Source: Antedon bifida (lineage: Eukaryota; Echinodermata; Crinoidea; Comatulida; Antedonidae). From it: a stretch of DNA of 64,000 nucleotides. Below, in pieces: positions 1-64,000 of the stretch (position 1 is the first letter of the stretch; each line of letters starts with the position of its first letter). The position numbers and the translations under genes were made by a program. The notes beneath the pieces are model-generated. The model searched no databases. It saw only the letters and a program-made list of their open reading frames with translations, and had not been told where the DNA came from. Where the stretch lies: the NCBI GenBank assembly GCA_963402885.1, contig OY727097.1, positions 12,400,001 through 12,464,000 of the forward strand. Reading direction: 5' to 3'.

Positions 1-1195
1 TTATTGTTGTCCATGTACGTACTGATAAACCTGGCGCTAGTTTCCTTCGCTTTTATTTTGACTCCAAATTTAAAAACTAACTTTAACCTTAGAAGTATAA
101 CTCATACGATTTTAATGAAGAAGAATCACATAAAAAGTAACAAATAAATCCTTAAATTAATGGTTTTACAGGCGTGTTTCTTACACACTGTTCGCGAATT
201 TCACTTAAGCCCCTTTCTCACAGATGGGCCTGCAATATACCGGTATGATGCTGGCGTCGTACCGGTATCGTTACCGGCATATACCCATTCTCATCGGACT
301 ATCGTGCCGGAAATATAACCGGTATATACCGGCTTTCTGTGAGAAAGGAGTCGGGCATATTCGGCCAATAAAAAGTCTCTGACAAAATAATTACTGAGGG
401 CGTCCTTTATTGTTATTATTTTTGTCTACTATAATGGCGGCGAATTTTAAGTTACAGAATATTATCTTCCTTTATAGCATATTTATGCAATACATGCTAT
501 GTACAGTATATTGTGCATATATTATACAGGTACAGCATTTAAATAGCCGTCATCGGCAATCTGTAAAACACCTTAGAAGGAGAAATCAGGCTGTAGGCTA
601 CAATTTACAAGGCGACGAAGGGTCAGGCACCAACAAAGAGCTATGGCCTAGATTATATGCTACAAATTTCTTCTTGTCTTAAGCAGCTCTCTTATCTCAT
701 TATCCCTCTAGTTCGACATTATTATTGTTAATGGAATTGAATCGGCGCCAAAGTGATACACTTGACTGACCGCGCAAGGTGTCAAAGCCTCGACGGGGAA
801 TTAAATTTAACGGCGTTACGTTCTCGACTCAAAGAATGCCCGTCTGGCATTGCGGGGAATATCCCTAGTAATATTACTAGGTCTAAAGCAGGTCATGTCG
901 TTGCCGGCATTATGCCAAGACGACCCGTTCTCACAGAAAACCATACCGGCATAGTAATGGTATATTCCCGCAATATTCCTGGCACACAGCTCGAAAGAGG
1001 CTTTATTCAATGTTCAATATGTTTGTTTCTATGGAGCGCCAAAAGAGCAACGATAATAGCTGAGGACTAAAACTCAGTGGAATGCGTCAATTTCTCATGC
1101 ATTTATTGGTGAAAAACACGTTTAATTTCAATATATTTGTTAATTTGTCAATATTAATGCTGTAATATGTTACTACTGATACTGTTCGATGCAAT
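1..1195. repeat. Left arm of a large diverged inverted repeat
   Basis: Segments here recur in inverted orientation at 4690-5110. About 60-210 pairs with 4950-5105 (shared core ACTGTTCGCGAATTTC and the ATGAAGAA block). About 1005-1190 pairs with 4745-4945 (core GCGCCAAAAGAG / AACTCAGTGGAAT and the AATTTCAATA block). Part of it (1045-1185) also recurs in direct orientation at 4530-4680. This looks like an old foldback or TIR-type DNA element into which other DNA was inserted. The open frames inside it are short and resemble nothing I know. Confidence 0.6.
212..348. repeat. Hairpin rich in ACCGGTAT/ATACCGGT blocks
   Basis: A perfect 13-bp inverted repeat (CCTTTCTCACAGA at 212-224, its complement at 336-348) encloses several short palindromic ACCGGTAT/ATACCGG words. 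Related CCGGCAT / TCTCACAGAAA words recur at about 900-960. This is probably the terminal or subterminal structure of the surrounding repeat. Confidence 0.55.
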
Positions 1196-2240
1196 TTGAA
1201 AATGTGTTGTTACTGTACACATGTTTACACATTTTCATCAAAGGTCGTGTATTATATATTGCTTACGAGAATCATCACATCATGCTGCATCAGGCACGAT
1301 GGGATGTAATGAGGGTGCCATGACGATCCTGTAGTGTGTACATTCTTTTTGTTCAAAATTTCGAAATATTAAAATTAATTGCACTAAAATTACTTGCTTT
1401 ACAGGGCTATCTATCTTCTGATAACCATCTTTGTTTTTTTCAAAATCAGAAATCGGAACCCAGAAATATTGTATTGCATACTGTGCGATTGTATAAGGCT
1501 ATAAGGCTAGTATAAGTTGACTACAATGTTCAAATTGTTTGTTCATAATGATAATGAAGGAGTTGGTCAAAAAGACTTCACAGAATTAATTCAATACAAC
1601 AACAACACGTATTTATATCAAAACATTTCTCGGAATAGAAATATATTGTAAAATTGGTATAAAAACAAACATGTTAAACGTATACAAACAACAATTGATA
1701 ACAAGAAATATCTCTTACAAAAAACGCCACTCGACATTTTAAAATTAATCATTGTTCTTTTGATTAATTTATGATTAATTATTAAAAAGATGTCCTTTAA
1801 TCGCAAAGATACATACAAATCACAGATAGTTCTTTAATTATGAATCACATGCCCATGTTTCACTAGTTAATTGTATACACAGCATTTGTTGGCGCTGCTC
1901 TGTGTGGCGACATCGCTGTCTATAACATGCGCTTTTAAAGGAATATTAGATATTATTTTGCCAATTGTCATTAAGTATTATCTTCATGATGCTGTTAAGG
2001 TATTTAATACACTTATTCACGCTATTTATTGTGTCTATGGACTGTACAAAACATGTCGAAAACGCTAGGCTGTGTTACTCAGCTGAGGATCTGTTTGCAA
2101 TCATGGACACAACGCTCGCTTCTCACTACCGTGGCGAAGTATTTGACATACCTAAGGAAATGAAGCACGTAAGAGAGGTGTTCGCAAACGTCTCCGTTCC
2201 AGGCATTTTCGACCGTACTTACCAATACTTATCATCGGGA
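1196..2240. other. No gene seen
   Basis: AT-rich sequence leading into the retroelement. The open frames are short, of biased composition and without recognisable motifs. A possible 5' part of the retroelement may begin near 1965, but the translated sequence is too degraded to assign. Confidence 0.4.
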
Positions 2241-2254
2241 ATCTACGATCGATT

Positions 2255-3880
2255 AATAGCAAGGTAGACGAACTTAGAGCTTGTGTGAAATATTTCCATG
2301 ACTAAAGATCGGCATGCATTCTCGCATTCACCGAAACTTGGCTTTGTGAGAAGATAAGTGATACCCATGTGGAAATAGATGGATTTAAGCTGTTCGTGGG
2401 AGACAGATCTGGTGATATCGGCAATTATGTTAATAATCAATATTGTCATCCAAACAATGCTACATTAAAGAAATCCATCTGCAACCCGAATGTTGAAGTA
2501 TTGGTTGTGTCGGTAAGGCCGTATTACATCCCAAGAGAATTCTCCCACATTGTTATCCTAACTGTGTACATTCCACATAGGAAATTAGCTAAATCAGCAG
2601 CAATTGAAGTGGGTGAAAAAATTAATGATATTGAGTCTTCTGGTCCTGATGCATGCATTATAATAAACGGTGACTTCAACCACGGTACCTTAAATAAAAG
2701 TAGTGTATATTACTACCAACACGTGTCTTGTGGTACCCGGGATGCAGCCACATTGGACATCTGTTACTCCAATGTGAAAAACGCGTACTCGTCGACGAAA
2801 CTACCGAACTTAGGAGCTTCCGATCACAACTTAGTCCGAAATATAAGCCCCTCGTACAAAGACAGAAACCGAGGATGATAGTAGTGAAATGTTGGTCGCT
2901 GGAAAATATTGATCGATTAAAAGGTGAACTTGACGCCACCGACTGGTCTGTTTTTACTGAAAATTCGTCAAATATAAATGAATTGACAGAATCCGTGTGT
3001 TCATATATTGGTTTCTGCACAGATATCGCGATACCGTCCAAAGAAATTAAGTTATACAGCAATAACAAGCCATGGATCACTTCGAGTGTTAAAGCAATCA
3101 TCAATAGGAAAAAAATCGCATTCAAAAGCGGTGACAAAGATCAACTTAAAATCATCCAACATAAACGTGAAATAAAGGAACAGAAACGTATTATAAGAAA
3201 AAAATTGAAAATAATCTCGGTATAACGACGCAAACAAAGTCTGGAAAGGCATGCGATAAATGAGTGGTTACTCAAGCGTAATCAAAGCCTGCCGTAACAA
3301 ATAGTAATATGAATGAACAATACGCAAATGAACTTAACAACTTCTACAACAGGTTTGACAAATATGATTTTGCATCTGAACAGAAGGTTATCGAGGACAC
3401 CCTACTATCAGATCACGACGCCTGTGCATACGAGTTCCAAACTGATGTAGCCGAAGTGAGGAGATATTTTCCCGCCAGAAACCTTCTCAACCAACTGGCC
3501 CGGACTTTATCTTATCAAAAGTTATTAAAACATGTTCCTCACAGTTAGCTGGAATTTTTACTACCATTTTTAATGTTTGTTTCTTAAATCATTTACTGCC
3601 CGACATTTGGAAAAAAATCATGTATAGTTCCTGTCCCGAAAAAGAATGGTGTAAAATGTATGAACGACCTCAGGCCAATTGCTTTAACCTCTATTGTTAA
3701 GAAAGTGTGTGAAAGGATTGTCCTCAATAAGTTAAAGCCGTTAATCTCCCAATATTTAGACCCACTGCAATTCGCGTACAGAAGTTCACGAAATACTGAA
3801 GATGCTATATTGCTTAAACTTGAAAAGATATACTCTCATCTTGAAGGCGTAGCTAAATTCGGTCACTCTGTGAGATGATT
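2255..3880 (+). mobile_element. Decayed non-LTR retrotransposon (endonuclease + RT fragments)
   Basis: Conceptual translation across several frames shows an apurinic-type endonuclease: ILAFTETWL near 2315-2345, then a block with IIINGDFNH near 2660-2685 and GASDHNLV near 2812-2835, which are hallmark EEP endonuclease motifs. A linker follows (KPWITSSVKAIINRKK near 3068-3115). The start of a reverse transcriptase lies at 3660-3860 (NDLRPIALTSIVKKVCERIV and LDPLQFAYRSSRNTEDAI). Frame changes and stops separate these blocks, and the YADD box is absent, so the copy is dead and 3'-incomplete. The motif style fits the CR1/L2/Jockey group; the exact clade is not resolved. It sits between the two inverted arms at 1-1195 and 4505-5110. 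Confidence 0.8.
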
Positions 3881-4500
3881 GGATGTGAATTACCTGTGGT
3901 GGACTCGGTCTATCATGAACGGTTGCGCAATATGTTTAGAGTGATATGGACAACGTGACTTCACGGTGGTACAGGTGAAAATTCTTCCACAATCTGTTGA
4001 TTCGCGTCAACCAATCATAGGGCAAGAATCCAAAATCCTTCAACCGTGAGCCCTCATAGACTCTTTTTTCCCAGACGTTTTTTGGGTCCAGCAGCTGGGA
4101 CCTATAAATTATAGTCGAGTTTGCAAATTCACAAAACTGTCGGCCTTAGATACTAAAGCTACCGCTATGAAACAGCTTATTAATGAATATGTCCTCATGG
4201 GACATAGCTGGCTAGAGCAGCGGCGCGAAAACAGTATATAAATTGAGAAAACTGCTAAAAAGTAGTGTATAAATAATTTTTTTTATGCATTGATATTACC
4301 ATATATTAATGATTGTTGTGAAATTTGGGGTAGGCCTGACACTTATAAAAGTACAGTATAAAATGTTTACCAAAAAAAGGTAATTTATAAAATTATCAAT
4401 AGTGTAAGATGATAGCATTAGCCATAGTATTAAATGATACTGGATACAAGAGGAAGTAGAGGTTTCGTTTTGAGGTTTTTTCATAATCAATTCAGAATAA
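3881..4500. other. Unassigned AT-rich sequence
   Basis: Lies downstream of the retroelement RT fragment and before the direct copy of the repeat arm. It may include decayed retroelement 3' sequence. No coding or RNA signal was recognised. Confidence 0.3.
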
Positions 4501-4504
4501 GGAA

Positions 4505-5110
4505 ATAGAATTAACTAGCTTCACGGGGGCAAAACGATAATAGAGGACAAAACTCAGTGGAATATGGTGGAATGCGTCAATTTCTTATGCATTTATTGGT
4601 GAAAACACGTTTAATTTCAATATACTTGTTAATTTGTCAATAAAAATGCTGTAATGTTACTGCTGATACTGCTGTTTTCGAAGAATAATAATCGATCTTA
4701 AATCAACATCACTACCTAGCCTAGACCTAGGACATCCTACTAAGGATTTTATGATGACCTTTAAACGGTTAACGAAACCGTGTACAGTATCAACAGTAAC
4801 ATTTTTGACAGTGACAAAATCTATTGAAATTGTACGTGATTTTTACAAAATAATGCGTTAAATATATGGATTCCACAGAGTTTTTAGCCCTCTAATTATT
4901 TTTTCTCTTTTGGCGTTCCATAGAAACCAAAATATTGAACATTGAGTGTGCGAAATTCGCGAACAGTATGCGAGGAAAGCATCTGTAAAATCACCAATTT
5001 AACGGATTTAAAGTTACTTTTTTATGATTTTTCTTCATTAAAGTAGGCCTACTAATTCTAAGGTGTGGTATTCAAGATAAAATAAAGTTGGTTAACACAT
5101 TTCGAGTTAA
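4505..5110. repeat. Right arm and internal foldback copy of the inverted repeat
   Basis: 4530-4680 is a direct copy of 1045-1185, while 4745-5105 is the inverted counterpart of the left arm. As a result 4530-4680 and 4745-4900 form a local foldback around about 4690. The arms have diverged by many substitutions and small indels, so the element is old. Confidence 0.6.
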
Positions 5111-5392
5111 AATACAAGGCAGGTGCAAAAGGGGGAACTAGCTGCTAGCGGGCCTCCTAGCTACTTCAATTTCGGTGATTAAATCAGATTTCCTGCCTCG
5201 CAATTTTGGGAAATGATAAAAATGATGCCTCGCATTTTTTGATGATGGTAAAAAACGATGCCTCGCATAAATTTCTGACTTGCCTTGCTTGCCTTCCTGC
5301 CTCGTGTGCCTCGCACTTTGTTACTACCCCCATTGGTTAGGGTTAGGCCTACTACTAGGCTAGGCTAGGCCTAACTTTTTTTATGGTTCAGG
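5111..5392. other. Short region with repeated TGCCTCGCA words
   Basis: Four spaced copies of a TGCCTCGCA word occur at about 5190-5315, followed by AGGCCTA-rich sequence at 5340-5370. No gene was seen. Confidence 0.35.
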
Positions 5393-7526
5393 GACGATTC
5401 GGCCCTGAGACGATTCGGCCCGGGACTATTCGGCCCACTTTTGGTGGGACGATTCGGCCCACTTTCGGGCCGAAACATCCCAGATGTTCATATTAGGGTC
5501 ATTCTTCAGTAAGTGTCTAAAATCGTGTCCCGATACTTTGGTGGGATAGAGACTGAAAATTCATCATTAAAAAATAAAAATTCTTGACTTAAATCATAAT
5601 CAACATTATTGTAAATATAATTAATTACATAAAACAAAGATAATTACATTGATATTGTTAATTTTTATAAAAATGTTTCAGGCAACCCCCTAAAATCCTA
5701 TGTCCCGATCGTACATCTTCAATTTTATGATCGCCGTATATATTTGATAACAGGACTTTTGTTATCGAAAATATTGTAAAAAGTTAGTTAATCATGATTT
5801 CATGCGATTATATTCTTCGAAATACATCTCTACATACATTAAATCTCAAACTTTAAAGTTTTTGTTTGGAAAAAGCTTGTCCCGCAGTTTTGTGTCATTT
5901 CCGTCACATAATTTAAATGTGCCGTCTACAGTTTAATGAACGGCGGGGAAAAAAATTGACTGTGCGTTGTAAACATGCGAAGATATTGAAATAAAACTAG
6001 CCGCACATCATTTTCAATAAAAGAGGAAAAAAGCTAATAAAACGAGGTTTTAGAAAAATTACAGTTGCGTACCTTTATTGAATGTCATATCCGAACGGTA
6101 TAGAACTCATTAAATAATTATAATTTCTGGTTTTTTTCAACAGGAAGTACAAGTTATTCACGGTATTTAGAAGTATGCAATCCGTCTCCGCTGTCAGACA
6201 TGCCTACGATGTGATCCTAGGCTGTCCTATGCTAAATACATCATCTCCGTCACGGTCAGCTCCGTCACATTTCCCAATGTTTCGTTGTGACGGAGATGAC
6301 GGCCCGTGACGGATATGACTTTTTGTTATTGCCAAGGCCTTTTTTAGTTGCACATTTTGTTTTGTATATCTTTATTATGTTATTACATTGTATATCTATG
6401 TGACTCTGGTCAATAAACATAATCAAATCATATCTTAAAGTCATCTCCGTCACATGATTTTTTAGGTTCGTCATCTCCGTCACGGTTTCATCTCCGTCAC
6501 AAGGATATTTTATCCTTTTAAATGCTAAAATATTTAAGTAATGAACGCAATTATATGGTATAATTGAAATATAAACAATATTCTTCTACTATGTCAATGG
6601 ATAGTAATATTAATTCAACAGAATTTTGTAAAACATCAGTGACAGTCATACTATTTTCTGAAAATTATTATTTTTTGGAATAGTAAATGGTTTTGAACGT
6701 ATAACATCATACTAATAAATGTTAAAACAATTATTTTTTGATTAATAGAGACAAAAATAACGTATAGTATCAAAGAATTAATAATGAAAATAATTTTATA
6801 ATTCCTAAACCGTTATTTTTTCTATCTTTGTATATCCCATAAATGTGACGGAAATGACAATAACATAGAACCATGTATTTATAAATACGAATAAAATACA
6901 AAATATATAATAAAGATTGCGCCAAACATACGCTTGCCATGTAATACATGTTCATTTATCTGAATATACTTTTAAAATTTAAAAAATGCAAATTTTAAAA
7001 TCGATTTTTTATAAACCTGAAATTAGACACTTACTGAAGAATGACCCATTCATATTCATTTTTGTGGGTATTTATCAAGTTTTTAAAGGTGTTTAACAAT
7101 CCGTATTTTATTGATATTGACATTTTGATATAATATATATAATAAATTACTAAAAAAAACGTAATTTTATAATGAATTTATTACTTCGAAAACCTTGTTT
7201 ATTTCGTGCATTCGCCAAGCGGCCAACAGAGGGCGTAACTTGTTTACATCGTTCGCGTGACTAAAAATTGATCATTTTCGACAATGTTTTCAAAATGTTT
7301 GCTTTATTGCATCTTTATCCCTAGTAGTACTACCCCATAGTCTCTCTGGAAATAAAGTTTGGGGAAAAAGCTTATTTTTGCTTATAAAATGCATATCAAA
7401 GCCGATAAATGTAAGTGTGCCGAATCGTCTCAGGGCCGAATCGTCCCTGGCCAAATAGTCCCGGGCCGAATCGTCCCAGGGGCGAATCGTCCCGGGCCGA
7501 ATCGTCTCAGGGCCGAATCGTCTTGT
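5393..7526. mobile_element. 2.1-kb TIR element with tandem GACGATTCGGCC ends
   Basis: The left end (5393-5470) carries four head-to-tail variants of GGGACGATTCGGCCC. The right end (7423-7526) carries about seven copies of the reverse complement GGGCCGAATCGTCCC. Inside these, a perfect 25-bp inverted pair lies at 5496-5520 and 7023-7047, starting GGGTCATTCTTCAG on the left. No transposase frame is visible between the ends, so this is a non-autonomous element, or one whose transposase has decayed. The target-site duplication is not obvious. Confidence 0.75.
6177..6500. repeat. Cluster of CATCTCCGTCAC motifs in both orientations
   Basis: The 12-mer CATCTCCGTCAC or its complement GTGACGGAGATG, allowing one or two changes, occurs about eight times here. 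Single looser copies lie at about 5905 and 6843. The even spacing and two orientations resemble binding-site arrays inside DNA transposons. Short reverse-strand frames across it are by-products of the repeat. Confidence 0.6.
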
Positions 7527-7541
7527 TACCTTTTTTTATTT

Positions 7542-7606
7542 GGTGAATGATGAAAGGTATCAACTCGGCGTTGCCTCGTTGATATAATAACCTTTCATCA
7601 TTCACC
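7542..7606. repeat. Perfect 17-bp-arm hairpin
   Basis: 7542-7558 (GGTGAATGATGAAAGGT) is perfectly complementary to 7590-7606. An inner ATCAAC/GTTGAT pair extends the stem. It lies between the 2.1-kb TIR element and the start of the duplicated integrin block. Confidence 0.7.
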
Positions 7607-8113
7607 TCATGCCATTATTTGTACCATTACACGAATATAAAACATTCATTATTTGTATAATATTGCATTCAATTCAATGCTATGTTCCATGTCCTTCTTT
7701 TTGTGTGTCTGTCGACGCCTTGAAAATAGCGCGAAGTGTTTAAATCCATATCACATAATAACTCCATTCGCGAAAGCATGTGAGTTTGTTCATAGATAGA
7801 GTCATGTTTTTTCATAACATAACGATTAATTAAAATCAAAATCTTTTTTTAGAATCTGTAAAATCAAGGTGTTATCATCGATTTTTGTATGATTTTGGTC
7901 AGATTTTGTGTACACTACCATTTTGTAGGGTCTTCGCTGTCGAGGTCTTCGCTTTTGACACACCCACCATTGTTGTCATGTGATAAGCCCAAAATGTGAA
8001 AACCAACCAATATAGGCTAGGCTTGGCTAAAATCTGAGCCTTGCTTTTTGCATGGACTTTGTTTTACCAATTTATCTTCTTGCCCATTTTATGTTTTTTT
8101 ATAATTTTTTCAG

Positions 8114-8200
8114 AGAACACTTAAAGATCAAACCTTTTCGATGAGTCTTGATAGACCCGAGGGTGGACTTGATGCCTGTATGCAAGCTACGGTCTGCAAG
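8114..8200 (+). CDS. Integrin beta exon A, copy 1
   Basis: Acceptor TTTTTTCAG before 8114, donor GTATCT at 8201; 87 bp, phase 0-0. It encodes the conserved SLDRPEGGLDACMQ strand of the beta I-like domain, equivalent to SLDSPEGGFDAIMQ-type sequence in other beta chains. Confidence 0.8.
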
Positions 8201-11200
8201 GTATCTAATTTTACCTATTTACTTGTTTAATGACTCACATTTGGGATGTATGCTAAATTAACCTGCATAATATTGATGGATCAAAAGTAGTTTTATTATT
8301 TTATGTTTATATTGATTTAACTATCAATCAAAGGATGTGTCAATACTATTAATTTAATTTTAATGTAGGCTTACATTAATTGATAATTAATAGTGGGCCT
8401 GTAATCGTACTGTTTACAATGTTTGTTTGATTTGTGTTTAATTTAACTTTTTCTTTTGACTAAGTTTTATAATATAAGTTAAAAAACATTTTTTTTCTAG
8501 AGAAGTGATTAACTTTATTATATTAGAACTACAAAATTGCCTATTTTCATGGGGTTTTTTTTCATCTTTAAAACAGGAATTCAAAATGAAACACAACCAA
8601 GAGAAGGCCTTCCACACTTTTAATGATCATTTGATGTCATTGATTTTTTAGGAGCAAATATGTTGGCGTAATTATTCAAGACGTCATTTTATTATTTATA
8701 TGAGTGATGCAGGATTTCACTTCGCACTTGATGGCAAGGTTTGTAGAAAAAAAATGTATAAGATATCAGGGGTAGCTGGCTCATTTGAGGGGTAACTGTA
8801 TCATTTGAGGGTTAGCTGGCTCATTCGAGAGATAGCTGGCTCATTTGAGGGGGAGCTGGCTCATTTGAGGGGTACTGTAAACTGTATCATTTGAGGGGTA
8901 GCTGTATTACTTGAGGGGTAGCTGGCTCATTTGAGGGGTAGCTGTATCATTTGAGGTTTTCTGGATTATTTGAGGGGTAGCTGTATCATTTGAGGTTTGC
9001 TGGATTATTTGAGGGGTAACTGTATCATTTGAGGGGTAACTGTATCATTTGAGGGGTAACTGTATCATTTGAGGTTTGCTGGATTATTTGAGGGGTAACT
9101 GTATCATTTGAGGGGTAACTGTATCATTTGAGGGGTAACTGTATCATTTGAGGGGTAACTGTATCATTTGAGGTTTGCTGGATTATTTGAGGGGTAACTG
9201 TACCATTTGAGGGTTAACTGTACCATTTGAGGGTTAACTGTATCATTTGAGGGGTAACTGTATCATTTGAGGGTAACTGTATCATTTGAGGGGTAGCTGT
9301 ATCATTTGAGGGGTAACTGTATCATTTGAGGGGTAACTGTATCATTTGAGGTTTGCTGGATTATTTGAGGGGTAACTGTATCATTTGAGGGGTAACTGTA
9401 TCATTTGAGGGGTAACTGTATCATTTGAGGGGTAACTGTATCATTTGAGGTTTGCTGGATTATTTGAGGGGTAACTGTACCATTTGAGGGTTAACTGTAT
9501 CATTTGAGGGGTAACTGTATCATTTGAGGGTAACTGTATCATTTGAGGGGTAGCTGTATCATTTGAGGGGTAACTGTATCATTTGAGGGGTAACTGTACC
9601 ATTTGAGGGGTAGCTGTATCATTTGAGGGGTAGCTGTATCATTTGAGGGGTAACTGTACCATTTGAGGGGTAACTGTATCATTTGAGGGGTAGCTGTATC
9701 ATTTGAGGTTTGCTGGATTATTTGTAGCTGACGCATTTGAAGGGTAGCTGGCTAAAATATTTAGTCATAATTTAATTATTGTAAATAATTCACTCACATT
9801 ATGAGTGAGTTCAAAAGTGGAAGAAAAAAAAATTGCAACCAAATGTTTTTAATTTTTCTTTTAGGTTGGCGGGCTGACCTTACCAAACGAGGGTGAATGT
9901 CATTTAGATGATCAAGGATATTATACTCATTCTGTAAAAAGTGTAACTAATTTTCTGATTTACTTTTCTGATTTCATTTTTCATTGTTGTCCAAATACGA
10001 GATTGAATTGAAATCATATAAAAAACACAATTAATTAAATTACAATAATAATAATACGGTCAACCCTACCAACTGAACTCTCTGAAAACTGAAAACTTTC
10101 CCAAAACCAGACGTTTCTTGAATTATAAATTAATTTTTACCATTAAAAACAAATTGTGAATACCAGAATTGCCAGACATTTTAGCCCAGCCCAAAGATTT
10201 CTGATATTGGGAGAGTTGACTGTATTATCTATTAAAAATCCACATAATTCTATCAGAGGGGAAACAAGACAAAATGGCGCATGCACTATCTGAACCCACG
10301 CTTTCTCAAACGCATGTCAATTACTTGTTATGCATTCCACTCCCTCTCTCAAATTATGCTAAAAAAAGGATCAATACAAAGTATGATTGATATACATATT
10401 TTACATTTACTTTGTTTATTTTCAGGATTTTCCATCTTTAGGACAGCTTCATAAGAAATTATTAGAAAGAAATGTCATCATCATCAGTCGGCTGCGGACC
10501 AGGCGACTACAAGCTTTCTCCAGCCACAACAGTCCTTGGCTAACTCTGACAGCTTACCAGCGGTAATCATGCCTTCTTCATCCCCCAAAAGCTGTTGGAT
10601 GTATCTCAGAAAGTTGGTTCTCTGCCTTCCTCGTTTTCTTTTCCCATGTTGAGGAACATACAGAGCGTACTCTTTGCATGGTTCGTCATCAGGCATTCGA
10701 AGCGCGTGGCCCAGCAAAGAAATGTAATTCCAATTTTTGCAGTAGCAAAATCAAAACAGCGTGACGATCCAGCTCTTTATCAGGTATTTGAATATGTTAA
10801 ATCATAAAGATAGAATACATTTCTAGTATCTTGTGTTAGTTCTTTAGAATTCTCCACATAGTCCTATTAGTGCATGGGTTTAGTACAGTATATCTGCCAC
10901 TTGATCAACTTATATATATATTTTTACCTGAAAAATTATGGTTGAATATGCCATTTTAATGTCATGTAATAGTTATTCCATTCCAAAAATTGGCTCGGAA
11001 AAAAATGATTTACCTACCTGCCAGCAGTGCAGCATCTACCCAGATCAGCACGCCAAGAGATCAACCCTGCTCTTTTTCGAATAATGGACCGAGTTCTTTA
11101 ACATGCATTGTACAAGGGGCCAGCAGCTTTATGTCCCATCCAGAGTATGAGGTATATTTTAATTTTTATTTCTTCATTTCAACAGGAAGTTGTAAATGAG

Positions 11201-14200
11201 TTTTTCCCAGGTGGATCTGTGGGAACACTAGCTAGTGATTCAAGAAACATTATTGAACTTGTTCGTAGTAGTTATGATGTAAGTTTGCAGTTTTTCATAG
11301 CAACTTTATTTTTATTTGAGATTTTTTCCCATTAGTTTTTTTTTTACCAATTATTATGTCAAACATTTATGCTGTTTGTGGAACAATTTTTTTATTTATA
11401 GGCCTTTATCGAGTGGAAATATAATTAGGCATACATGCCATTAGAACTTCATTTGAGGGGTAGTATCATATGAGGGGTAGCTGTATCATTTGAGGGGTAG
11501 CTGTATCATTTGAGGGGTAGCTGTACCATTTGATGTTTGCTGGATTATTTGAGGGGTAGCTGACGCATTTGAAGGGTAGCTGGCTAAAATATATAGTCAT
11601 AATTTAATTATTGTAAATAATTAATATTATTATAAAAAAAATTCAAAATTAAGACCAAAGCTGTGAATAATTTCCATGTGGGAGAGTGCAGGTTATCTGC
11701 TGTGTTTTGTCCTACTTTTCTATTTTGTACCATTTATGAATTAATTTTCAAACTTTTTATTATATACCACATTATGAGTGAGTTCATAAGTGGAAGAAAA
11801 AAAAAATTGCAACCAAATGTTTTTAATTTTTATTTTAGGTTGGCGGGCTGACCTTACCAAACGATGGTGAATGTCATTTAGATGATCAAGGATATTATAC
11901 TCATTCTGTAAAAAATGTAACTAATTTTCTGATTTACTTTTCTGATTTAATTTATCATTGTTGTGTTACTTATGTAAATACGGACAATAGTCCAAATATG
12001 AGATTGAATTGAAATCATATAAAAAACACAATTAATTAAATTACAATAATAATAATACGGTCAACCCTACCAACTGAACTCTCTGAAAACTGAAAACTTT
12101 CCCAAAACCAGACGTTTCTTGAATTAAAAAATTAATTTTTACCATTAAAACAAATTCTGAATACCAGAATTGCCAGACATTTTAGCCCAGCCCAAAGATT
12201 TCTGATATTGGGAGAGTTGACTGTATTATCTATAAAAAATCCACATAATTCTATCAGAGGGGAAACAAGACAAAATGGCGCATGCACTATCTGAACCCAC
12301 GCTTTCTCAAACGCATGTCAATTACTTGTTATGCATTCCACTCCCTCTCTCAAATTATGCTAAAAAAAGGATCAATACAAAGTATGATTGATATACATAT
12401 TTTACATTTACTTTGTTTATTTTCAGGATTTTTCATCTTTAGGACAGCTTCATGAGAAATTATTAGAAAGAAATGTCATCATCATCATCAGTCGGTGGAG
12501 CAGGCGACTACAACCTTTCTCCAGCCACAACGGTCCTTGGCTAACTCTGACAGCTTACCAGCGGTAATCATGCCTTCTTCATCCCCCAAAAGCTGTTGGA
12601 TGTATCTCAGAAAGTTGGTTCTCTGCCTTCCTCGTTTTCTTTTCCCATGTTGAGGAACATACAGAGCGTACTCTTTGCATGGTTCGTCATCAGGCATTCG
12701 AAGCGCGTGGCCCAGCAAAGAAATGTAATTCCAATTTTTGCAGTAGCAAAATCAAAACAGCGTGACGATCCAGCTCTTTATCAGGTATTTGAATATGTTG
12801 AATCATAAAGATAGAATACATTTCTAGTATCTTGTGTTAGTTCTTTAGAATTCTCCACATGCTAGTCCTATTAGTGCATGGGTTTAGTACAGTATATCTG
12901 CCACTTGATCAACTTATATATCTATTTTTACCTGAAAAATTATGGTTGGATATGCCATTTTAATGTCATGTAATAGTTATTCCATTCCAAAAATTAGGTC
13001 GGAAAAAAATGATTTACCTACCTGCCAGCAGTGCAGCATCTACCCAGATCAGCACGCCAAGAGATGACCCCTGCTCTTTTTCAAATAATGTACCAAGTTC
13101 TTTAACATGCATTGTACAAGGGACCAGCAGCTTTATGTCCCATCCGGAGTATGAGGTATATTTTAATTTTGATTTCTTCATTTCAACAGGAAGTTGTAAA
13201 TGAGTTTTTCCCAGGTGGATCTGTGGGAACAGCTAGTGATTCAAGAAACATTATTGAACTTGTTCGTAGTAGTTATGATGTAAGTTTGGAGTTTTTCATA
13301 GCACCTTTATTTTTATTTGAGGTTTTTTCCCAGTAGTTTTTTTTTTACAAATTATTATGTCAAACATTTATGCTATTTTTGTGGAACAATTTTTTGATTT
13401 ATAGGCCTTTATCAAGTGTAAGTAAAATTAAGCCTACATGCCATTAGAACTTTTTTTACAGACTTGACGATGAATACAGTATTGACAATTTTTAATGATA
13501 TTGCAATATATTTTTATTTTTTTTTGATTTAGTATTTATATGCATATTTAATGTTTATACAAAATTATATTCTAAATGTTTTTTATACAATCAGTGCAAT
13601 AGGAGACCTACTAGATAGTGATTAAGTTCGCTTTTTAGGAATCCTGTCTAATGCCTGGTTTTGTGTGATGTTTTCGCACCATTGACGCACCTCTCCCGGG
13701 GGTCGTATAGTGGGTCATACAATTGACAAGTGCATTACACGAATATAAAACATTCATTATTTGTATAATATTGCATTCAATTCAATGCTATGTTCCATGT
13801 CCTTCTTTTTGTGTGTCTGTCGACGCCTTGAAAATAGCGCGAAGTGTTTAAATCCATATCACATAATAACTCCATTCGCGAAAGCATGTGAGTTTGTTCA
13901 TAGATAGAGTCATGTTTTTTCATAACATAACGATTAAAATCAAAATCTTTTTTTAGAATCTGTAAAATCAAGGTGTTATCATCGATTTTTGTATGATTTT
14001 GGTCAGATTTTGTGTACACTACCATTTTGTAGGGTCTTCGCTGTCGAGGTCTTCGCTTTTGACACACCCACCATTGTTGTCATGTGATAAGCCCAAAATG
14101 TGAAAACCAACCAATATAGGCTAGGCTTGGCTAAAATCTGAGCCTTGCTTTTTGCATGGACTTTGTTTTACCAATTTATCTTCTTGCCCATTTTATGTTT

Positions 14201-17200
14201 TTTTATAATTTTTTCAGAGAACACTTAAAGATCAAACCTTTTCGATGAGTCTTGATAGACCCGAGGGTGGACTTGATGCCTGTATGCAAGCTACGGTCTG
14301 CAGGGTATCTAATTTTACCTATTTACTTGTTTAATGACTCACATTTAGGATGTATGCTAAATTAACCTGCATAATATTGATGGATCAAAAGTAGTTTTAT
14401 TATTTTATGTTTATATTGATTTAACTATCAATCAAAGGATGTGTCAATACTATTAATTTAATTTTAATGTAGGCCTACATTAATTGATAATTAATAGTGG
14501 GCCTGTAATCGTACTGTTTACAATGTTTGTTTGATTTGTGTTTAATTTAACTTTTTCTTTTGACTAAGTTTTATAATATAAGTTAAAAAACATTTTTTTT
14601 CTAGAGAAGTGATTAACTTTATTATATTAGAACTACAAAATTGCCTATTTTCATGGGTTTTTTTTTCATCTTTAAAACAGGAATTCAAAATGAAACACAA
14701 CCAAGAGAAGGCCTTCCACACTTTTAATGATCATTTGATGTCATTGATTTTTTAGGAGCAAATAGGTTGGCGTAATTATTCAAGACGTCATTTTATTATT
14801 TATATGAGTGATGCAGGATTTCACTTCGCACTTGATGGCAAGGTTTGTAGAAAAAAAATGTATAAGATATCAGGGGTAGCTGGCTCATTTGAGGGGTAAC
14901 TGTATCATTTGAGGGGTAGCTGGCTCATTCGAGAGATAGCTGGCTCATTTGAGGGGGAGCTGGCTCATTTGAGGGGTACTGTAAACTGTATCATTTGAGG
15001 GGTAGCTGTATTACTTGAGGGATAGCTGGCTCATTTGAGGGGTAGCTGTATCATTTGAGGTTTTCTGGATTATTTGAGGGGTAACTGTATCATTTGAGGT
15101 TTGCTGGATTATTTGAGGGGTAACTGTATCATTTGAGGGGTAACTGTATCATTTGAGGGGTAACTGTACCATTTGAGGGGTAGCTGTATCATTTGAGGGG
15201 TAACTGTACCATTTGAGGGGTAACTGTACCATTTGAGGGGTAGCTGTATCATTTGAGGTTTGCTGGATTATTTGAGGGGTAACTGTATCATTTGAGGGGT
15301 AACTGTACCATTTGACGGGTAACTGTACCATTTGAGGGGTAACTGTATCATTTGAGGGGTAACTGTATTATTTGAGGGGTAACTGTACCATTTGAGGGGT
15401 AGCTGTATCATTTGAGGTTTGCTGGATTATTTGAGTGGTAGCTGACGCATTTGAAGGGTAGCTGGCTAAAATATTTAGTCATAATTTAATTATTGTAAAT
15501 AATTCACTCACATTATGAGTGAGTTCAAAAGTGGAAGAAAAAAAAATTGCAACCAAATGTTTTTAATTTTTCTTTTAGGTTGGCAGGCTGACTTTCCAAA
15601 CGAGGGTGAATGTCATTTAGATGATCAAGGATATTATACTCATTCTGTAAAAAGTGTAACTAATTTTCTGATTTACTTTTCTGATTTCATTTTTCATTGT
15701 TGTGTTACTTATGTAAATACGGACAATAATCCAAATACGAGATTGAATTGAAATCATATAAAAAACCACAATTAATTAAATTACAATAATAATAATACGG
15801 TCAACCCTCCCAACTGAACTCTCTGAAAACTGAAAACTTTCCCAAAACCAGATGTTTCTTGAATTATAAATTAATTTTTACCATTAAAAACAAATTCTGA
15901 ATAGCAGAATTGCCAGACATTTAGCCCAGCCCAAAGATTTCTGATATTGGGAGAGTTGACTGTATTATCTATTAAAAATCCACATAATTCTATCAGAGGG
16001 GAAACAAGACAAAATGGCGCATACACTATCTGAACCCACGCTTTCTCAAACGCATGTCAATTACTTGTTATGCATTCCACTCCCTCTCTCAAATTATGCT
16101 AAAAAAAGGATCAATACAAAGTGTGATTGATATACATATTTTACATTTACTTTGTTTATTTTCAGGATTTTCCATCTTTAGGACAGCTTCATGAGAAATT
16201 ATTAGAAAGAAATGTCATCATCATCATCAGTCGGTGGAGCAGGCGACTACAACCTTTCTCCAGCCACAACGGTCCTTGGCTAACTCTGACAGCTTACCAG
16301 CGGTAATCATGCCTTCTTCATCCCCCAAAAGCTGTTGGATGTATCTCAGAAAGTTGGTTCTCTGCCTTCCTCGTTTTCTTTTCCCATGTTGAGGAACATA
16401 CAGAGCGTACTCTTTGCATGGTTCGTCATCAGGCATTCGAAGCGCGTGGCCCAGCAAAGAAATGTAATTCCAATTTTTGCAGTAGCAAAATCAAAACAGC
16501 GTGATGATCCAGCTCTTTATCGGGTACTTGAATATGTTGAATCATAAAGATAGAATACATTCTAGTATCTTGTGTTAGTTCTTTAGAATTCTCCACATAG
16601 TCCTATTAGTGCATGGGTTTAGTACAGTATATCTGCCACTTGATCAACTTATATATATATTTTTCCCTGAAAAATTATGGTTGGATATGCCATTTTAATG
16701 TCATGTAATAGTTATTCCATTCCAAAAATTGGGTCGGAAAAAAATGATTTACCTACCTGCCTGCAGTGCAGCATCTACCCAGATCAGCACGCCAAGATAT
16801 GACTCCTGCTCTTTTTCGAATAATGTACCAAGTTCTTTAACATGCATTGTACAAGGGACCAGCAGCTTTATGTCCCATCCAGAGTATGAGGTATATTTTA
16901 ATTTTGATTTCTTCATTTCAACAGGAAGTTGTAAATGAGTTTTTCCCAGGTGGATCTGTGGGAACACTAGCTAGTGATTCAAGAAACATTATTGAACTTG
17001 TTCGTAGTAGTTATGATGTAAGTTTGGAGTTTTTCATAGCACCTTAGTTTTTTTTTTTACAAATTATTATTTCATTAACACAAAATCAGCTAAGCAAACA
17101 TTTATGCTGTTTGTGGAACAATTTTTTGGTTTATAGATGTAAATAAAATTAGGCCTACATGCCATTAGAACTTCTTGAAAAATTTTTCTACAGGCTTCGA

Positions 17201-20200
17201 TGAATAAAGTATTGATGATTTTTAATGATATTTCAATATTTTTAAATTTTTTTTTTATATAGTATTTATATGCATTTTTAATGTTTATACAAATTATATT
17301 CTAAATGTTTTTTATACAATCAGTGCAATAGGAGACCTACTAGATAGTGATTAAGTTCGCTTTTTAGGAATCCTGTCTCTGCCTAGTTTTGTGTGATGTT
17401 TTCTTTTCTTTGTCCATGTTTTTCTATATTGTATTTTTATGGAGACAAAAATAAATGAAATAAAGTTTGATGTAAATTTAATTTAAATTAAACATTTAAC
17501 TACATAAAAAGACTTAACCTCAATTAAAGTAACTTTTTTCTTGTTCAAAATTACTTTAATTCTTAAAAAAAAATCTTTCACACAGATGTTGAGTTATACA
17601 CCATGCAGCGAAAGGATTAATGCACACATTTTGTTTATTGCACATGTTTTATTAGTTATTAGTATCATAATTAATTAAAATAATTGTTTTTATAGAAAAT
17701 TACATCTGAGATTCAACTTGTAGACACGGTGACAGCTCCTATTCATGTAACCTACTCTGCCTATTGCGATGGCGAGACATTGACGCCTAATTCGCAGAAC
17801 TGTAGTAACATTCGCTGAGGAAATGTCATTAAATTTAAACTGGATGTTAGCGTTGATGAGTGTACAACAATTCCTATCTCGTAAGACATGTTTACATTGT
17901 TTATTACCACTCAAAAGTGGAGCAATAACCTTGGTTCATGCGTTGGAACGCTTAAAACAAATGTTTCTGCTGCCCAAGCCTGACTGACCCAATATTTGGT
18001 CAGCTTCTTTTTTTATTTGTTTAATTGTAGGAGCATTTAATGAAAAAGCACAATTAAAATTAAAAGGCAATATTATTTTCCCAAAAATTAATCATTTTTA
18101 AATCAACACTAAGGATTGAAGTAACAAGTAAATTGAAATTGCATTTTCTCGAGAACTAATTGTCCAAAAAACTTCATTTTTGTACAAGAGGCAAGAGTTA
18201 TAATTTGTGATTTGTAATTTTAAAACATAATTTGATTTAATGTGCACCTTTTTTTATGTGAGTAGTTTAAAAAACCTATTTCTTTTCAAATTCACTCGTT
18301 TGATGTTCGTGTTGCTGTTCTATTATTAGTCAACTGAAGCTATTGTTAATTTAAAGGCTTGTTACATAATCATTCACCAAACACGCATACACATGCTTGT
18401 AGTGAAATTAGCCTAAATCACAAACAGCATTAAGACACACACAAATATATATACAGTACAGTATATATATTTTTCCCGGAGTAATCTTATGTAGGAGAAT
18501 TTTACAGTAGGCGGAGGTATGCACTCTCGGATTGGCTTTCTAGTTGTTATTATTATTTGAAAAATGTCCATTTACTGGATAAATGGTATGATACAAAGTT
18601 GATTAATTTCAACTATGCAGTGGTTGAAAAAATAAGGGCTTTCTTTTAATATTAATAAGTTACAGGGTACATGATGTGCTTGAATTTTTATCAAAATGTT
18701 TAGTTTTTCAGTTAAACCTCTCGGATTTGAAGAGAACCTAGAAGTTGTCATAATAACAAATTGTGAATGTGAATGTACCAAGTCTGTGACACCAGACAGT
18801 GAGCTATGTAGCAATGGTAATGGTTCACTGGTCTGTGGTATTTGTGAGTGTAATGAAGGCCGGTATGGAAAGGTCTGTGAATGTGATGACACTGGCTCAG
18901 ACGAAACTGAAACACTTGCAGATAGTTTACCATGTCAAACGTAAGTTTTTCTAAGGTGCCATCTTTGATATTGATATTCAACTTCTTTACTTAATTAGTT
19001 ATCCGCTTGGTATACCAAGAGGATAACTCCTTGTTATTGTATGAGATCAACAGTTTTTTTCTGTATTATTCTTCTTTCCATCCTTCCTTTTTGTGGAATG
19101 CGTTTCTCTAAAATGTGTAAACATAACATTTCATAACTTTGACAACATATGGGCATTTACGTGAAGTTGTGCACCTCCTATTTTTGAATGACGTCATAGT
19201 TGCGCAACGTGACTTACGCGCAATTTTATGAATTTCAATGATTGATCATAGATTAAAAACCAAAAGTCATTTAGTGTTGACACTTTGACAAAATTTAAGT
19301 CATATCAGGGGCAAACTTTCTACGGATTAAAAATGGCATGTTTCACAAGAAGTTACGTGCGCACGTGCATTTAAAATTTCAAAATGCGCAAAATTAATTT
19401 CTAATCAACTTTTTATGCGTTTCTTGTCATTTTGAGCATGTCAAAAATTCCCACGGGCGCGCAATTTTTTACGCACGCGGTGCGCACGTAGCGTTAAAAA
19501 CATATTTTTTTCTCTTGAATTATATTTTTCAAGCCTTTCCTAGTAATTTTAAAAACAATTTAGACCTTTTCCAGTTTAAATAACGCCACACGAACACGTT
19601 GAATTAGACAATTCGTGCGCGTTTTTTATGAAAAAGCTTTAAAAATCGTCAAAATAATGTCTTTTTTTAAACAGTCATAGTTTCTAAAGTAAACCGTGAA
19701 CCATTTATTTTTATTACAAAATCTAGAAGTTGATGAGTTGTAGATATCGGATCATGCATCGATAAGGCTAAAAAAAAAATTTTGACGTCATCGTATGGCC
19801 ACGCGAATGTAAAATATAGGATTTTTGTCTCTTTCGTTATTGCTCATCACATTCAATGGAGTGCATCACGCTTAACAGTATTCCTTTTTCTCCTACATTT
19901 ATATATTGCGTAGGTCAATCAACTTTCTTTAGCATGAGATAAAAATATTTTAATTTTTATGACGTCATCATGCCTAAAAATTTTAATTACGTGGATCATT
20001 AATTTCATCTTTACAGTAAATTTTAATCTGTAATAGCTCGTAAGAATAAAATGTGATAATCACTATTAAAACGTTTTGTGGAAGCTATTGGATTGTAGAT
20101 ACGAATTCATGTAAACATTTTGCCAATCGGATGTTGTGACGTCATCATATGGCCAGTTGAATAAAAAAAGTCGTATTTTCATATTTTGCGTAATAGTTCA

Positions 20201-23200
20201 TCACATTTAAAAGGGTGCGCATCTATATTTACGTATTCAAATTTCTTCTACACGTTAATATGTTGTTCCTGAGATAATTTCCTTCTGAAATTGCTATCTA
20301 AGTGTTTCATTTTGATACCGTCGCCATGTTAAAAATTGGAATAACTGGCGGGTCCTGTAATTTCACCTATTCTACACTGTATGTAATATGTATACAGATT
20401 ATACTGTTTGCATGTATATACTATATGACACAAAATTGACAGAATTGAGCACTAACAGCATATCATATTCTTGACGTGCACGTGGCGTTTGTCGTGGTGC
20501 GGATAACTAACTCGTCAAAGTGACGAGTTTCATGTCTAGTTCCTTTTTTGAAATGCATGATATACTGCTTACCTAGTTTACTAGTGTTTATTCGTCATAC
20601 AAACATTAAAAAAATATTGCTGTTGAGTATTTTACAATTGTTTGTTACTGTAAACTATAGAGGGCAGAAATCATAATTTTGATTTCTTATTTTCAATAAC
20701 CAATCAATAAATCCTATTTTTATTTATTTCAATAGAAGTAACTCATCTTTAGTTTGTTCAAGTCAAGGGTCATGCATATGTGGGAAATGTGTGTGTAACA
20801 AGCGACAAGTAGGTGAAATATGATTTTATAGTTTTCTTATTGGGGCATATCAGTAGGTCAACTATTACAGTATGTACTGTGAGTATACTATAGTGGGTCA
20901 ATTAGAGGGAAAAAAAAGTTTTTAAAAATCTGTTGCTGATGATAATTGACAATTAGTAAGTGCAAACGATTAAAAATAATGTAACCCTATAAATAGAGAA
21001 TGTCTCTTATATAGGGTTTGAGAGGAGGAGACGAGACTCAAGGAGTCAATTTGTTATTTATAACTATTGTACGTGTTAAGTTTCTCTATTTCTAATAATG
21101 GTCAACTACTATACGATCACAGACACTGGTGTCATGACCAGTTAGTTAAAAAAATATATACAATCAATAAATATATATTACAGTTCAATAAGATTCAAGA
21201 TTCAAGATTCAAGAAATTTTATTTGTCCATAAAAATGGAAATTCACTTTGCTTGGTAGATTAAAACAACAATATTGCAACAATTTAAAACGTGCAGTATT
21301 ATAACAGATTAAAAATACAAGATAAAAAGTTAAAAATACTGTTAAAAATGTAAAACTATTTAAAAATTGCATTATCGTCTTACATTAGAATTAAAAATAT
21401 GAATACTATTTACAACGAAGGATTTTCTAGTTCTGCAAAGATTTGCTCTTGGAGGTCGTAGCCTAATACCTGATCTATTTAAGTTATAACAGTAATGTAA
21501 CGGATGAGTGGGGTCTTCCATAATATTGTTTACTTTTTTTAAAATACTCTTTTCATAGATAAATGAACAAGGCGTTAGATCAGCTTTAATAATACGTTGT
21601 GCAATTTTACGTGGTCTCTCAATATTTTTCTTATCATTTTCAGTAAAGTTACCATAAAAACATCCAATGCTAAAAGATAAAATACTTTGAATAATACTTT
21701 GATAAAATAGAATTAAAATAGTGTTATCAACTCTAATTTGCTTGAGTTTTCTGAGAAAGTAGAGCCTTTGAGATGCCTTCTTGGAAATCATGAGAGAGTT
21801 TGACTCCCAGTTTAATTTGTTGTCAATTATAGTACCTAAGTATTTGTATTGGGTTACTCTTTCAACCTTGGTTTCTTTAATAGTTATTACATTATGTTCA
21901 ACTGCGGTTTTACGAAAATCTATTATCATCTCTTTGGTTTTAGTAATATTAAGTATTAAGTTCATATCATCACACCAATTTACAAATCTTCCAACTTCAT
22001 TAACAAATTCATTTACATTATGCTTACTATCGCAAAGAAAACCACTAATTACAGTATCGTCAGCGTATTTTACAATATTGCAATCTTTACTTAAAATATT
22101 AAAACTACTTGAATAAAAAGAGAACAAAATTGAAGAAATAACACATCCTTGAGGAGCTCCAACACTGATAGATTCTTTGTTGGATAGGATACCATTGCAC
22201 TTAACCATCTGCGGTCTATTAATCAAAAAACTATATATAACTTTGGCGAGCTGAGGTGAGACATTAAAACTTAATAATCTATCAATAAAAATGTTATTAC
22301 CATATTAACGTGTTTTATAATGCCAAGCTAGATTATAATCCAACCCACTAATTTTGTGCCAAATGTTGTAGCCCGGATCCTGATTATATACTGGTCATAT
22401 ATTTTCTTGAATGCGATCAATATAATATAAAATGTATTATAAATAGAGCTTTTTTGTTATGATTAATATTTTTTTCTTTTTCAAGAGTCCTTTAGAAAAA
22501 ATCACAGGAAAGTTTTGCAACTGTGATAACTTCTCTTGTCGCAGAGATTCTGCTGACCTCATTTGTGGTGGTATGTTCAATTTTGTTTATATTTTCTTTT
22601 TCATGTGTTATTACCGAAAAAAGATTATTGCATTGCATAAACAGGTTAAACAGAACAAATTAGTTTAGTTACTGCAATAACTGCAATAAGATAATCAATC
22701 TCTGTAGAAAATTTATTATATTACTTCTCTGTGATTTTTTTTTTATTGTAAATTGCCTTTGAACATCATGAAAATGGTAGTATACGAATGAGGTATTTAA
22801 GAGCCATTGTCTGTAAGAATCAAAGAAATATCAAAAATAGTGGCAGACTCAAAAAAATGGATTTCTTTCAAATTTTGCACATGGCTATATATGTGTTGAG
22901 AGAAATCAAATATGAAGTATTTTTTATTTTACACATATATTTCCATGGCAACGGCCAAATTTGTGTTTTTGACAAATTTTGTCCTTTTTTAAGGTTTTTT
23001 AAAATGGATATTGGTACTACTTTGATGAACGATATTTTTGTTTTGTTCATTTAATTATAAAAAATAATTAGTGTATGCATAATAACAATGCATTGTGTAC
23101 CTGTTTCATATTTTTTTTTTTATTTTTGATTTCATACTTTGGGAGATACCATTTATTTAAAAAGGGGTGTTTTTCACTTTTTTTTAATTGTGAAATGCAA

Positions 23201-26200
23201 CTAAACTTTACTTCACCATAACGCCCAAAGTGGTGTTTTTTTTTAGCTGATTTATTACAAATAGGTAGTTCTAATGTTTAATAAGTGATTTCTAAAATAA
23301 AATACTGGGGTATTTTAAAAATCTACAAGCAGTATTGCGAGAAACATAGGCATTTTTATAAAAAAAAAAACATGGTATATTAGTAAAAACAGTTTATTTT
23401 CTTTGAGTATCTGATTTAAAACTCATTGGTCAGAAAAATTCTTAATGTTTTATATAGTTCTAGTTGTGTTGTGAGAAAAAAAGCCAATATTTTTAATTAT
23501 AGATTCTGTAATTCCCAGTTTTAATGTCATTTTATAGGTTTATCCTCTGGAAATTTGAATAAATTATCATATCGTTGTGAATTTTAATCTTTGCAACAGA
23601 TTACTCCTCTCTTATTTTGAAGCTCCTCTTTCATTTTTTTACTTCTTTTATTTGCTAACCTAAACAGATCCCACATGCCCATCCACCACCACTTCTGACT
23701 ACAACCACCCCCCCCCCCACCTCTTACGCCAACAATAACCACAAAAAGATAAACTGCACTTTGGTCGATCATCCACTATAGAGTGTCAAATTCATGCATT
23801 CAAGCACCACCCACACTGTCGCTACCATCGACCGATTCAAACTCCTCCATCCCACCATTCCTATCTAATTAGTGCATTTGGTACCTACCGTAAGCGGCCA
23901 CCTCCCGTAAGCAGCTGCGGGCACCTTTTTATACTAAAAATGAGATACTTATTGCATGGACCTATGAATTAGAGGTCCATGTTTATTGTATATATTAGCT
24001 TTATTTCGAAGCGGTTTAAAAAAAATTACTGTGAAGAGATGAGAAAACTACACAGATTTTGACTGACCATTTTTCATATGTTAAAAGATTTTAAAATTTG
24101 TCTGAAAATGCTAAAAAAAACTAAACCACCTGATTATAAATAATAATACAATTAGCTGGAAAATTGAGAGGCTCGTTTCGTTAAGAATATCGTGCATAGC
24201 CATAATACGTGATTTTGGCCCTTTATCGGCACACCACTTTTCCAGGTCCCGAGGGTGGCCACTTACGGGAGGTTCAACTGTATTTTAAAAAACAATTATC
24301 CTTATAGTTACGCATAGAAACAGGTTCTAAGATAACATAAATAATACATTTTGACATAATTTGACCCAACAAATGACCCTTTCACAAGATCAGACATTTT
24401 CTGGGATTCAGTAGATAGGTAAATTTGGAGAGAAAGTAGTATGTTAGCTATAGCTAAGTAGCTATGTAATCAATTTTTTGTAGTCTATGAAACCCCATAT
24501 TAAAAATATTGTACTTAGTTACGTATAGAAACAGTTGCTACAATACATTGTAGGTAAAATGTTGATGTCATTTGACCTTAATATGTAAAATGTAAATTAT
24601 GAAAAACCCAATATTTTAAAAATATTTTCGCATAGAAACAGTTACTATGGTAAAATGTTGACCTCATTTGACCTCAAAATGAATGAATTTACAAGGTCAA
24701 GTTTGTCATCACTTTAAGATTATTAGAATGCAGTAGAAGTAAAATTGAGAAAAATTACAAATGCAATCAATTCTTTGTATTAATAAAAACGCCATTTTTT
24801 TTCGATTTTTTAAAAATTACTTTCCTTAGTTACACATAGAAATGGTTGCTAAGGTAACAATATAGGTAAAAAATGAAAATTGTTGAACATTTTTATGAAC
24901 TATCTTGTAAATTTTGATCAAACATTAATAGTTATAGTAAAGTGGGGACCTGTCCTGTTTTGTATTCTGACCCCTTTTGACCTCAAATGACCAATTTACA
25001 AGGTCAGATTTTTTGGGAGGTCTTTCTGTATCTCTTTACACAAAATAGATGAAAAAAATTATAAAAACCTTGACGCAATTATTTCAAAGTTTAACATTAT
25101 TTTCCATCAACTAAATATTTCAATGCAAAATACTGTTTTTCTGGCAATTAATTGAAATAAACCTGGCAACACATTCTCCTATTTTATCTAAACTATTCGT
25201 ATGACTCTAGTAGCATTATGACAAGCCACATATTATTTTATTATCAGATTAGCCATATTTAAATTGTGTTTCATGTGTTTTGTTTGTTGATATTTTGTTT
25301 GTATTTTTTTGTATTTTCCGTATTTTCCTGGCAACACAAAACCTATGTACGTAATTTACCCCAGTGTTTTTTTCGTGATTATTGTTGACAAATCTATTGA
25401 CTATCAAATTAAAAAACCTCATTGATATAAAAACACCACTTTGGAAGTTATAGGTACGTTTATGATGTATACTTTTATAAAAAAAATATTTTTTAAAAAC
25501 ACCCCTTTTTAAAATAATGGTATCAACCAAACTCCATTTTGTAAATTTTTTTTTCCTACATTAAATGGAACTCAATACATGTTGTTTACACTGGTATAAA
25601 CAAAAACTGTATACTGTAAGTATTTTGGGTTAAAATAAGTATACAAGTTTGTACTTTTTTACTATAGAAAATCTGTGAAAAATGGCAAAAACATCAAAAT
25701 TTGAATAATTGACCGTTGTCATGGCAACGGAGGCTAAAAATTAAAATGAATGTTGTAGATATGCTTTTTATTGAAATGTCTATTCATGGTAAAAATTTGA
25801 GAGAAATCCATTTTTTTACATCTGCCACCAAATCTTTGATTTTTACAGACAATGGCTCTTAATTATTATTAATTATTATAAAAATGGTTTTGAGCATCTT
25901 GTGTATAATATACAGTATGCTCTGTGCTATATAACATGGACTTGATAGAAATAATTTATGACTAAGCTCTGTCTACACTATCACACTTTCTGTGCCTAAA
26001 TTGACGTGCCCATGGACACGATAACATCATATCAATACCCTTTTTTTTGTCAAACTAGTGTGATAGTGTAGACAGAGCTTATAGGTATTTATTAACTTTG
26101 ATAGGTCCATCAAAAGGCACATGTGTTTGTGGTCAGTGTGAATGCAAGCCAGGCTATAGTGATCCTGATTGCAGTTGTCCAATCAGCATTGAAAACTGCC

Positions 26201-29200
26201 TAGCATCTACTGGAAAAGAGTGCAATGACGCTGGACACTGTGAATGTGGTGTTTGCATGTGTAATGCAACACTGGTCTACGATGGCCCAACTTGTGAGGA
26301 TTGTGATGTAAGTTCATTTATGTTAAAATCTTTAGTGCATCCTCAAATTCAAATGTATGATGTCATCATCATCAGGATTGATCAAATGCCCTATTCATAG
26401 AAATACTAATAAATTATTATCCATTAGTTCAATTTTAATTATTTTCTTTCATGTAATCCGGGATCTCTTTTATACAAAGCTTCTGGTTTCTTGAGACCCG
26501 ATTTCATCATTTTAACATTGTACAGTACCATAATAATTTATACAGTACCATACTTTTTCCAATGATTTTTCTGATGATGAATAAATGTATTTGTATTATA
26601 ATATACTTCTATTTTCTATGTAAAACTGTCTTAAGTTTAAGTCATGTGACACCCATCACCGAATTGTTCTATAGACGATCCGTCCCACCTATTTTGTTCT
26701 TACTATAGGACAGAACCCCAATTGAAAATAATCATATTTACTGATGTTTGTAGACATGTCCAGCTAAATGTGATCGCAATCGTGACTGTGTGCAATGTCT
26801 AGCTTACGGTACAGGTATATCTGAGGAAAAATGCCAAGAGTGTCCTCAAAGAATTATACTTGTCGAGGAAGAAGAATTAATAGGTAAGAATTGTAGAAAC
26901 ATTTTAATTGAAAAGTAATAAACTCCTTTATTTTATTTGATTTGTCTTCAAGATTCTGTAAACCTTATTGTTTCATTTCATTTATTGTATTCATCCGATA
27001 AAAAAACTTTAAAAAGGATAAAACACAGATTAAAATACATTAGTACAATCCAATGTCTTGAGTTGCCACGTTGTAATTGGTGGTTCACAGTGTTTATAAA
27101 CTATAAAGTATAGTAGGAGAAGCATATGACAATTTAGGAAATGTTTCTGGTTTGTTCAGGGAAGAGTACCTTATGCATATGTTGCTTTCGCGACACATGC
27201 ATTGCATACTACACTTCCTGTCAAAGCAAAATCAAAATGAACAAGTATTTTAACGAAATTTTTCTCTGAAAACTACGCTGTTATGCAAATGAGCAGAAAG
27301 GAAAGCTCTTTATTAGCTATCTGTTCATGATGTTATAAAAGTACAGTATAATCTATACTGAGTTTTAGCAGGTACTGTATAATTTATGGCATTGTAAAAT
27401 ATTATTATAAGGATTTTCTTAAGCACTTAAAGGAAATCTTCTGTGATCTAATAGTTTTATATACTAGCTGTTTATTATCTTGAATTATAAAAAATTTGTA
27501 AAAAATAAAGATTATTTATAAGGGAAGAAGAAGGTTTAATTGGTAAGAAGTCGAAAAGTTGAAAAGTAGTAAACTAATTTATTATATTTATTTTTTATTT
27601 AATTTCATTTATATATTCATCCGTTGATTAAATTGATTAAAAAATGGTCCTCATCATCTGTTTTCCATGGGGTTGTGTATTGCTGATCTAGCGAATTATA
27701 GGGCTAGGCCTGTTTGTGTGAATCAAAAGCTTTCAGCACTTGCATATTGATGTTTCCAGTTCATAAATTCCTTTCAGGGAAATTGTTTGTTCGAATAGTT
27801 TTTACTTTTTGCGAACTGAAAAAAAAATCAGGAATTGATGGAAGTAATTCTCGGGTGGGACATAAACCCATGACTTTTGGCAGTAATGACTAAAACATTG
27901 TTTGCCAAAACATTTTATTTACTTTCAAAATATAAATAAATAAAAAGTACTGCTCTAACCATTGTTGAAATATATCCCCTATGAAGAAAACTATGCATTG
28001 CTTTCTATAAAAACCTTGTATCTCCACATAGTTTTACAGGTGGATGCTTTATATTTTGTGCTAGGTAGGTGTGTAATGAATTGGAGAATGCCAGAGATTC
28101 CAGTAAAATATAAAACTTACTAATAAATATATAAATTTCTGGTTTTAGATAAGTATTTTGATAAAATGCCACACAGATTACAGTAATAATAGTAACAATA
28201 TAATTCTGGTTTTAAATAATTATTTGGAATTATTTCACAATTTTTAAGAATATAATACAAGGGTTAGCCATGGCCAGTTTTGTAATAAATTTCTATGAAT
28301 CACTCTGATGTTGGTATGGAAACCAAGGAATTCACTCTGATATTGGTATAAAAACAAGGAATTCACTCTGATATTGGTATAAAAACAAGGAATTCACTTT
28401 GATATTGGTATAAAAACAAGGAATTCACTTTGATATTGGTATAAAAACAAGGAATTCACTTTGATATTGGTATAAAAACAAGGAATTCACTTTGATATTG
28501 GTATAAAAACAAGGAATTCACTCTGATATTGGTATAAAAACAAGGAATTCACTTTGATATTGGTACAAAAACCGCATATTGTACAGTACAAATCAAAACT
28601 TTGTATGAGCCACTAAATATTATGTGTTCCGACAAAAAACACAACATTTTCTGCTTTCTGATTGGCTGTTGTTCTGACAACATATTGGGTTAAAAAATAT
28701 GGTATATATTAAACCTATTTTATTGATGTTAATAAAATAATCTGATGGCAATTGGATTCAATTTAGAAATGATAATACTAATATTGCTGGTACAATCAAT
28801 GAAACATATGTAGATTACATTAAAGATGTATTGTCCCTTTGACTAATTCCAAAAAAATAAAAAATAACAGATTTCGAAAAAAGGTGGGTCATTTTGAAGT
28901 ATCATAATAGTTATTAACTATCACCAAAAATTTGTCCAAAAAAAAATCATTTAACTGAAATACAGACGTTTTTTTGTTAAAAAAATAACTCTGACTTCCA
29001 GTCAAAGTTTTCGATCAAAACATACCCCATAATGAAACGCGCTTGTTTGACTACTCTGTATGCATAATCATAAAACTTCCTCACGATCTGTGTGAAAATA
29101 CCTTCTCAACCGTGACGAGTTGTAAACAATCCTAATTAGCATATGCATAATGCGTACTCGTGGTTTGAAATCTTTGTTTACTTTCGCTCGCGACGATTTT

Positions 29201-31306
29201 CCAGACGAAATGTATAATCAAACTAATTTACCTGTTAATTACGTAAACTTGTTGCTTTTTGCTCAAATTTTCGACTTAAAGTGAATAACTTTAATATTAC
29301 TTTGATATGGCCAATTTAAATTTAGAATATATTGACCTTCATTTTTTTGTGTTTCAAGGGACAATACATCTTTAACATCATAAAAAATAACTATTTGAAG
29401 CAAAGTGTCCTTAAAAACGTATGGTGTACGTTATTGTCAACGCAATGGATTATCCGAACTGTCAATTATGATTGGTCAACTCACTAGCGTTTGTAGCGAT
29501 TTCTGTTTTTTAAATCATTTTTTTCTGATTTTAATTATTTTTTAAATTATTTTATTTTATTTATAAATGTTATTTGTGTTGTATTTTTATGTTACTTGTC
29601 TTGTCAAATTATATTGTACTAAGGGTCCCTATTATTATCAGTTTTGTCTGGATGTACTATCCTTGTTAAATATTGTTGAAATAAAATAAATATGGGAACC
29701 ACACCTTTTGGTTAAAAAAACATTTTTTGAATATTGCCACTTAACTTGATTTTATATGGAACATAACCATGACTTTACGCATCATCATTGTACTCTACAA
29801 TTGTCTTAACCTTTTATTGAAATATCTGGTATCTTTATAGATAGAAAGTAGTTCACTACAGTTAAAATTATAAAAGTGTATAAAAATAAAATAATAGTAT
29901 GGAGGTTATGAATTTATTTATGCCAAATTGGTGGGTTTTTTTTCACAGTAAATGGAACTGATCCTTGTACATACAAAGATGAACTTGGTTGTCTCTTCTC
30001 TTTTAACTTTGTTATGAATGGAACAATGGAGGTGATTCTGGTACAGAAAATAACATGTAAGTAATGTAAAAAGAAAACCCAAGCAAAATGAAATTCAATA
30101 CAAATTGTTTAAAGCTCTGTCTACACTATCAAACTTTATGTGACAAAAACATGTAATGTGCCCATATATGGACACAATGATGAAAACTTCCGTATTTGGG
30201 TACATCAAACTTTTTTGTCAAACTATTTTGATAGTGTAGACATAGAGCTATATATTGAGATCTCTGTGCACTTCACACACGCACACACACACCTTTATAT
30301 ATACAGTATACATCCCCTCATTTGACAGGGACAATTTGATGGACATCAGCAGGCATACTGAACTTTTTTCACAAACAATTATGAAAGAGTACAAGTAACC
30401 TGTATTCTTTGTATATTAAACATCTTTTATTTTTCAATTTGAGACATGCCCTTCATTATTATACTAGAAGTTGGTACAAAGTATGTGAAATGCATGATAG
30501 AAGTAGAGTGAAAAAAAAAGATTGTAATGGCTTTTTTCAGGAAATATTTTCAGAAAAATAAATGTTAGTCAAGTGCAGCAAACACGGCTTGTCTTGATTC
30601 AACATGTGCAACACTTCATGTTAATGATTTATATGAATGGTTACTTTATTTTCAGCGTGCCCAGAAGGAATAGATGCTTTATGGCTGGCTATTGGCATCA
30701 TTATTGGTATATTACTAGTTGGTCTAGCCCTTCTGCTGGCCTGGAAGATAGCTACATATATATATGACAAACGAGAATATGCTAAATTTTTGAAAGAGTT
30801 AGAAAATGCACGAACAGATGCAGTAAGGAATGATTATTTTTCTTATCTTGTAGTTAATAATGATTATTTATTTATTATTTATGGTTTCCCTTTAAAGACC
30901 AGACCATTTTTATGTAGAGTCACCACTACATAGCATCCAAGTTCACTGGAGCTGACGTTCCAAGAAAACATTATTTATTTTAAACATTTCTATTTGCATT
31001 TGAACTCTCTATCTATCTCTATATCTATTTCTAGTATGATTATGATGTATCCTAGTATTGTAATTGAAAATGTTAAATCTAACAGTACTAGTAAATACCT
31101 TTAATTAAAAGTATAAGTATATATTTATGTCAATTTTTGTGATTAACATGCATTGCATTGGAACATTAGCATTGAAAATACTAATTGAAATTTAATTATA
31201 TGTTTATGAAAATATTACCTAGACATACTTGCCTTTCTTTCAGAATATAAATCCCCTTTTTAAATCTTCTACAACAACCTACAAGAATCCAACATATGGT
31301 AAATAG
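8114..31306 (+). CDS. Integrin beta subunit gene (5' end missing, duplicated middle)
   Basis: This encodes a heterodimeric cell-adhesion receptor chain. The predicted order matches integrin beta from mid beta I-like domain to the C terminus. Exons A-E (in copies) encode SLDRPEGGLDACMQ, GWRNYSRRHF..SDAGFHFA, LPNEGECHL, NVIPIFAV and GGSVGTLASDSRNIIEL. Then come the hybrid region (17696), PLGFEENLEV with cysteine-rich CECEC modules (18704 on), more EGF-type modules (20736, 22486, 26105, 26754), beta-tail (29949), transmembrane helix (30656) and tail (31244). Every junction from 17696 on keeps phase. Signal peptide, PSI domain and MIDAS exons are absent from the window; they may lie to the left or be lost. 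An in-frame TGA at 17816-17818 and a retroelement in each D exon make function doubtful, although the 3' half otherwise looks intact. Confidence 0.85.
8652..8738 (+). CDS. Integrin beta exon B, copy 1
   Basis: Acceptor TTTTTTAG, donor GTTTGT; 87 bp, phase 0-0. It encodes WRNYSRRHF and SDAGFHFALDGK. The glycine that normally precedes WRN is cysteine here (TGT); copy 2 keeps the consensus glycine. Confidence 0.8.
8769..9757. repeat. Minisatellite array 1 (20-bp unit GGGGTAACTGTATCATTTGA)
   Basis: About 49 tandem copies of a 20-bp unit. Variants are AACTGTATC, AACTGTACC, AGCTGTATC, AGCTGGCTC and a longer TTTGCTGGATTATTTGAGG form that recurs every few units and gives higher-order structure. Three units make 60 bp, so open frames across the array show a 20-residue period; these are not genes. 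It lies in the intron between exons B and C. Confidence 0.95.
9865..9933 (+). CDS. Integrin beta exon C, copy 1
   Basis: Acceptor TTCTTTTAG, donor GTAAAA; 69 bp, phase 0-0. Encodes GGLTLPNEGECHLDD, the conserved GG-LPNDGxCHL segment of the beta I-like domain. Confidence 0.8.
10426..10783 (+). CDS. Integrin beta exon D, copy 1, interrupted by retroelement
   Basis: The exon begins DFPSLGQLHKKLLERN and, after the 10476-10725 insertion, resumes RNVIPIFAVAKSKQ to donor GTATTT at 10784. Read straight through, the frame hits TAA inside the insert. If 10474-10714 is removed as a GT-AG intron, the exon is restored in frame with three extra residues (Q-R-N). Confidence 0.65.
10476..10725 (-). mobile_element. 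Non-LTR retrotransposon 3' fragment inserted in exon D, copy 1
   Basis: The reverse strand encodes a retroelement polyprotein tail (LGHALRMPDDEPCKEYAL, GKRKRGRQRTNFLRYIQ, AKDCCGWRKLVVA) and ends in a GATGATGATG microsatellite, as expected for a 3' tail. It is flanked by a 10-bp target-site duplication AAAGAAATGT (10466-10475 and 10716-10725). It is 5'-truncated to about 240 bp. The tail style fits RTE/CR1-like elements. Confidence 0.85.
10984..11150 (-). other. Unidentified antisense coding-like segment, copy 1
   Basis: On the reverse strand all three copies carry a coding-like stretch (YSGWDIKLLxPCTMHVKELG ... LGVLIWVDAALQ), followed by a GTAGGT donor-like site. Copy 3 keeps it open for 72 codons; here a stop interrupts it. 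I do not recognise it. It may be a second mobile-element fragment between exons D and E. Confidence 0.35.
11186..11278 (+). CDS. Integrin beta exon E, copy 1
   Basis: Acceptor TTTCAACAG, donor GTAAGT; 93 bp, phase 0-0. Encodes EVVNEFFPGGSVGTLASDSR and NIIELVRSSYD, matching the end of the beta I-like domain. Confidence 0.8.
11449..11586. repeat. Minisatellite array 2 (short)
   Basis: Six or seven units of the same 20-bp family as array 1, including the GGATTATTTGAGG variant and the same exit sequence (GACGCATTTGAAGGGTAG). It directly joins the truncated end of second-part copy 1 to second-part copy 2. Confidence 0.9.
11839..11907 (+). CDS. Integrin beta exon C, copy 2
   Basis: 69 bp, phase 0-0, with the same splice sites as copy 1. 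Encodes LPNDGECHL (Asp where copy 1 has Glu), which is closer to the integrin consensus. Confidence 0.75.
12427..12784 (+). CDS. Integrin beta exon D, copy 2, interrupted by retroelement
   Basis: Same structure as copy 1, but begins DFSSLGQ (Pro to Ser). Straight translation meets the same TAA inside the insert. Removal of the equivalent GT-AG interval would restore frame. Confidence 0.6.
12477..12726 (-). mobile_element. Same retroelement fragment in exon D, copy 2
   Basis: 250 bp at the identical site and with the identical AAAGAAATGT target duplication as copy 1, so it was inserted before the block was duplicated. One additional CAT unit is present in the tail. Confidence 0.85.
13190..13279 (+). 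CDS. Integrin beta exon E, copy 2
   Basis: 90 bp, in frame, with a 3-bp deletion relative to copies 1 and 3 (GGSVGTASDSR instead of GGSVGTLASDSR). Acceptor and donor are intact. Confidence 0.75.
14218..14304 (+). CDS. Integrin beta exon A, copy 2
   Basis: 87 bp, same sites as copy 1. The last codon is AGG (Arg) instead of AAG (Lys). Confidence 0.8.
14756..14842 (+). CDS. Integrin beta exon B, copy 2
   Basis: 87 bp. Encodes IGWRNYSRRHF and SDAGFHFALDGK, with the consensus glycine intact. Confidence 0.8.
14874..15470. repeat. Minisatellite array 3
   Basis: About 30 copies of the same 20-bp unit, in the same position (intron B-C) as array 1 but shorter. The first nine units closely follow the unit order of array 1, after which the arrays differ. 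This pattern is expected from unequal exchange. Confidence 0.95.
15579..15646 (+). pseudogene. Integrin beta exon C, copy 3 (frameshifted)
   Basis: 68 bp instead of 69. GACCTTACC of the other copies reads GACTTTCC, a net one-base loss, so LPNEGECHL is out of frame. The conserved GG is also GR. This copy cannot contribute an in-frame exon as it stands. Confidence 0.75.
16166..16523 (+). CDS. Integrin beta exon D, copy 3, interrupted by retroelement
   Basis: Same interrupted structure, with DFPSLGQ at the start. The last codon is CGG (Arg) instead of CAG (Gln), followed by donor GTACTT. Confidence 0.6.
16216..16465 (-). mobile_element. Same retroelement fragment in exon D, copy 3
   Basis: 250 bp between AAAGAAATGT duplications (16206-16215 and 16456-16465). 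The reverse-strand 76-residue frame is the same retroelement tail as in copies 1 and 2. Confidence 0.85.
16925..17017 (+). CDS. Integrin beta exon E, copy 3
   Basis: 93 bp, phase 0-0, GGSVGTLASDSR intact. This is the copy that directly precedes the single-copy exon at 17696. Confidence 0.8.
17696..17880 (+). CDS. Integrin beta exon F (hybrid-domain return) with in-frame TGA
   Basis: Acceptor TTTTTATAG, donor GTAAGA; 185 bp, phase 0-2. Encodes KITSEIQLVD, APIHVTYSAYC and NCSNIR, then TGA (17816-17818), then GNVIKFKLDVSVDEC. The flanking sequence aligns with the integrin hybrid region (CSNIxxGDEVxFxI), so the stop replaces an ordinary codon. Confidence 0.75.
18704..18940 (+). CDS. Integrin beta exon G (PLGF, first EGF-type modules)
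   Basis: The acceptor after TGTTTAG gives phase-correct FSVKPLGFEENLEV, followed by NCECECTKS and CGICECNEGRYGKVCECDD, ending at donor GTAAGT. The nearby second CAG (18709-18711) would break the frame. The PLGF motif and CxCxC spacing are diagnostic of integrin beta chains. Confidence 0.85.
18995..20510. mobile_element. Intronic 1.5-kb insertion with TTAGTTATCCGC termini
   Basis: A perfect 12-bp inverted pair, TTAGTTATCCGC (18995-19006) and GCGGATAACTAA (20499-20510), bounds a noncoding stretch rich in TGACGTCAT words. Two internal halves (about 19730-19990 and 20090-20340) are diverged duplicates sharing the order TGACGTCATCATATGGCC, CATCACATT and CTTCTACA. It looks like a non-autonomous element. 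Exact ends and target-site duplication are uncertain. Confidence 0.5.
20736..20808 (+). CDS. Integrin beta exon H (EGF-type module)
   Basis: Acceptor TTTCAATAG, donor GTAGGT; 73 bp, phase 2-0. Encodes SNSSLVCSSQGSCICGKCVC. Confidence 0.85.
21185..22295 (-). mobile_element. 5'-truncated non-LTR retrotransposon, RT domain open
   Basis: The reverse strand has an intact 284-codon frame (22226-21372), extendable upstream without a start to about 22290. It contains SVGAPQGCVISSILF, the catalytic YADD box (KYADDTVISG), NITKTKEMIIDF and YKYLGTIIDNKLNW. The 3' end on the left has TCAAGAT-type tandem repeats at 21190-21215. It belongs to the CR1/L2/Rex1-like group. The endonuclease is missing, so it is dead on arrival but young. 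It lies in the intron between exons H and I, antisense to the host gene. Confidence 0.9.
22486..22570 (+). CDS. Integrin beta exon I (GKFCxCDNFxC module)
   Basis: Acceptor TTTTTCAAG, donor GTATGT; 85 bp, phase 0-1. Encodes ITGKFCNCDNFSC and ADLICGG, the conserved third-module signature. Confidence 0.85.
22801..25858. mobile_element. 3.06-kb TTAA-flanked foldback element (piggyBac-like MITE)
   Basis: The terminal inverted repeats start GAGCCATTGTCTGTAA and are flanked by TTAA at 22797-22800 and 25859-25862, the piggyBac-type target. The inverted similarity continues inward for several hundred bases (CCATGGCAACGG, AAAAAGGGGTGTTTTT and CCAAAGTGGTGTTTT each recur inverted). The central part has diverged direct repeats of a CGCATAGAAACAGTT / TGACCTCA block. 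No transposase frame was seen. Confidence 0.75.
23882..24282. mobile_element. Nested small MITE with CCGTAAG..CTTACGG termini
   Basis: Within the TTAA element, TACCGTAAGCGGCCACCTCC at the left is matched by GGTGGCCACTTACGGGAGG at the right, about 400 bp apart. Noncoding; probably inserted after the host element. Confidence 0.5.
25964..26080. mobile_element. Palindromic MITE, copy 1
   Basis: AGCTCTGTCTACACTATCA at the left and its near-perfect complement at the right, flanked by TA on both sides. This is the Tc1/mariner-type target. A second member is at 30112-30250. Confidence 0.75.
26105..26307 (+). CDS. Integrin beta exon J (EGF-type modules)
   Basis: 203 bp, phase 1-0. Encodes GTCVCGQCECKPGYSDPDC and CECGVCMCNATLVYDGPTC, ending at GTAAGT. 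The MITE at 25964-26080 ends only 24 bp before the acceptor. Confidence 0.85.
26754..26883 (+). CDS. Integrin beta exon K (start of beta-tail)
   Basis: 130 bp, phase 0-1. Encodes TCPAKCDRNRDCVQC and KCQECPQRIILVEEEELI. Acceptor TGTTTGTAG, donor GTAAGA. Confidence 0.8.
27524..27640. repeat. Decayed partial duplicate of exon K end and its donor
   Basis: GAAGAAGGTTTAATTGGTAAGAA and the following AT-rich 100 bp closely resemble 26860-27010 (end of exon K plus intron start). It looks like a short internal duplication within the same intron. Confidence 0.5.
28298..28571. repeat. 31-bp tandem repeat, about nine copies
   Basis: Unit GAATTCACTCTGATATTGG plus TATAAAAACAAG, with T/C variation at CACT(T/C)TG. 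Simple intronic minisatellite between exons K and L. Confidence 0.9.
28824..29371. mobile_element. 0.55-kb TTAA-flanked MITE
   Basis: TIR AGATGTATTGTCCCTT and its complement, flanked by TTAA at 28820-28823 and 29372-29375. Noncoding interior. Its TIR sequence differs from that of the 3-kb TTAA element, so it is a separate family with the same target. Confidence 0.7.
29949..30056 (+). CDS. Integrin beta exon L (beta-tail)
   Basis: 108 bp, phase 1-1. Encodes NGTDPCTYKDELGCLFSF and NGTMEVILVQKIT, with two cysteines and an NxT glycosylation site. Acceptor TTTTCACAG, donor GTAAGT. Confidence 0.8.
30112..30250. mobile_element. Palindromic MITE, copy 2
   Basis: Starts AAGCTCTGTCTACACTATCA and ends TGATAGTGTAGACATAGAGC. 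Same family as 25964-26080 but with a longer interior. Confidence 0.75.
30656..30822 (+). CDS. Integrin beta exon M (transmembrane)
   Basis: 167 bp, phase 1-0. Encodes CPEGIDALWLAIGIIIGILL and VGLALLLAWKIATYIYDKRE, with a transmembrane helix followed by the conserved membrane-proximal K-D-R-E-x-A-K-F segment (here DKREYAKF) and donor GTAAGG. Confidence 0.9.
31244..31306 (+). CDS. Integrin beta last exon (cytoplasmic tail)
   Basis: Acceptor TTCTTTCAG, phase 0. Encodes NINPLFKSSTTTYKNPTYGK and TAG. NPLF and NPTY are the two NPxY/F talin/kindlin-binding motifs at normal spacing, with a TTT cluster between them. Confidence 0.9.
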   Translation, partial: NINPLFKSSTTTYKNPTYGK

Positions 31307-34300
31307 AAGGTTTTATGCAAGATGTTGATACCTGTTGCCAAACAAGACCTCATTCAGAAGCATCCAACAAGGCCCGATCAATTTGATAACTGATACACTG
31401 TAATACTAGACTAAACGATATCAGAATAATAATTTATGGCCAAGTTCAGACAGTAACTCATCAAGCCTGTTATCAGAAAAATAAATGCCCACTAGGCCAC
31501 AACTGACATCAGATCAAAGTGACTTGTCCAGATCCACAATGCATGTTAACATACCATGAGATACTCTCCACTAGGCCACACAGTAGGATATCAGATCAAA
31601 GTGGCTTGTCCAGATCCACAAGGAATGTTCAGATAATTCCAAGAGGCCTAACATCACTTCAACATAACATAAACCAAGGCAAGCCATGCATAAACAACAT
31701 GATTTATTATCAGACAACATTCGTTGTTAGAGTAACTGGTTAAGTTGCTACACAACTACAGGAAAAGTATATAAATTGTTTTGCAATATTAAACCTTTCA
31801 TAGATGACTGTGATGACAATGCCACACCTTTTATGACAATTAAATAAGTTTTATAGATTAAAAGAAATACAGTTGTAATAAGTCACTATCAAACATGCCT
31901 TGTGAATGATGGCTCCTCTGTTAGTAAGACATATTACTCATGTCCACATAGCCTAGCAAAACTAAACATTTACACACACTGGGGCATCAATACTGGCGTT
32001 TTGTATGGTATTTGTAAACCCGGGTGTTTTACTTATTATGGTTTAGCTGGTATCCAGATAAAGATCCCAGAAAAACATAGAAATAATATTTAATAATACC
32101 GGATGTCGTAAGCCAACACAAAATATACCACATAATTATACAAAATGGTCTGATACCTGAAACTAACAACCAGAGTATTTTTTCAAACAGAATTCACAAC
32201 AGGTATCAGATAGAAAATGAAGTTTCTGTAGTGTAAATTGAGGTATTAATTCATTGGCTAGAGAGCTAACTCCATATTTAACAATAAATTGTTATATTCA
32301 TTACCATAAAAAAATAAGTAATTTATAAAAACTGGACTGTACGTTTATGTATGTTTATATTTAAAAATATTCACAGATTTCCTCATCTTTATCGTTTCAA
32401 ATTAAAAATATATATATATATATATATTTTCTGACTCATGTATTCTTCATAATATTGTAAGTTATTGTTTTATATTACTAAATAATATTTTTGAAAAGAT
32501 ACAGCAGATAATTTTAAAGCACCAGCACTGTCTCATCATTTTGCTGTAACATAGTTAGCACTCTAGTCAATCTATTAATACCTCAATGGTACTAGATCAT
32601 GCTGAATTTGGTGCTAAGTTGCAATATGTGATAAAATTAGAGGTTGATTTGACAAAAAAATTAGGATTTAAGAATAAATTAGAGTAGCGTATAGTGGTGT
32701 GGCTGCCTTTAAAAAAGTGCTTTATTTTATTTAAGATAAATATTTTATATAAAACATGTGAAAATTTTGTTATTTGTTCACATATTTTTAAAATTATAAT
32801 AATATCTTATATTATGACAGTATAGTGATCTTACCAAAAGTACTGTAATTGGTTACTCTATAGTGAACCTTAAAACACAGTACTGACTGTATAAATAAGA
32901 ACTCCCAGCCAGTGTTCAAGGGAAACTCTATTAAGCTTGGTTCCCACTAGAGGACGCAGTACAAGGACGTAAGCCGCAACGCAAGTTCGAATAATCTTTT
33001 GCGTTGTGGCTTACGTCATTGCATTGTGTCATTGCATTGTGTCATATTGGTAACCAGACTTTAAGGGGACACTGGTCCTAAAGGTGTCCCCTTAATACAG
33101 TTTCCACTGTAATATTTATGCAGGTACATAACAAAGATGGGGGAATTTTCCCTCTTCTATAAAAATATCCTAAATATCTAGTTTTTTGATTTGATGATAA
33201 TTCTCCAATTTATACATGGATATGTTTCAAAAGTTTAATTATTAAATTAATACATAAAAAGTAATATAAAGCTAAAAAGAATATTTATAATGTTTAAAGT
33301 ATTGAAAACGTCAAAAATCTTATATTTATCCTTCCTTAAATTCACGATATACACTTACTACTGTTTTTTTTCTTGGCCCATTCGGCAATGTATTCATTCT
33401 CTATTATACAATCACAGGTCAATACATAACATTTTTTTCTTCTAAATTTGACTCCATTTACATTAAAATTTTAAAACTGTACAAAGGTCATATAAAAGGC
33501 AAACTGTTCCATACTGTTGGGTACTATAAACATTAATAAGCAGTACTGGTTGTAAAATCATATTGTAATATTACTACTTACTACTGTTTTAAGTTTGTAT
33601 TTTTTGTTACTTTGTTATTTATGTGTATATTATTACTTATTTAAGACATAAAAGACGTTTACTATATAATTTCAATATAAAATGTAATAACAAAAACAGA
33701 TAACAACGTTTACGAACCATTGTGGAACCACTTTCAAGATCAAACAATAATATACATAATATACCGTAACACATCGAACAGAAGTCCATCTCGATATCAA
33801 GCCCATGGCTTCTTTTCAAGATACTATGGACTTCTTTTTCGAAATAGACTGTATTATAATGTCAAAGGAATAGAAATTTATGATCGTGTTATTATTTTGG
33901 TATCGATATATTAATGACATTGCAACCATTTTTAACCATGGACTCGTATATTTATTCTACAATTTATTGTTTTCCAAATGCTACTTTTATTTCATCTTGC
34001 ATCTTCTTCTTATCTGCTTCCTTGGCAAATATATAAAATTGGCAGAGAATGTTTTAAAAATAATATATGAAACGTCATTAATTTAATCTTTTTGATTGAT
34101 TGATTTTGTATTAGGATTATTTAATTCAAGTTTAATGTCAATCTTTAAATAGACATTTTTGATGAAATAACCGTCTTAAAAAAAACTGTTTACCGGTACA
34201 TTATTGATTTTTTTTAATATCAATGTGGTAGTTAGTAATAGTTCAAGGGTTTGAATTGTGTAAACATTGAGTATTTATTGAATTTAATATAAACCAATTC

Positions 34301-34314
34301 TTATTGTATTTTAG
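31307..34314 (+). other. Integrin 3' untranslated/intergenic sequence
   Basis: No further reading frame is recognised. A possible AATAAA lies at 31480-31485. An imperfect duplicate of about 60 bp (31492-31548 and 31569-31628, sharing AGATCAAAGTG and CTTGTCCAGATCCACAA) lies nearby. 32370-32408 matches the 3' side of the tRNA-derived element at 48168-48265 (CACAGATTTCCTCATCTT). Two hairpins, 32934-33050 (ACGTAAGCCGCAACGCAA and complement) and 33063-33098 (AAGGGGACAC and complement), look like small MITE ends. Confidence 0.5.
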
Positions 34315-34401
34315 GCCTATGTAAGAGCACAAGCTCGTCCAGGGATGTCGGGTCGTTCGGTTCAAAATAATTCTAATCCTAAGGTGCCCTTTTCAAGTTA
34401 G
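34315..34401 (+). other. Possible alternative last exon of the integrin gene
   Basis: After TTGTATTTTAG, a phase-0 frame reads AYVRAQARPGMSGR and SVQNNSNPKVPFSS and then TAG. It could be joined in frame to exon M, giving a 28-residue tail with NPKV instead of the NPLF/NPTY motifs. Support is only the acceptor, the matching phase and the short open frame. Confidence 0.25.
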
Positions 34402-35051
34402 AAACCAGCAGCGAAAGTGGTAAATAGGCCTCATGACAATTATTTGGCAAATCATTCATCTACTACTATACTAGGCCTATAGCTATATTTTCTTTTAAAA
34501 ATCTTGGCTATGGACTGGGAACAGCGAAGAGTAAGACTCGTTCATCTTTAAAAATTACAGTACAAAGCTCCCGGCCCTTCAAAAAAACATCAACAATAAC
34601 AAAGTTGATATTGCTTTTTATTTTATTGTGAATTAGGCCTACTATAAAATAGTGTATTTATGTAATTATTAAATAATATACTAAACACAATCACATCTAA
34701 CCCAATTCTGTGACAATCAAAAAAAGGTTTATCTGATTTTCCAACAGCATTTTTTATATAATCTTGTAATATATTTAGGCCTATAACTTAGTTTACACAA
34801 TTTTATTTTTATTTATTTTTGTAAATAATCGTATCTGATCTTAATGTTGTACTAGCAGAAAGAGATCGGCAATAATAAATAGCTATGTGTGGCCATGAAG
34901 GCACCAACTTCAATTTGTATACCAGGTATAATATAGATTGCGTTTACTTATTATGAGTGTTGATAATAACTGTACGTGTATTTTGCCATATACTTTTCAT
35001 TAAATCACTTGACTTTAGTACAACCTTTACGTAACGTTATATTTTAGAATT

Positions 35052-35185
35052 ATGAATGCTGCTTTATTAGTAGTATGGCCTGTGTGGTATATTACGGCGT
35101 TGTACCGTCTTCTCGTCTTTAAAATCGACAGCGTAGGACACTGTGATGTTTCGCAATGTCCAACAGATGAAGTAGTGCGCGCGGT
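35052..35185 (+). other. Possible small first exon, unidentified
   Basis: ATG at 35052 opens 44 codons (MNAALLVVWPVWYITALYR, then KIDSVGHCDVSQCPTDEVV) and runs into a good donor, GTGAGT at 35186. The N terminus is hydrophobic and signal-like. No downstream partner exon was found, and it may be chance. Confidence 0.25.
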
Positions 35186-35189
35186 GAGT

Positions 35190-36440
35190 GTCTTTAGAAC
35201 CTTATGAATGTTTGAAACATTAAATTAGTTAAATGTAATCCGTAAGTGCCTTGAAAAAAAAAGCTTGTAATATTTTGTATAGATATTTATAGTATTAACC
35301 GTACACAAATGTTTTTATAATAGCTATATTATTATAGGATAATATCAAATAAAACACTTTATCACATCATTTTTTCCCTTTGTGTTACGTCATTGAATAT
35401 AGCCTATATTCGTCTATTGATCCTTTTAATAATATAAGTTGTCAAAATTTTATTTTACGATCTATAAATTTATATTATAACTTAACTTAACACACGAATG
35501 AACAGTAATCTTTTACTTAACCACCAGCAGATAAATATGGATACTGTAGGTAATAGGTCTATACTGTATTCATTTCTGCAACAGATTTTTATTTTATAAT
35601 ACGGTCGCGTTTAGTCTGAACTACGCGCGATTTTATGAAATTTTCAATACAGCACTAGTTTATAATATCAAAATGGTCAACTTTCTACAGAGCTTTACCA
35701 TTTAAAATGCACACAATAAATGTCCTCGTTTTATTTAAGTTCTATATACTTGTTCTTATGTAAAAGGGTCCTACAAAAAAAACGAAGCTACAGCTTTTTT
35801 ATGCAGGATCCCTGTTTTCAGTTGTACTGTAATTATGATGTACTGTAATTGATGACTAAATAAATGTGGAATAAATGAAAAAAATGAAATGAAAACGTTG
35901 CCGGCCATTTTGAGCATTTCAAATTATCATTTCATTGTCCGTCTTGTTAGCGTCACGCTCGTATTATGCACAGCGTACAAAACATACTTAACGAGGCCAT
36001 TTTTATGAACTAAAACGAAACACGACATGCAATCTAAACTAATAATTCGTGCGATTACAGCGCCTCGAATGCCAAAAGGTGACAATGAAAATTATAGATG
36101 TACAATTTTTTTCCGATTAGTTGTTCCGAAAAATCATCATATTGCAAACTTATTTTTATGATAGAGGATAATAATCATATTTCCATCACCGCATTTATAG
36201 GTTCTATACAGCGATTTGGCTTAAAATTGGTAAAAAGAATAACACATGACGTCTCATGTATAATTCAAGCTTAACAGACACAAATTGCAACGCCCACTCA
36301 CTGGTAATAGGCCTATCAATAAACAAACAATAACTACTACAAACTTGTGGATCAAGTCTAGCGAATCACCTAACCGTACAATGTACACACGCAACAATAG
36401 TGGACTAATCGTACACAGCATAACGTTTTATTAGCTGGTC
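35190..36440. other. Intergenic, no gene seen
   Basis: AT-rich sequence between the integrin region and the transporter promoter. Nothing coding recognised. Confidence 0.4.
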
Positions 36441-36445
36441 TAACT

Positions 36446-36452
36446 TATAAAA
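36446..36452 (+). promoter_or_regulatory. TATA box of the SLC22-like gene
   Basis: TATAAAA lies 100 bp before the start codon at 36552. A start of transcription about 30 bp downstream would fall at GCAGTGCAGTCC. Inferred from sequence only. Confidence 0.5.
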
Positions 36453-36551
36453 GGATGATGGCTTCCAATTGGCAGTGCAGTGCAGTCCTCTCCTACTCCA
36501 GAGTTTTATTCATTTTATATAGTCACATTAATATCAACTTCGTTTTACAAT

Positions 36552-36962
36552 ATGGATTTTGACGATGTTCTAAAACTTCTTGGCGACTTTGGTCGCTATC
36601 AGAAGCGACAGTATGCCATGGTTTGCCTAATCGTCATTCCTGTTGCAATACATAGCCTATCGCATGTGTTTATCTCCGCTAAAACAGATCACTGGTGTGT
36701 CGTACCGGAGTTACAAAACTTTAATTGTACAAACAGTGATTCAGTCGAAAGGGAAGCATGTATCAAAATAAAACAAAACTTAGCAAGACCTAAAGATGAT
36801 GTAAATACAATACCAAACGAAGCACAATGCTGGATGTATACGAGCGAAGACATCACGGAAGCACTTTTTACAAACAACGTATCTCGAGAACTTGACATTA
36901 CATTGTGTACAAATGGATGGGAATACGATACCTCTCAGTACAAGTCAACTATCATCCAAGAG
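36552..36962 (+). CDS. SLC22-like exon 1
   Basis: Start codon, TM1 ([20 protein letters not shown]) and the long extracellular loop ending in [19 protein letters not shown]. 411 bp, ends in phase 0 at donor GTAACG. Confidence 0.85.
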
Positions 36963-39900
36963 GTAACGTCAAATATAGGTAGTTACGTAAGCATCTAAAA
37001 TAGCCCTAGACTTGTGCTAATATTAGTAGCGTGACATCATAAACGATGCCTCATTTTGTGTTCCTTGTCAAGTCAATACGGACATTAGGTGTTTCACAAT
37101 TTAGGGAATGGTTCTTTCTCCATAGTTACTGTATAGGAATGCTTATAAATAGATGGAGAACTATTAAACAACTATGTGTGCAAGCCCGCAACACAAGCGT
37201 GTTTTTTTTTTTTTTTGCTGAAAGAACATTACTCGCTGTAATACGCCTCAGAGAGCTTACATTTGGTCTGTTTGGCATAATATTGATTTAGGCGGTATGA
37301 AGGGAGTTACACATAAAGTCTTGGAAGTTGTGTTAGAAAGAGAAAAGAATGCATGTTATGATATGCTATGATATCGTAATGTTGGTAAAAGTCTCAAAAC
37401 TATCTTGCTTCAGCACTAGTGGGATGAGGTGATAGAAATCATCTCACCACCACTAACCACTGGAATCAGTGTATTGAGCTTCGAACAATTATCTTATATT
37501 TTATATAATTAATTAATTCCAAGCTGGAACTTTGACAAATTTTTATTCAATTTCCGGTCAACTAAAGGTCCAATTCTATAGATGTTCTAACCTTGGCCCC
37601 AAGCATAGCTCAGTCGCGCACCTACGGTATCTTCTATTGAAAATCGGCGCCCACCACGGTCTTAGTGTATTTCAAATTATGCTGTTTTATATATTTTAAT
37701 ACAATTAATCGATATCGTAATTGGTTGCTAATAAAGGTTCAAATGTTTCTCAAATACGAACCCCTATAAGAATTATACGCGTTTGTTTCTTTTTGTAATA
37801 CAAGTTCCTAGAGACACCGTGTCGAACCAGGGAGATACCTCTCCAAACAATGGTTAGAGAGCACATTATCTAGTACAAACCCATCCTTTAACTACAAAAT
37901 TATCACAGAATTGGCGTTTTGTTGAGAAAAATATTCCAGTGAGGTTTAAATGTCGACATTTTTGTAGGAGAGAATGTTAAGAGATATTGTACGCGTTGAT
38001 GTTAGCTGAATGGCATACGGTGGTAGAAATTCACACTTTTCTGATTGTTGATCAATATGACAGTTTGTCTTTCTGTGTGGTACTGCAAGGACTGTATTAT
38101 GGGGCTGGAAACAGGATTGCTGGGACAGAATCTCCACTCACGCTCAAAAAAAGAAATGATTAGATGGTCACTTTATCATGCACGATTGAGTGTGATGCTT
38201 TCCGTGTTACACTTTGTAGTATAGGATAAGTATAAATTGCAACGTTATTTTGTCAGTATTATACAATAACATCTTTCATGAAATGTTTATTAAAATGAAT
38301 GAGTCCATGACTGATTTTTATGATGGTAGGCCAAATGGTATGAAATTTATAGGAATTAAAATTAGGCCAAGAAAATGTCAATAATGTGTCAATATATTTG
38401 TTAAAATATCGAATAATAGTCATAAACGCATACTGCGTTACTTACAAAACAAGACATTTCAATTCCTTATAAATGCTTTGTGAGTATAAATAATGCCGGC
38501 GCCATCCATTGAACTTAAATTACCACAACTCCAAACATTTCGTTTTAAATTCAAATGACACAAAAAAAGACCCGAACGTATCTTAAAATTATGCTGTATC
38601 AACCCTTTTTAATCAGGTATTCTTTAAAGAGTTGTTAGATAGTACATACAATTTAATTTAGGTTTACCGAAAACCAAACTAAGTGGGTCAGGGTTATCAA
38701 ATCTACGGTGGCCTGTAAGTGTCACGGCAACTTTTAAAAAATATCACGGCAATTTACAAAAAATGCCACAGCAATTTAAAAAAAGCCACAGCAATTTTTA
38801 AAAAAGCCACGGCAACTTTAATATAAAACATCACGGAAACTTAAAAATAAAACACATCAATTCAACAAAAATACCACGGCAACTTAAAAATGAAACACCC
38901 TGGCTTTTAAAAAAAATTGCCGTGGTTTATTTTGTAAATTGCCGTATATTTTTTGAAAGTTGCCGTGACGCTTAAAGGCCACCCTACACGCCACGATCGA
39001 AAGTATATTCAATGAGTGTTCGCTCTACTTATAATGACGTCCTAATGATTGTGGTGGTGATTTTTCCCCCTTTGTTTGTTATTACGTTGGTAGGTGACAT
39101 TGTTAGAGCTCATGAAGACACTGAATAAAATTTCAAAGTAGCCTACTGCACATAATATATAATCGTAACGAGCAAAATGATGCATGTGATACGATTATAA
39201 CGAGTCACACAAATGAAAGTTAACTAAACGAATACCATGCACAGTTGTAGAATCACTAGTCCATAAGAAATTCGGCGAATCTCGGTTCTCGGAAATGGGG
39301 TACCACGACATGTCCACCATCGTATTTGGTAGGCCTACTTGTGAAATGTTAATTTACTAAGACCATGGATAGAATACTTATTTTCTCCATTCTAGGAGAA
39401 AGTGGAGCTCTATAGCATTCCTGGTAGTGTAATCGGTCTAATTGCACATGTTTAGTTCAGACAGGAGGTGGCGCCAGTTGTGAAGTAACTCATCCAGGGA
39501 TTCTCTACGTGCAAATTATTGCAATTGAAATACTGCAATTTTGGCAATTCTTCAGTAAGATTTCTCTTTCGATACGTCTCTCTCTTTCGGACAATTTACT
39601 TCAACATAGCGGCAGTATGACGACCAAGTACAGAGATCACGTCTAGCATGAGTTGGCTGTGAACGCTAATACATTATAATAAATCGTGATACACAAACTG
39701 CGGAAATCCCAATGGTTTATGTTATGATTATAATACATACTCTCTAACGCAACTAAATAAGGGTTACAGTTTATACAATTTAATATTATTCCCCTTTGTA
39801 ATCTAAGTGTATGTTGTTGTGCACTTTAACAAAGAATTACTTTTTGCTGTGGTTAGGAAAGACGACGATCGGCACAAAATAAGTCGAATACTAATGCCTT

Positions 39901-42900
39901 ATTCAGAATGTTTGAATAAATAAACCAAACCAACCAACCTAAAGACGTCGCTATTCGCTGATGTTCTCGCACGTTGTTAATGCACAAAGCGCCATGAGCG
40001 CCACATGGGTGGAGGATACCGGCGCTATATAAATTTTCATTTATTATTATTATTATTATTATAAAATACGAAAGTTGAAAGATAATTACAAGAAAGAGAT
40101 AATAAACATAATATATAAGGATCATTTATTATTAATATTTTGTTTGTATATGTTGTACAGCTTACTGCATGTTTATTAAATCATTTACAGTATCAAATTT
40201 TGTAATGAAAATGTATAAACAAGAAGGTTGTCATATTATTACCAAACAGTGTTTAACGACGTCGATATTACGAAGGCCTGTAATTGCCGTGGCTTTTTTC
40301 CGTGACACGTACTATTAACATTTTCTTTTAGTTTATCATTTGTAAACCATTATCTTGATTTTACCAGTTTTTGTTTTATAATTTCAGTTTGATCTTGTCT
40401 GTGAAAAGGCCGCAAAGCCATCGCTTTCACAGTCAATTTTGTTGGAACACTAGTTGGTTCACTTGTTTTTGGAGCTTTAGCGGACAAGTAAGTATTTTGG
40501 CATTTCCTAACTGAACAGACGACCGGCGACGTATTGGTCTTTCTGTAGTTTTTAAATGTAGGGGTATATGTAGTAAGTAGATTTTGATGAATGGTCTTAC
40601 TTATATATTATCATTGCGAAATTCATATGTCAAATATATTTGCAACTAAACGCTTAATTAATATAACATTCCAATTATTTATTGTTTTGTGTTGTTATAT
40701 CAAATGAAACATCCTTGTTGGTGCTATGAGCTAAACAGCGAATGTTGTAACCGTACACATAATTTCCATTGAATTGCTCTATAATCAAAATCACAGTTCG
40801 CATATGTACCGACTCAAATTATCTTTCATATACTAAACCACTCTTCCGTGACTTAAAAACCTCAAATATCTTTGACATAAACAAATTACAGACATCCCTT
40901 TTCATATATCGACTTACCAATAAAATAATTCTTTCAATGACACTGTATTTGGGATTATGATTTATTACATGATACAAATATGCATTTTTGTTTTAATTTT
41001 CTTCATAGGTTTGGTAGGAAACCTGTTTTGTTTTTAGCTGTAGGCTTACAGTGTGGCTCTGGAATATTAACTTCCTTTGTGAAATCGTTTGCCGCTTACA
41101 CGGCGTTGCGATTCATCACGGCGGCAGCAAACATTGCTGTTTTCATCACTGCCTTTGTTATAGGTAGAGTATTTTAATCTATTCATCACTGCCTTTGTTA
41201 TAGGTAGAGTATTTTAATCTATTCATCACTGCCTTTGTTATAGGTAGAGTATTTTAATCTATAACTTGAGTTATAATGCATCATGCTCTAGAACCCGCAA
41301 ATGAAAACAATTTCAACAAATGCAAACAAACTGAAAATGGAAATGTCCTCAGCAAAAAATGTAAAAATAAATATTATTAACCGCAAAATGTCAACAGAGC
41401 AAGTTAAATACAGACTTGGCGCATGTTTAAGGTTTTGCATTTACCGGTAATATATCTTTACAGATTGAATAATTCATTTGGTCAAAATCATTTTCAATAA
41501 TATTATACACGAAAAAGATTACAACCAATGCACTAGAAATGGAATTTTCACATTTTGTTGTTACACTTGTTATACGTTTTTGTGAACATTTTTTACATTA
41601 GGAGCTCTGTGCAGATCTTCCATCACTGCCATAATATTTCTATTAAAACTAATACGATATGCATAATCTTCGCTCAGTGCAGATCACCTAATTATATTAT
41701 ATATATTAATTAATTAGATAATTATGGTAGATCGAGTTTACTGTATTTTCTACAAAGATCGACACAATAACATATTGAAATAGTAGCTTGAGGCTAAACA
41801 TAGCTCTGCTTTACTTTTCTTTAGTCGATGTCTTTAGCGAACGACAACAACAATAGTTTTACATTACATTCATGTGAATAATGGATGAAAAAATCACCTT
41901 GTTTGGTCCTATCATTGATCAAGTGCTTCACTAGTCCAGTGCCCACCTTAACCAGATGAGACGCATAAACCAGGGAAGAGTTACTCTTCCCTGCATAAAC
42001 CAATATGTCTGAACAGGGGCTGCCATAAGTGTCAGCAGTTATGATTTCAAATGCCTAATGGAAGCAAGCTTCATATATAAATTATATACAGCACCCGATA
42101 TTCCCAGATTCTTGTGAAAGCTCTAACCGTGCCAAACGTTGCTTAACTTTGGTGACCTGACGAGAACCGATGTTTCAAAGCCGTATGCCTACATACATTA
42201 TGCTTTAACGCTGACGAAAAAATATAATTATAAACAATAGTTACTTTCTTCCCGGAGCTACCCTTTAAAAGTTTAATGTAAGTATACTAAATGCCAATTT
42301 ACACAAACGATCGTTAACGGTAAGCGGAAAACAAAAATAGCCTATATAGAATCATGTTATTTCGTATGACCTTTTACAAAACAAGGAGCGATTGAGTGGA
42401 ACCCGCTCATGATAGATACAAATTCAACCTGGGACAAGCACAAGTTTTCCACCTATCACTAACCGCTCGAATCGTCTGTATAAATTGCCCTTAAACTGTA
42501 CTAATACACTATAATAATGGTAATCATTGTTTATATCGATTCTCTTTAGGTACTGAGACTGTCGGTGTTTCCAAACGAACATATGCTGGACTTGTTATCG
42601 AATTCTTCTTTGCATTTGGTCTAATAATCATGGCAGGACTTGCATACTTTATCCGTGAATGGCGAACTTTACAGCTTGTGGCTAGTGTACCTGGGCTATA
42701 TATTTTCTTTATATACCGTAAGAGAAAGTTACAACACTGTATAAATACCGTTCCACTATTTGCATATTTTATTGTTTTATTGTCAAATATTCAAGTCCAT
42801 AACAGGAGTTTTGCCCTTTCTTTGTAATTATTATAAATAATACAATACAAAGAGCGAAAGTAAATTGAAGTGATTAACATTTTTTCTCCATTCATTTATT

Positions 42901-45900
42901 TGGCACTGTGACCAGTGTAATGGTAAAACATGTATGAAAATGTTAAAAGCTATCAAATACGCTGAATTAACAAATACATTATTGTTTTGTTAAACTAAAA
43001 TATGTTTTAACATTATAGGCCTAAAAGAAAATTATTTTAGTTTTATAACAAAACAATAAATAATGCATTCGCTCAAATTCTTGACCGAAATTACTCTCTT
43101 TAAATACGAATAATCTCTCTTTTCAAGATTTTTTCCAGAATCAGCACGGTGGTTGATTTCTCAAAAAAGATATGATGAAGCAAAGAAGATAACTGAGAAG
43201 GCAGCAACTGTAAACAACGTTAATTTGCCAACAGATTTTCACTTTTCTGAACACACTGTACGTATAAAAGTTATTACAAATAATATCAGGTATATGAAAC
43301 GTTGTCGAATATTTCTTAATTTTAAAACAATGATTGTTTATAATATTGACAATTTCCAGTAATAATAATATTTATTCACATACAAGATACAAAATGTTTT
43401 TTATTGTTTTTTCCTGATGGTAAAATAATTACAATTTATACAGAGGTTTTAACAACAAACGGATATTAAGAGGCATAGAGAAATTACAAACCACCCAGAG
43501 TTGAATACTGGAATTAATTTATAAACGGTGAAGATGTATAATGTATAATGTATCTTATTTCGTATCTTTTTAAAAGTCAACATACACACCTTTACCTTAT
43601 TTTTTTGTTCTGATATTCCTTGATAGACAAACGATAAAAATATGAAGAAAAGAGATTGAAAAATGTATACACCTACACACGAAACAAGGGTATTTCATTA
43701 GTTATCAACAGCAAAAGAAATGTATGTTTCCTTAAATGAAAACGCACCTACCTATTTTGCGGAAAAAGATTCTTAGTTATACTAGGATATAATTATTATT
43801 TAATCGTAAGTTATAACATTTTTTCTATTCACTTACTTAACTTTTATATTTTCAGGGTAAACCATCTTCACTCATGTCGTTTCTTGATTTATTTAGACCA
43901 TGGCCAGTTTGTAAGCGAACATTTAATGTCATGTTATGCTGGTAAGTTATTTTTATAGTATGTTTTACCTGATGTGCACGCCCTTTTTTTCATAGGAAAC
44001 AATAAACGTCTACATAAGCAAACTTTACAACTTCTGAAAAATAAAGGTTTATAAAGTCTCCACTTTCCTAAAGCTTATTCTACACTAGCATAATTTAGCC
44101 TACTTAACAATTTGGAGATGTTTTTGTGCCTGCTGGACACTAGTTACTGGAGGCTTTTGACGACCTAACTTCTGCAAACTAAATAGTTTTCTTTAGTTTT
44201 GTCAAATTTTCCGCTAACAGACATTGGAAAACTTCCTTTGTTCAAAATCGAAATTGTCAAACTAAAGCTGTCTAATACTTTAGCATCTACCATTGTTTGG
44301 AGAAGTTTGTTTGCCTGCTGTTACTGGAGTCTGTCATTTTGCAGGCCTTCTTCAAACTTCTTCTAATGATGGTTGTCAGCAGTTTTCCAAAATCAAGTTT
44401 GCAAACTAGAGTTTGCTAGAAGATAGACTAGGCTGATTATCAATAGCGTGTTAGTATTATGCAATAGTTACCGTACGTCAAAGGCGACAATATATTTCAA
44501 TTTTATCAATACCGTGACTATTTTTAATAATAATAATTTTCTTAAATTGTTATATATATTGTTTTTTTTTAAGGATTGCTGTTAATATCTCCTACTTTGG
44601 CCTCTCTCTGAGTACTTCTGATTTTGGCGTTAATCATTACATATCTTTTCTTGTATCTGGTGCTACTGAGATACCAGCCTATGCATTGAGTATTGTAGCT
44701 CTGGACTATTTTGGACGCAGACGATCTTTATCAGCAACATTGTTACTCGGTGGCGTTGCTTGTTTACTGACTATTTTTATTCGTAAGTAAACAACAACAC
44801 CAATAATGATAATAATAAAAGAATTTATAATGCCCACAGCTGCAGTACATACATGTATAAAACCATTTATGCTAAAGAATGAATAAAACAAGTTAAAATT
44901 CCATTAAGGTCTACGACAACTAGTGATACTAAGGTAATTAAACTGTTTGTTTAAAGGATTTGGTATTTGCTTCCATAGTCTAGGAAAGGAAACAAATACA
45001 GAATTAGCTTTCGAAAGTATTACCTTTCGAATTCCAACGTAAAAGCTTACTCGAACACCTTTCAGTAGTTTTAATATACTACATTATTATAAGAATGAGG
45101 AAAGTAACATTTCAGCACACATTACAAAAAAAAAAAAATTAAATTACACATTAAAATTAAAATTAAAATGTAATGTGTTTTGTTTTTACTTAAAAGTCCT
45201 AATAAAAGTCTATGTAATTTAAACAAGTCATCAATAGATAATAATTCTAGCACTTTCAATATATACAAATAAGATGTGTCCCAGGAACCTTTCTAAACAT
45301 CATTATCCTTGTTGCTTTCCTTTGTATACGTTTTATTCTATTAATTAACTTCTCAAATGGTGACCACATTGAAGATCTTGTTGTACGCGGTAAACTTTCC
45401 CATAACATTCTCCAGCTGTCCAAAGTCTGATGGAACTCTAAGCAGTATAGTATCATCTGATGATCTAAGTGAGCGAGCTGTTTAATACGATACAAGATTC
45501 TACTCAAATAATAATTTTGAGCAATATTCTGTAGTGCTTTAAATGTGGTTATGAGTAATTCATACTTAATCCTGCGATGAACTGGTAGCCAATGAAGAAG
45601 ATCTATGAATTAAAAGTTCGTCTTAATTATTGGTGATTCGTACTAGAATCACCTATTGATTTTTTATGAATAAATATAGCAAGACATCACTGTGTTTTGT
45701 TTTTACCAATAATTGAATTTGTAATATATTTTTTATTTTGTTGAAAAGCAATGGGAATAGGACGACTGACAGTAGCGATGGTAGGAAAGTTTGGAGTAAC
45801 CGCTGCATTCGGTATTATATTTTTCTATACTGCAGAGCTCTATCCAACTAATATACGGTTAGAAATATTATTTTCTTCTATTTAGTGGTTATATCTAGTC

Positions 45901-46797
45901 TAGTTCAATTGAAAAAAGTTAAATACTGTGTTAAACGAGCAACTGTTCTAATAATTGTAAATATATATTCGACGTCATGAGGTGTGTATACTTAAAGCAC
46001 ATCATCTTTTTACTCCCCTATTCAACTCATACAGAAGAAAACAATGATTCTCGCCATCTTTTTTATTTTGGCATTGTTATAATCTAGTTCTTTTTTATTG
46101 TAATGTTGATATGTTCTTCTTTCCATAATGATGATGATGATGATGTAATGATATGATATAAATGTATCTTTGTCAAACTAATATACTGCTTTATTCATTT
46201 GGCAATAGGTCAGTTGCTGTTGGTATTTGTTCAACATCTGGTCGGATTGGAGCCATCCTATCACCATATATCCTCCATCTGTCAAGGTATTGGGCGCCAC
46301 TTGCAATGTTAACATTCAGTGTATTAGCCATTTCATCTGGAGTACTTGTTTTACTTTTACCCGAAACTGCCAATAGAAAGTTACCAGATACAATGGATGA
46401 AGTCACACAACTTAGAATGTAAGGGTTTGTTTGCAAATGTTTCAAAATTTGCATTCAGAATGTACAACTATACCGCAGTCATTGAAACATAATGGGTTCA
46501 GTAAGATGTCTAATCTATCAGGGCACGTATGCCTATGTTACTGGAATACGATCACTTTTGAATATCATGGTCTGAACAAACATGTTAAAACGTAAAATAG
46601 CTATTTTAGTTTAAACTAACCAGCCGTACCTTGGGTGTATTTGTATAATTTCTTTCACTTCATTTTCTACACTTTAATGTCCATTATTATTAATTAATAT
46701 TAACGTTTTATAATTTATTTTCAGATCTGTGACAAAATTATCGTCAGCAGAATTAGGAGAAAAAGAAGCTATGACACAAACAACATTGATATCATGA
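36552..46797 (+). CDS. SLC22-family organic ion transporter (10 exons, about 550 aa)
   Basis: Major-facilitator membrane transporter of organic cations, carnitine or anions at the plasma membrane; the substrate cannot be told. Exons: 36552-36962, 40388-40487, 41009-41163, 42550-42717, 43128-43257, 43856-43941, 44574-44782, 45749-45857, 46209-46418, 46725-46797. Family marks in order: [20 protein letters not shown] start, large extracellular loop with cysteines and N-glycosylation sites, [19 protein letters not shown] between TM2 and TM3, [26 protein letters not shown] between TM8 and TM9, [16 protein letters not shown], and [11 protein letters not shown] near the end. The start at 36552 is chosen because the family begins M-x-F-D-x-x-L; an upstream ATG at 36480 is less likely. 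Phases agree at every junction if one T is restored in exon 2 and one in exon 5. Confidence 0.9.
38708..38983. mobile_element. Intronic MITE with GGTGGCCT termini and CACGGCAA subrepeats
   Basis: GGTGGCCTGTAAGTGTCACGG at the left and its approximate complement at the right enclose about seven tandem variants of a GCCACGGCAACTTTAAAAAA block. Possible CTAC target duplication (38704-38707, 38985-38988). A remnant with the same words (GGCCTGTAATTGCCGTGG) lies at 40274-40305. Confidence 0.65.
39890..40120 (-). repeat. Interspersed-repeat-like segment (TATAGCGCC..GGCGCT)
   Basis: On the reverse strand a TAATAATAA run is followed by TTTATATAGCGCCGGTA and GGCGCTCATGGCGCTTTG. This resembles a short noncoding repeat common in marine invertebrate genomes. 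The 90-codon reverse frame here is probably not a gene. Confidence 0.4.
40388..40487 (+). CDS. SLC22-like exon 2 (one-base loss in T run)
   Basis: Encodes [16 protein letters not shown], then, in the next frame, [17 protein letters not shown]. The switch is at TTTT (40437-40440), where five T would keep one frame. Donor GTAAGT. Confidence 0.75.
41009..41163 (+). CDS. SLC22-like exon 3
   Basis: 155 bp. Encodes [18 protein letters not shown] and [18 protein letters not shown], covering TM3 and TM4. The last bases and the donor are part of a 40-bp triplication. Confidence 0.85.
41141..41260 (+). repeat. Exact 40-bp triplication spanning exon 3 end and donor
   Basis: Three head-to-tail copies (41141-41180, 41181-41220, 41221-41260), identical except for the first base, each carry CCTTTGTTATAG/GTAGAG. 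Three equal donors therefore lie at 41164, 41204 and 41244. Only the first keeps the frame. Confidence 0.95.
41971..41993. repeat. Perfect short palindrome
   Basis: CAGGGAAGAGT, one T, then its exact complement. Flanked by direct GCATAAACC repeats; intronic. Confidence 0.7.
42550..42717 (+). CDS. SLC22-like exon 4
   Basis: 168 bp. Encodes [20 protein letters not shown] and [19 protein letters not shown] (TM5-TM6), the well-conserved WRxLQ segment. Confidence 0.85.
43128..43257 (+). CDS. SLC22-like exon 5 (one-base loss in T run)
   Basis: [20 protein letters not shown] follows a run of six T (43129-43134). Joining to exon 4 needs seven T for frame, giving HFFPESARW. Donor GTACGT. Confidence 0.7.
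43856..43941 (+). CDS. SLC22-like exon 6
   Basis: 86 bp. Encodes [20 protein letters not shown], the cytoplasmic linker into TM7. Confidence 0.8.
44574..44782 (+). CDS. SLC22-like exon 7
   Basis: 209 bp. Encodes [30 protein letters not shown] and [17 protein letters not shown] (TM7-TM9). Confidence 0.9.
45250..45612 (-). mobile_element. Non-LTR retrotransposon RT C-terminal fragment
   Basis: The reverse strand reads [20 protein letters not shown] and [18 protein letters not shown], the typical post-RT region of CR1/L2-like elements, then degrades. Antisense in the intron between transporter exons 7 and 8. Confidence 0.75.
45749..45857 (+). CDS. SLC22-like exon 8
   Basis: 109 bp. Encodes [18 protein letters not shown] and [14 protein letters not shown] (TM10), with the conserved ELYPTxIR box completed across the junction. 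Confidence 0.9.
46209..46418 (+). CDS. SLC22-like exon 9
   Basis: 210 bp. Encodes [22 protein letters not shown]11-TM12 and [16 protein letters not shown]. Donor GTAAGG. Confidence 0.9.
46725..46797 (+). CDS. SLC22-like last exon
   Basis: Acceptor TTATTTTCAG, phase-correct. Encodes a short tail [15 protein letters not shown] and AMTQTTLIS, stop TGA at 46795-46797. Confidence 0.8.
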
Positions 46798-48160
46798 GAA
46801 AGGTTACACCGACGTACCATGATTGACTTCCGTAAAAACGTGAAAAAACAGCAGTTCCCAAACAAAAAAAATAATCCAGTCTCCTGTGGCTTGCTCATAA
46901 AAGCAATTGGGGTGATAAGGTTTATTAAATATTCAACGCTCTTACACTGTGTTTTAATCAACATTATGATGTTAATTTGTATCAGTACTTCTAGGTATTC
47001 TATAGAATATATCCCAAAAAATTAATGAAAATCCATATAATAGGTTTAATTTAAGCGCATTTCATTAACTTGTAAGTATTTCACATGATTTAAATTTAGA
47101 CTTGTTTTTAGCGTTATTTAATTTTCTAAAAAGGAGAATTGATGCCTATTCTAATGGAATAACATGAGAATAGGCAGCAATTCGCCTTTTTAGAAAATTA
47201 AATTTCAAATTTAAAAAAAATGTACGCATATTTAGAGTATTGGAAAATTTAATCAAATTAGCCAATTATTGCCTTGTTAATGATTTAATAATACACTGTA
47301 TAATGGTTATTGATGTACATACTGTATATTTAATAATACACTGTATAATGGTTATTGATGTACATACTGTATATTTAATAATACACTGTATAATGGTTAT
47401 TGATGTACATACTGTATATTTTATTTTAATGTATGGATGATGTTGCATGGGACACTTTGTATTAACATAAAAAGCCATAACATCAAAATATGAAAAGAAA
47501 CAAAACAAAACATCATTTTTTTAATGATATGTAACAGTGATATACTAATTCTTAATAATTAAGTTATGATGTACTGAAATTGAAATAAAGTTTAGAGAGT
47601 GAATCTCACAAAAAGACAAACAACTACAGCCAGAAATGTGTTTTCTTCCAAAATACTTATAAGTAAGCATTTAAAACTAATTTGAATACATCAAATTAAA
47701 TATTAAAAAGTGTTTCTAAGATCCACGCGTAGGCTCGCTATTTATTTATTACACAGGCATAGAAATAAATATATATATATATTAAATAGCCTATATAAAT
47801 GCGTGAACGTGATTGGTTGAGTACGATGATATTGACTGAGTAATTTTCGAGTAATTACCGTGTCCCTGTCATTAAACATATATAAAATCCAGTAAATTCT
47901 CGAGTACGATGATATTTACTGTGTAATTTTCGTGTGGCAACACTCGCGTTTGGCGATAAATAAGTTAATAAAAGGAACAAAAGCCATCTACTGGGACTTG
48001 AACTCGCCCTCATTTGTTATTAGTCCTCCCTAGATGTGACCTGAGTAATATTATTGTTATTATGTAGGCTTATTGATGGAAATCCTTCTGTTAATTTAAA
48101 CGGCCTAGGCCTAAGTGAATATTTTATTGCCAAGGAATCATTAATTAGTAATTATCTGTG
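46798..48160. other. Transporter 3' flank; hairpin and 45-bp repeats
   Basis: No further gene. A possible polyadenylation signal AATAAA is at 47584-47589. 47286-47420 has three copies of a 45-bp unit (TACACTGTATAATGG and GTACATACTGTATATTTA). Around 47815-47940, GAGTACGATGATATT occurs twice. Confidence 0.5.
47120..47199. repeat. 33-bp-arm hairpin
   Basis: 47120-47152 and 47167-47199 are inverted copies with about two mismatches (AATTTTCTAAAAAGG and GCCTATTCT shared) around a 14-base loop. Could be a foldback remnant or a structured transcript element in the transporter 3' region. Confidence 0.7.
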
Positions 48161-48167
48161 TATTATT

Positions 48168-48265
48168 CTTCAGTGGTCTATTGTTTAGGACATCTGCATA
48201 TCAAGCAGAAGGTTCCGGGTTCGAATCTCGGTTTGGGCGATCACAGATTTCCTCATCTTCAAATT
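48168..48265 (+). mobile_element. tRNA-derived SINE head or tRNA pseudogene
   Basis: A D-arm-like GTC..GAC, a perfect anticodon stem TCTGC/GCAGA with seven-base loop ATATCAA, a T-arm CCGGG-TTCGAAT-CTCGG and a B box GGTTCGAATCT (48218-48228) are all present, but the 5' and 3' acceptor strands do not pair. The following CACAGATTTCCTCATCTT also occurs at 32371-32389, supporting a repeat family rather than a working tRNA. Confidence 0.6.
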
Positions 48266-49023
48266 AATTAATTAAATTTCAGTATATCACCGGGCGGTAT
48301 AGAATTTATTCTGTGCCTGTGATGTTTATAATATATATCTACTATATATCCCTGTTCATACTGTTCATGTTGATTTTATATTTGCAGTAGAATAAATTAA
48401 ATTGTATATTAGTTTAAGTGAATATTTTATGGCAAAGGAATCAACGGTCATTTTTCGCCAAGGTAAGGTGAACTAGGCAGTCTTATTACTTAGGCTAGCC
48501 GACCCATAAACTTTGCTACATATTTTAATATAGCAGATGTAATATATAGTTCCTCGAGAAAATTATCATTCCCTCGGGGATGTCAATTGTTATATTTCAC
48601 CTCTAAGTAGGCAATATCTGTATAATATAAACCTTTGCAGTAGAGCAGAATCAGTGTCGTGAAATAAACCTTTATTTTTTAAAGTAATGCTACAGGAATA
48701 TTTGTGTAGTATAAGATAGGAAATTCACCAAAATTGACTATACATAATTATGTAAAATTGAGGCATTTTTCTTTTTAAAAAAAGTATATAAATATAAATC
48801 AAAAGAACAATCAATTTGACAAAATACCATTTTATTAAAAATTATTACCCAGTTAAATGTGTGTAAGTCATTGAATCAAAATCAGCAAAATTACAATCTT
48901 ATAACATTATGAAAAAGTTGTAGCATCAAATTATAATACTTTGTTTTTAGATTGTCAGTGTAAAAAAGTAAGTAAGAATCTGCATCATTGTATATTTATT
49001 ATATTCCGTTATTTTTCATTTAG

Positions 49024-49770
49024 TTAGATAAACTTGAAGTTGCAAGATTGAAGGAATTCAATTTAAGTGCTCGTGTAATACAGATATGGTGGAGGAAAAT
49101 CCTGGCAACCAAAGTAAACAATAGGTCAAGCAGGTATTGATTGTAATAGTGTTTTGCCAAATATCTTGCAGGCATCATACTGTTACCAAACCAAGCCACA
49201 AAAGGCTATTTTTAAAGACAATATGAGGCAGCACGTGTCACACAGTATGCTATGATGCTGAGTCACTAATTAGAATTGATGTGTTGTAGGTTTTAGAGGC
49301 TGGAAGGTGAGAGAAGATGTAAAGAGACGACATGAGGCAGCACGTGTCATACAGTATGCTATGATGCTGAGTCACTAATTAGAATTGATGTGTTGTATGT
49401 TTTAGAGGCAGGAAGGTGAGAGAAGATGTAAAGAGACGACATGAGGCAGCACGTGTCATACAGTATGCTATGAGGCTGAGTCACTAATTAGAATTGATGT
49501 GTTGTAGGTTTTAGAGGCTGGAAGGTGAGAGAAGATGTAAAGAAACGACATGAGGCAGCACGTGTCATACAGTATGCTATGATGCTGTCGAGTCACTAAT
49601 TAGAATTGATATGTTGTAGGTTTTAGAGGCTGGAAGGTGAGAGAAGATGTAAAGAGACTACAAGAGGCAGCACGTGTCATACAGTATGCTATGATTGGAT
49701 ATTCAATTCGTTTACATTAACGCAAGTTAGAGGAACAACTAAATGAAGTAAATTCAGACGAGGTAGGCCT
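49024..49770 (+). pseudogene. IQ-motif (calmodulin-binding) exon fragments
   Basis: After TTTCATTTAG at 49013-49022, a frame reads LDKLEVARLKEFNLSARVIQ then IWWRKILATK, a clear IQ motif (IQxxxWRxxL-type), ending at GTATTG. Downstream, FRGWKVREDVKRRHEAARVIQ-like sequence occurs in an array, and the last copy continues YAMIGYSIRLH, stop, RKLEEQLNEVNSDE before GTAGGC. A single T-to-C change would remove the stop. It looks like a remnant of a gene with several IQ motifs; the parent gene is not recognised. Confidence 0.55.
49212..49700 (+). repeat. Tandem array (about 110-bp unit) built from an IQ exon
   Basis: Four to five units, each with TTTTAGAGGCTGGAAGGTGA, then AAGATGTAAAGAGACGACATG, AGGCAGCACGTGTCATACAG and GAGTCACTAATTAG. 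Each includes a possible acceptor (TTGTAG) and a strong GGAAG/GTGAGA donor. In-frame stops close each unit if read through. Confidence 0.85.
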
Positions 49771-50565
49771 ACTTAAAACTCTCAATTCTCAATCTACGCT
49801 GCACCAACATACTTTACCATGTGAAGTATGTTTCTTCATCCTCATGTATTTTAATGATGTTGAATTAACACATCATCATTGATATGTATTGAGTTATAAA
49901 ACTAAAAATGTTGAATAGAGAATATTTAATTTACTGAGAGATCAGTTAATTTTTAACTCATGAAATATTCTCACTATTCAAATCATAAACATTTAGTTTA
50001 TGATGTTTATACCAATCTAATACTTTTTTTTTTCTTGATACAATTTAACATTTATTTTTACCAGTTTGCTGATTTGCTGAGCACCTGAATATAAAAAGTG
50101 TTACAGAAGAGAAGCCTGTAAATCAAGGAACCATCATTAACAAGTTTTGCAAGTTGCAACCACTCCTGCAGTTGATATAGCTTTTGGTATTGTGTTACTT
50201 GGTTTGTTGTATCATGGTCCAGTTAGGCTATAATGCAGTTCATGTCAGGATTAAGTATGTTAATCCAGGAACTACCACCAGTATCAAGGTTGTGTCAAAT
50301 GCCGCAAATTGTCTACTATATAAATGTTGAAAGAAAAATGAATATTGACACAATTTTTTACATGCATGTGCTGTCGTACCAATTTTTATTCACAATACAA
50401 ACAATAATACAGTTGTTGTACAATAAAGCTTAAGATCCATTACACTGTAAGAATTCAGAGTCTTTGTGAAGCTCTTTCAGCTTTGATTTGGTTTTCACGC
50501 ATGAGTAAACTTTATGAAAATGAAATTAGTATCCTAATATTAAATTTTATTATAAACAAATCATG

Positions 50566-50608
50566 TAAAACTAACAATGTAAAACTAACAATGTAAAACT
50601 AACAATGT
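50566..50608. repeat. 14-bp tandem repeat, three copies
   Basis: GTAAAACTAACAAT repeated three times. Confidence 0.9.
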
Positions 50609-50900
50609 AATTTCAGTAAATAACAATAATTCTCAGGAATATGATAACATTTTGTGATTTTTATGTCCTATGCATTTAAGATCAAATGAAGAATTCAATG
50701 TTGTGTTGTTTTTCTATTAAATTCTTTTTGACCCTATTGTTCGCGTTGAGATTTTAAAAATGCAATACAAAAAAGTTAACAATACTGTATATCATTTATT
50801 AAAATAGAATATGAAATATGTATTTATGTAGTAACTCTACTAATAAATGTATATTTTTTAAGTTTCAATCAACAGCATGCATACACCACAACATTGTACT

Positions 50901-50932
50901 TTATCTTTACAAGACTTATCTTGTAAAGATAA
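50901..50932. repeat. Perfect 14-bp-arm hairpin
   Basis: TTATCTTTACAAGA, loop CTTA, then the exact complement. Confidence 0.8.
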
Positions 50933-51336
50933 GTTTACAATTTTAGTCAGGTCAATAATAAAAAAGATTGAAAAAAGGCTATACCAATGAAATATATTAA
51001 ATTATGAATGTTAAGTATTGCTAATAAATATACAGTGGGTTTACACATATTTCTCATGTGAAATTTTGGGTACGCCACTAACACTAGCCATAGCCACCAA
51101 AGCACAAAAGACTCATCGTAGACATTAACAATATATATATAAAAACAATCCAGTTACAGAAAGTCCTACAACAGTCAATTACTTATTGCACAGTTCATCA
51201 TAATATAACATATTTTTATAGCAATATGACAGGTTGTATGTAAATGAGGAAGTAATTATTAATGTCATTTTCATTCCTTAAACCATTTTAAGTAAGAACT
51301 GTTCCCCTCAGAATAATTAATGACAATATTTACAAC

Positions 51337-53192
51337 AAACAACAAATAATTTAGGATAATTCAGTCCCTCTAATTGAATTCAACAACAAATAATTTAGGA
51401 TATTCAGTCCCTCTAATTTAATTCAACAACAAATAATTTAGGATAATTCAGTCCCTCTAATTGAATTCAACAACACATAATTTAGGATAATTCAGTCCCT
51501 CTAATTGAATTCAACAACAAATAATTTAGGATAATTCAGTCCCTCCAATTGAATTCAACAACAAATAATTTAGGATAATTCAGTCCCTCTAATTGAATTC
51601 AACAACAAATAATTTAGGATAATTCAGTCCCTCTAATTGAATTCAACAACAAATAATTTAGGATAATTCAGTCCCTCTAATTGAATTCAACAAATAATTT
51701 AGGATAATTCAGTCCCTCTAATTGAATTCAACAACAAATAATTTAGGATAATTCAGTCCCTCTAATTGAATTCAACAACAAATAATTTAGGATAATTCAG
51801 TCCCTCTAATTGAATTCAACAACAAATAATTTAGGATAATTCAGTCCCTCTAATTGAATTCAACAACAAAATTTAGGATAATTCAGTCCCTCTAATTGAA
51901 TTCAACAACAAATAATTTAGCATAATTCAGTCCCTCTAATTGAATTCAACAACAATTAATTTAGGATAATTCAGTCCCTCTAATTGAATTCAACAACAAA
52001 TAATTTAGGATAATTCAGTCCCTCTAATTGAATTCAACAACAAATAATTTAGCATAATTCAGTCCCTCTAATTGAATTCAACAACAATTAATTTAGGATA
52101 ATTCAGTCCCTCTAATTGAATTCAACAACAAATAATTTAGCATAATTCAGTCCCTCTAATTGAATTCAACAACAATTAATTTAGGATAATTCAGTCCCTC
52201 TAATTGAATTCAACAACAAATAATTTAGCATAATTCAGTCCCTCTAATTGAATTCAACAACAATTAATTTAGGATAATTCAGTCCCTCTAATTGAATTCA
52301 ACAACAAATAATTTAGCATAATTCAGTCCCTCTAATTGAATTCAACAACAATTAATTTAGGATAATTCAGTCCCTCTAATTGAATTCAACAAAAAATAAT
52401 TTAGGATAATTCAGTCCCTCTAATTGAATTCAGCAACAAATAATTTAGGATAATTCAGTCCCTCTAATTTAATTCAACAACAAATAATTTAGAATAATTC
52501 AGTCCCTCTAATTGAATTCAACAACAAATAATTTAGGATAATTCAGTCCCTCTAATTGAATTCAACAACAAATAATTTAGGATAATTCAGTCCCTCTAAT
52601 TGAATTCAACAACAAATAATTTAGGATAATTCAGTCCCTCTAATTGAATTCAGCAACAAATAATTTAGGATAATTCAGTCCCTCTAATTTAATTCAACAA
52701 CAAATAATTTAGGATAATTCAGTCCCTCTAATTGAATTCAACAACAAATAATTTAGGATAATTCAGTCCCTCTAATTGAATTCAACAACAAATAATTTAG
52801 GATAATTCAGTCCCTCTAATTGAATTCAACAACAAATAATTTAGGATAATTCAGTCCCTCTAATTGAATTCAACAACAAATAATTTAGGATAATTCAGTT
52901 CCTCTAATTGAATTCAACAACAAATAATTTAGGATAATTCAGTCCGTCTAATTAAATTCAACAACAAATAATTTAGGATAATTCAGTCCCTCTAATTAAA
53001 TTCAACAACAAATAATTTAGGATAATTCAGTCCCTCTAATTGAATTCAACAACAAATAATTTAGGATAATTCAGTCCCTCTAATTGAATTCAACAACAAA
53101 ATTTAGGATAATTCAGTACCTCTAATTGAATTCAACAACAAATAATTTAGGATAATTCAGTCCCTCTAATTGAATTCAACAACAAATAATTT
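51337..53192. repeat. 44-bp satellite array, about 42 copies
   Basis: Unit: TTCAACAACAAATAATTTAG + GATAATTCAGTCCCTCTAAT + TGAA. Most units are nearly identical. Between about 51900 and 52370 two variants alternate (AAATAATTTAGCAT and ATTAATTTAGGAT), forming 88-bp dimers. A second longer-range pattern repeats the GAATTCAGCAACA variant at 52430 and 52650. No coding content. Confidence 0.95.
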
Positions 53193-53521
53193 CATGAAAT
53201 GAAAACGTGTTCCTTTGTTCCCACTGCACATTAATATAATACATTTGTTTTATAACAATTTGATATATTAACTAAATATACTACAGTATGGCACTGCAAT
53301 TAAGTTTTATGAATTTATTTTTTTAAGAGAGAGATTGAGCAACCACACGCTTGAGAAGAGTCCAGGCTGTTGATTAATTTAGCAACCTGTAGTGGCCTGC
53401 TGTCTATTTGTTCAACTCCATGTCCAAAATTGGAATACTGCCTTTTTGAATGGCATCATTATATTTTGTTATGATTTAACCAGATACAAAAATACATACA
53501 AATATAAAAATATTTTGTCAT

Positions 53522-53557
53522 TCACGTACCTGACATCTCATGATGTCAGGTACGTGA
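53522..53557. repeat. Perfect 16-bp-arm hairpin
   Basis: TCACGTACCTGACATC, loop TCAT, then the exact complement. Lies about 170 bp beyond the stop codon of the Roco gene on its 3' side. Confidence 0.85.
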
Positions 53558-53643
53558 CCTATGTTAAAGTACTTGTATTACTTTATTCTATTAAAACATA
53601 GTTTTATCTTGCACTTTTAAAAACATTATTTCAATAGGTCTTC

Positions 53644-53659
53644 TTTATTGTCCTTTATT
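53644..53659 (-). terminator. Two AATAAA polyadenylation signals of the Roco gene
   Basis: On the reverse strand AATAAA occurs at 53654-53659 and 53644-53649, 72-87 bp after the stop codon at 53731. Confidence 0.55.
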
Positions 53660-53730
53660 AACTATCCTATTGTTCATACAAATTGTTTATTTGTTGAACT
53701 GAGTTACCATATAACTGCAGTTCATATGGT

Positions 53731-54017
53731 CTATTGTAGGTTTTCAATAGACACTTTAGACTGTTTCAGTAATTCTACAATATCCATTCTCTTAACTGCT
53801 CTCAAGGCTTTTATTACTTCCTCTCGTTGGTTCACATCTCTTCCTTGCTTACATCGCCATTGTACCAGTGATTCCATCGTTGCTTCTATAGTCAGCGCTG
53901 AAAACCTTCTCTCAGTTTGTGATAGCTCAACATCAGCAATACCAAGATGCCTACAGAAATTCTTCCAATCTGTCATCTTCTCAGAAATTATCAGGAAGTC
54001 CAAGTCTGTTAAGCATC
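53731..54017 (-). CDS. Roco gene last exon: death domain 3
   Basis: Acceptor TTTTTACAG, phase 1. Encodes CLTDLDFLIISEKMTDWKNF, LGIADVELSQTERRFSA, ESLVQWRCKQG and EEVIKALRAVKRMDIVELL and a short tail, then stop. The W in helix 2 and the L-x-x-A-L-R-x-x-x-R-x-D-I pattern are typical of death domains. Confidence 0.85.
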
Positions 54018-57000
54018 CTGTAAAAACACATTTAATTGACTTCATTAAATAAAATACATTTGGTTGTTTTTCTTCAAACATTGAGGTGCTAAAATGAAGC
54101 AACATTTTATTTATAGTGTCAGTAAGAATTATTATTTTCCTATCAGGATAAGGTAAAAATCATGAATAATGCATGAGCCTAATTACTAATTATTTCTATG
54201 ATAAAGAATATATAGCTGCCCTATTTCCTAAATATAAGTGAACATAACCCACTAAATATGAAATTTGTGTATGCATGACACTTACAAAATTAAAATACCT
54301 ATTTCACAGTTTCATCACAATATAACATAAACCAAATATTTTTTATGTTCCCCTAAAACATACTGAGTCAATATTTGATGTAATTTACTGATTGGTATGG
54401 CCAGTAAAAATATATTTGACATTTTGGTGATGAATAGGGAAAGGAATCATTCTGTTTTAGGTTTTCAGAGGCCTGTAAATTATAGATACACACAGTAACT
54501 ACAAATTTAATCACGTTTAAAAATGATGAAAATAAAAAGTAACATAGTGATTATTTCTACAGTGGTATCAGGTGTACATATAGCTTTTTTGTAAAATAAT
54601 AATCATTATCCACCTTGTCCTGATTGGTCTGTAAACACTGCAACTTCTAAACTGATGTCATCTTTGTATTCATGTCTTGTACACAGGCTATCAGCTAAAT
54701 CAACACGTCCCTGTTGTTTTAAAGCCTTGATCATTGTAGGTAGTTGATGTGCCTCTGCATGTTGCCAGCTATTTCTCCATTGAACCAAAACTTCCATCAT
54801 GGCATCTTCTACATGTTTGTTTTTGCCTGCAATTTTACCAACGTTTTCCCATTTGATTCCAAGTCGCACTGCTAGTCTTCTCCAACTTTCACCTAAATTG
54901 TCACAGATGAATAGGAGATCTTGGTCATCAAAACAAGCTGTGAAATAAGAAAAATAATATCAAGACAATGCTTTGTTAAAATTAATATATTATTGATTAA
55001 TTATATAATAAAGGAAATTTATTAAAAAATAAACATTTTAGAGATATTCTATTTTTATTGCCGGTAAGAATGATTTTTTTCCTAGGTTAAGGTAGAAATC
55101 ATAATAATCCATGAGCCTACAGTAATTATTAATTATTTTCTATAAAGAACTATAAGATAGCTGCCCTTCCAAAATATAATTAAGCACTCTAATCCTCTAA
55201 AAATTCAAGGAATTTCATATGTTTCAAACCCAGGGTTTTCAGTTTTATAGATTGCAGAAAACCATTTATGTATGATGCTTATATAGAAGCACTTAAAATA
55301 TCCTAATTAATGGCATAATCAACTTCATGAATTATTCAGGATTTCTGAAAATTATCGGAAAAAAGTAATGATGCCAGCATTCGGGCTATACATATGAATG
55401 CAATATACCTGAATGTTTGATAACCTCTGGCAGTTCATCCTTAATGTATTTCTCAAACTGCTTAGCAAGATCATTACGACCATGTTGTCTTAGTGCAGTG
55501 CATAATACTTGTTGCTGATTAGGGTCACTACCAATGTTGCTCCTCCAATGTTTCAGCATCTTTGCTGTAGCTTTATCTGTCTGCTTTTCATTATCAAAAA
55601 TAGCTTTCACTTTAGACCATGTAAGCCCCAAACGAACACCAAATCGCCTGCAGGAAAGATCCATCTCTCTGGACACATTGTCAATAGTTAGGTCATCCAC
55701 ATAGTCTATATCAAAAAAACAAAATTATGAATCAATTATGTTTTTAATCCTTCACAATAGTAACTAAACATAATAATTATTTTATCATAAAATATACCTT
55801 TGTTATCCTTGACATCTGACATACTCCTTCGTTTACTAGATCCCTTAACTTTTGATTTTAGAGATGTTTTCCCCTTTGTCATTTTATGAGACTTGGCAAC
55901 AGTATCATCATCATCAGTATCAGATTCTGAATCTATGTTCTTCTGTCTACCAGCTTCTTTTGAGGTAGAAGCTACAATGACAATAAAACAACAAAATAGT
56001 GATAAAGTTAAACCAAGATGTACCATTGCTTGTTTTGTATTGTTATTTTATGTAGTATTACTCTTTTAGATATAATAATAAATTTGATTTAGCAAAGTTA
56101 TTTATGAATGCATTAGTTCGGCAATTCAGGAATTTGATTTAAAATTATGATCTTCAAAAATATACACTAATGATAATTTCTGTATTAGCTGGACTGAACA
56201 GTTTTTCATTTTCAATACTTTACCATCAACTTGTTGGCATATATCGCGCTGTATAGTGTTGATATTAATTTATATCTGTGAAAGTCAATTACATTCAACT
56301 ATCACATGGTTTAAACATTAAAAACCTAGAATTGTAGTGTACGATGATGATGACAATCATTCATAATAAATCTTTCACCATCAACCGCACCTTTGTTATC
56401 CTTCTTGGAGGAAAATAATCTCTTCACGTTACAAGTGATTCTTTGAAGTCTTGAAGTGGAAGTCATAATCTAGAGCTATGCTTTGTTTTGTACTATCTCT
56501 CGATTCAGATGCTAAACAAAAATAAATTGAAAAGAAACATATAAAAACTATATAAACTAGATGTACATTTTCAATAATACTGTTTTTTTTTTTAAATTCT
56601 GTGGATTATGATACATGATGATGACACAGACTTATTATATAAATCTAAAAAAAAGTTTGTTTTTTTACTTCAATCATTTTATAGCATTTATATAATAGTT
56701 GAAAGATCGTAACTTTTTATAATGAAGTAACATACAATTAATATTAATTTTTACATGAATGATGCAAATAAAATGTCTTATATCCATGAAGTATACTTAA
56801 ATAAATAAAGAATTGTTAACTTGAATCCTCATTCATTTTGTTTGGGTTTAGTTTTTTTTTATTTTACTTCATCTTAAAATGTTAACCTATAGCAGTGAAA
56901 CTGATGGATAATACAAACACAAATCCTCTACCTTTTAGTACAATGTCTCCAAACAGATTACGGTAACGTTTCACTTCCATTCCTCTGCTTTCACATGGCA

Positions 57001-60000
57001 ACACATCTTTGTCAAATTTGCGTATAACATGCATATGAGTATGTTCACCTTTCGAACCACACATACAAGGGATGTACATCTTTACTTTAACACCATGTGC
57101 ATTCTTCTCACTCAAAAAGTGCAATTCTTTTTCAAGAAAAGTTAGTACCTAGAAAATAGAATAATTTGATTTAGTTGATTATATTGCTACCCACAAAAAA
57201 AAATACATTAATATTTTACTTGTAAGTGTACATTACAGTATAACGAAATGTGTACCGTAATATTCAAAAGTTTTTATAAATGATCAAAAAAGTATTTACG
57301 CTTACAACTGAAATGCAACATATCCATTTTGTTTAGAATAGAAAAAAATAAAAGCTTGACATATTTGAATATTTGCACTGCAGCCTCAAGTTGTCCATGT
57401 TTAAATAAAGTAATTATTAATTATTGTTTAATTATCTTTAATCATCAAAATTGTTAATACTCTACATATCCAACTCATAAACATTATTTTTACATTAACT
57501 TACCTTCTTACAGATGCTAGGTTTTGGATCATCATCTTCAGGAAGGCCAGCAGCATTCATGATGTCTGTTCTAACTATTGTTGTCTGCAATATCAAAATC
57601 AATTTTTGTTTTATTTTCATTTCATAATTGTTTCTCTTTAATTTTTATTAAAAGCAATTGCCACTAAATCTATAATCTATATATAATCTATATATAATAT
57701 TATAACCATACAAGATGAATGATAAAAACACCTTTTAATGTAGATATTTGCTATATTTTCACCGATTTTCTGTCAACATGTTTTTGTTTGTTTGTCCTAT
57801 GTAATGCTTAGTGTGTTTTATTTATATTTATATTAATTTTTGTTCAGGGAAATATTGTACAAGCATTTGCTTTTTATTTTAGTCTCTTTCAATTTTACTG
57901 TTATTATTGTTATATCTATAATGGAGAATATAACTGAAAATCTGAAACTGATAATGTTTCTAATATAATTCTATCTAGACTGATATTTTTCTTAGAGGTA
58001 ATTAAACATTTAGAGTTATGTTCCTAAGATGATACTTTCTCAGGTTTAGTTTTTAGTCTTATAGCATCATTTTTATTAAGTCTACCTGAAACAAACGGCA
58101 ATTGTTGATGGTAGCTACATTTAGAACCACAAAATGATGGCCATCAATATGCAGTTCTACATGCTCATAGGACAATGTAGGCTCAACATCTTCCATTTGA
58201 AATTCCTCGATAAATTTAGTTGAAACACGTTGGAAGAGATCATCTGGTAGGTAGCCATCAAAGTCATGAAATAGAGAAATAGCACGCTTCTCTTCATATT
58301 TAACAGCCTTTGTATCATCACGTTGGGGCTTTAGGCGTGAAAGAACATAGAACGTTCGTCCAACATTCTATAGAAACAAAAATGGAACAAGAGTAGTAGA
58401 TGGAATATATGAAAAAATAATTGAACTAAATATTTTAAATAAAATGTAAATACCTCTTTACTCCTTTTTTCACACATTAACCCAAAGGTTTGCATCAGAG
58501 ACATAAAGAAGATAATCATCTCATCTGACTCATCCTTCCATATATGCCGCAACAGTCTTTCATCTAGTTTACCCCCATTTAAATTTCTCCAAAGCTGTTT
58601 CAGAGATGGCTAAACAAATATAAAAGCACAAGTGTAATTTGTCAATGCAACAAAGTAATTACTGTTCTTCTGGTCAGTAAAACCTCTTCTTTGGGACAAC
58701 CTTATTGAAACTTACTTGTGCAATGAATGAGGTTAACATCACAGCTAACATCTATTAAGGGGACACTTTGTTGGGTCTTCCCTTAATGGGAGTGCTACAG
58801 TAATACGTTTATAAGCATATATTTTAGTATTAGAATATAATAGAATTAATAAGATATAATTTCGTTCTCTGTGTGGCAGATATTACATTTTTACAGCTAA
58901 ATCCATCACACTGAAAAACAATGTTTACGTCTGATATTCACCAATGATTGACACCAATCAAAGAAGTGACGTTTGCAAACCTGAATGCTGGGATCTATAA
59001 CTGTGATGATTGTTTTGAACTTGTCAACTACTCCCATCAAATCTATAACAATTTTTTCTTTGAGGATCTTGTCATCTGGGTAGAACAGAATCTCACCGAT
59101 GTCGTGCAAGTATTCAAGAAACAGTTTTCTGTCAGTTATCTTACAACTAGCAAGTAAATCATTAATCTAAAAGGTAAATAAATATTATAATGAAAATGTA
59201 ATGAAAACAAAAATGTTGATTAATTACAAACTGGTTTTCTGTTGATGTTATCAATCATTTCGTTAATGTTGAAAGGTTGTTTATATAGGACATAATACTT
59301 TATCATGCAAGGTAGATTTGAAATCTGAAAGTTTCCTAACCAACAGTAAACTCAAGGTTTACCACTTACTTACTTCAATAATTGTTATTTCTAAACAAAA
59401 TGTTCATTTTGTTTATGGCACAATTGGTACTAAAACAATTGCACCATTCCTGTTTGATAAACATTTGTTGAAGATTCACCATAAACAGTCAATTAACACA
59501 GACAGCAAAGCAGGGATACTGTTAATGTTACTATCAATAACAAGTTTTTTTTTCACTTTAACACCATTCGATGCAGCAATAAAAAAAACAGGGTTTAATG
59601 CTTTAATGTGATTTAAGAATAAACAAATGTAATGGATGTTAAACACTTATTATTAAAACACATTCATCAATCAATTTTTTTATATAAATGTATCATATTC
59701 TAACCTCAGATGTTGGTAGATATAGTTTGTCTTTTCGTAACTGTTGTATTTCCAGCAGTACTTGTAGCCATTTGATTGGCAAAGTAAGAATCATCATCTG
59801 GACTAATTTTTGTATTTGGAGAATGATTTTAGAAGCACCGCTCTTTTCAAATGAGACACTGTTTTCAATGGTAAAGAGCTCTCCTTGATACACCATGTCC
59901 TCAAATGGTTTTCCTTCCAGGGCTTTCCAAAGTATATTCTCTATTGCTTTTACCTAAATTAAATAACATCACATTGTAATTAAACGTAAGTCAAGGGAAA

Positions 60001-63000
60001 ATTATAATTATACCAATATAAGAATTCAAATTAAAAATGTGTGCAAAATCATAGATATTTGTATACCTTTTATTTGTTTTATTATAGACCTAACTGATGG
60101 AACATTATTATATGAAACTACATATTGTTTCCAATGAATCAATTACAATATACAATTTTGTAATGTTTAATGAAACAAAATGTGATAACATATGTACCCT
60201 TTGTTGTCTTTCTTGTTCATTTTTACCAAGGCTCTCATAATGTGTACCAATCAGCATTATCTTGTTTTTCTGTCCTTTTCTTACGTTTACAAAAACCGAA
60301 CGAATCCAAAACAGAATGATCTCAAGATTTGTCATTCGATGTTCATACATTTTTCCCTAAATCACAAAGAAAATGAACAACATTTACATTTTAAATTCTT
60401 AAACAGGTAGTTTGAAAAACATTGTGGCAAATTATCTTATTATTGTGGTAATTATAGCAGCACCAATTTATATAGAAAAACAACACTATCATGGAAATGG
60501 AAATAACAATAATCATATATCAGGCACCTGCTATTTGCACAGTTTTTGTTAAGGTAAAGGATAACATGAAAGAAACATTTTTTTTATGTACAATTACATA
60601 GAACATTTGAAATTTGTAAAATATACTTACAGTTGTTGGATCACAAACTTTAGCTGGGGCATCAAGATCTTGATTCAGGTTAAATACCACACATACAACA
60701 GCATAAGACACCATGAATATCTATTAAAAATAATCATAATTATCAATATTAAAAACCGTTTATACACATGTGTCAGTATGCTGGCACAACTGATCATTTG
60801 ATACTTATTTTTGTCCTCACAAACTGCATGTTCACTTTGGAAACATTTACAATCTTAATCATTGGTTTAATAAATAATGAATGTTTTATTACATTCTCTC
60901 TCCCCATCTCTCCCCTTGCTATCCATCTATGCTAATATTACATTATGGTAGACATCAATGAATACTATTTTATTTAAAATCTCCCAAAACTGGACACCCT
61001 TCGGCTGGCAAAATATGTTTGGGTTTACAGAAATTCTGATATTCCAAATGTGTTATCATTGTTTCACATAACTTGTATTATTTTTGAAGTGTAAAAAATT
61101 GAATAAAATAAAGAAAGAAAGGAAGGTAAAAAGAATTTGGAACTTTTTTGACCTCAAGTCTGGTTTTGGTTTCTGGTAATTAGAGACTAGAGACTGAGTT
61201 GACTGTATTCAATTAAATGAAGATTAAAATAATTTATAATATTATAATAATAATAATTGTATTTTATAACTGATATACTGTTACCATATTTGATCAACAT
61301 ATGATTACATTTTTGTATTACCTTGGAGGTAGATTCTTACTACAAATCAAGTGAGTGTCAGTGCTGATATTGTAACAAGGCCAAAAGATTACTAGATTAC
61401 TAGATCCTGATCTCAACACAACCTCAGAAGGAGGTATATGTATTAATAAGTACAAACTCTTCAGTAAGGTGCAAGTATATCTTTATTCTATGGTGTCTCA
61501 AACTGAACTGTACAAAGTTATGGGTAAATGGTGATCAGTGATTGGCTATTCTATATGTCATGATAATATACTACCTCGGTAGTATTGTAACAGGAGGCAT
61601 ACTAAATTAAAGGCAAAACTAAGAAATTAGATAAATCAATACAATTTACCCGTTGTATCACATGGTATATAGGCTGCCCTCCAAAGTCCCAGATGTTCAT
61701 AACAAACTTGTTGCTATCCACTTTAGAGTCACCACCTTTTCTTACAGAACGAAGTTGGCTTTCAACTTTTTTCAAGAACCCTTTAGGAATTTGTGGTCTA
61801 TCAAGTTTTTCTTCATACACTGGTTCTGTTGTGATAAAATAATAATACACAATACAACAGTTTAATTCAATATCATTTCAACATTAAAAAACAAAATAGA
61901 AATCCATCATAATAAAGCTGTTCCTTTTTATTTAAATCTTAATAATTTAAAAAACAGACAAGACAGATGGAGAGTATATAGAGCGGGATGACACTATAAC
62001 TTTTTTGTTAAAAGAAAAGGTGTTTCCAATGCAATATTTAATTATCTAAATCTTATCCTTTCCAATTAATGGTTTAGTGATGAGTTTATTTGACCATATT
62101 GTACTGCAGTGTCATACAATATACAAATACTAGTATTAACTGTCAAAGTAACTTGCAAGATAATATGTTCATTAGCAGACACATGATTATAATCAAATTT
62201 CCGCTCCTTAAATCATTTAAATATTTCTGATATCATTACTATGTATGAACAGCACAATCAAGCACATTTCAAAATAAATATTTACCCTCTTTTTGTGGGC
62301 TTGGCATTGGATTTGAACTGTTTGATGTTTCAGCAAATTTGGCTTCCTGTTTTGATGTTGATGCTCCTGTGGGGTTTTTCTCTTTCTCATGTCTACTTTC
62401 TGAAAAATGTTCTGATATAATTAAAGATGACGCTTGTTGTAATAAGGAGCATAATAAATTAACATTTAATAATATCATGCTTTATAATCAAATTAACTTG
62501 ACAAGAACAAAGTTTAACTAAATTTGAATTAACTTTAATTAAAGTCTTTTACCAGATTTGGTTTTCTCCTTTGATGGTCCTGCTATTGATGTGTATCCTT
62601 CTGTATGGCGTGGACTTTTTAACATTTGTTTAACTGTGACATCAGTGACAGCATCCTGATACATGTCTAAAGCTTTTTAATTACAAAAATGTTAATAAAA
62701 TCATATATATTATAATTTACACTGTTACATACTGGTTTTTAAAAAGCATTGAAACCATTTGAATGATGTTGTTGCAATAATTGATCCTCCTTGGTCAAAG
62801 TGGATAACAATTACAGTATATGATATTAAAATGGCAGTTTACTTATTTGGTTAAAAAAATACAAAAACACATTGTGACATGACAAAGCATGTCACAGGGT
62901 GAATTTTAAAACATCTATTTTTATTTTTTTAACAGGAGCATGTATCTGAATAAAGTGAATACTTACAAATATCCTGTGTTGTTTCTTTCAACATTTGTTT

Positions 63001-64000
63001 GTTACTGGGATCTGGTGTACACACCGTTGTTTTAACCATTGCATCTGTTATTATATGCAATGGATTAAACCTATGGCAAAATGACATTATATAATTCAGA
63101 AAAGAATGTTTGCATTGATAAATCTAGAGACACAAATTAATTTGATGGTATACTGCAATTACATTGTTTTTATGTTGCATTATAATCTTATTTTAAACCC
63201 TCAACATACCCAGAACACTAAAGGGCCAAATACTTTAACCAAACAACAAATTTTAATAGTAAATGTTAATTATTAACTATATTTTTACTCTTTTACATTG
63301 TGATATTTAGATTATTTATGTTTAGATTACTTCTAAGGATCCTAATAAAAAGACGATAGTTAGGCTATGTGTATGGGTGACCGGAATACAAGCCTTGCTT
63401 TGATGGTCACTCTCATCGACATTTGCTATGTATTTTGATATTATTTTATGATGAAATAATAAAATTATTCAGGAAAATATTTTAAATGTCTTATTCTTAT
63501 AATTGATACTACAGTAACAGTTTAAGCGGTTTAATGAAATAGTTTTAAAAAAAATGTAACCACTTAAAAAAAACCAATAAGGTAACATCTATTAGGCCAC
63601 AATTTGACCATGGCTAATTTTTAAACATCACCAAACCTAAACTCAATGTCACCATATTTTGAGGTTCACAATATCCTGTTGAAAACAAATTGAAAGCATC
63701 TGTTAATGTTTCTATCAGTACCTTTTCACTTATCCTTACAGAGAGTATAGACCCTCAACAATGTGTGTTCACAGGAACTATGTGTGTACAGTTATATACC
63801 AATCAAACAAAAATACATCTACGCAATGAAATATATAGGACACTGTTCCCAACTGCAAGTAGCAAACAATCAATCAACAAAAAATGATATAATATAATGT
63901 GCTTACTCTTTTCTTAAAAGAGAATTGATAGTAGAAGTTTTTCCAACATTCTCAAGTCCTACAAAAATAGTTCTTCCTTGATTAAACTCTGTTTGTCCTT
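53731..64000 (-). CDS. Roco protein (Roc-COR GTPase) with three C-terminal death domains, 5' end off-window
   Basis: Cytoplasmic Ras-like GTPase scaffold of the Roco class joined to death-fold adaptors. Exons in transcript order: 64000-63907, 63070-62967, 62672-62553, 62399-62286, 61825-61650, 60720-60631, 60356-60198, 59953-59705, 59166-58981, 58609-58454, 58367-58086, 57584-57504, 57148-56932, 55971-55798, 55705-55409, 54937-54614, 54017-53731. Phase is continuous at every junction. Motifs: P-loop GLENVGKTS, switch II IWDFGGQ, base-binding LIGTHYE, then COR sequence (LPIKWLQVLLEIQQLRK, LHDIGEILFYPDD), a Cys/His-rich stretch, an acidic/basic linker and three death domains. DAPK-type proteins also combine Roc-COR with one death domain; three in tandem is unusual. 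What lies N-terminal (ankyrin, LRR or kinase) is outside the window. Confidence 0.85.
54614..54937 (-). CDS. Roco gene exon: death domain 2
   Basis: Acceptor TATTTCACAG, donor GTGGAT; 324 bp, phase 1-1. Encodes CFDDQDLLFICDNLGESWRR, LGIKWENVGKIAGKN, MEVLVQWRNS and MIKALKQQGRVDLADSL. If the weak donor is not used, the frame ends at TAA 54606-54608, giving an isoform without death domain 3. Confidence 0.85.
55409..55705 (-). CDS. Roco gene exon: death domain 1
   Basis: 297 bp, phase 1-1. Encodes DDLTIDNVSREMDLSCRRFG, LGLTWSKVKAIFDNEK, MLKHWRSNIG and LCTALRQHGRNDLAKQFEKY. Donor GTATAT. Confidence 0.85.
55798..55971 (-). CDS. Roco gene exon: acidic/basic linker
   Basis: 174 bp, phase 1-1. Encodes DSESDTDDDDTVAK followed by KMTKGKTSLKSKVKGSSKRR, a low-complexity charged stretch with a nuclear-signal-like basic cluster and possible casein-kinase sites. 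Links COR to the death domains. Confidence 0.75.
56391..56511 (-). CDS. Optional exon: alternative end of Roc-COR or start of a death-domain protein
   Basis: Acceptor TTTTGTTTAG, donor GTGCGG; 121 bp. Joined to the preceding COR exon it reads ASESRDSTKQSIALDYDF and stops at TAA (56431-56429). In another frame ATG at 56466-56464 opens MTSTSRLQRITCNVKRLFSS plus KKDNK and runs in phase 1 into the linker exon at 55971. Skipping it keeps the full Roc-COR-death frame. Confidence 0.45.
56932..57148 (-). CDS. Roco gene exon: COR C-terminal Cys/His-rich part
   Basis: 217 bp, phase 0-1. Encodes VLTFLEKELHFLSEKNAHG, MYIPCMCGSKGEHTHMHV and DVLPCESRGMEVKRYRNLF. CxC and HTHMH could bind a metal; this is inference. 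Confidence 0.8.
57504..57584 (-). CDS. Roco gene exon (small, COR C-terminal)
   Basis: 81 bp, phase 0-0. Encodes TTIVRTDIMNAAGLPEDDD and PKPSICKK. Donor GTAAGT. Confidence 0.75.
58086..58367 (-). CDS. Roco gene exon: COR C-terminal half
   Basis: 282 bp, phase 0-0. Encodes NVGRTFYVLSRLKPQ, FHDFDGYLPDDLFQRVSTKF and VELHIDGHHFVVLNV, the beta-rich second half of COR (the GYLPxxLFxR pattern is characteristic). Confidence 0.85.
58454..58609 (-). CDS. Roco gene exon: COR N-terminal winged-helix part
   Basis: 156 bp, phase 0-0. Encodes LKQLWRNLNGGKLDERLLRH, IWKDESDEMIIFF and LMQTFGLMCEKR. Confidence 0.85.
58981..59166 (-). CDS. Roco gene exon: COR LHDIG segment
   Basis: 186 bp, phase 0-0. Encodes LFLEYLHDIGEILFYPDD and IVIDLMGVVDKFKTII, the conserved L-H-x-x-G-x-I-L-x-F core of COR. 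Donor GTTTGC. Confidence 0.85.
59705..59953 (-). CDS. Roco gene exon: Roc-COR junction
   Basis: 249 bp, phase 0-0. Encodes AIENILWKALEGKPFED, GELFTIENSVSF and LTLPIKWLQVLLEIQQLRKD, matching the (F)xVEN/S and P-x-x-W motifs at the Roc-COR boundary. Confidence 0.85.
60198..60356 (-). CDS. Roco gene exon: Roc G4 motif
   Basis: 159 bp, phase 0-0. Encodes FWIRSVFVNVRKGQKNK and IMLIGTHYESLGKNEQERQQ. GTHYE stands at the place of the Roc base-specificity motif THxD, with Glu in place of Asp. Confidence 0.85.
60631..60720 (-). CDS. Roco gene exon: Roc central strand
   Basis: 90 bp, phase 0-0. Encodes IFMVSYAVVCVVFNLNQDL, the hydrophobic strand after switch II. Donor GTAAGT. Confidence 0.8.
61650..61825 (-). 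CDS. Roco gene exon: Roc switch II (WDFGGQ)
   Basis: 176 bp, phase 1-0. Encodes DRPQIPKGFLKKVESQLR and NKFVMNIWDFGGQPIYHVIQ. DFGGQ is the G3 motif of Roc domains. Confidence 0.9.
62286..62399 (-). CDS. Roco gene exon: low-complexity insert in Roc
   Basis: 114 bp, phase 1-1. Encodes Ser/Thr/Lys/Glu-rich ESRHEKEKNPTGASTSKQ and SNSSNPMPSPQKE. Placed by phase and splice sites; no domain seen. Confidence 0.6.
62553..62672 (-). CDS. Roco gene exon: insert in Roc
   Basis: 120 bp, phase 1-1. Encodes MYQDAVTDVTVKQMLKSP and YTSIAGPSKEKTKS. The VKQMLK block resembles NKQMLK in the next upstream exon. Confidence 0.6.
62967..63070 (-). CDS. Roco gene exon: insert in Roc
   Basis: 104 bp, phase 2-1. Encodes FNPLHIITDAMVKTTVCTPD and NKQMLKETTQDI. 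Donor GTAAGT. Confidence 0.65.
63907..64000 (-). CDS. Roco gene exon: Roc P-loop (runs off the window)
   Basis: Encodes GQTEFNQGRTIFVGLENVGK then TSTINSLLRK. GLENVGKTS is a Walker A (GxxxxGKT/S) for GTP binding. The exon's 5' end lies beyond 64000. Donor GTAAGC. Confidence 0.85.

Follow-up and report, generated by a model that had tools for sequence, protein, structure and literature searches.

Does the minus strand of this locus encode a single Roc-COR GTPase carrying several death domains, and what might such a protein do? The window, by which we mean the whole stretch of 64,000 nucleotides of Antedon bifida DNA that was analysed, corresponds to C10:12400001-12464000 in a genome of 315.6 Mb and 27 contigs; coordinates above 64000 carry the window numbering on past its right edge. 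A preliminary description had proposed a continuous, phase-consistent gene linking Roc, COR and three tandem death domains, and the gene model obtained here agrees with that continuity. The minus-strand model runs from 85123 to a stop codon at 53731 through 24 exons, all of which (24/24) are open and in phase, with 24 AG acceptors and 23 GT donors; AG/GT sites and phase hold at all exon junctions between Roc and the stop codon. Five ankyrin exons, a 36-base exon, one death-domain exon, seven Roc exons, six COR exons, a linker and three single-exon death domains give the predicted architecture ANK(n)-DD-Roc-COR-DD-DD-DD. No start codon was found for this gene in the model, which reaches 85123. 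The closest proteins are those of Antedon mediterranea, with 71-92% identity where P0001, P0002, P0024 and P0038 align (the last two probably from this species), followed by Anneissia japonica proteins at 42-55% identity. Such sequences are not new to databases, since annotated but unnamed relatives are present in public protein sets.

Gene structure and domain content

All features described here lie on the minus strand. Roc begins with the exon carrying the G1/P-loop motif GLENVGKTS (63907..64000 within the window, exon start at 64072 outside it), which matches P0024 and P0038 at 96%, and continues with the exon EFNPLHIITDAM... at 62967..63070, placed by the in-phase model and by relatives. 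Two phase 1-1 insertion exons then make up a long G1-G3 segment, the first at 62553..62672 and the second, rich in Lys, Ser and Glu, at 62286..62399. Their acceptors were fixed by comparison with relatives, using ISLDMYQD of A. mediterranea and TKSESRHEKEK of P0024, respectively. The G3 motif WDFGGQ lies at 61650..61825 and is followed, in the in-phase model, by the exons IFMVSYAVVCVVFN... (60631..60720) and GTHYE, the G4 region (60198..60356). The end of Roc shares an exon with the start of COR-A (59705..59953), and COR-A continues at 58981..59166 and 58454..58609. The second COR half is found at 58086..58367, where the matching region of P0004 aligns with LRRK2/CtRoco; an exon from the in-phase model (57504..57584) and a last, Cys/His-rich COR exon (IPCMCGSKGEHTHMHV...LPC, 56932..57148), conserved in P0001 and P0002, complete the module.

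In the spliced protein, Roc (2.4e-9) and COR-A (2.8e-14) both score above the Pfam cut-offs, and COR follows Roc directly, both by Pfam and in the Roc-COR fold of the homolog P0004, for which the fold alignment covers residues 50-769 and leaves its death domains outside. GLENVGKTS and WDFGGQ are both in frame, and the family profile aligns each of them with 3dpu and 4wnr. Ras-like GTPases in general carry NKxD/THxD as their G4 motif; this is absent here, where the sequence reads GTHYE, and relatives have GTHLGS or GTHLNG. The stretch from GKTS to WDFGG spans 170 residues. By its defining domains, the predicted protein is a Roco.

Extension to the right, where N-terminal ankyrin, LRR or kinase domains had been anticipated, yielded ankyrin repeats and an additional death domain. 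The five ankyrin exons (85123-85025, 81957-81862, 73302-73207, 68138-68022 and 66546-66456) together match Pfam Ank_2 at 3.1e-22 upstream of Roc, and the 36-base exon (65288-65253) was placed in the in-phase model by relatives. Pfam found no LRR in the spliced protein; the weak kinase test is described below and was negative. Further candidate ankyrin-like phase-0 exons with AG/GT sites lie at 113088-112990, 146281-146183 and 158645-158547, and if these are part of the gene its span would exceed 100 kb. The introns are very long and contain retroelements. By eye, the next receptor-like ORF beyond the ankyrin candidates is on the minus strand at 167.7-168.8 kb. A short ORF at 66943-66719 had no Pfam match and was dropped as a part of the gene.

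The domain search on the translated exons thus recovered Roc, COR-A, ankyrins and four death domains (PF00531), the latter all (4/4) above the Pfam cut-off of 22.6 bits with scores of 34.7 to 43.4. The preliminary description was right about the three behind COR, but the total is four, with one N-terminal of Roc. This N-terminal domain (DD0) occupies a phase 1-1 exon at 64926-64675, outside the window (Pfam Death 3.9e-11). Behind COR lie DD1, a single phase 1-1 exon of class A at 55409..55705 (1e-9, and the class tree below); DD2, a single phase 1-1 exon of class B at 54614..54937 with the donor GTGGAT (3e-10); and DD3, of class C, in the last exon, which includes the stop codon (53731..54017; 2e-8) and shows the six-helix death fold. 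DD1 and DD2 share only 32-35% identity. All three internal death-domain exons being phase 1-1, their duplication and exchange would be easy. Chance matches were ruled out, given four domains over the cut-off, on a single strand, in phase and recurring in relatives.

Death-domain classes and expansion of the family

When the death domains of 15 crinoid proteins and the window gene (46 in all) are placed in a tree, the C-terminal domains fall into three classes, A, B and C, with UFBoot support of 99, 80 and 100, respectively; support for class B rises to 87 after adding the C12 locus described below. Two short fragments (P0003 793-822 and P0024 1-57) were left out of the tree, P0024 being kept in the per-protein count. 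DD0 of the window gene groups outside all three classes, as does the N-terminal death domain of P0038. The order A-B-C is common to Antedon and Anneissia and therefore probably predates their split. The C-terminal domains form three conserved classes and are better pictured as three different sockets than as equal copies of one.

Death domains were counted in 44 crinoid relatives with a custom HMM, which fails to detect at least the Pfam death domain of P0034 and was applied to several partial models: one relative has 12, five have three, nine have two, six have one (one of these a fragment) and 23 have none. The 12 stretches, counted by Pfam, belong to Anneissia japonica LOC117110565 (P0003), a model predicted from a contig of 104 kb, in which COR is followed by the order A-B-C-A-B-B-B-C-A-B-B-C. 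Among other relatives, Roc is fused to a caspase in P0035 (1.2e-49) and to DED in P0029, and P0034 combines it with DED, macro, COR and a death domain. In P0008, a different segment follows the same GGPLPYIEMTSS exon at the place of the window gene's N-terminal death domain; it looks DED-like by eye and has no DED call in Pfam.

A DD2 protein query against the A. bifida genome gave 69 matches, with 112/112 candidates scored. The 25 best copies of the class-B exon (75-100% identity, E 9.1e-48 or better) sit at 22 loci on two chromosomes, 13 on C10 (11.7-16.1 Mb) and nine on C7 (12.9-17.8 Mb), with two B exons each at three of the loci. Every one of the 25 is on the minus strand and free of internal stops, and the donor reads GTGGGT in 18/25 and GTGGAT in 7/25, the window's included. 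Five more B-type exons, at 53-60% identity, were found on C12 (three), C11 and C10, and the flanks of the one at C12:7.298 Mb read A-A-B-C. At 8/9 loci whose flanks were examined, the window's own included, DD1, DD2 and DD3 occur in order; the ninth reads DD2-DD2-DD3, and the stretch ends short of DD1, with a DD1-like match just upstream. The expanded death-domain repertoire that had been supposed for this animal is borne out by these class-B exons, and the predicted gene family is one that has multiplied in crinoids.

A second query, with DD0, gave 46 genome matches (63/63 candidates scored). A DD0 match lies upstream on the same strand, 9.9-33.5 kb away, at 19/22 class-B loci, so that the build DD-...-DD-DD-DD appears general in the family here. 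The identity of these matches is 82-100% at 10/13 C10 loci and 44-51% at 9/9 C7 loci; the DD0 genome search found none at the three C10 class-B loci at 11.72, 12.61 and 13.15 Mb. Because of the DD0 matches upstream of class-B loci, our confidence that the N-terminal death domain belongs to the gene, already high, was raised further, and we regard this as almost certain.

One gene, intact or decaying

Whether Roc-COR and the C-terminal death domains form one gene depends on the linker between them. In the model, an in-phase path from COR to DD1 passes through a phase 1-1 linker exon, acidic and then basic, at 55798..55971. An alternative exon at 56391..56505 (low edge approximate) closes in the COR frame with a TAA stop at about 56430, as would be expected of a Roc-COR gene that ended there and was followed by a distinct gene for the death domains. 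In A. mediterranea P0002, however, the same exon sequence is internal and links COR to DD1, and we read the copy in the window as frame-shifted. Roc-COR, or its COR part, is moreover joined to three death domains in five predicted crinoid proteins (P0001, P0002, P0004, P0007 and P0013). Among the predicted layouts are Roc-COR-DDx3 in P0001, an ankyrin exon followed by COR-DDx3 in P0002, ANK-DD-Roc in P0038 and part of a death domain with Roc and COR in P0024. P0001 and P0002 also share an identical DD2-DD3 junction, TDQSGQ-GCLTDLDF, and the GTGGAT donor at this junction in the window is weak. Two separate genes are thus very unlikely, and were rejected on the crinoid gene models and the P0002 linker; Roc-COR-DDx3 is, judging from these predicted proteins, very probably a single gene.

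Even as a single gene, the locus might be a degenerating copy in an array that was amplified recently, giving rise to no protein of its own whether or not it is transcribed. The out-of-frame linker exon and the weak DD2 donor in the window would fit such decay, as would the very long, retroelement-bearing introns. So would the dN/dS values near 0.7-1 among recent copies: pooled over pairs (NG86, copies from 9/22 loci, shared ancestry uncorrected, L028 omitted from the DD1 set because its stretch does not include that exon), dN/dS is 0.74 for DD1 (8 copies), 0.69 for DD2 (9) and 0.98 for DD3 (9), which suggests weak constraint or diversification among the predicted recent copies. Some copies also have broken linker or DD1 ends, with 2/8 DD1 copies containing a stop and lacking a donor at the aligned end and 5/8 linker copies open with AG/GT. 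Against decay stand the open, in-phase exons of the window gene, the order of three death domains kept at the flanked loci, and the absence of internal stops from all 25 class-B exons, against 9.6 expected under neutrality, an estimate for which the tree length came from the same 25 exons and transitions were weighted 3. We therefore consider decay rather unlikely. Among the DD3 copies, 6/9 stop a few codons before the window's end, and L027 has another tail. Copy L033 carries a 9-base deletion; its apparent end stop is due to alignment past its donor.

Known Roco proteins and a possible role

The preliminary description had set the protein beside DAPK-type proteins, and the likeness holds for the order ANK-Roc-COR-DD and not beyond it. 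In the accessible text of PMC4917528 and PMC6337361, DAPK1 has a kinase followed by ANK-Roc-COR-DD, with a single death domain that binds partners; Roc-COR is described there as GTP-binding and is considered to alternate between monomeric and dimeric states. The crinoid gene likewise has ankyrin repeats before Roc, as does P0038 (ANK-DD-Roc), and death domains behind COR. It differs from DAPK1 in the extra death domain before Roc and in having three C-terminal death domains of three classes, so that, as had been claimed, it carries more death domains than the single one of the DAPK type. By this count, the predicted protein is not a DAPK. The shared order would suit a divergent DAPK1 ortholog whose death domain had multiplied and whose kinase had been lost or lay further upstream. 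A weak exon-by-exon test of the minus strand to 194 kb, in which split exons could hide a kinase, revealed no HRDxKxxN or DFG..APE signature and no kinase match with the metagenomic protein P0114, for which kinase domains are listed. The best solved profile relatives are prokaryotic Roco proteins and then LRRK2, DAPK1 Roc-COR not being among those compared. Together with the death domain ahead of Roc and the three classes, these results make a DAPK1 ortholog improbable.

On balance, the product is most likely a crinoid Roco of the form ANK(n)-DD-[Roc-COR]-DD(A)-DD(B)-DD(C) that acts as a cytosolic sensor or scaffold in cell death or innate immunity, a reading we favour somewhat over the others. 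The ankyrin repeats would receive the input, and Roc-COR, by analogy, would dimerise and switch under the control of GTP. The death domains, one ahead of Roc-COR and three distinct ones after it, would bring in caspases or death-fold adaptors, perhaps with a separate partner for each class. Four domains per chain in a switched dimer would present up to eight death-domain sites, and the multivalent death-fold scaffolding proposed earlier may arise in this way. A cell-death or immune role is suggested indirectly by the predicted architecture of relatives in which Roc is combined with caspase, DED or macro domains, and by the bacterial AP-GTPase-COR conflict systems and the ROC-COR proteins of Trichoplax and Aplysia described below. 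The death domains could also serve for binding alone, like those of ankyrins or UNC5, in a structural scaffold of the membrane skeleton, polarity or trafficking that has no link to cell death. The pairing of Roc with caspase and DED in relatives argues against this, as does the lineage-specific expansion of the family, such expansion being usual for immune families; we think a structural scaffold of this kind rather unlikely.

Death-fold signalling normally relies on separate proteins that meet through one death domain each. A bolder reading, which we put forward tentatively, is that crinoids might use Roc-COR where other animals use NACHT/STAND, with ankyrin-headed GTPase receptors forming a large family. 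The A-B-C array, with up to 12 death domains in one Anneissia model, would then be a covalently pre-built platform replacing adaptors of the FADD/RAIDD/MyD88 type, and the effector ends (death domain, DED, caspase, macro) would be swapped via symmetric phase 1-1 exons. For a protein whose three death-domain classes follow a putative GTP switch in constant order, the stoichiometry and order of a death-fold assembly could be studied in one chain, and the natural series of 1, 2, 3, 4 or 12 domains could serve as a test of whether a covalent seed nucleates death-domain filaments. Crinoids would also gain a testable candidate receptor family, and animal Roco proteins would be brought alongside prokaryotic Roc-COR conflict systems.

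No tandem or multi-death-domain Roco, crinoid or other, was found among the matches listed from the open-access literature, and a search of that literature found no papers on Roc-COR with a death domain in echinoderms or on crinoid death domains. The prokaryotic Roco proteins (C. tepidum and M. barkeri Roco2; 3dpu, 6hlu, 4wnr) have the Roc-COR fold in common with the crinoid protein, and the segment before the P-loop is alike (PPEIVKQGKEAV in C. tepidum, VPEEILARGPDAV in the crinoid gene). They have LRR where the crinoid protein has ankyrin repeats, they lack death domains, and the G1-G3 insertion of M. barkeri, estimated from the profile, is about 40 residues, far shorter than the crinoid one. 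LRRK1 and LRRK2 also differ, the crinoid spliced protein being without Pfam LRR, kinase or WD40 and carrying death domains instead. In the accessible parts of the reports, bacterial AP-GTPase-COR conflict systems share a Roc-type GTPase, COR and variable effector domains with the crinoid gene but are prokaryotic, with LRR heads and other effectors (PMC8195603). Within the same limits, Trichoplax has at least 17 ROCO genes, an animal case of ROC-COR with CARD or death domains (PMC4104024, PMC11378527), and Aplysia fuses ROC-COR to immune adaptor domains among its TLR-, MyD88- and TIR-type proteins, with one ROC-COR in a MyD88-like protein, the difference being that this system is TIR-based, with no mention of tandem death domains (PMC9334734). 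Among the invertebrate Roco proteins compared, the order seen here recurs in the five crinoid models with (Roc-)COR-DDx3, and in part in the coral Oculina patagonica, where Roc-COR in P0042 is followed by one death domain (5.4e-5) and preceded by HEPN.

Orientation of the paralog loci and a possible wider family

The close paralog loci of the Roco gene, defined by an exon for the class B type of second C-terminal death domain, lie at 11.7-16.1 Mb of contig C10, which carries the window, and at 12.9-17.8 Mb of contig C7. All of them (22/22) have the same orientation, with a spacing of 0.15-1.3 Mb between loci on both contigs, a pattern that suggests duplication of large blocks without any change of orientation. 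Searching the genome with DD0, the death domain N-terminal of Roc, also revealed that C7 carries, at 12-18 Mb on its minus strand, additional DD0-like exons (38-53%) with no class B match nearby. It is therefore possible that a wider family bearing this type of N-terminal domain exists.

Introns and ankyrin exons of the gene

Behind the ankyrin exons at 113088, 85123 and 81957 (window numbering continued to the right), the reading frames continue into similar intron sequences; the ankyrin part therefore seems to have been enlarged by recent exon duplication. Separately, an intron at ~73600-77950 (L010 and the end of L009, to the right of the window) holds three near-identical tandem units of ~1.54 kb, which contain repetitive ORFs.

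A second Roc family and Roc fusions in relatives

Around 30 copies of a second Roc family were found tightly clustered on contig C15 of the A. bifida genome, with sites at 13.46-13.55 Mb (+), 17.20-17.33 Mb (-) and 11.74 Mb (-); others lie at C8:26.33 Mb and C10:17.91 Mb. Most copies hold both Roc halves within one open frame of ~920-1030 codons, and the family is thus apparently intronless, whereas the window's Roco gene has many exons. In crinoid relatives, Roc is joined to a caspase (P0035), to DED and macro domains (P0034) or to TAZ and KIX domains (P0010). The non-crinoid matches of the profile search included Roc-COR with a Schlafen-type domain in the brittle star Amphiura filiformis (P0037), and with HEPN and a death domain in the coral Oculina patagonica (P0042).

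Mobile-element-like features around the gene

A scan of the window with a cut-off of at least 180 codons found two ORFs, at 21372-22304 (-) and 2306-2878 (+); by eye, both are retrotransposon-like (reverse transcriptase and endonuclease). To the right of the window, a RING-finger ORF (100631-101233, minus strand; L012:6631-7233; Pfam zf-C3HC4, 3.4e-6) adjoins a reverse-transcriptase ORF; it looked RAG1-like by eye, and Pfam did not name RAG1 for it. Directly beyond the 3' end of the gene, at 53522-53557, sits a perfect inverted repeat with 16-base arms (TCACGTACCTGACATC / GATGTCAGGTACGTGA), noted by eye, which is perhaps a small transposon.
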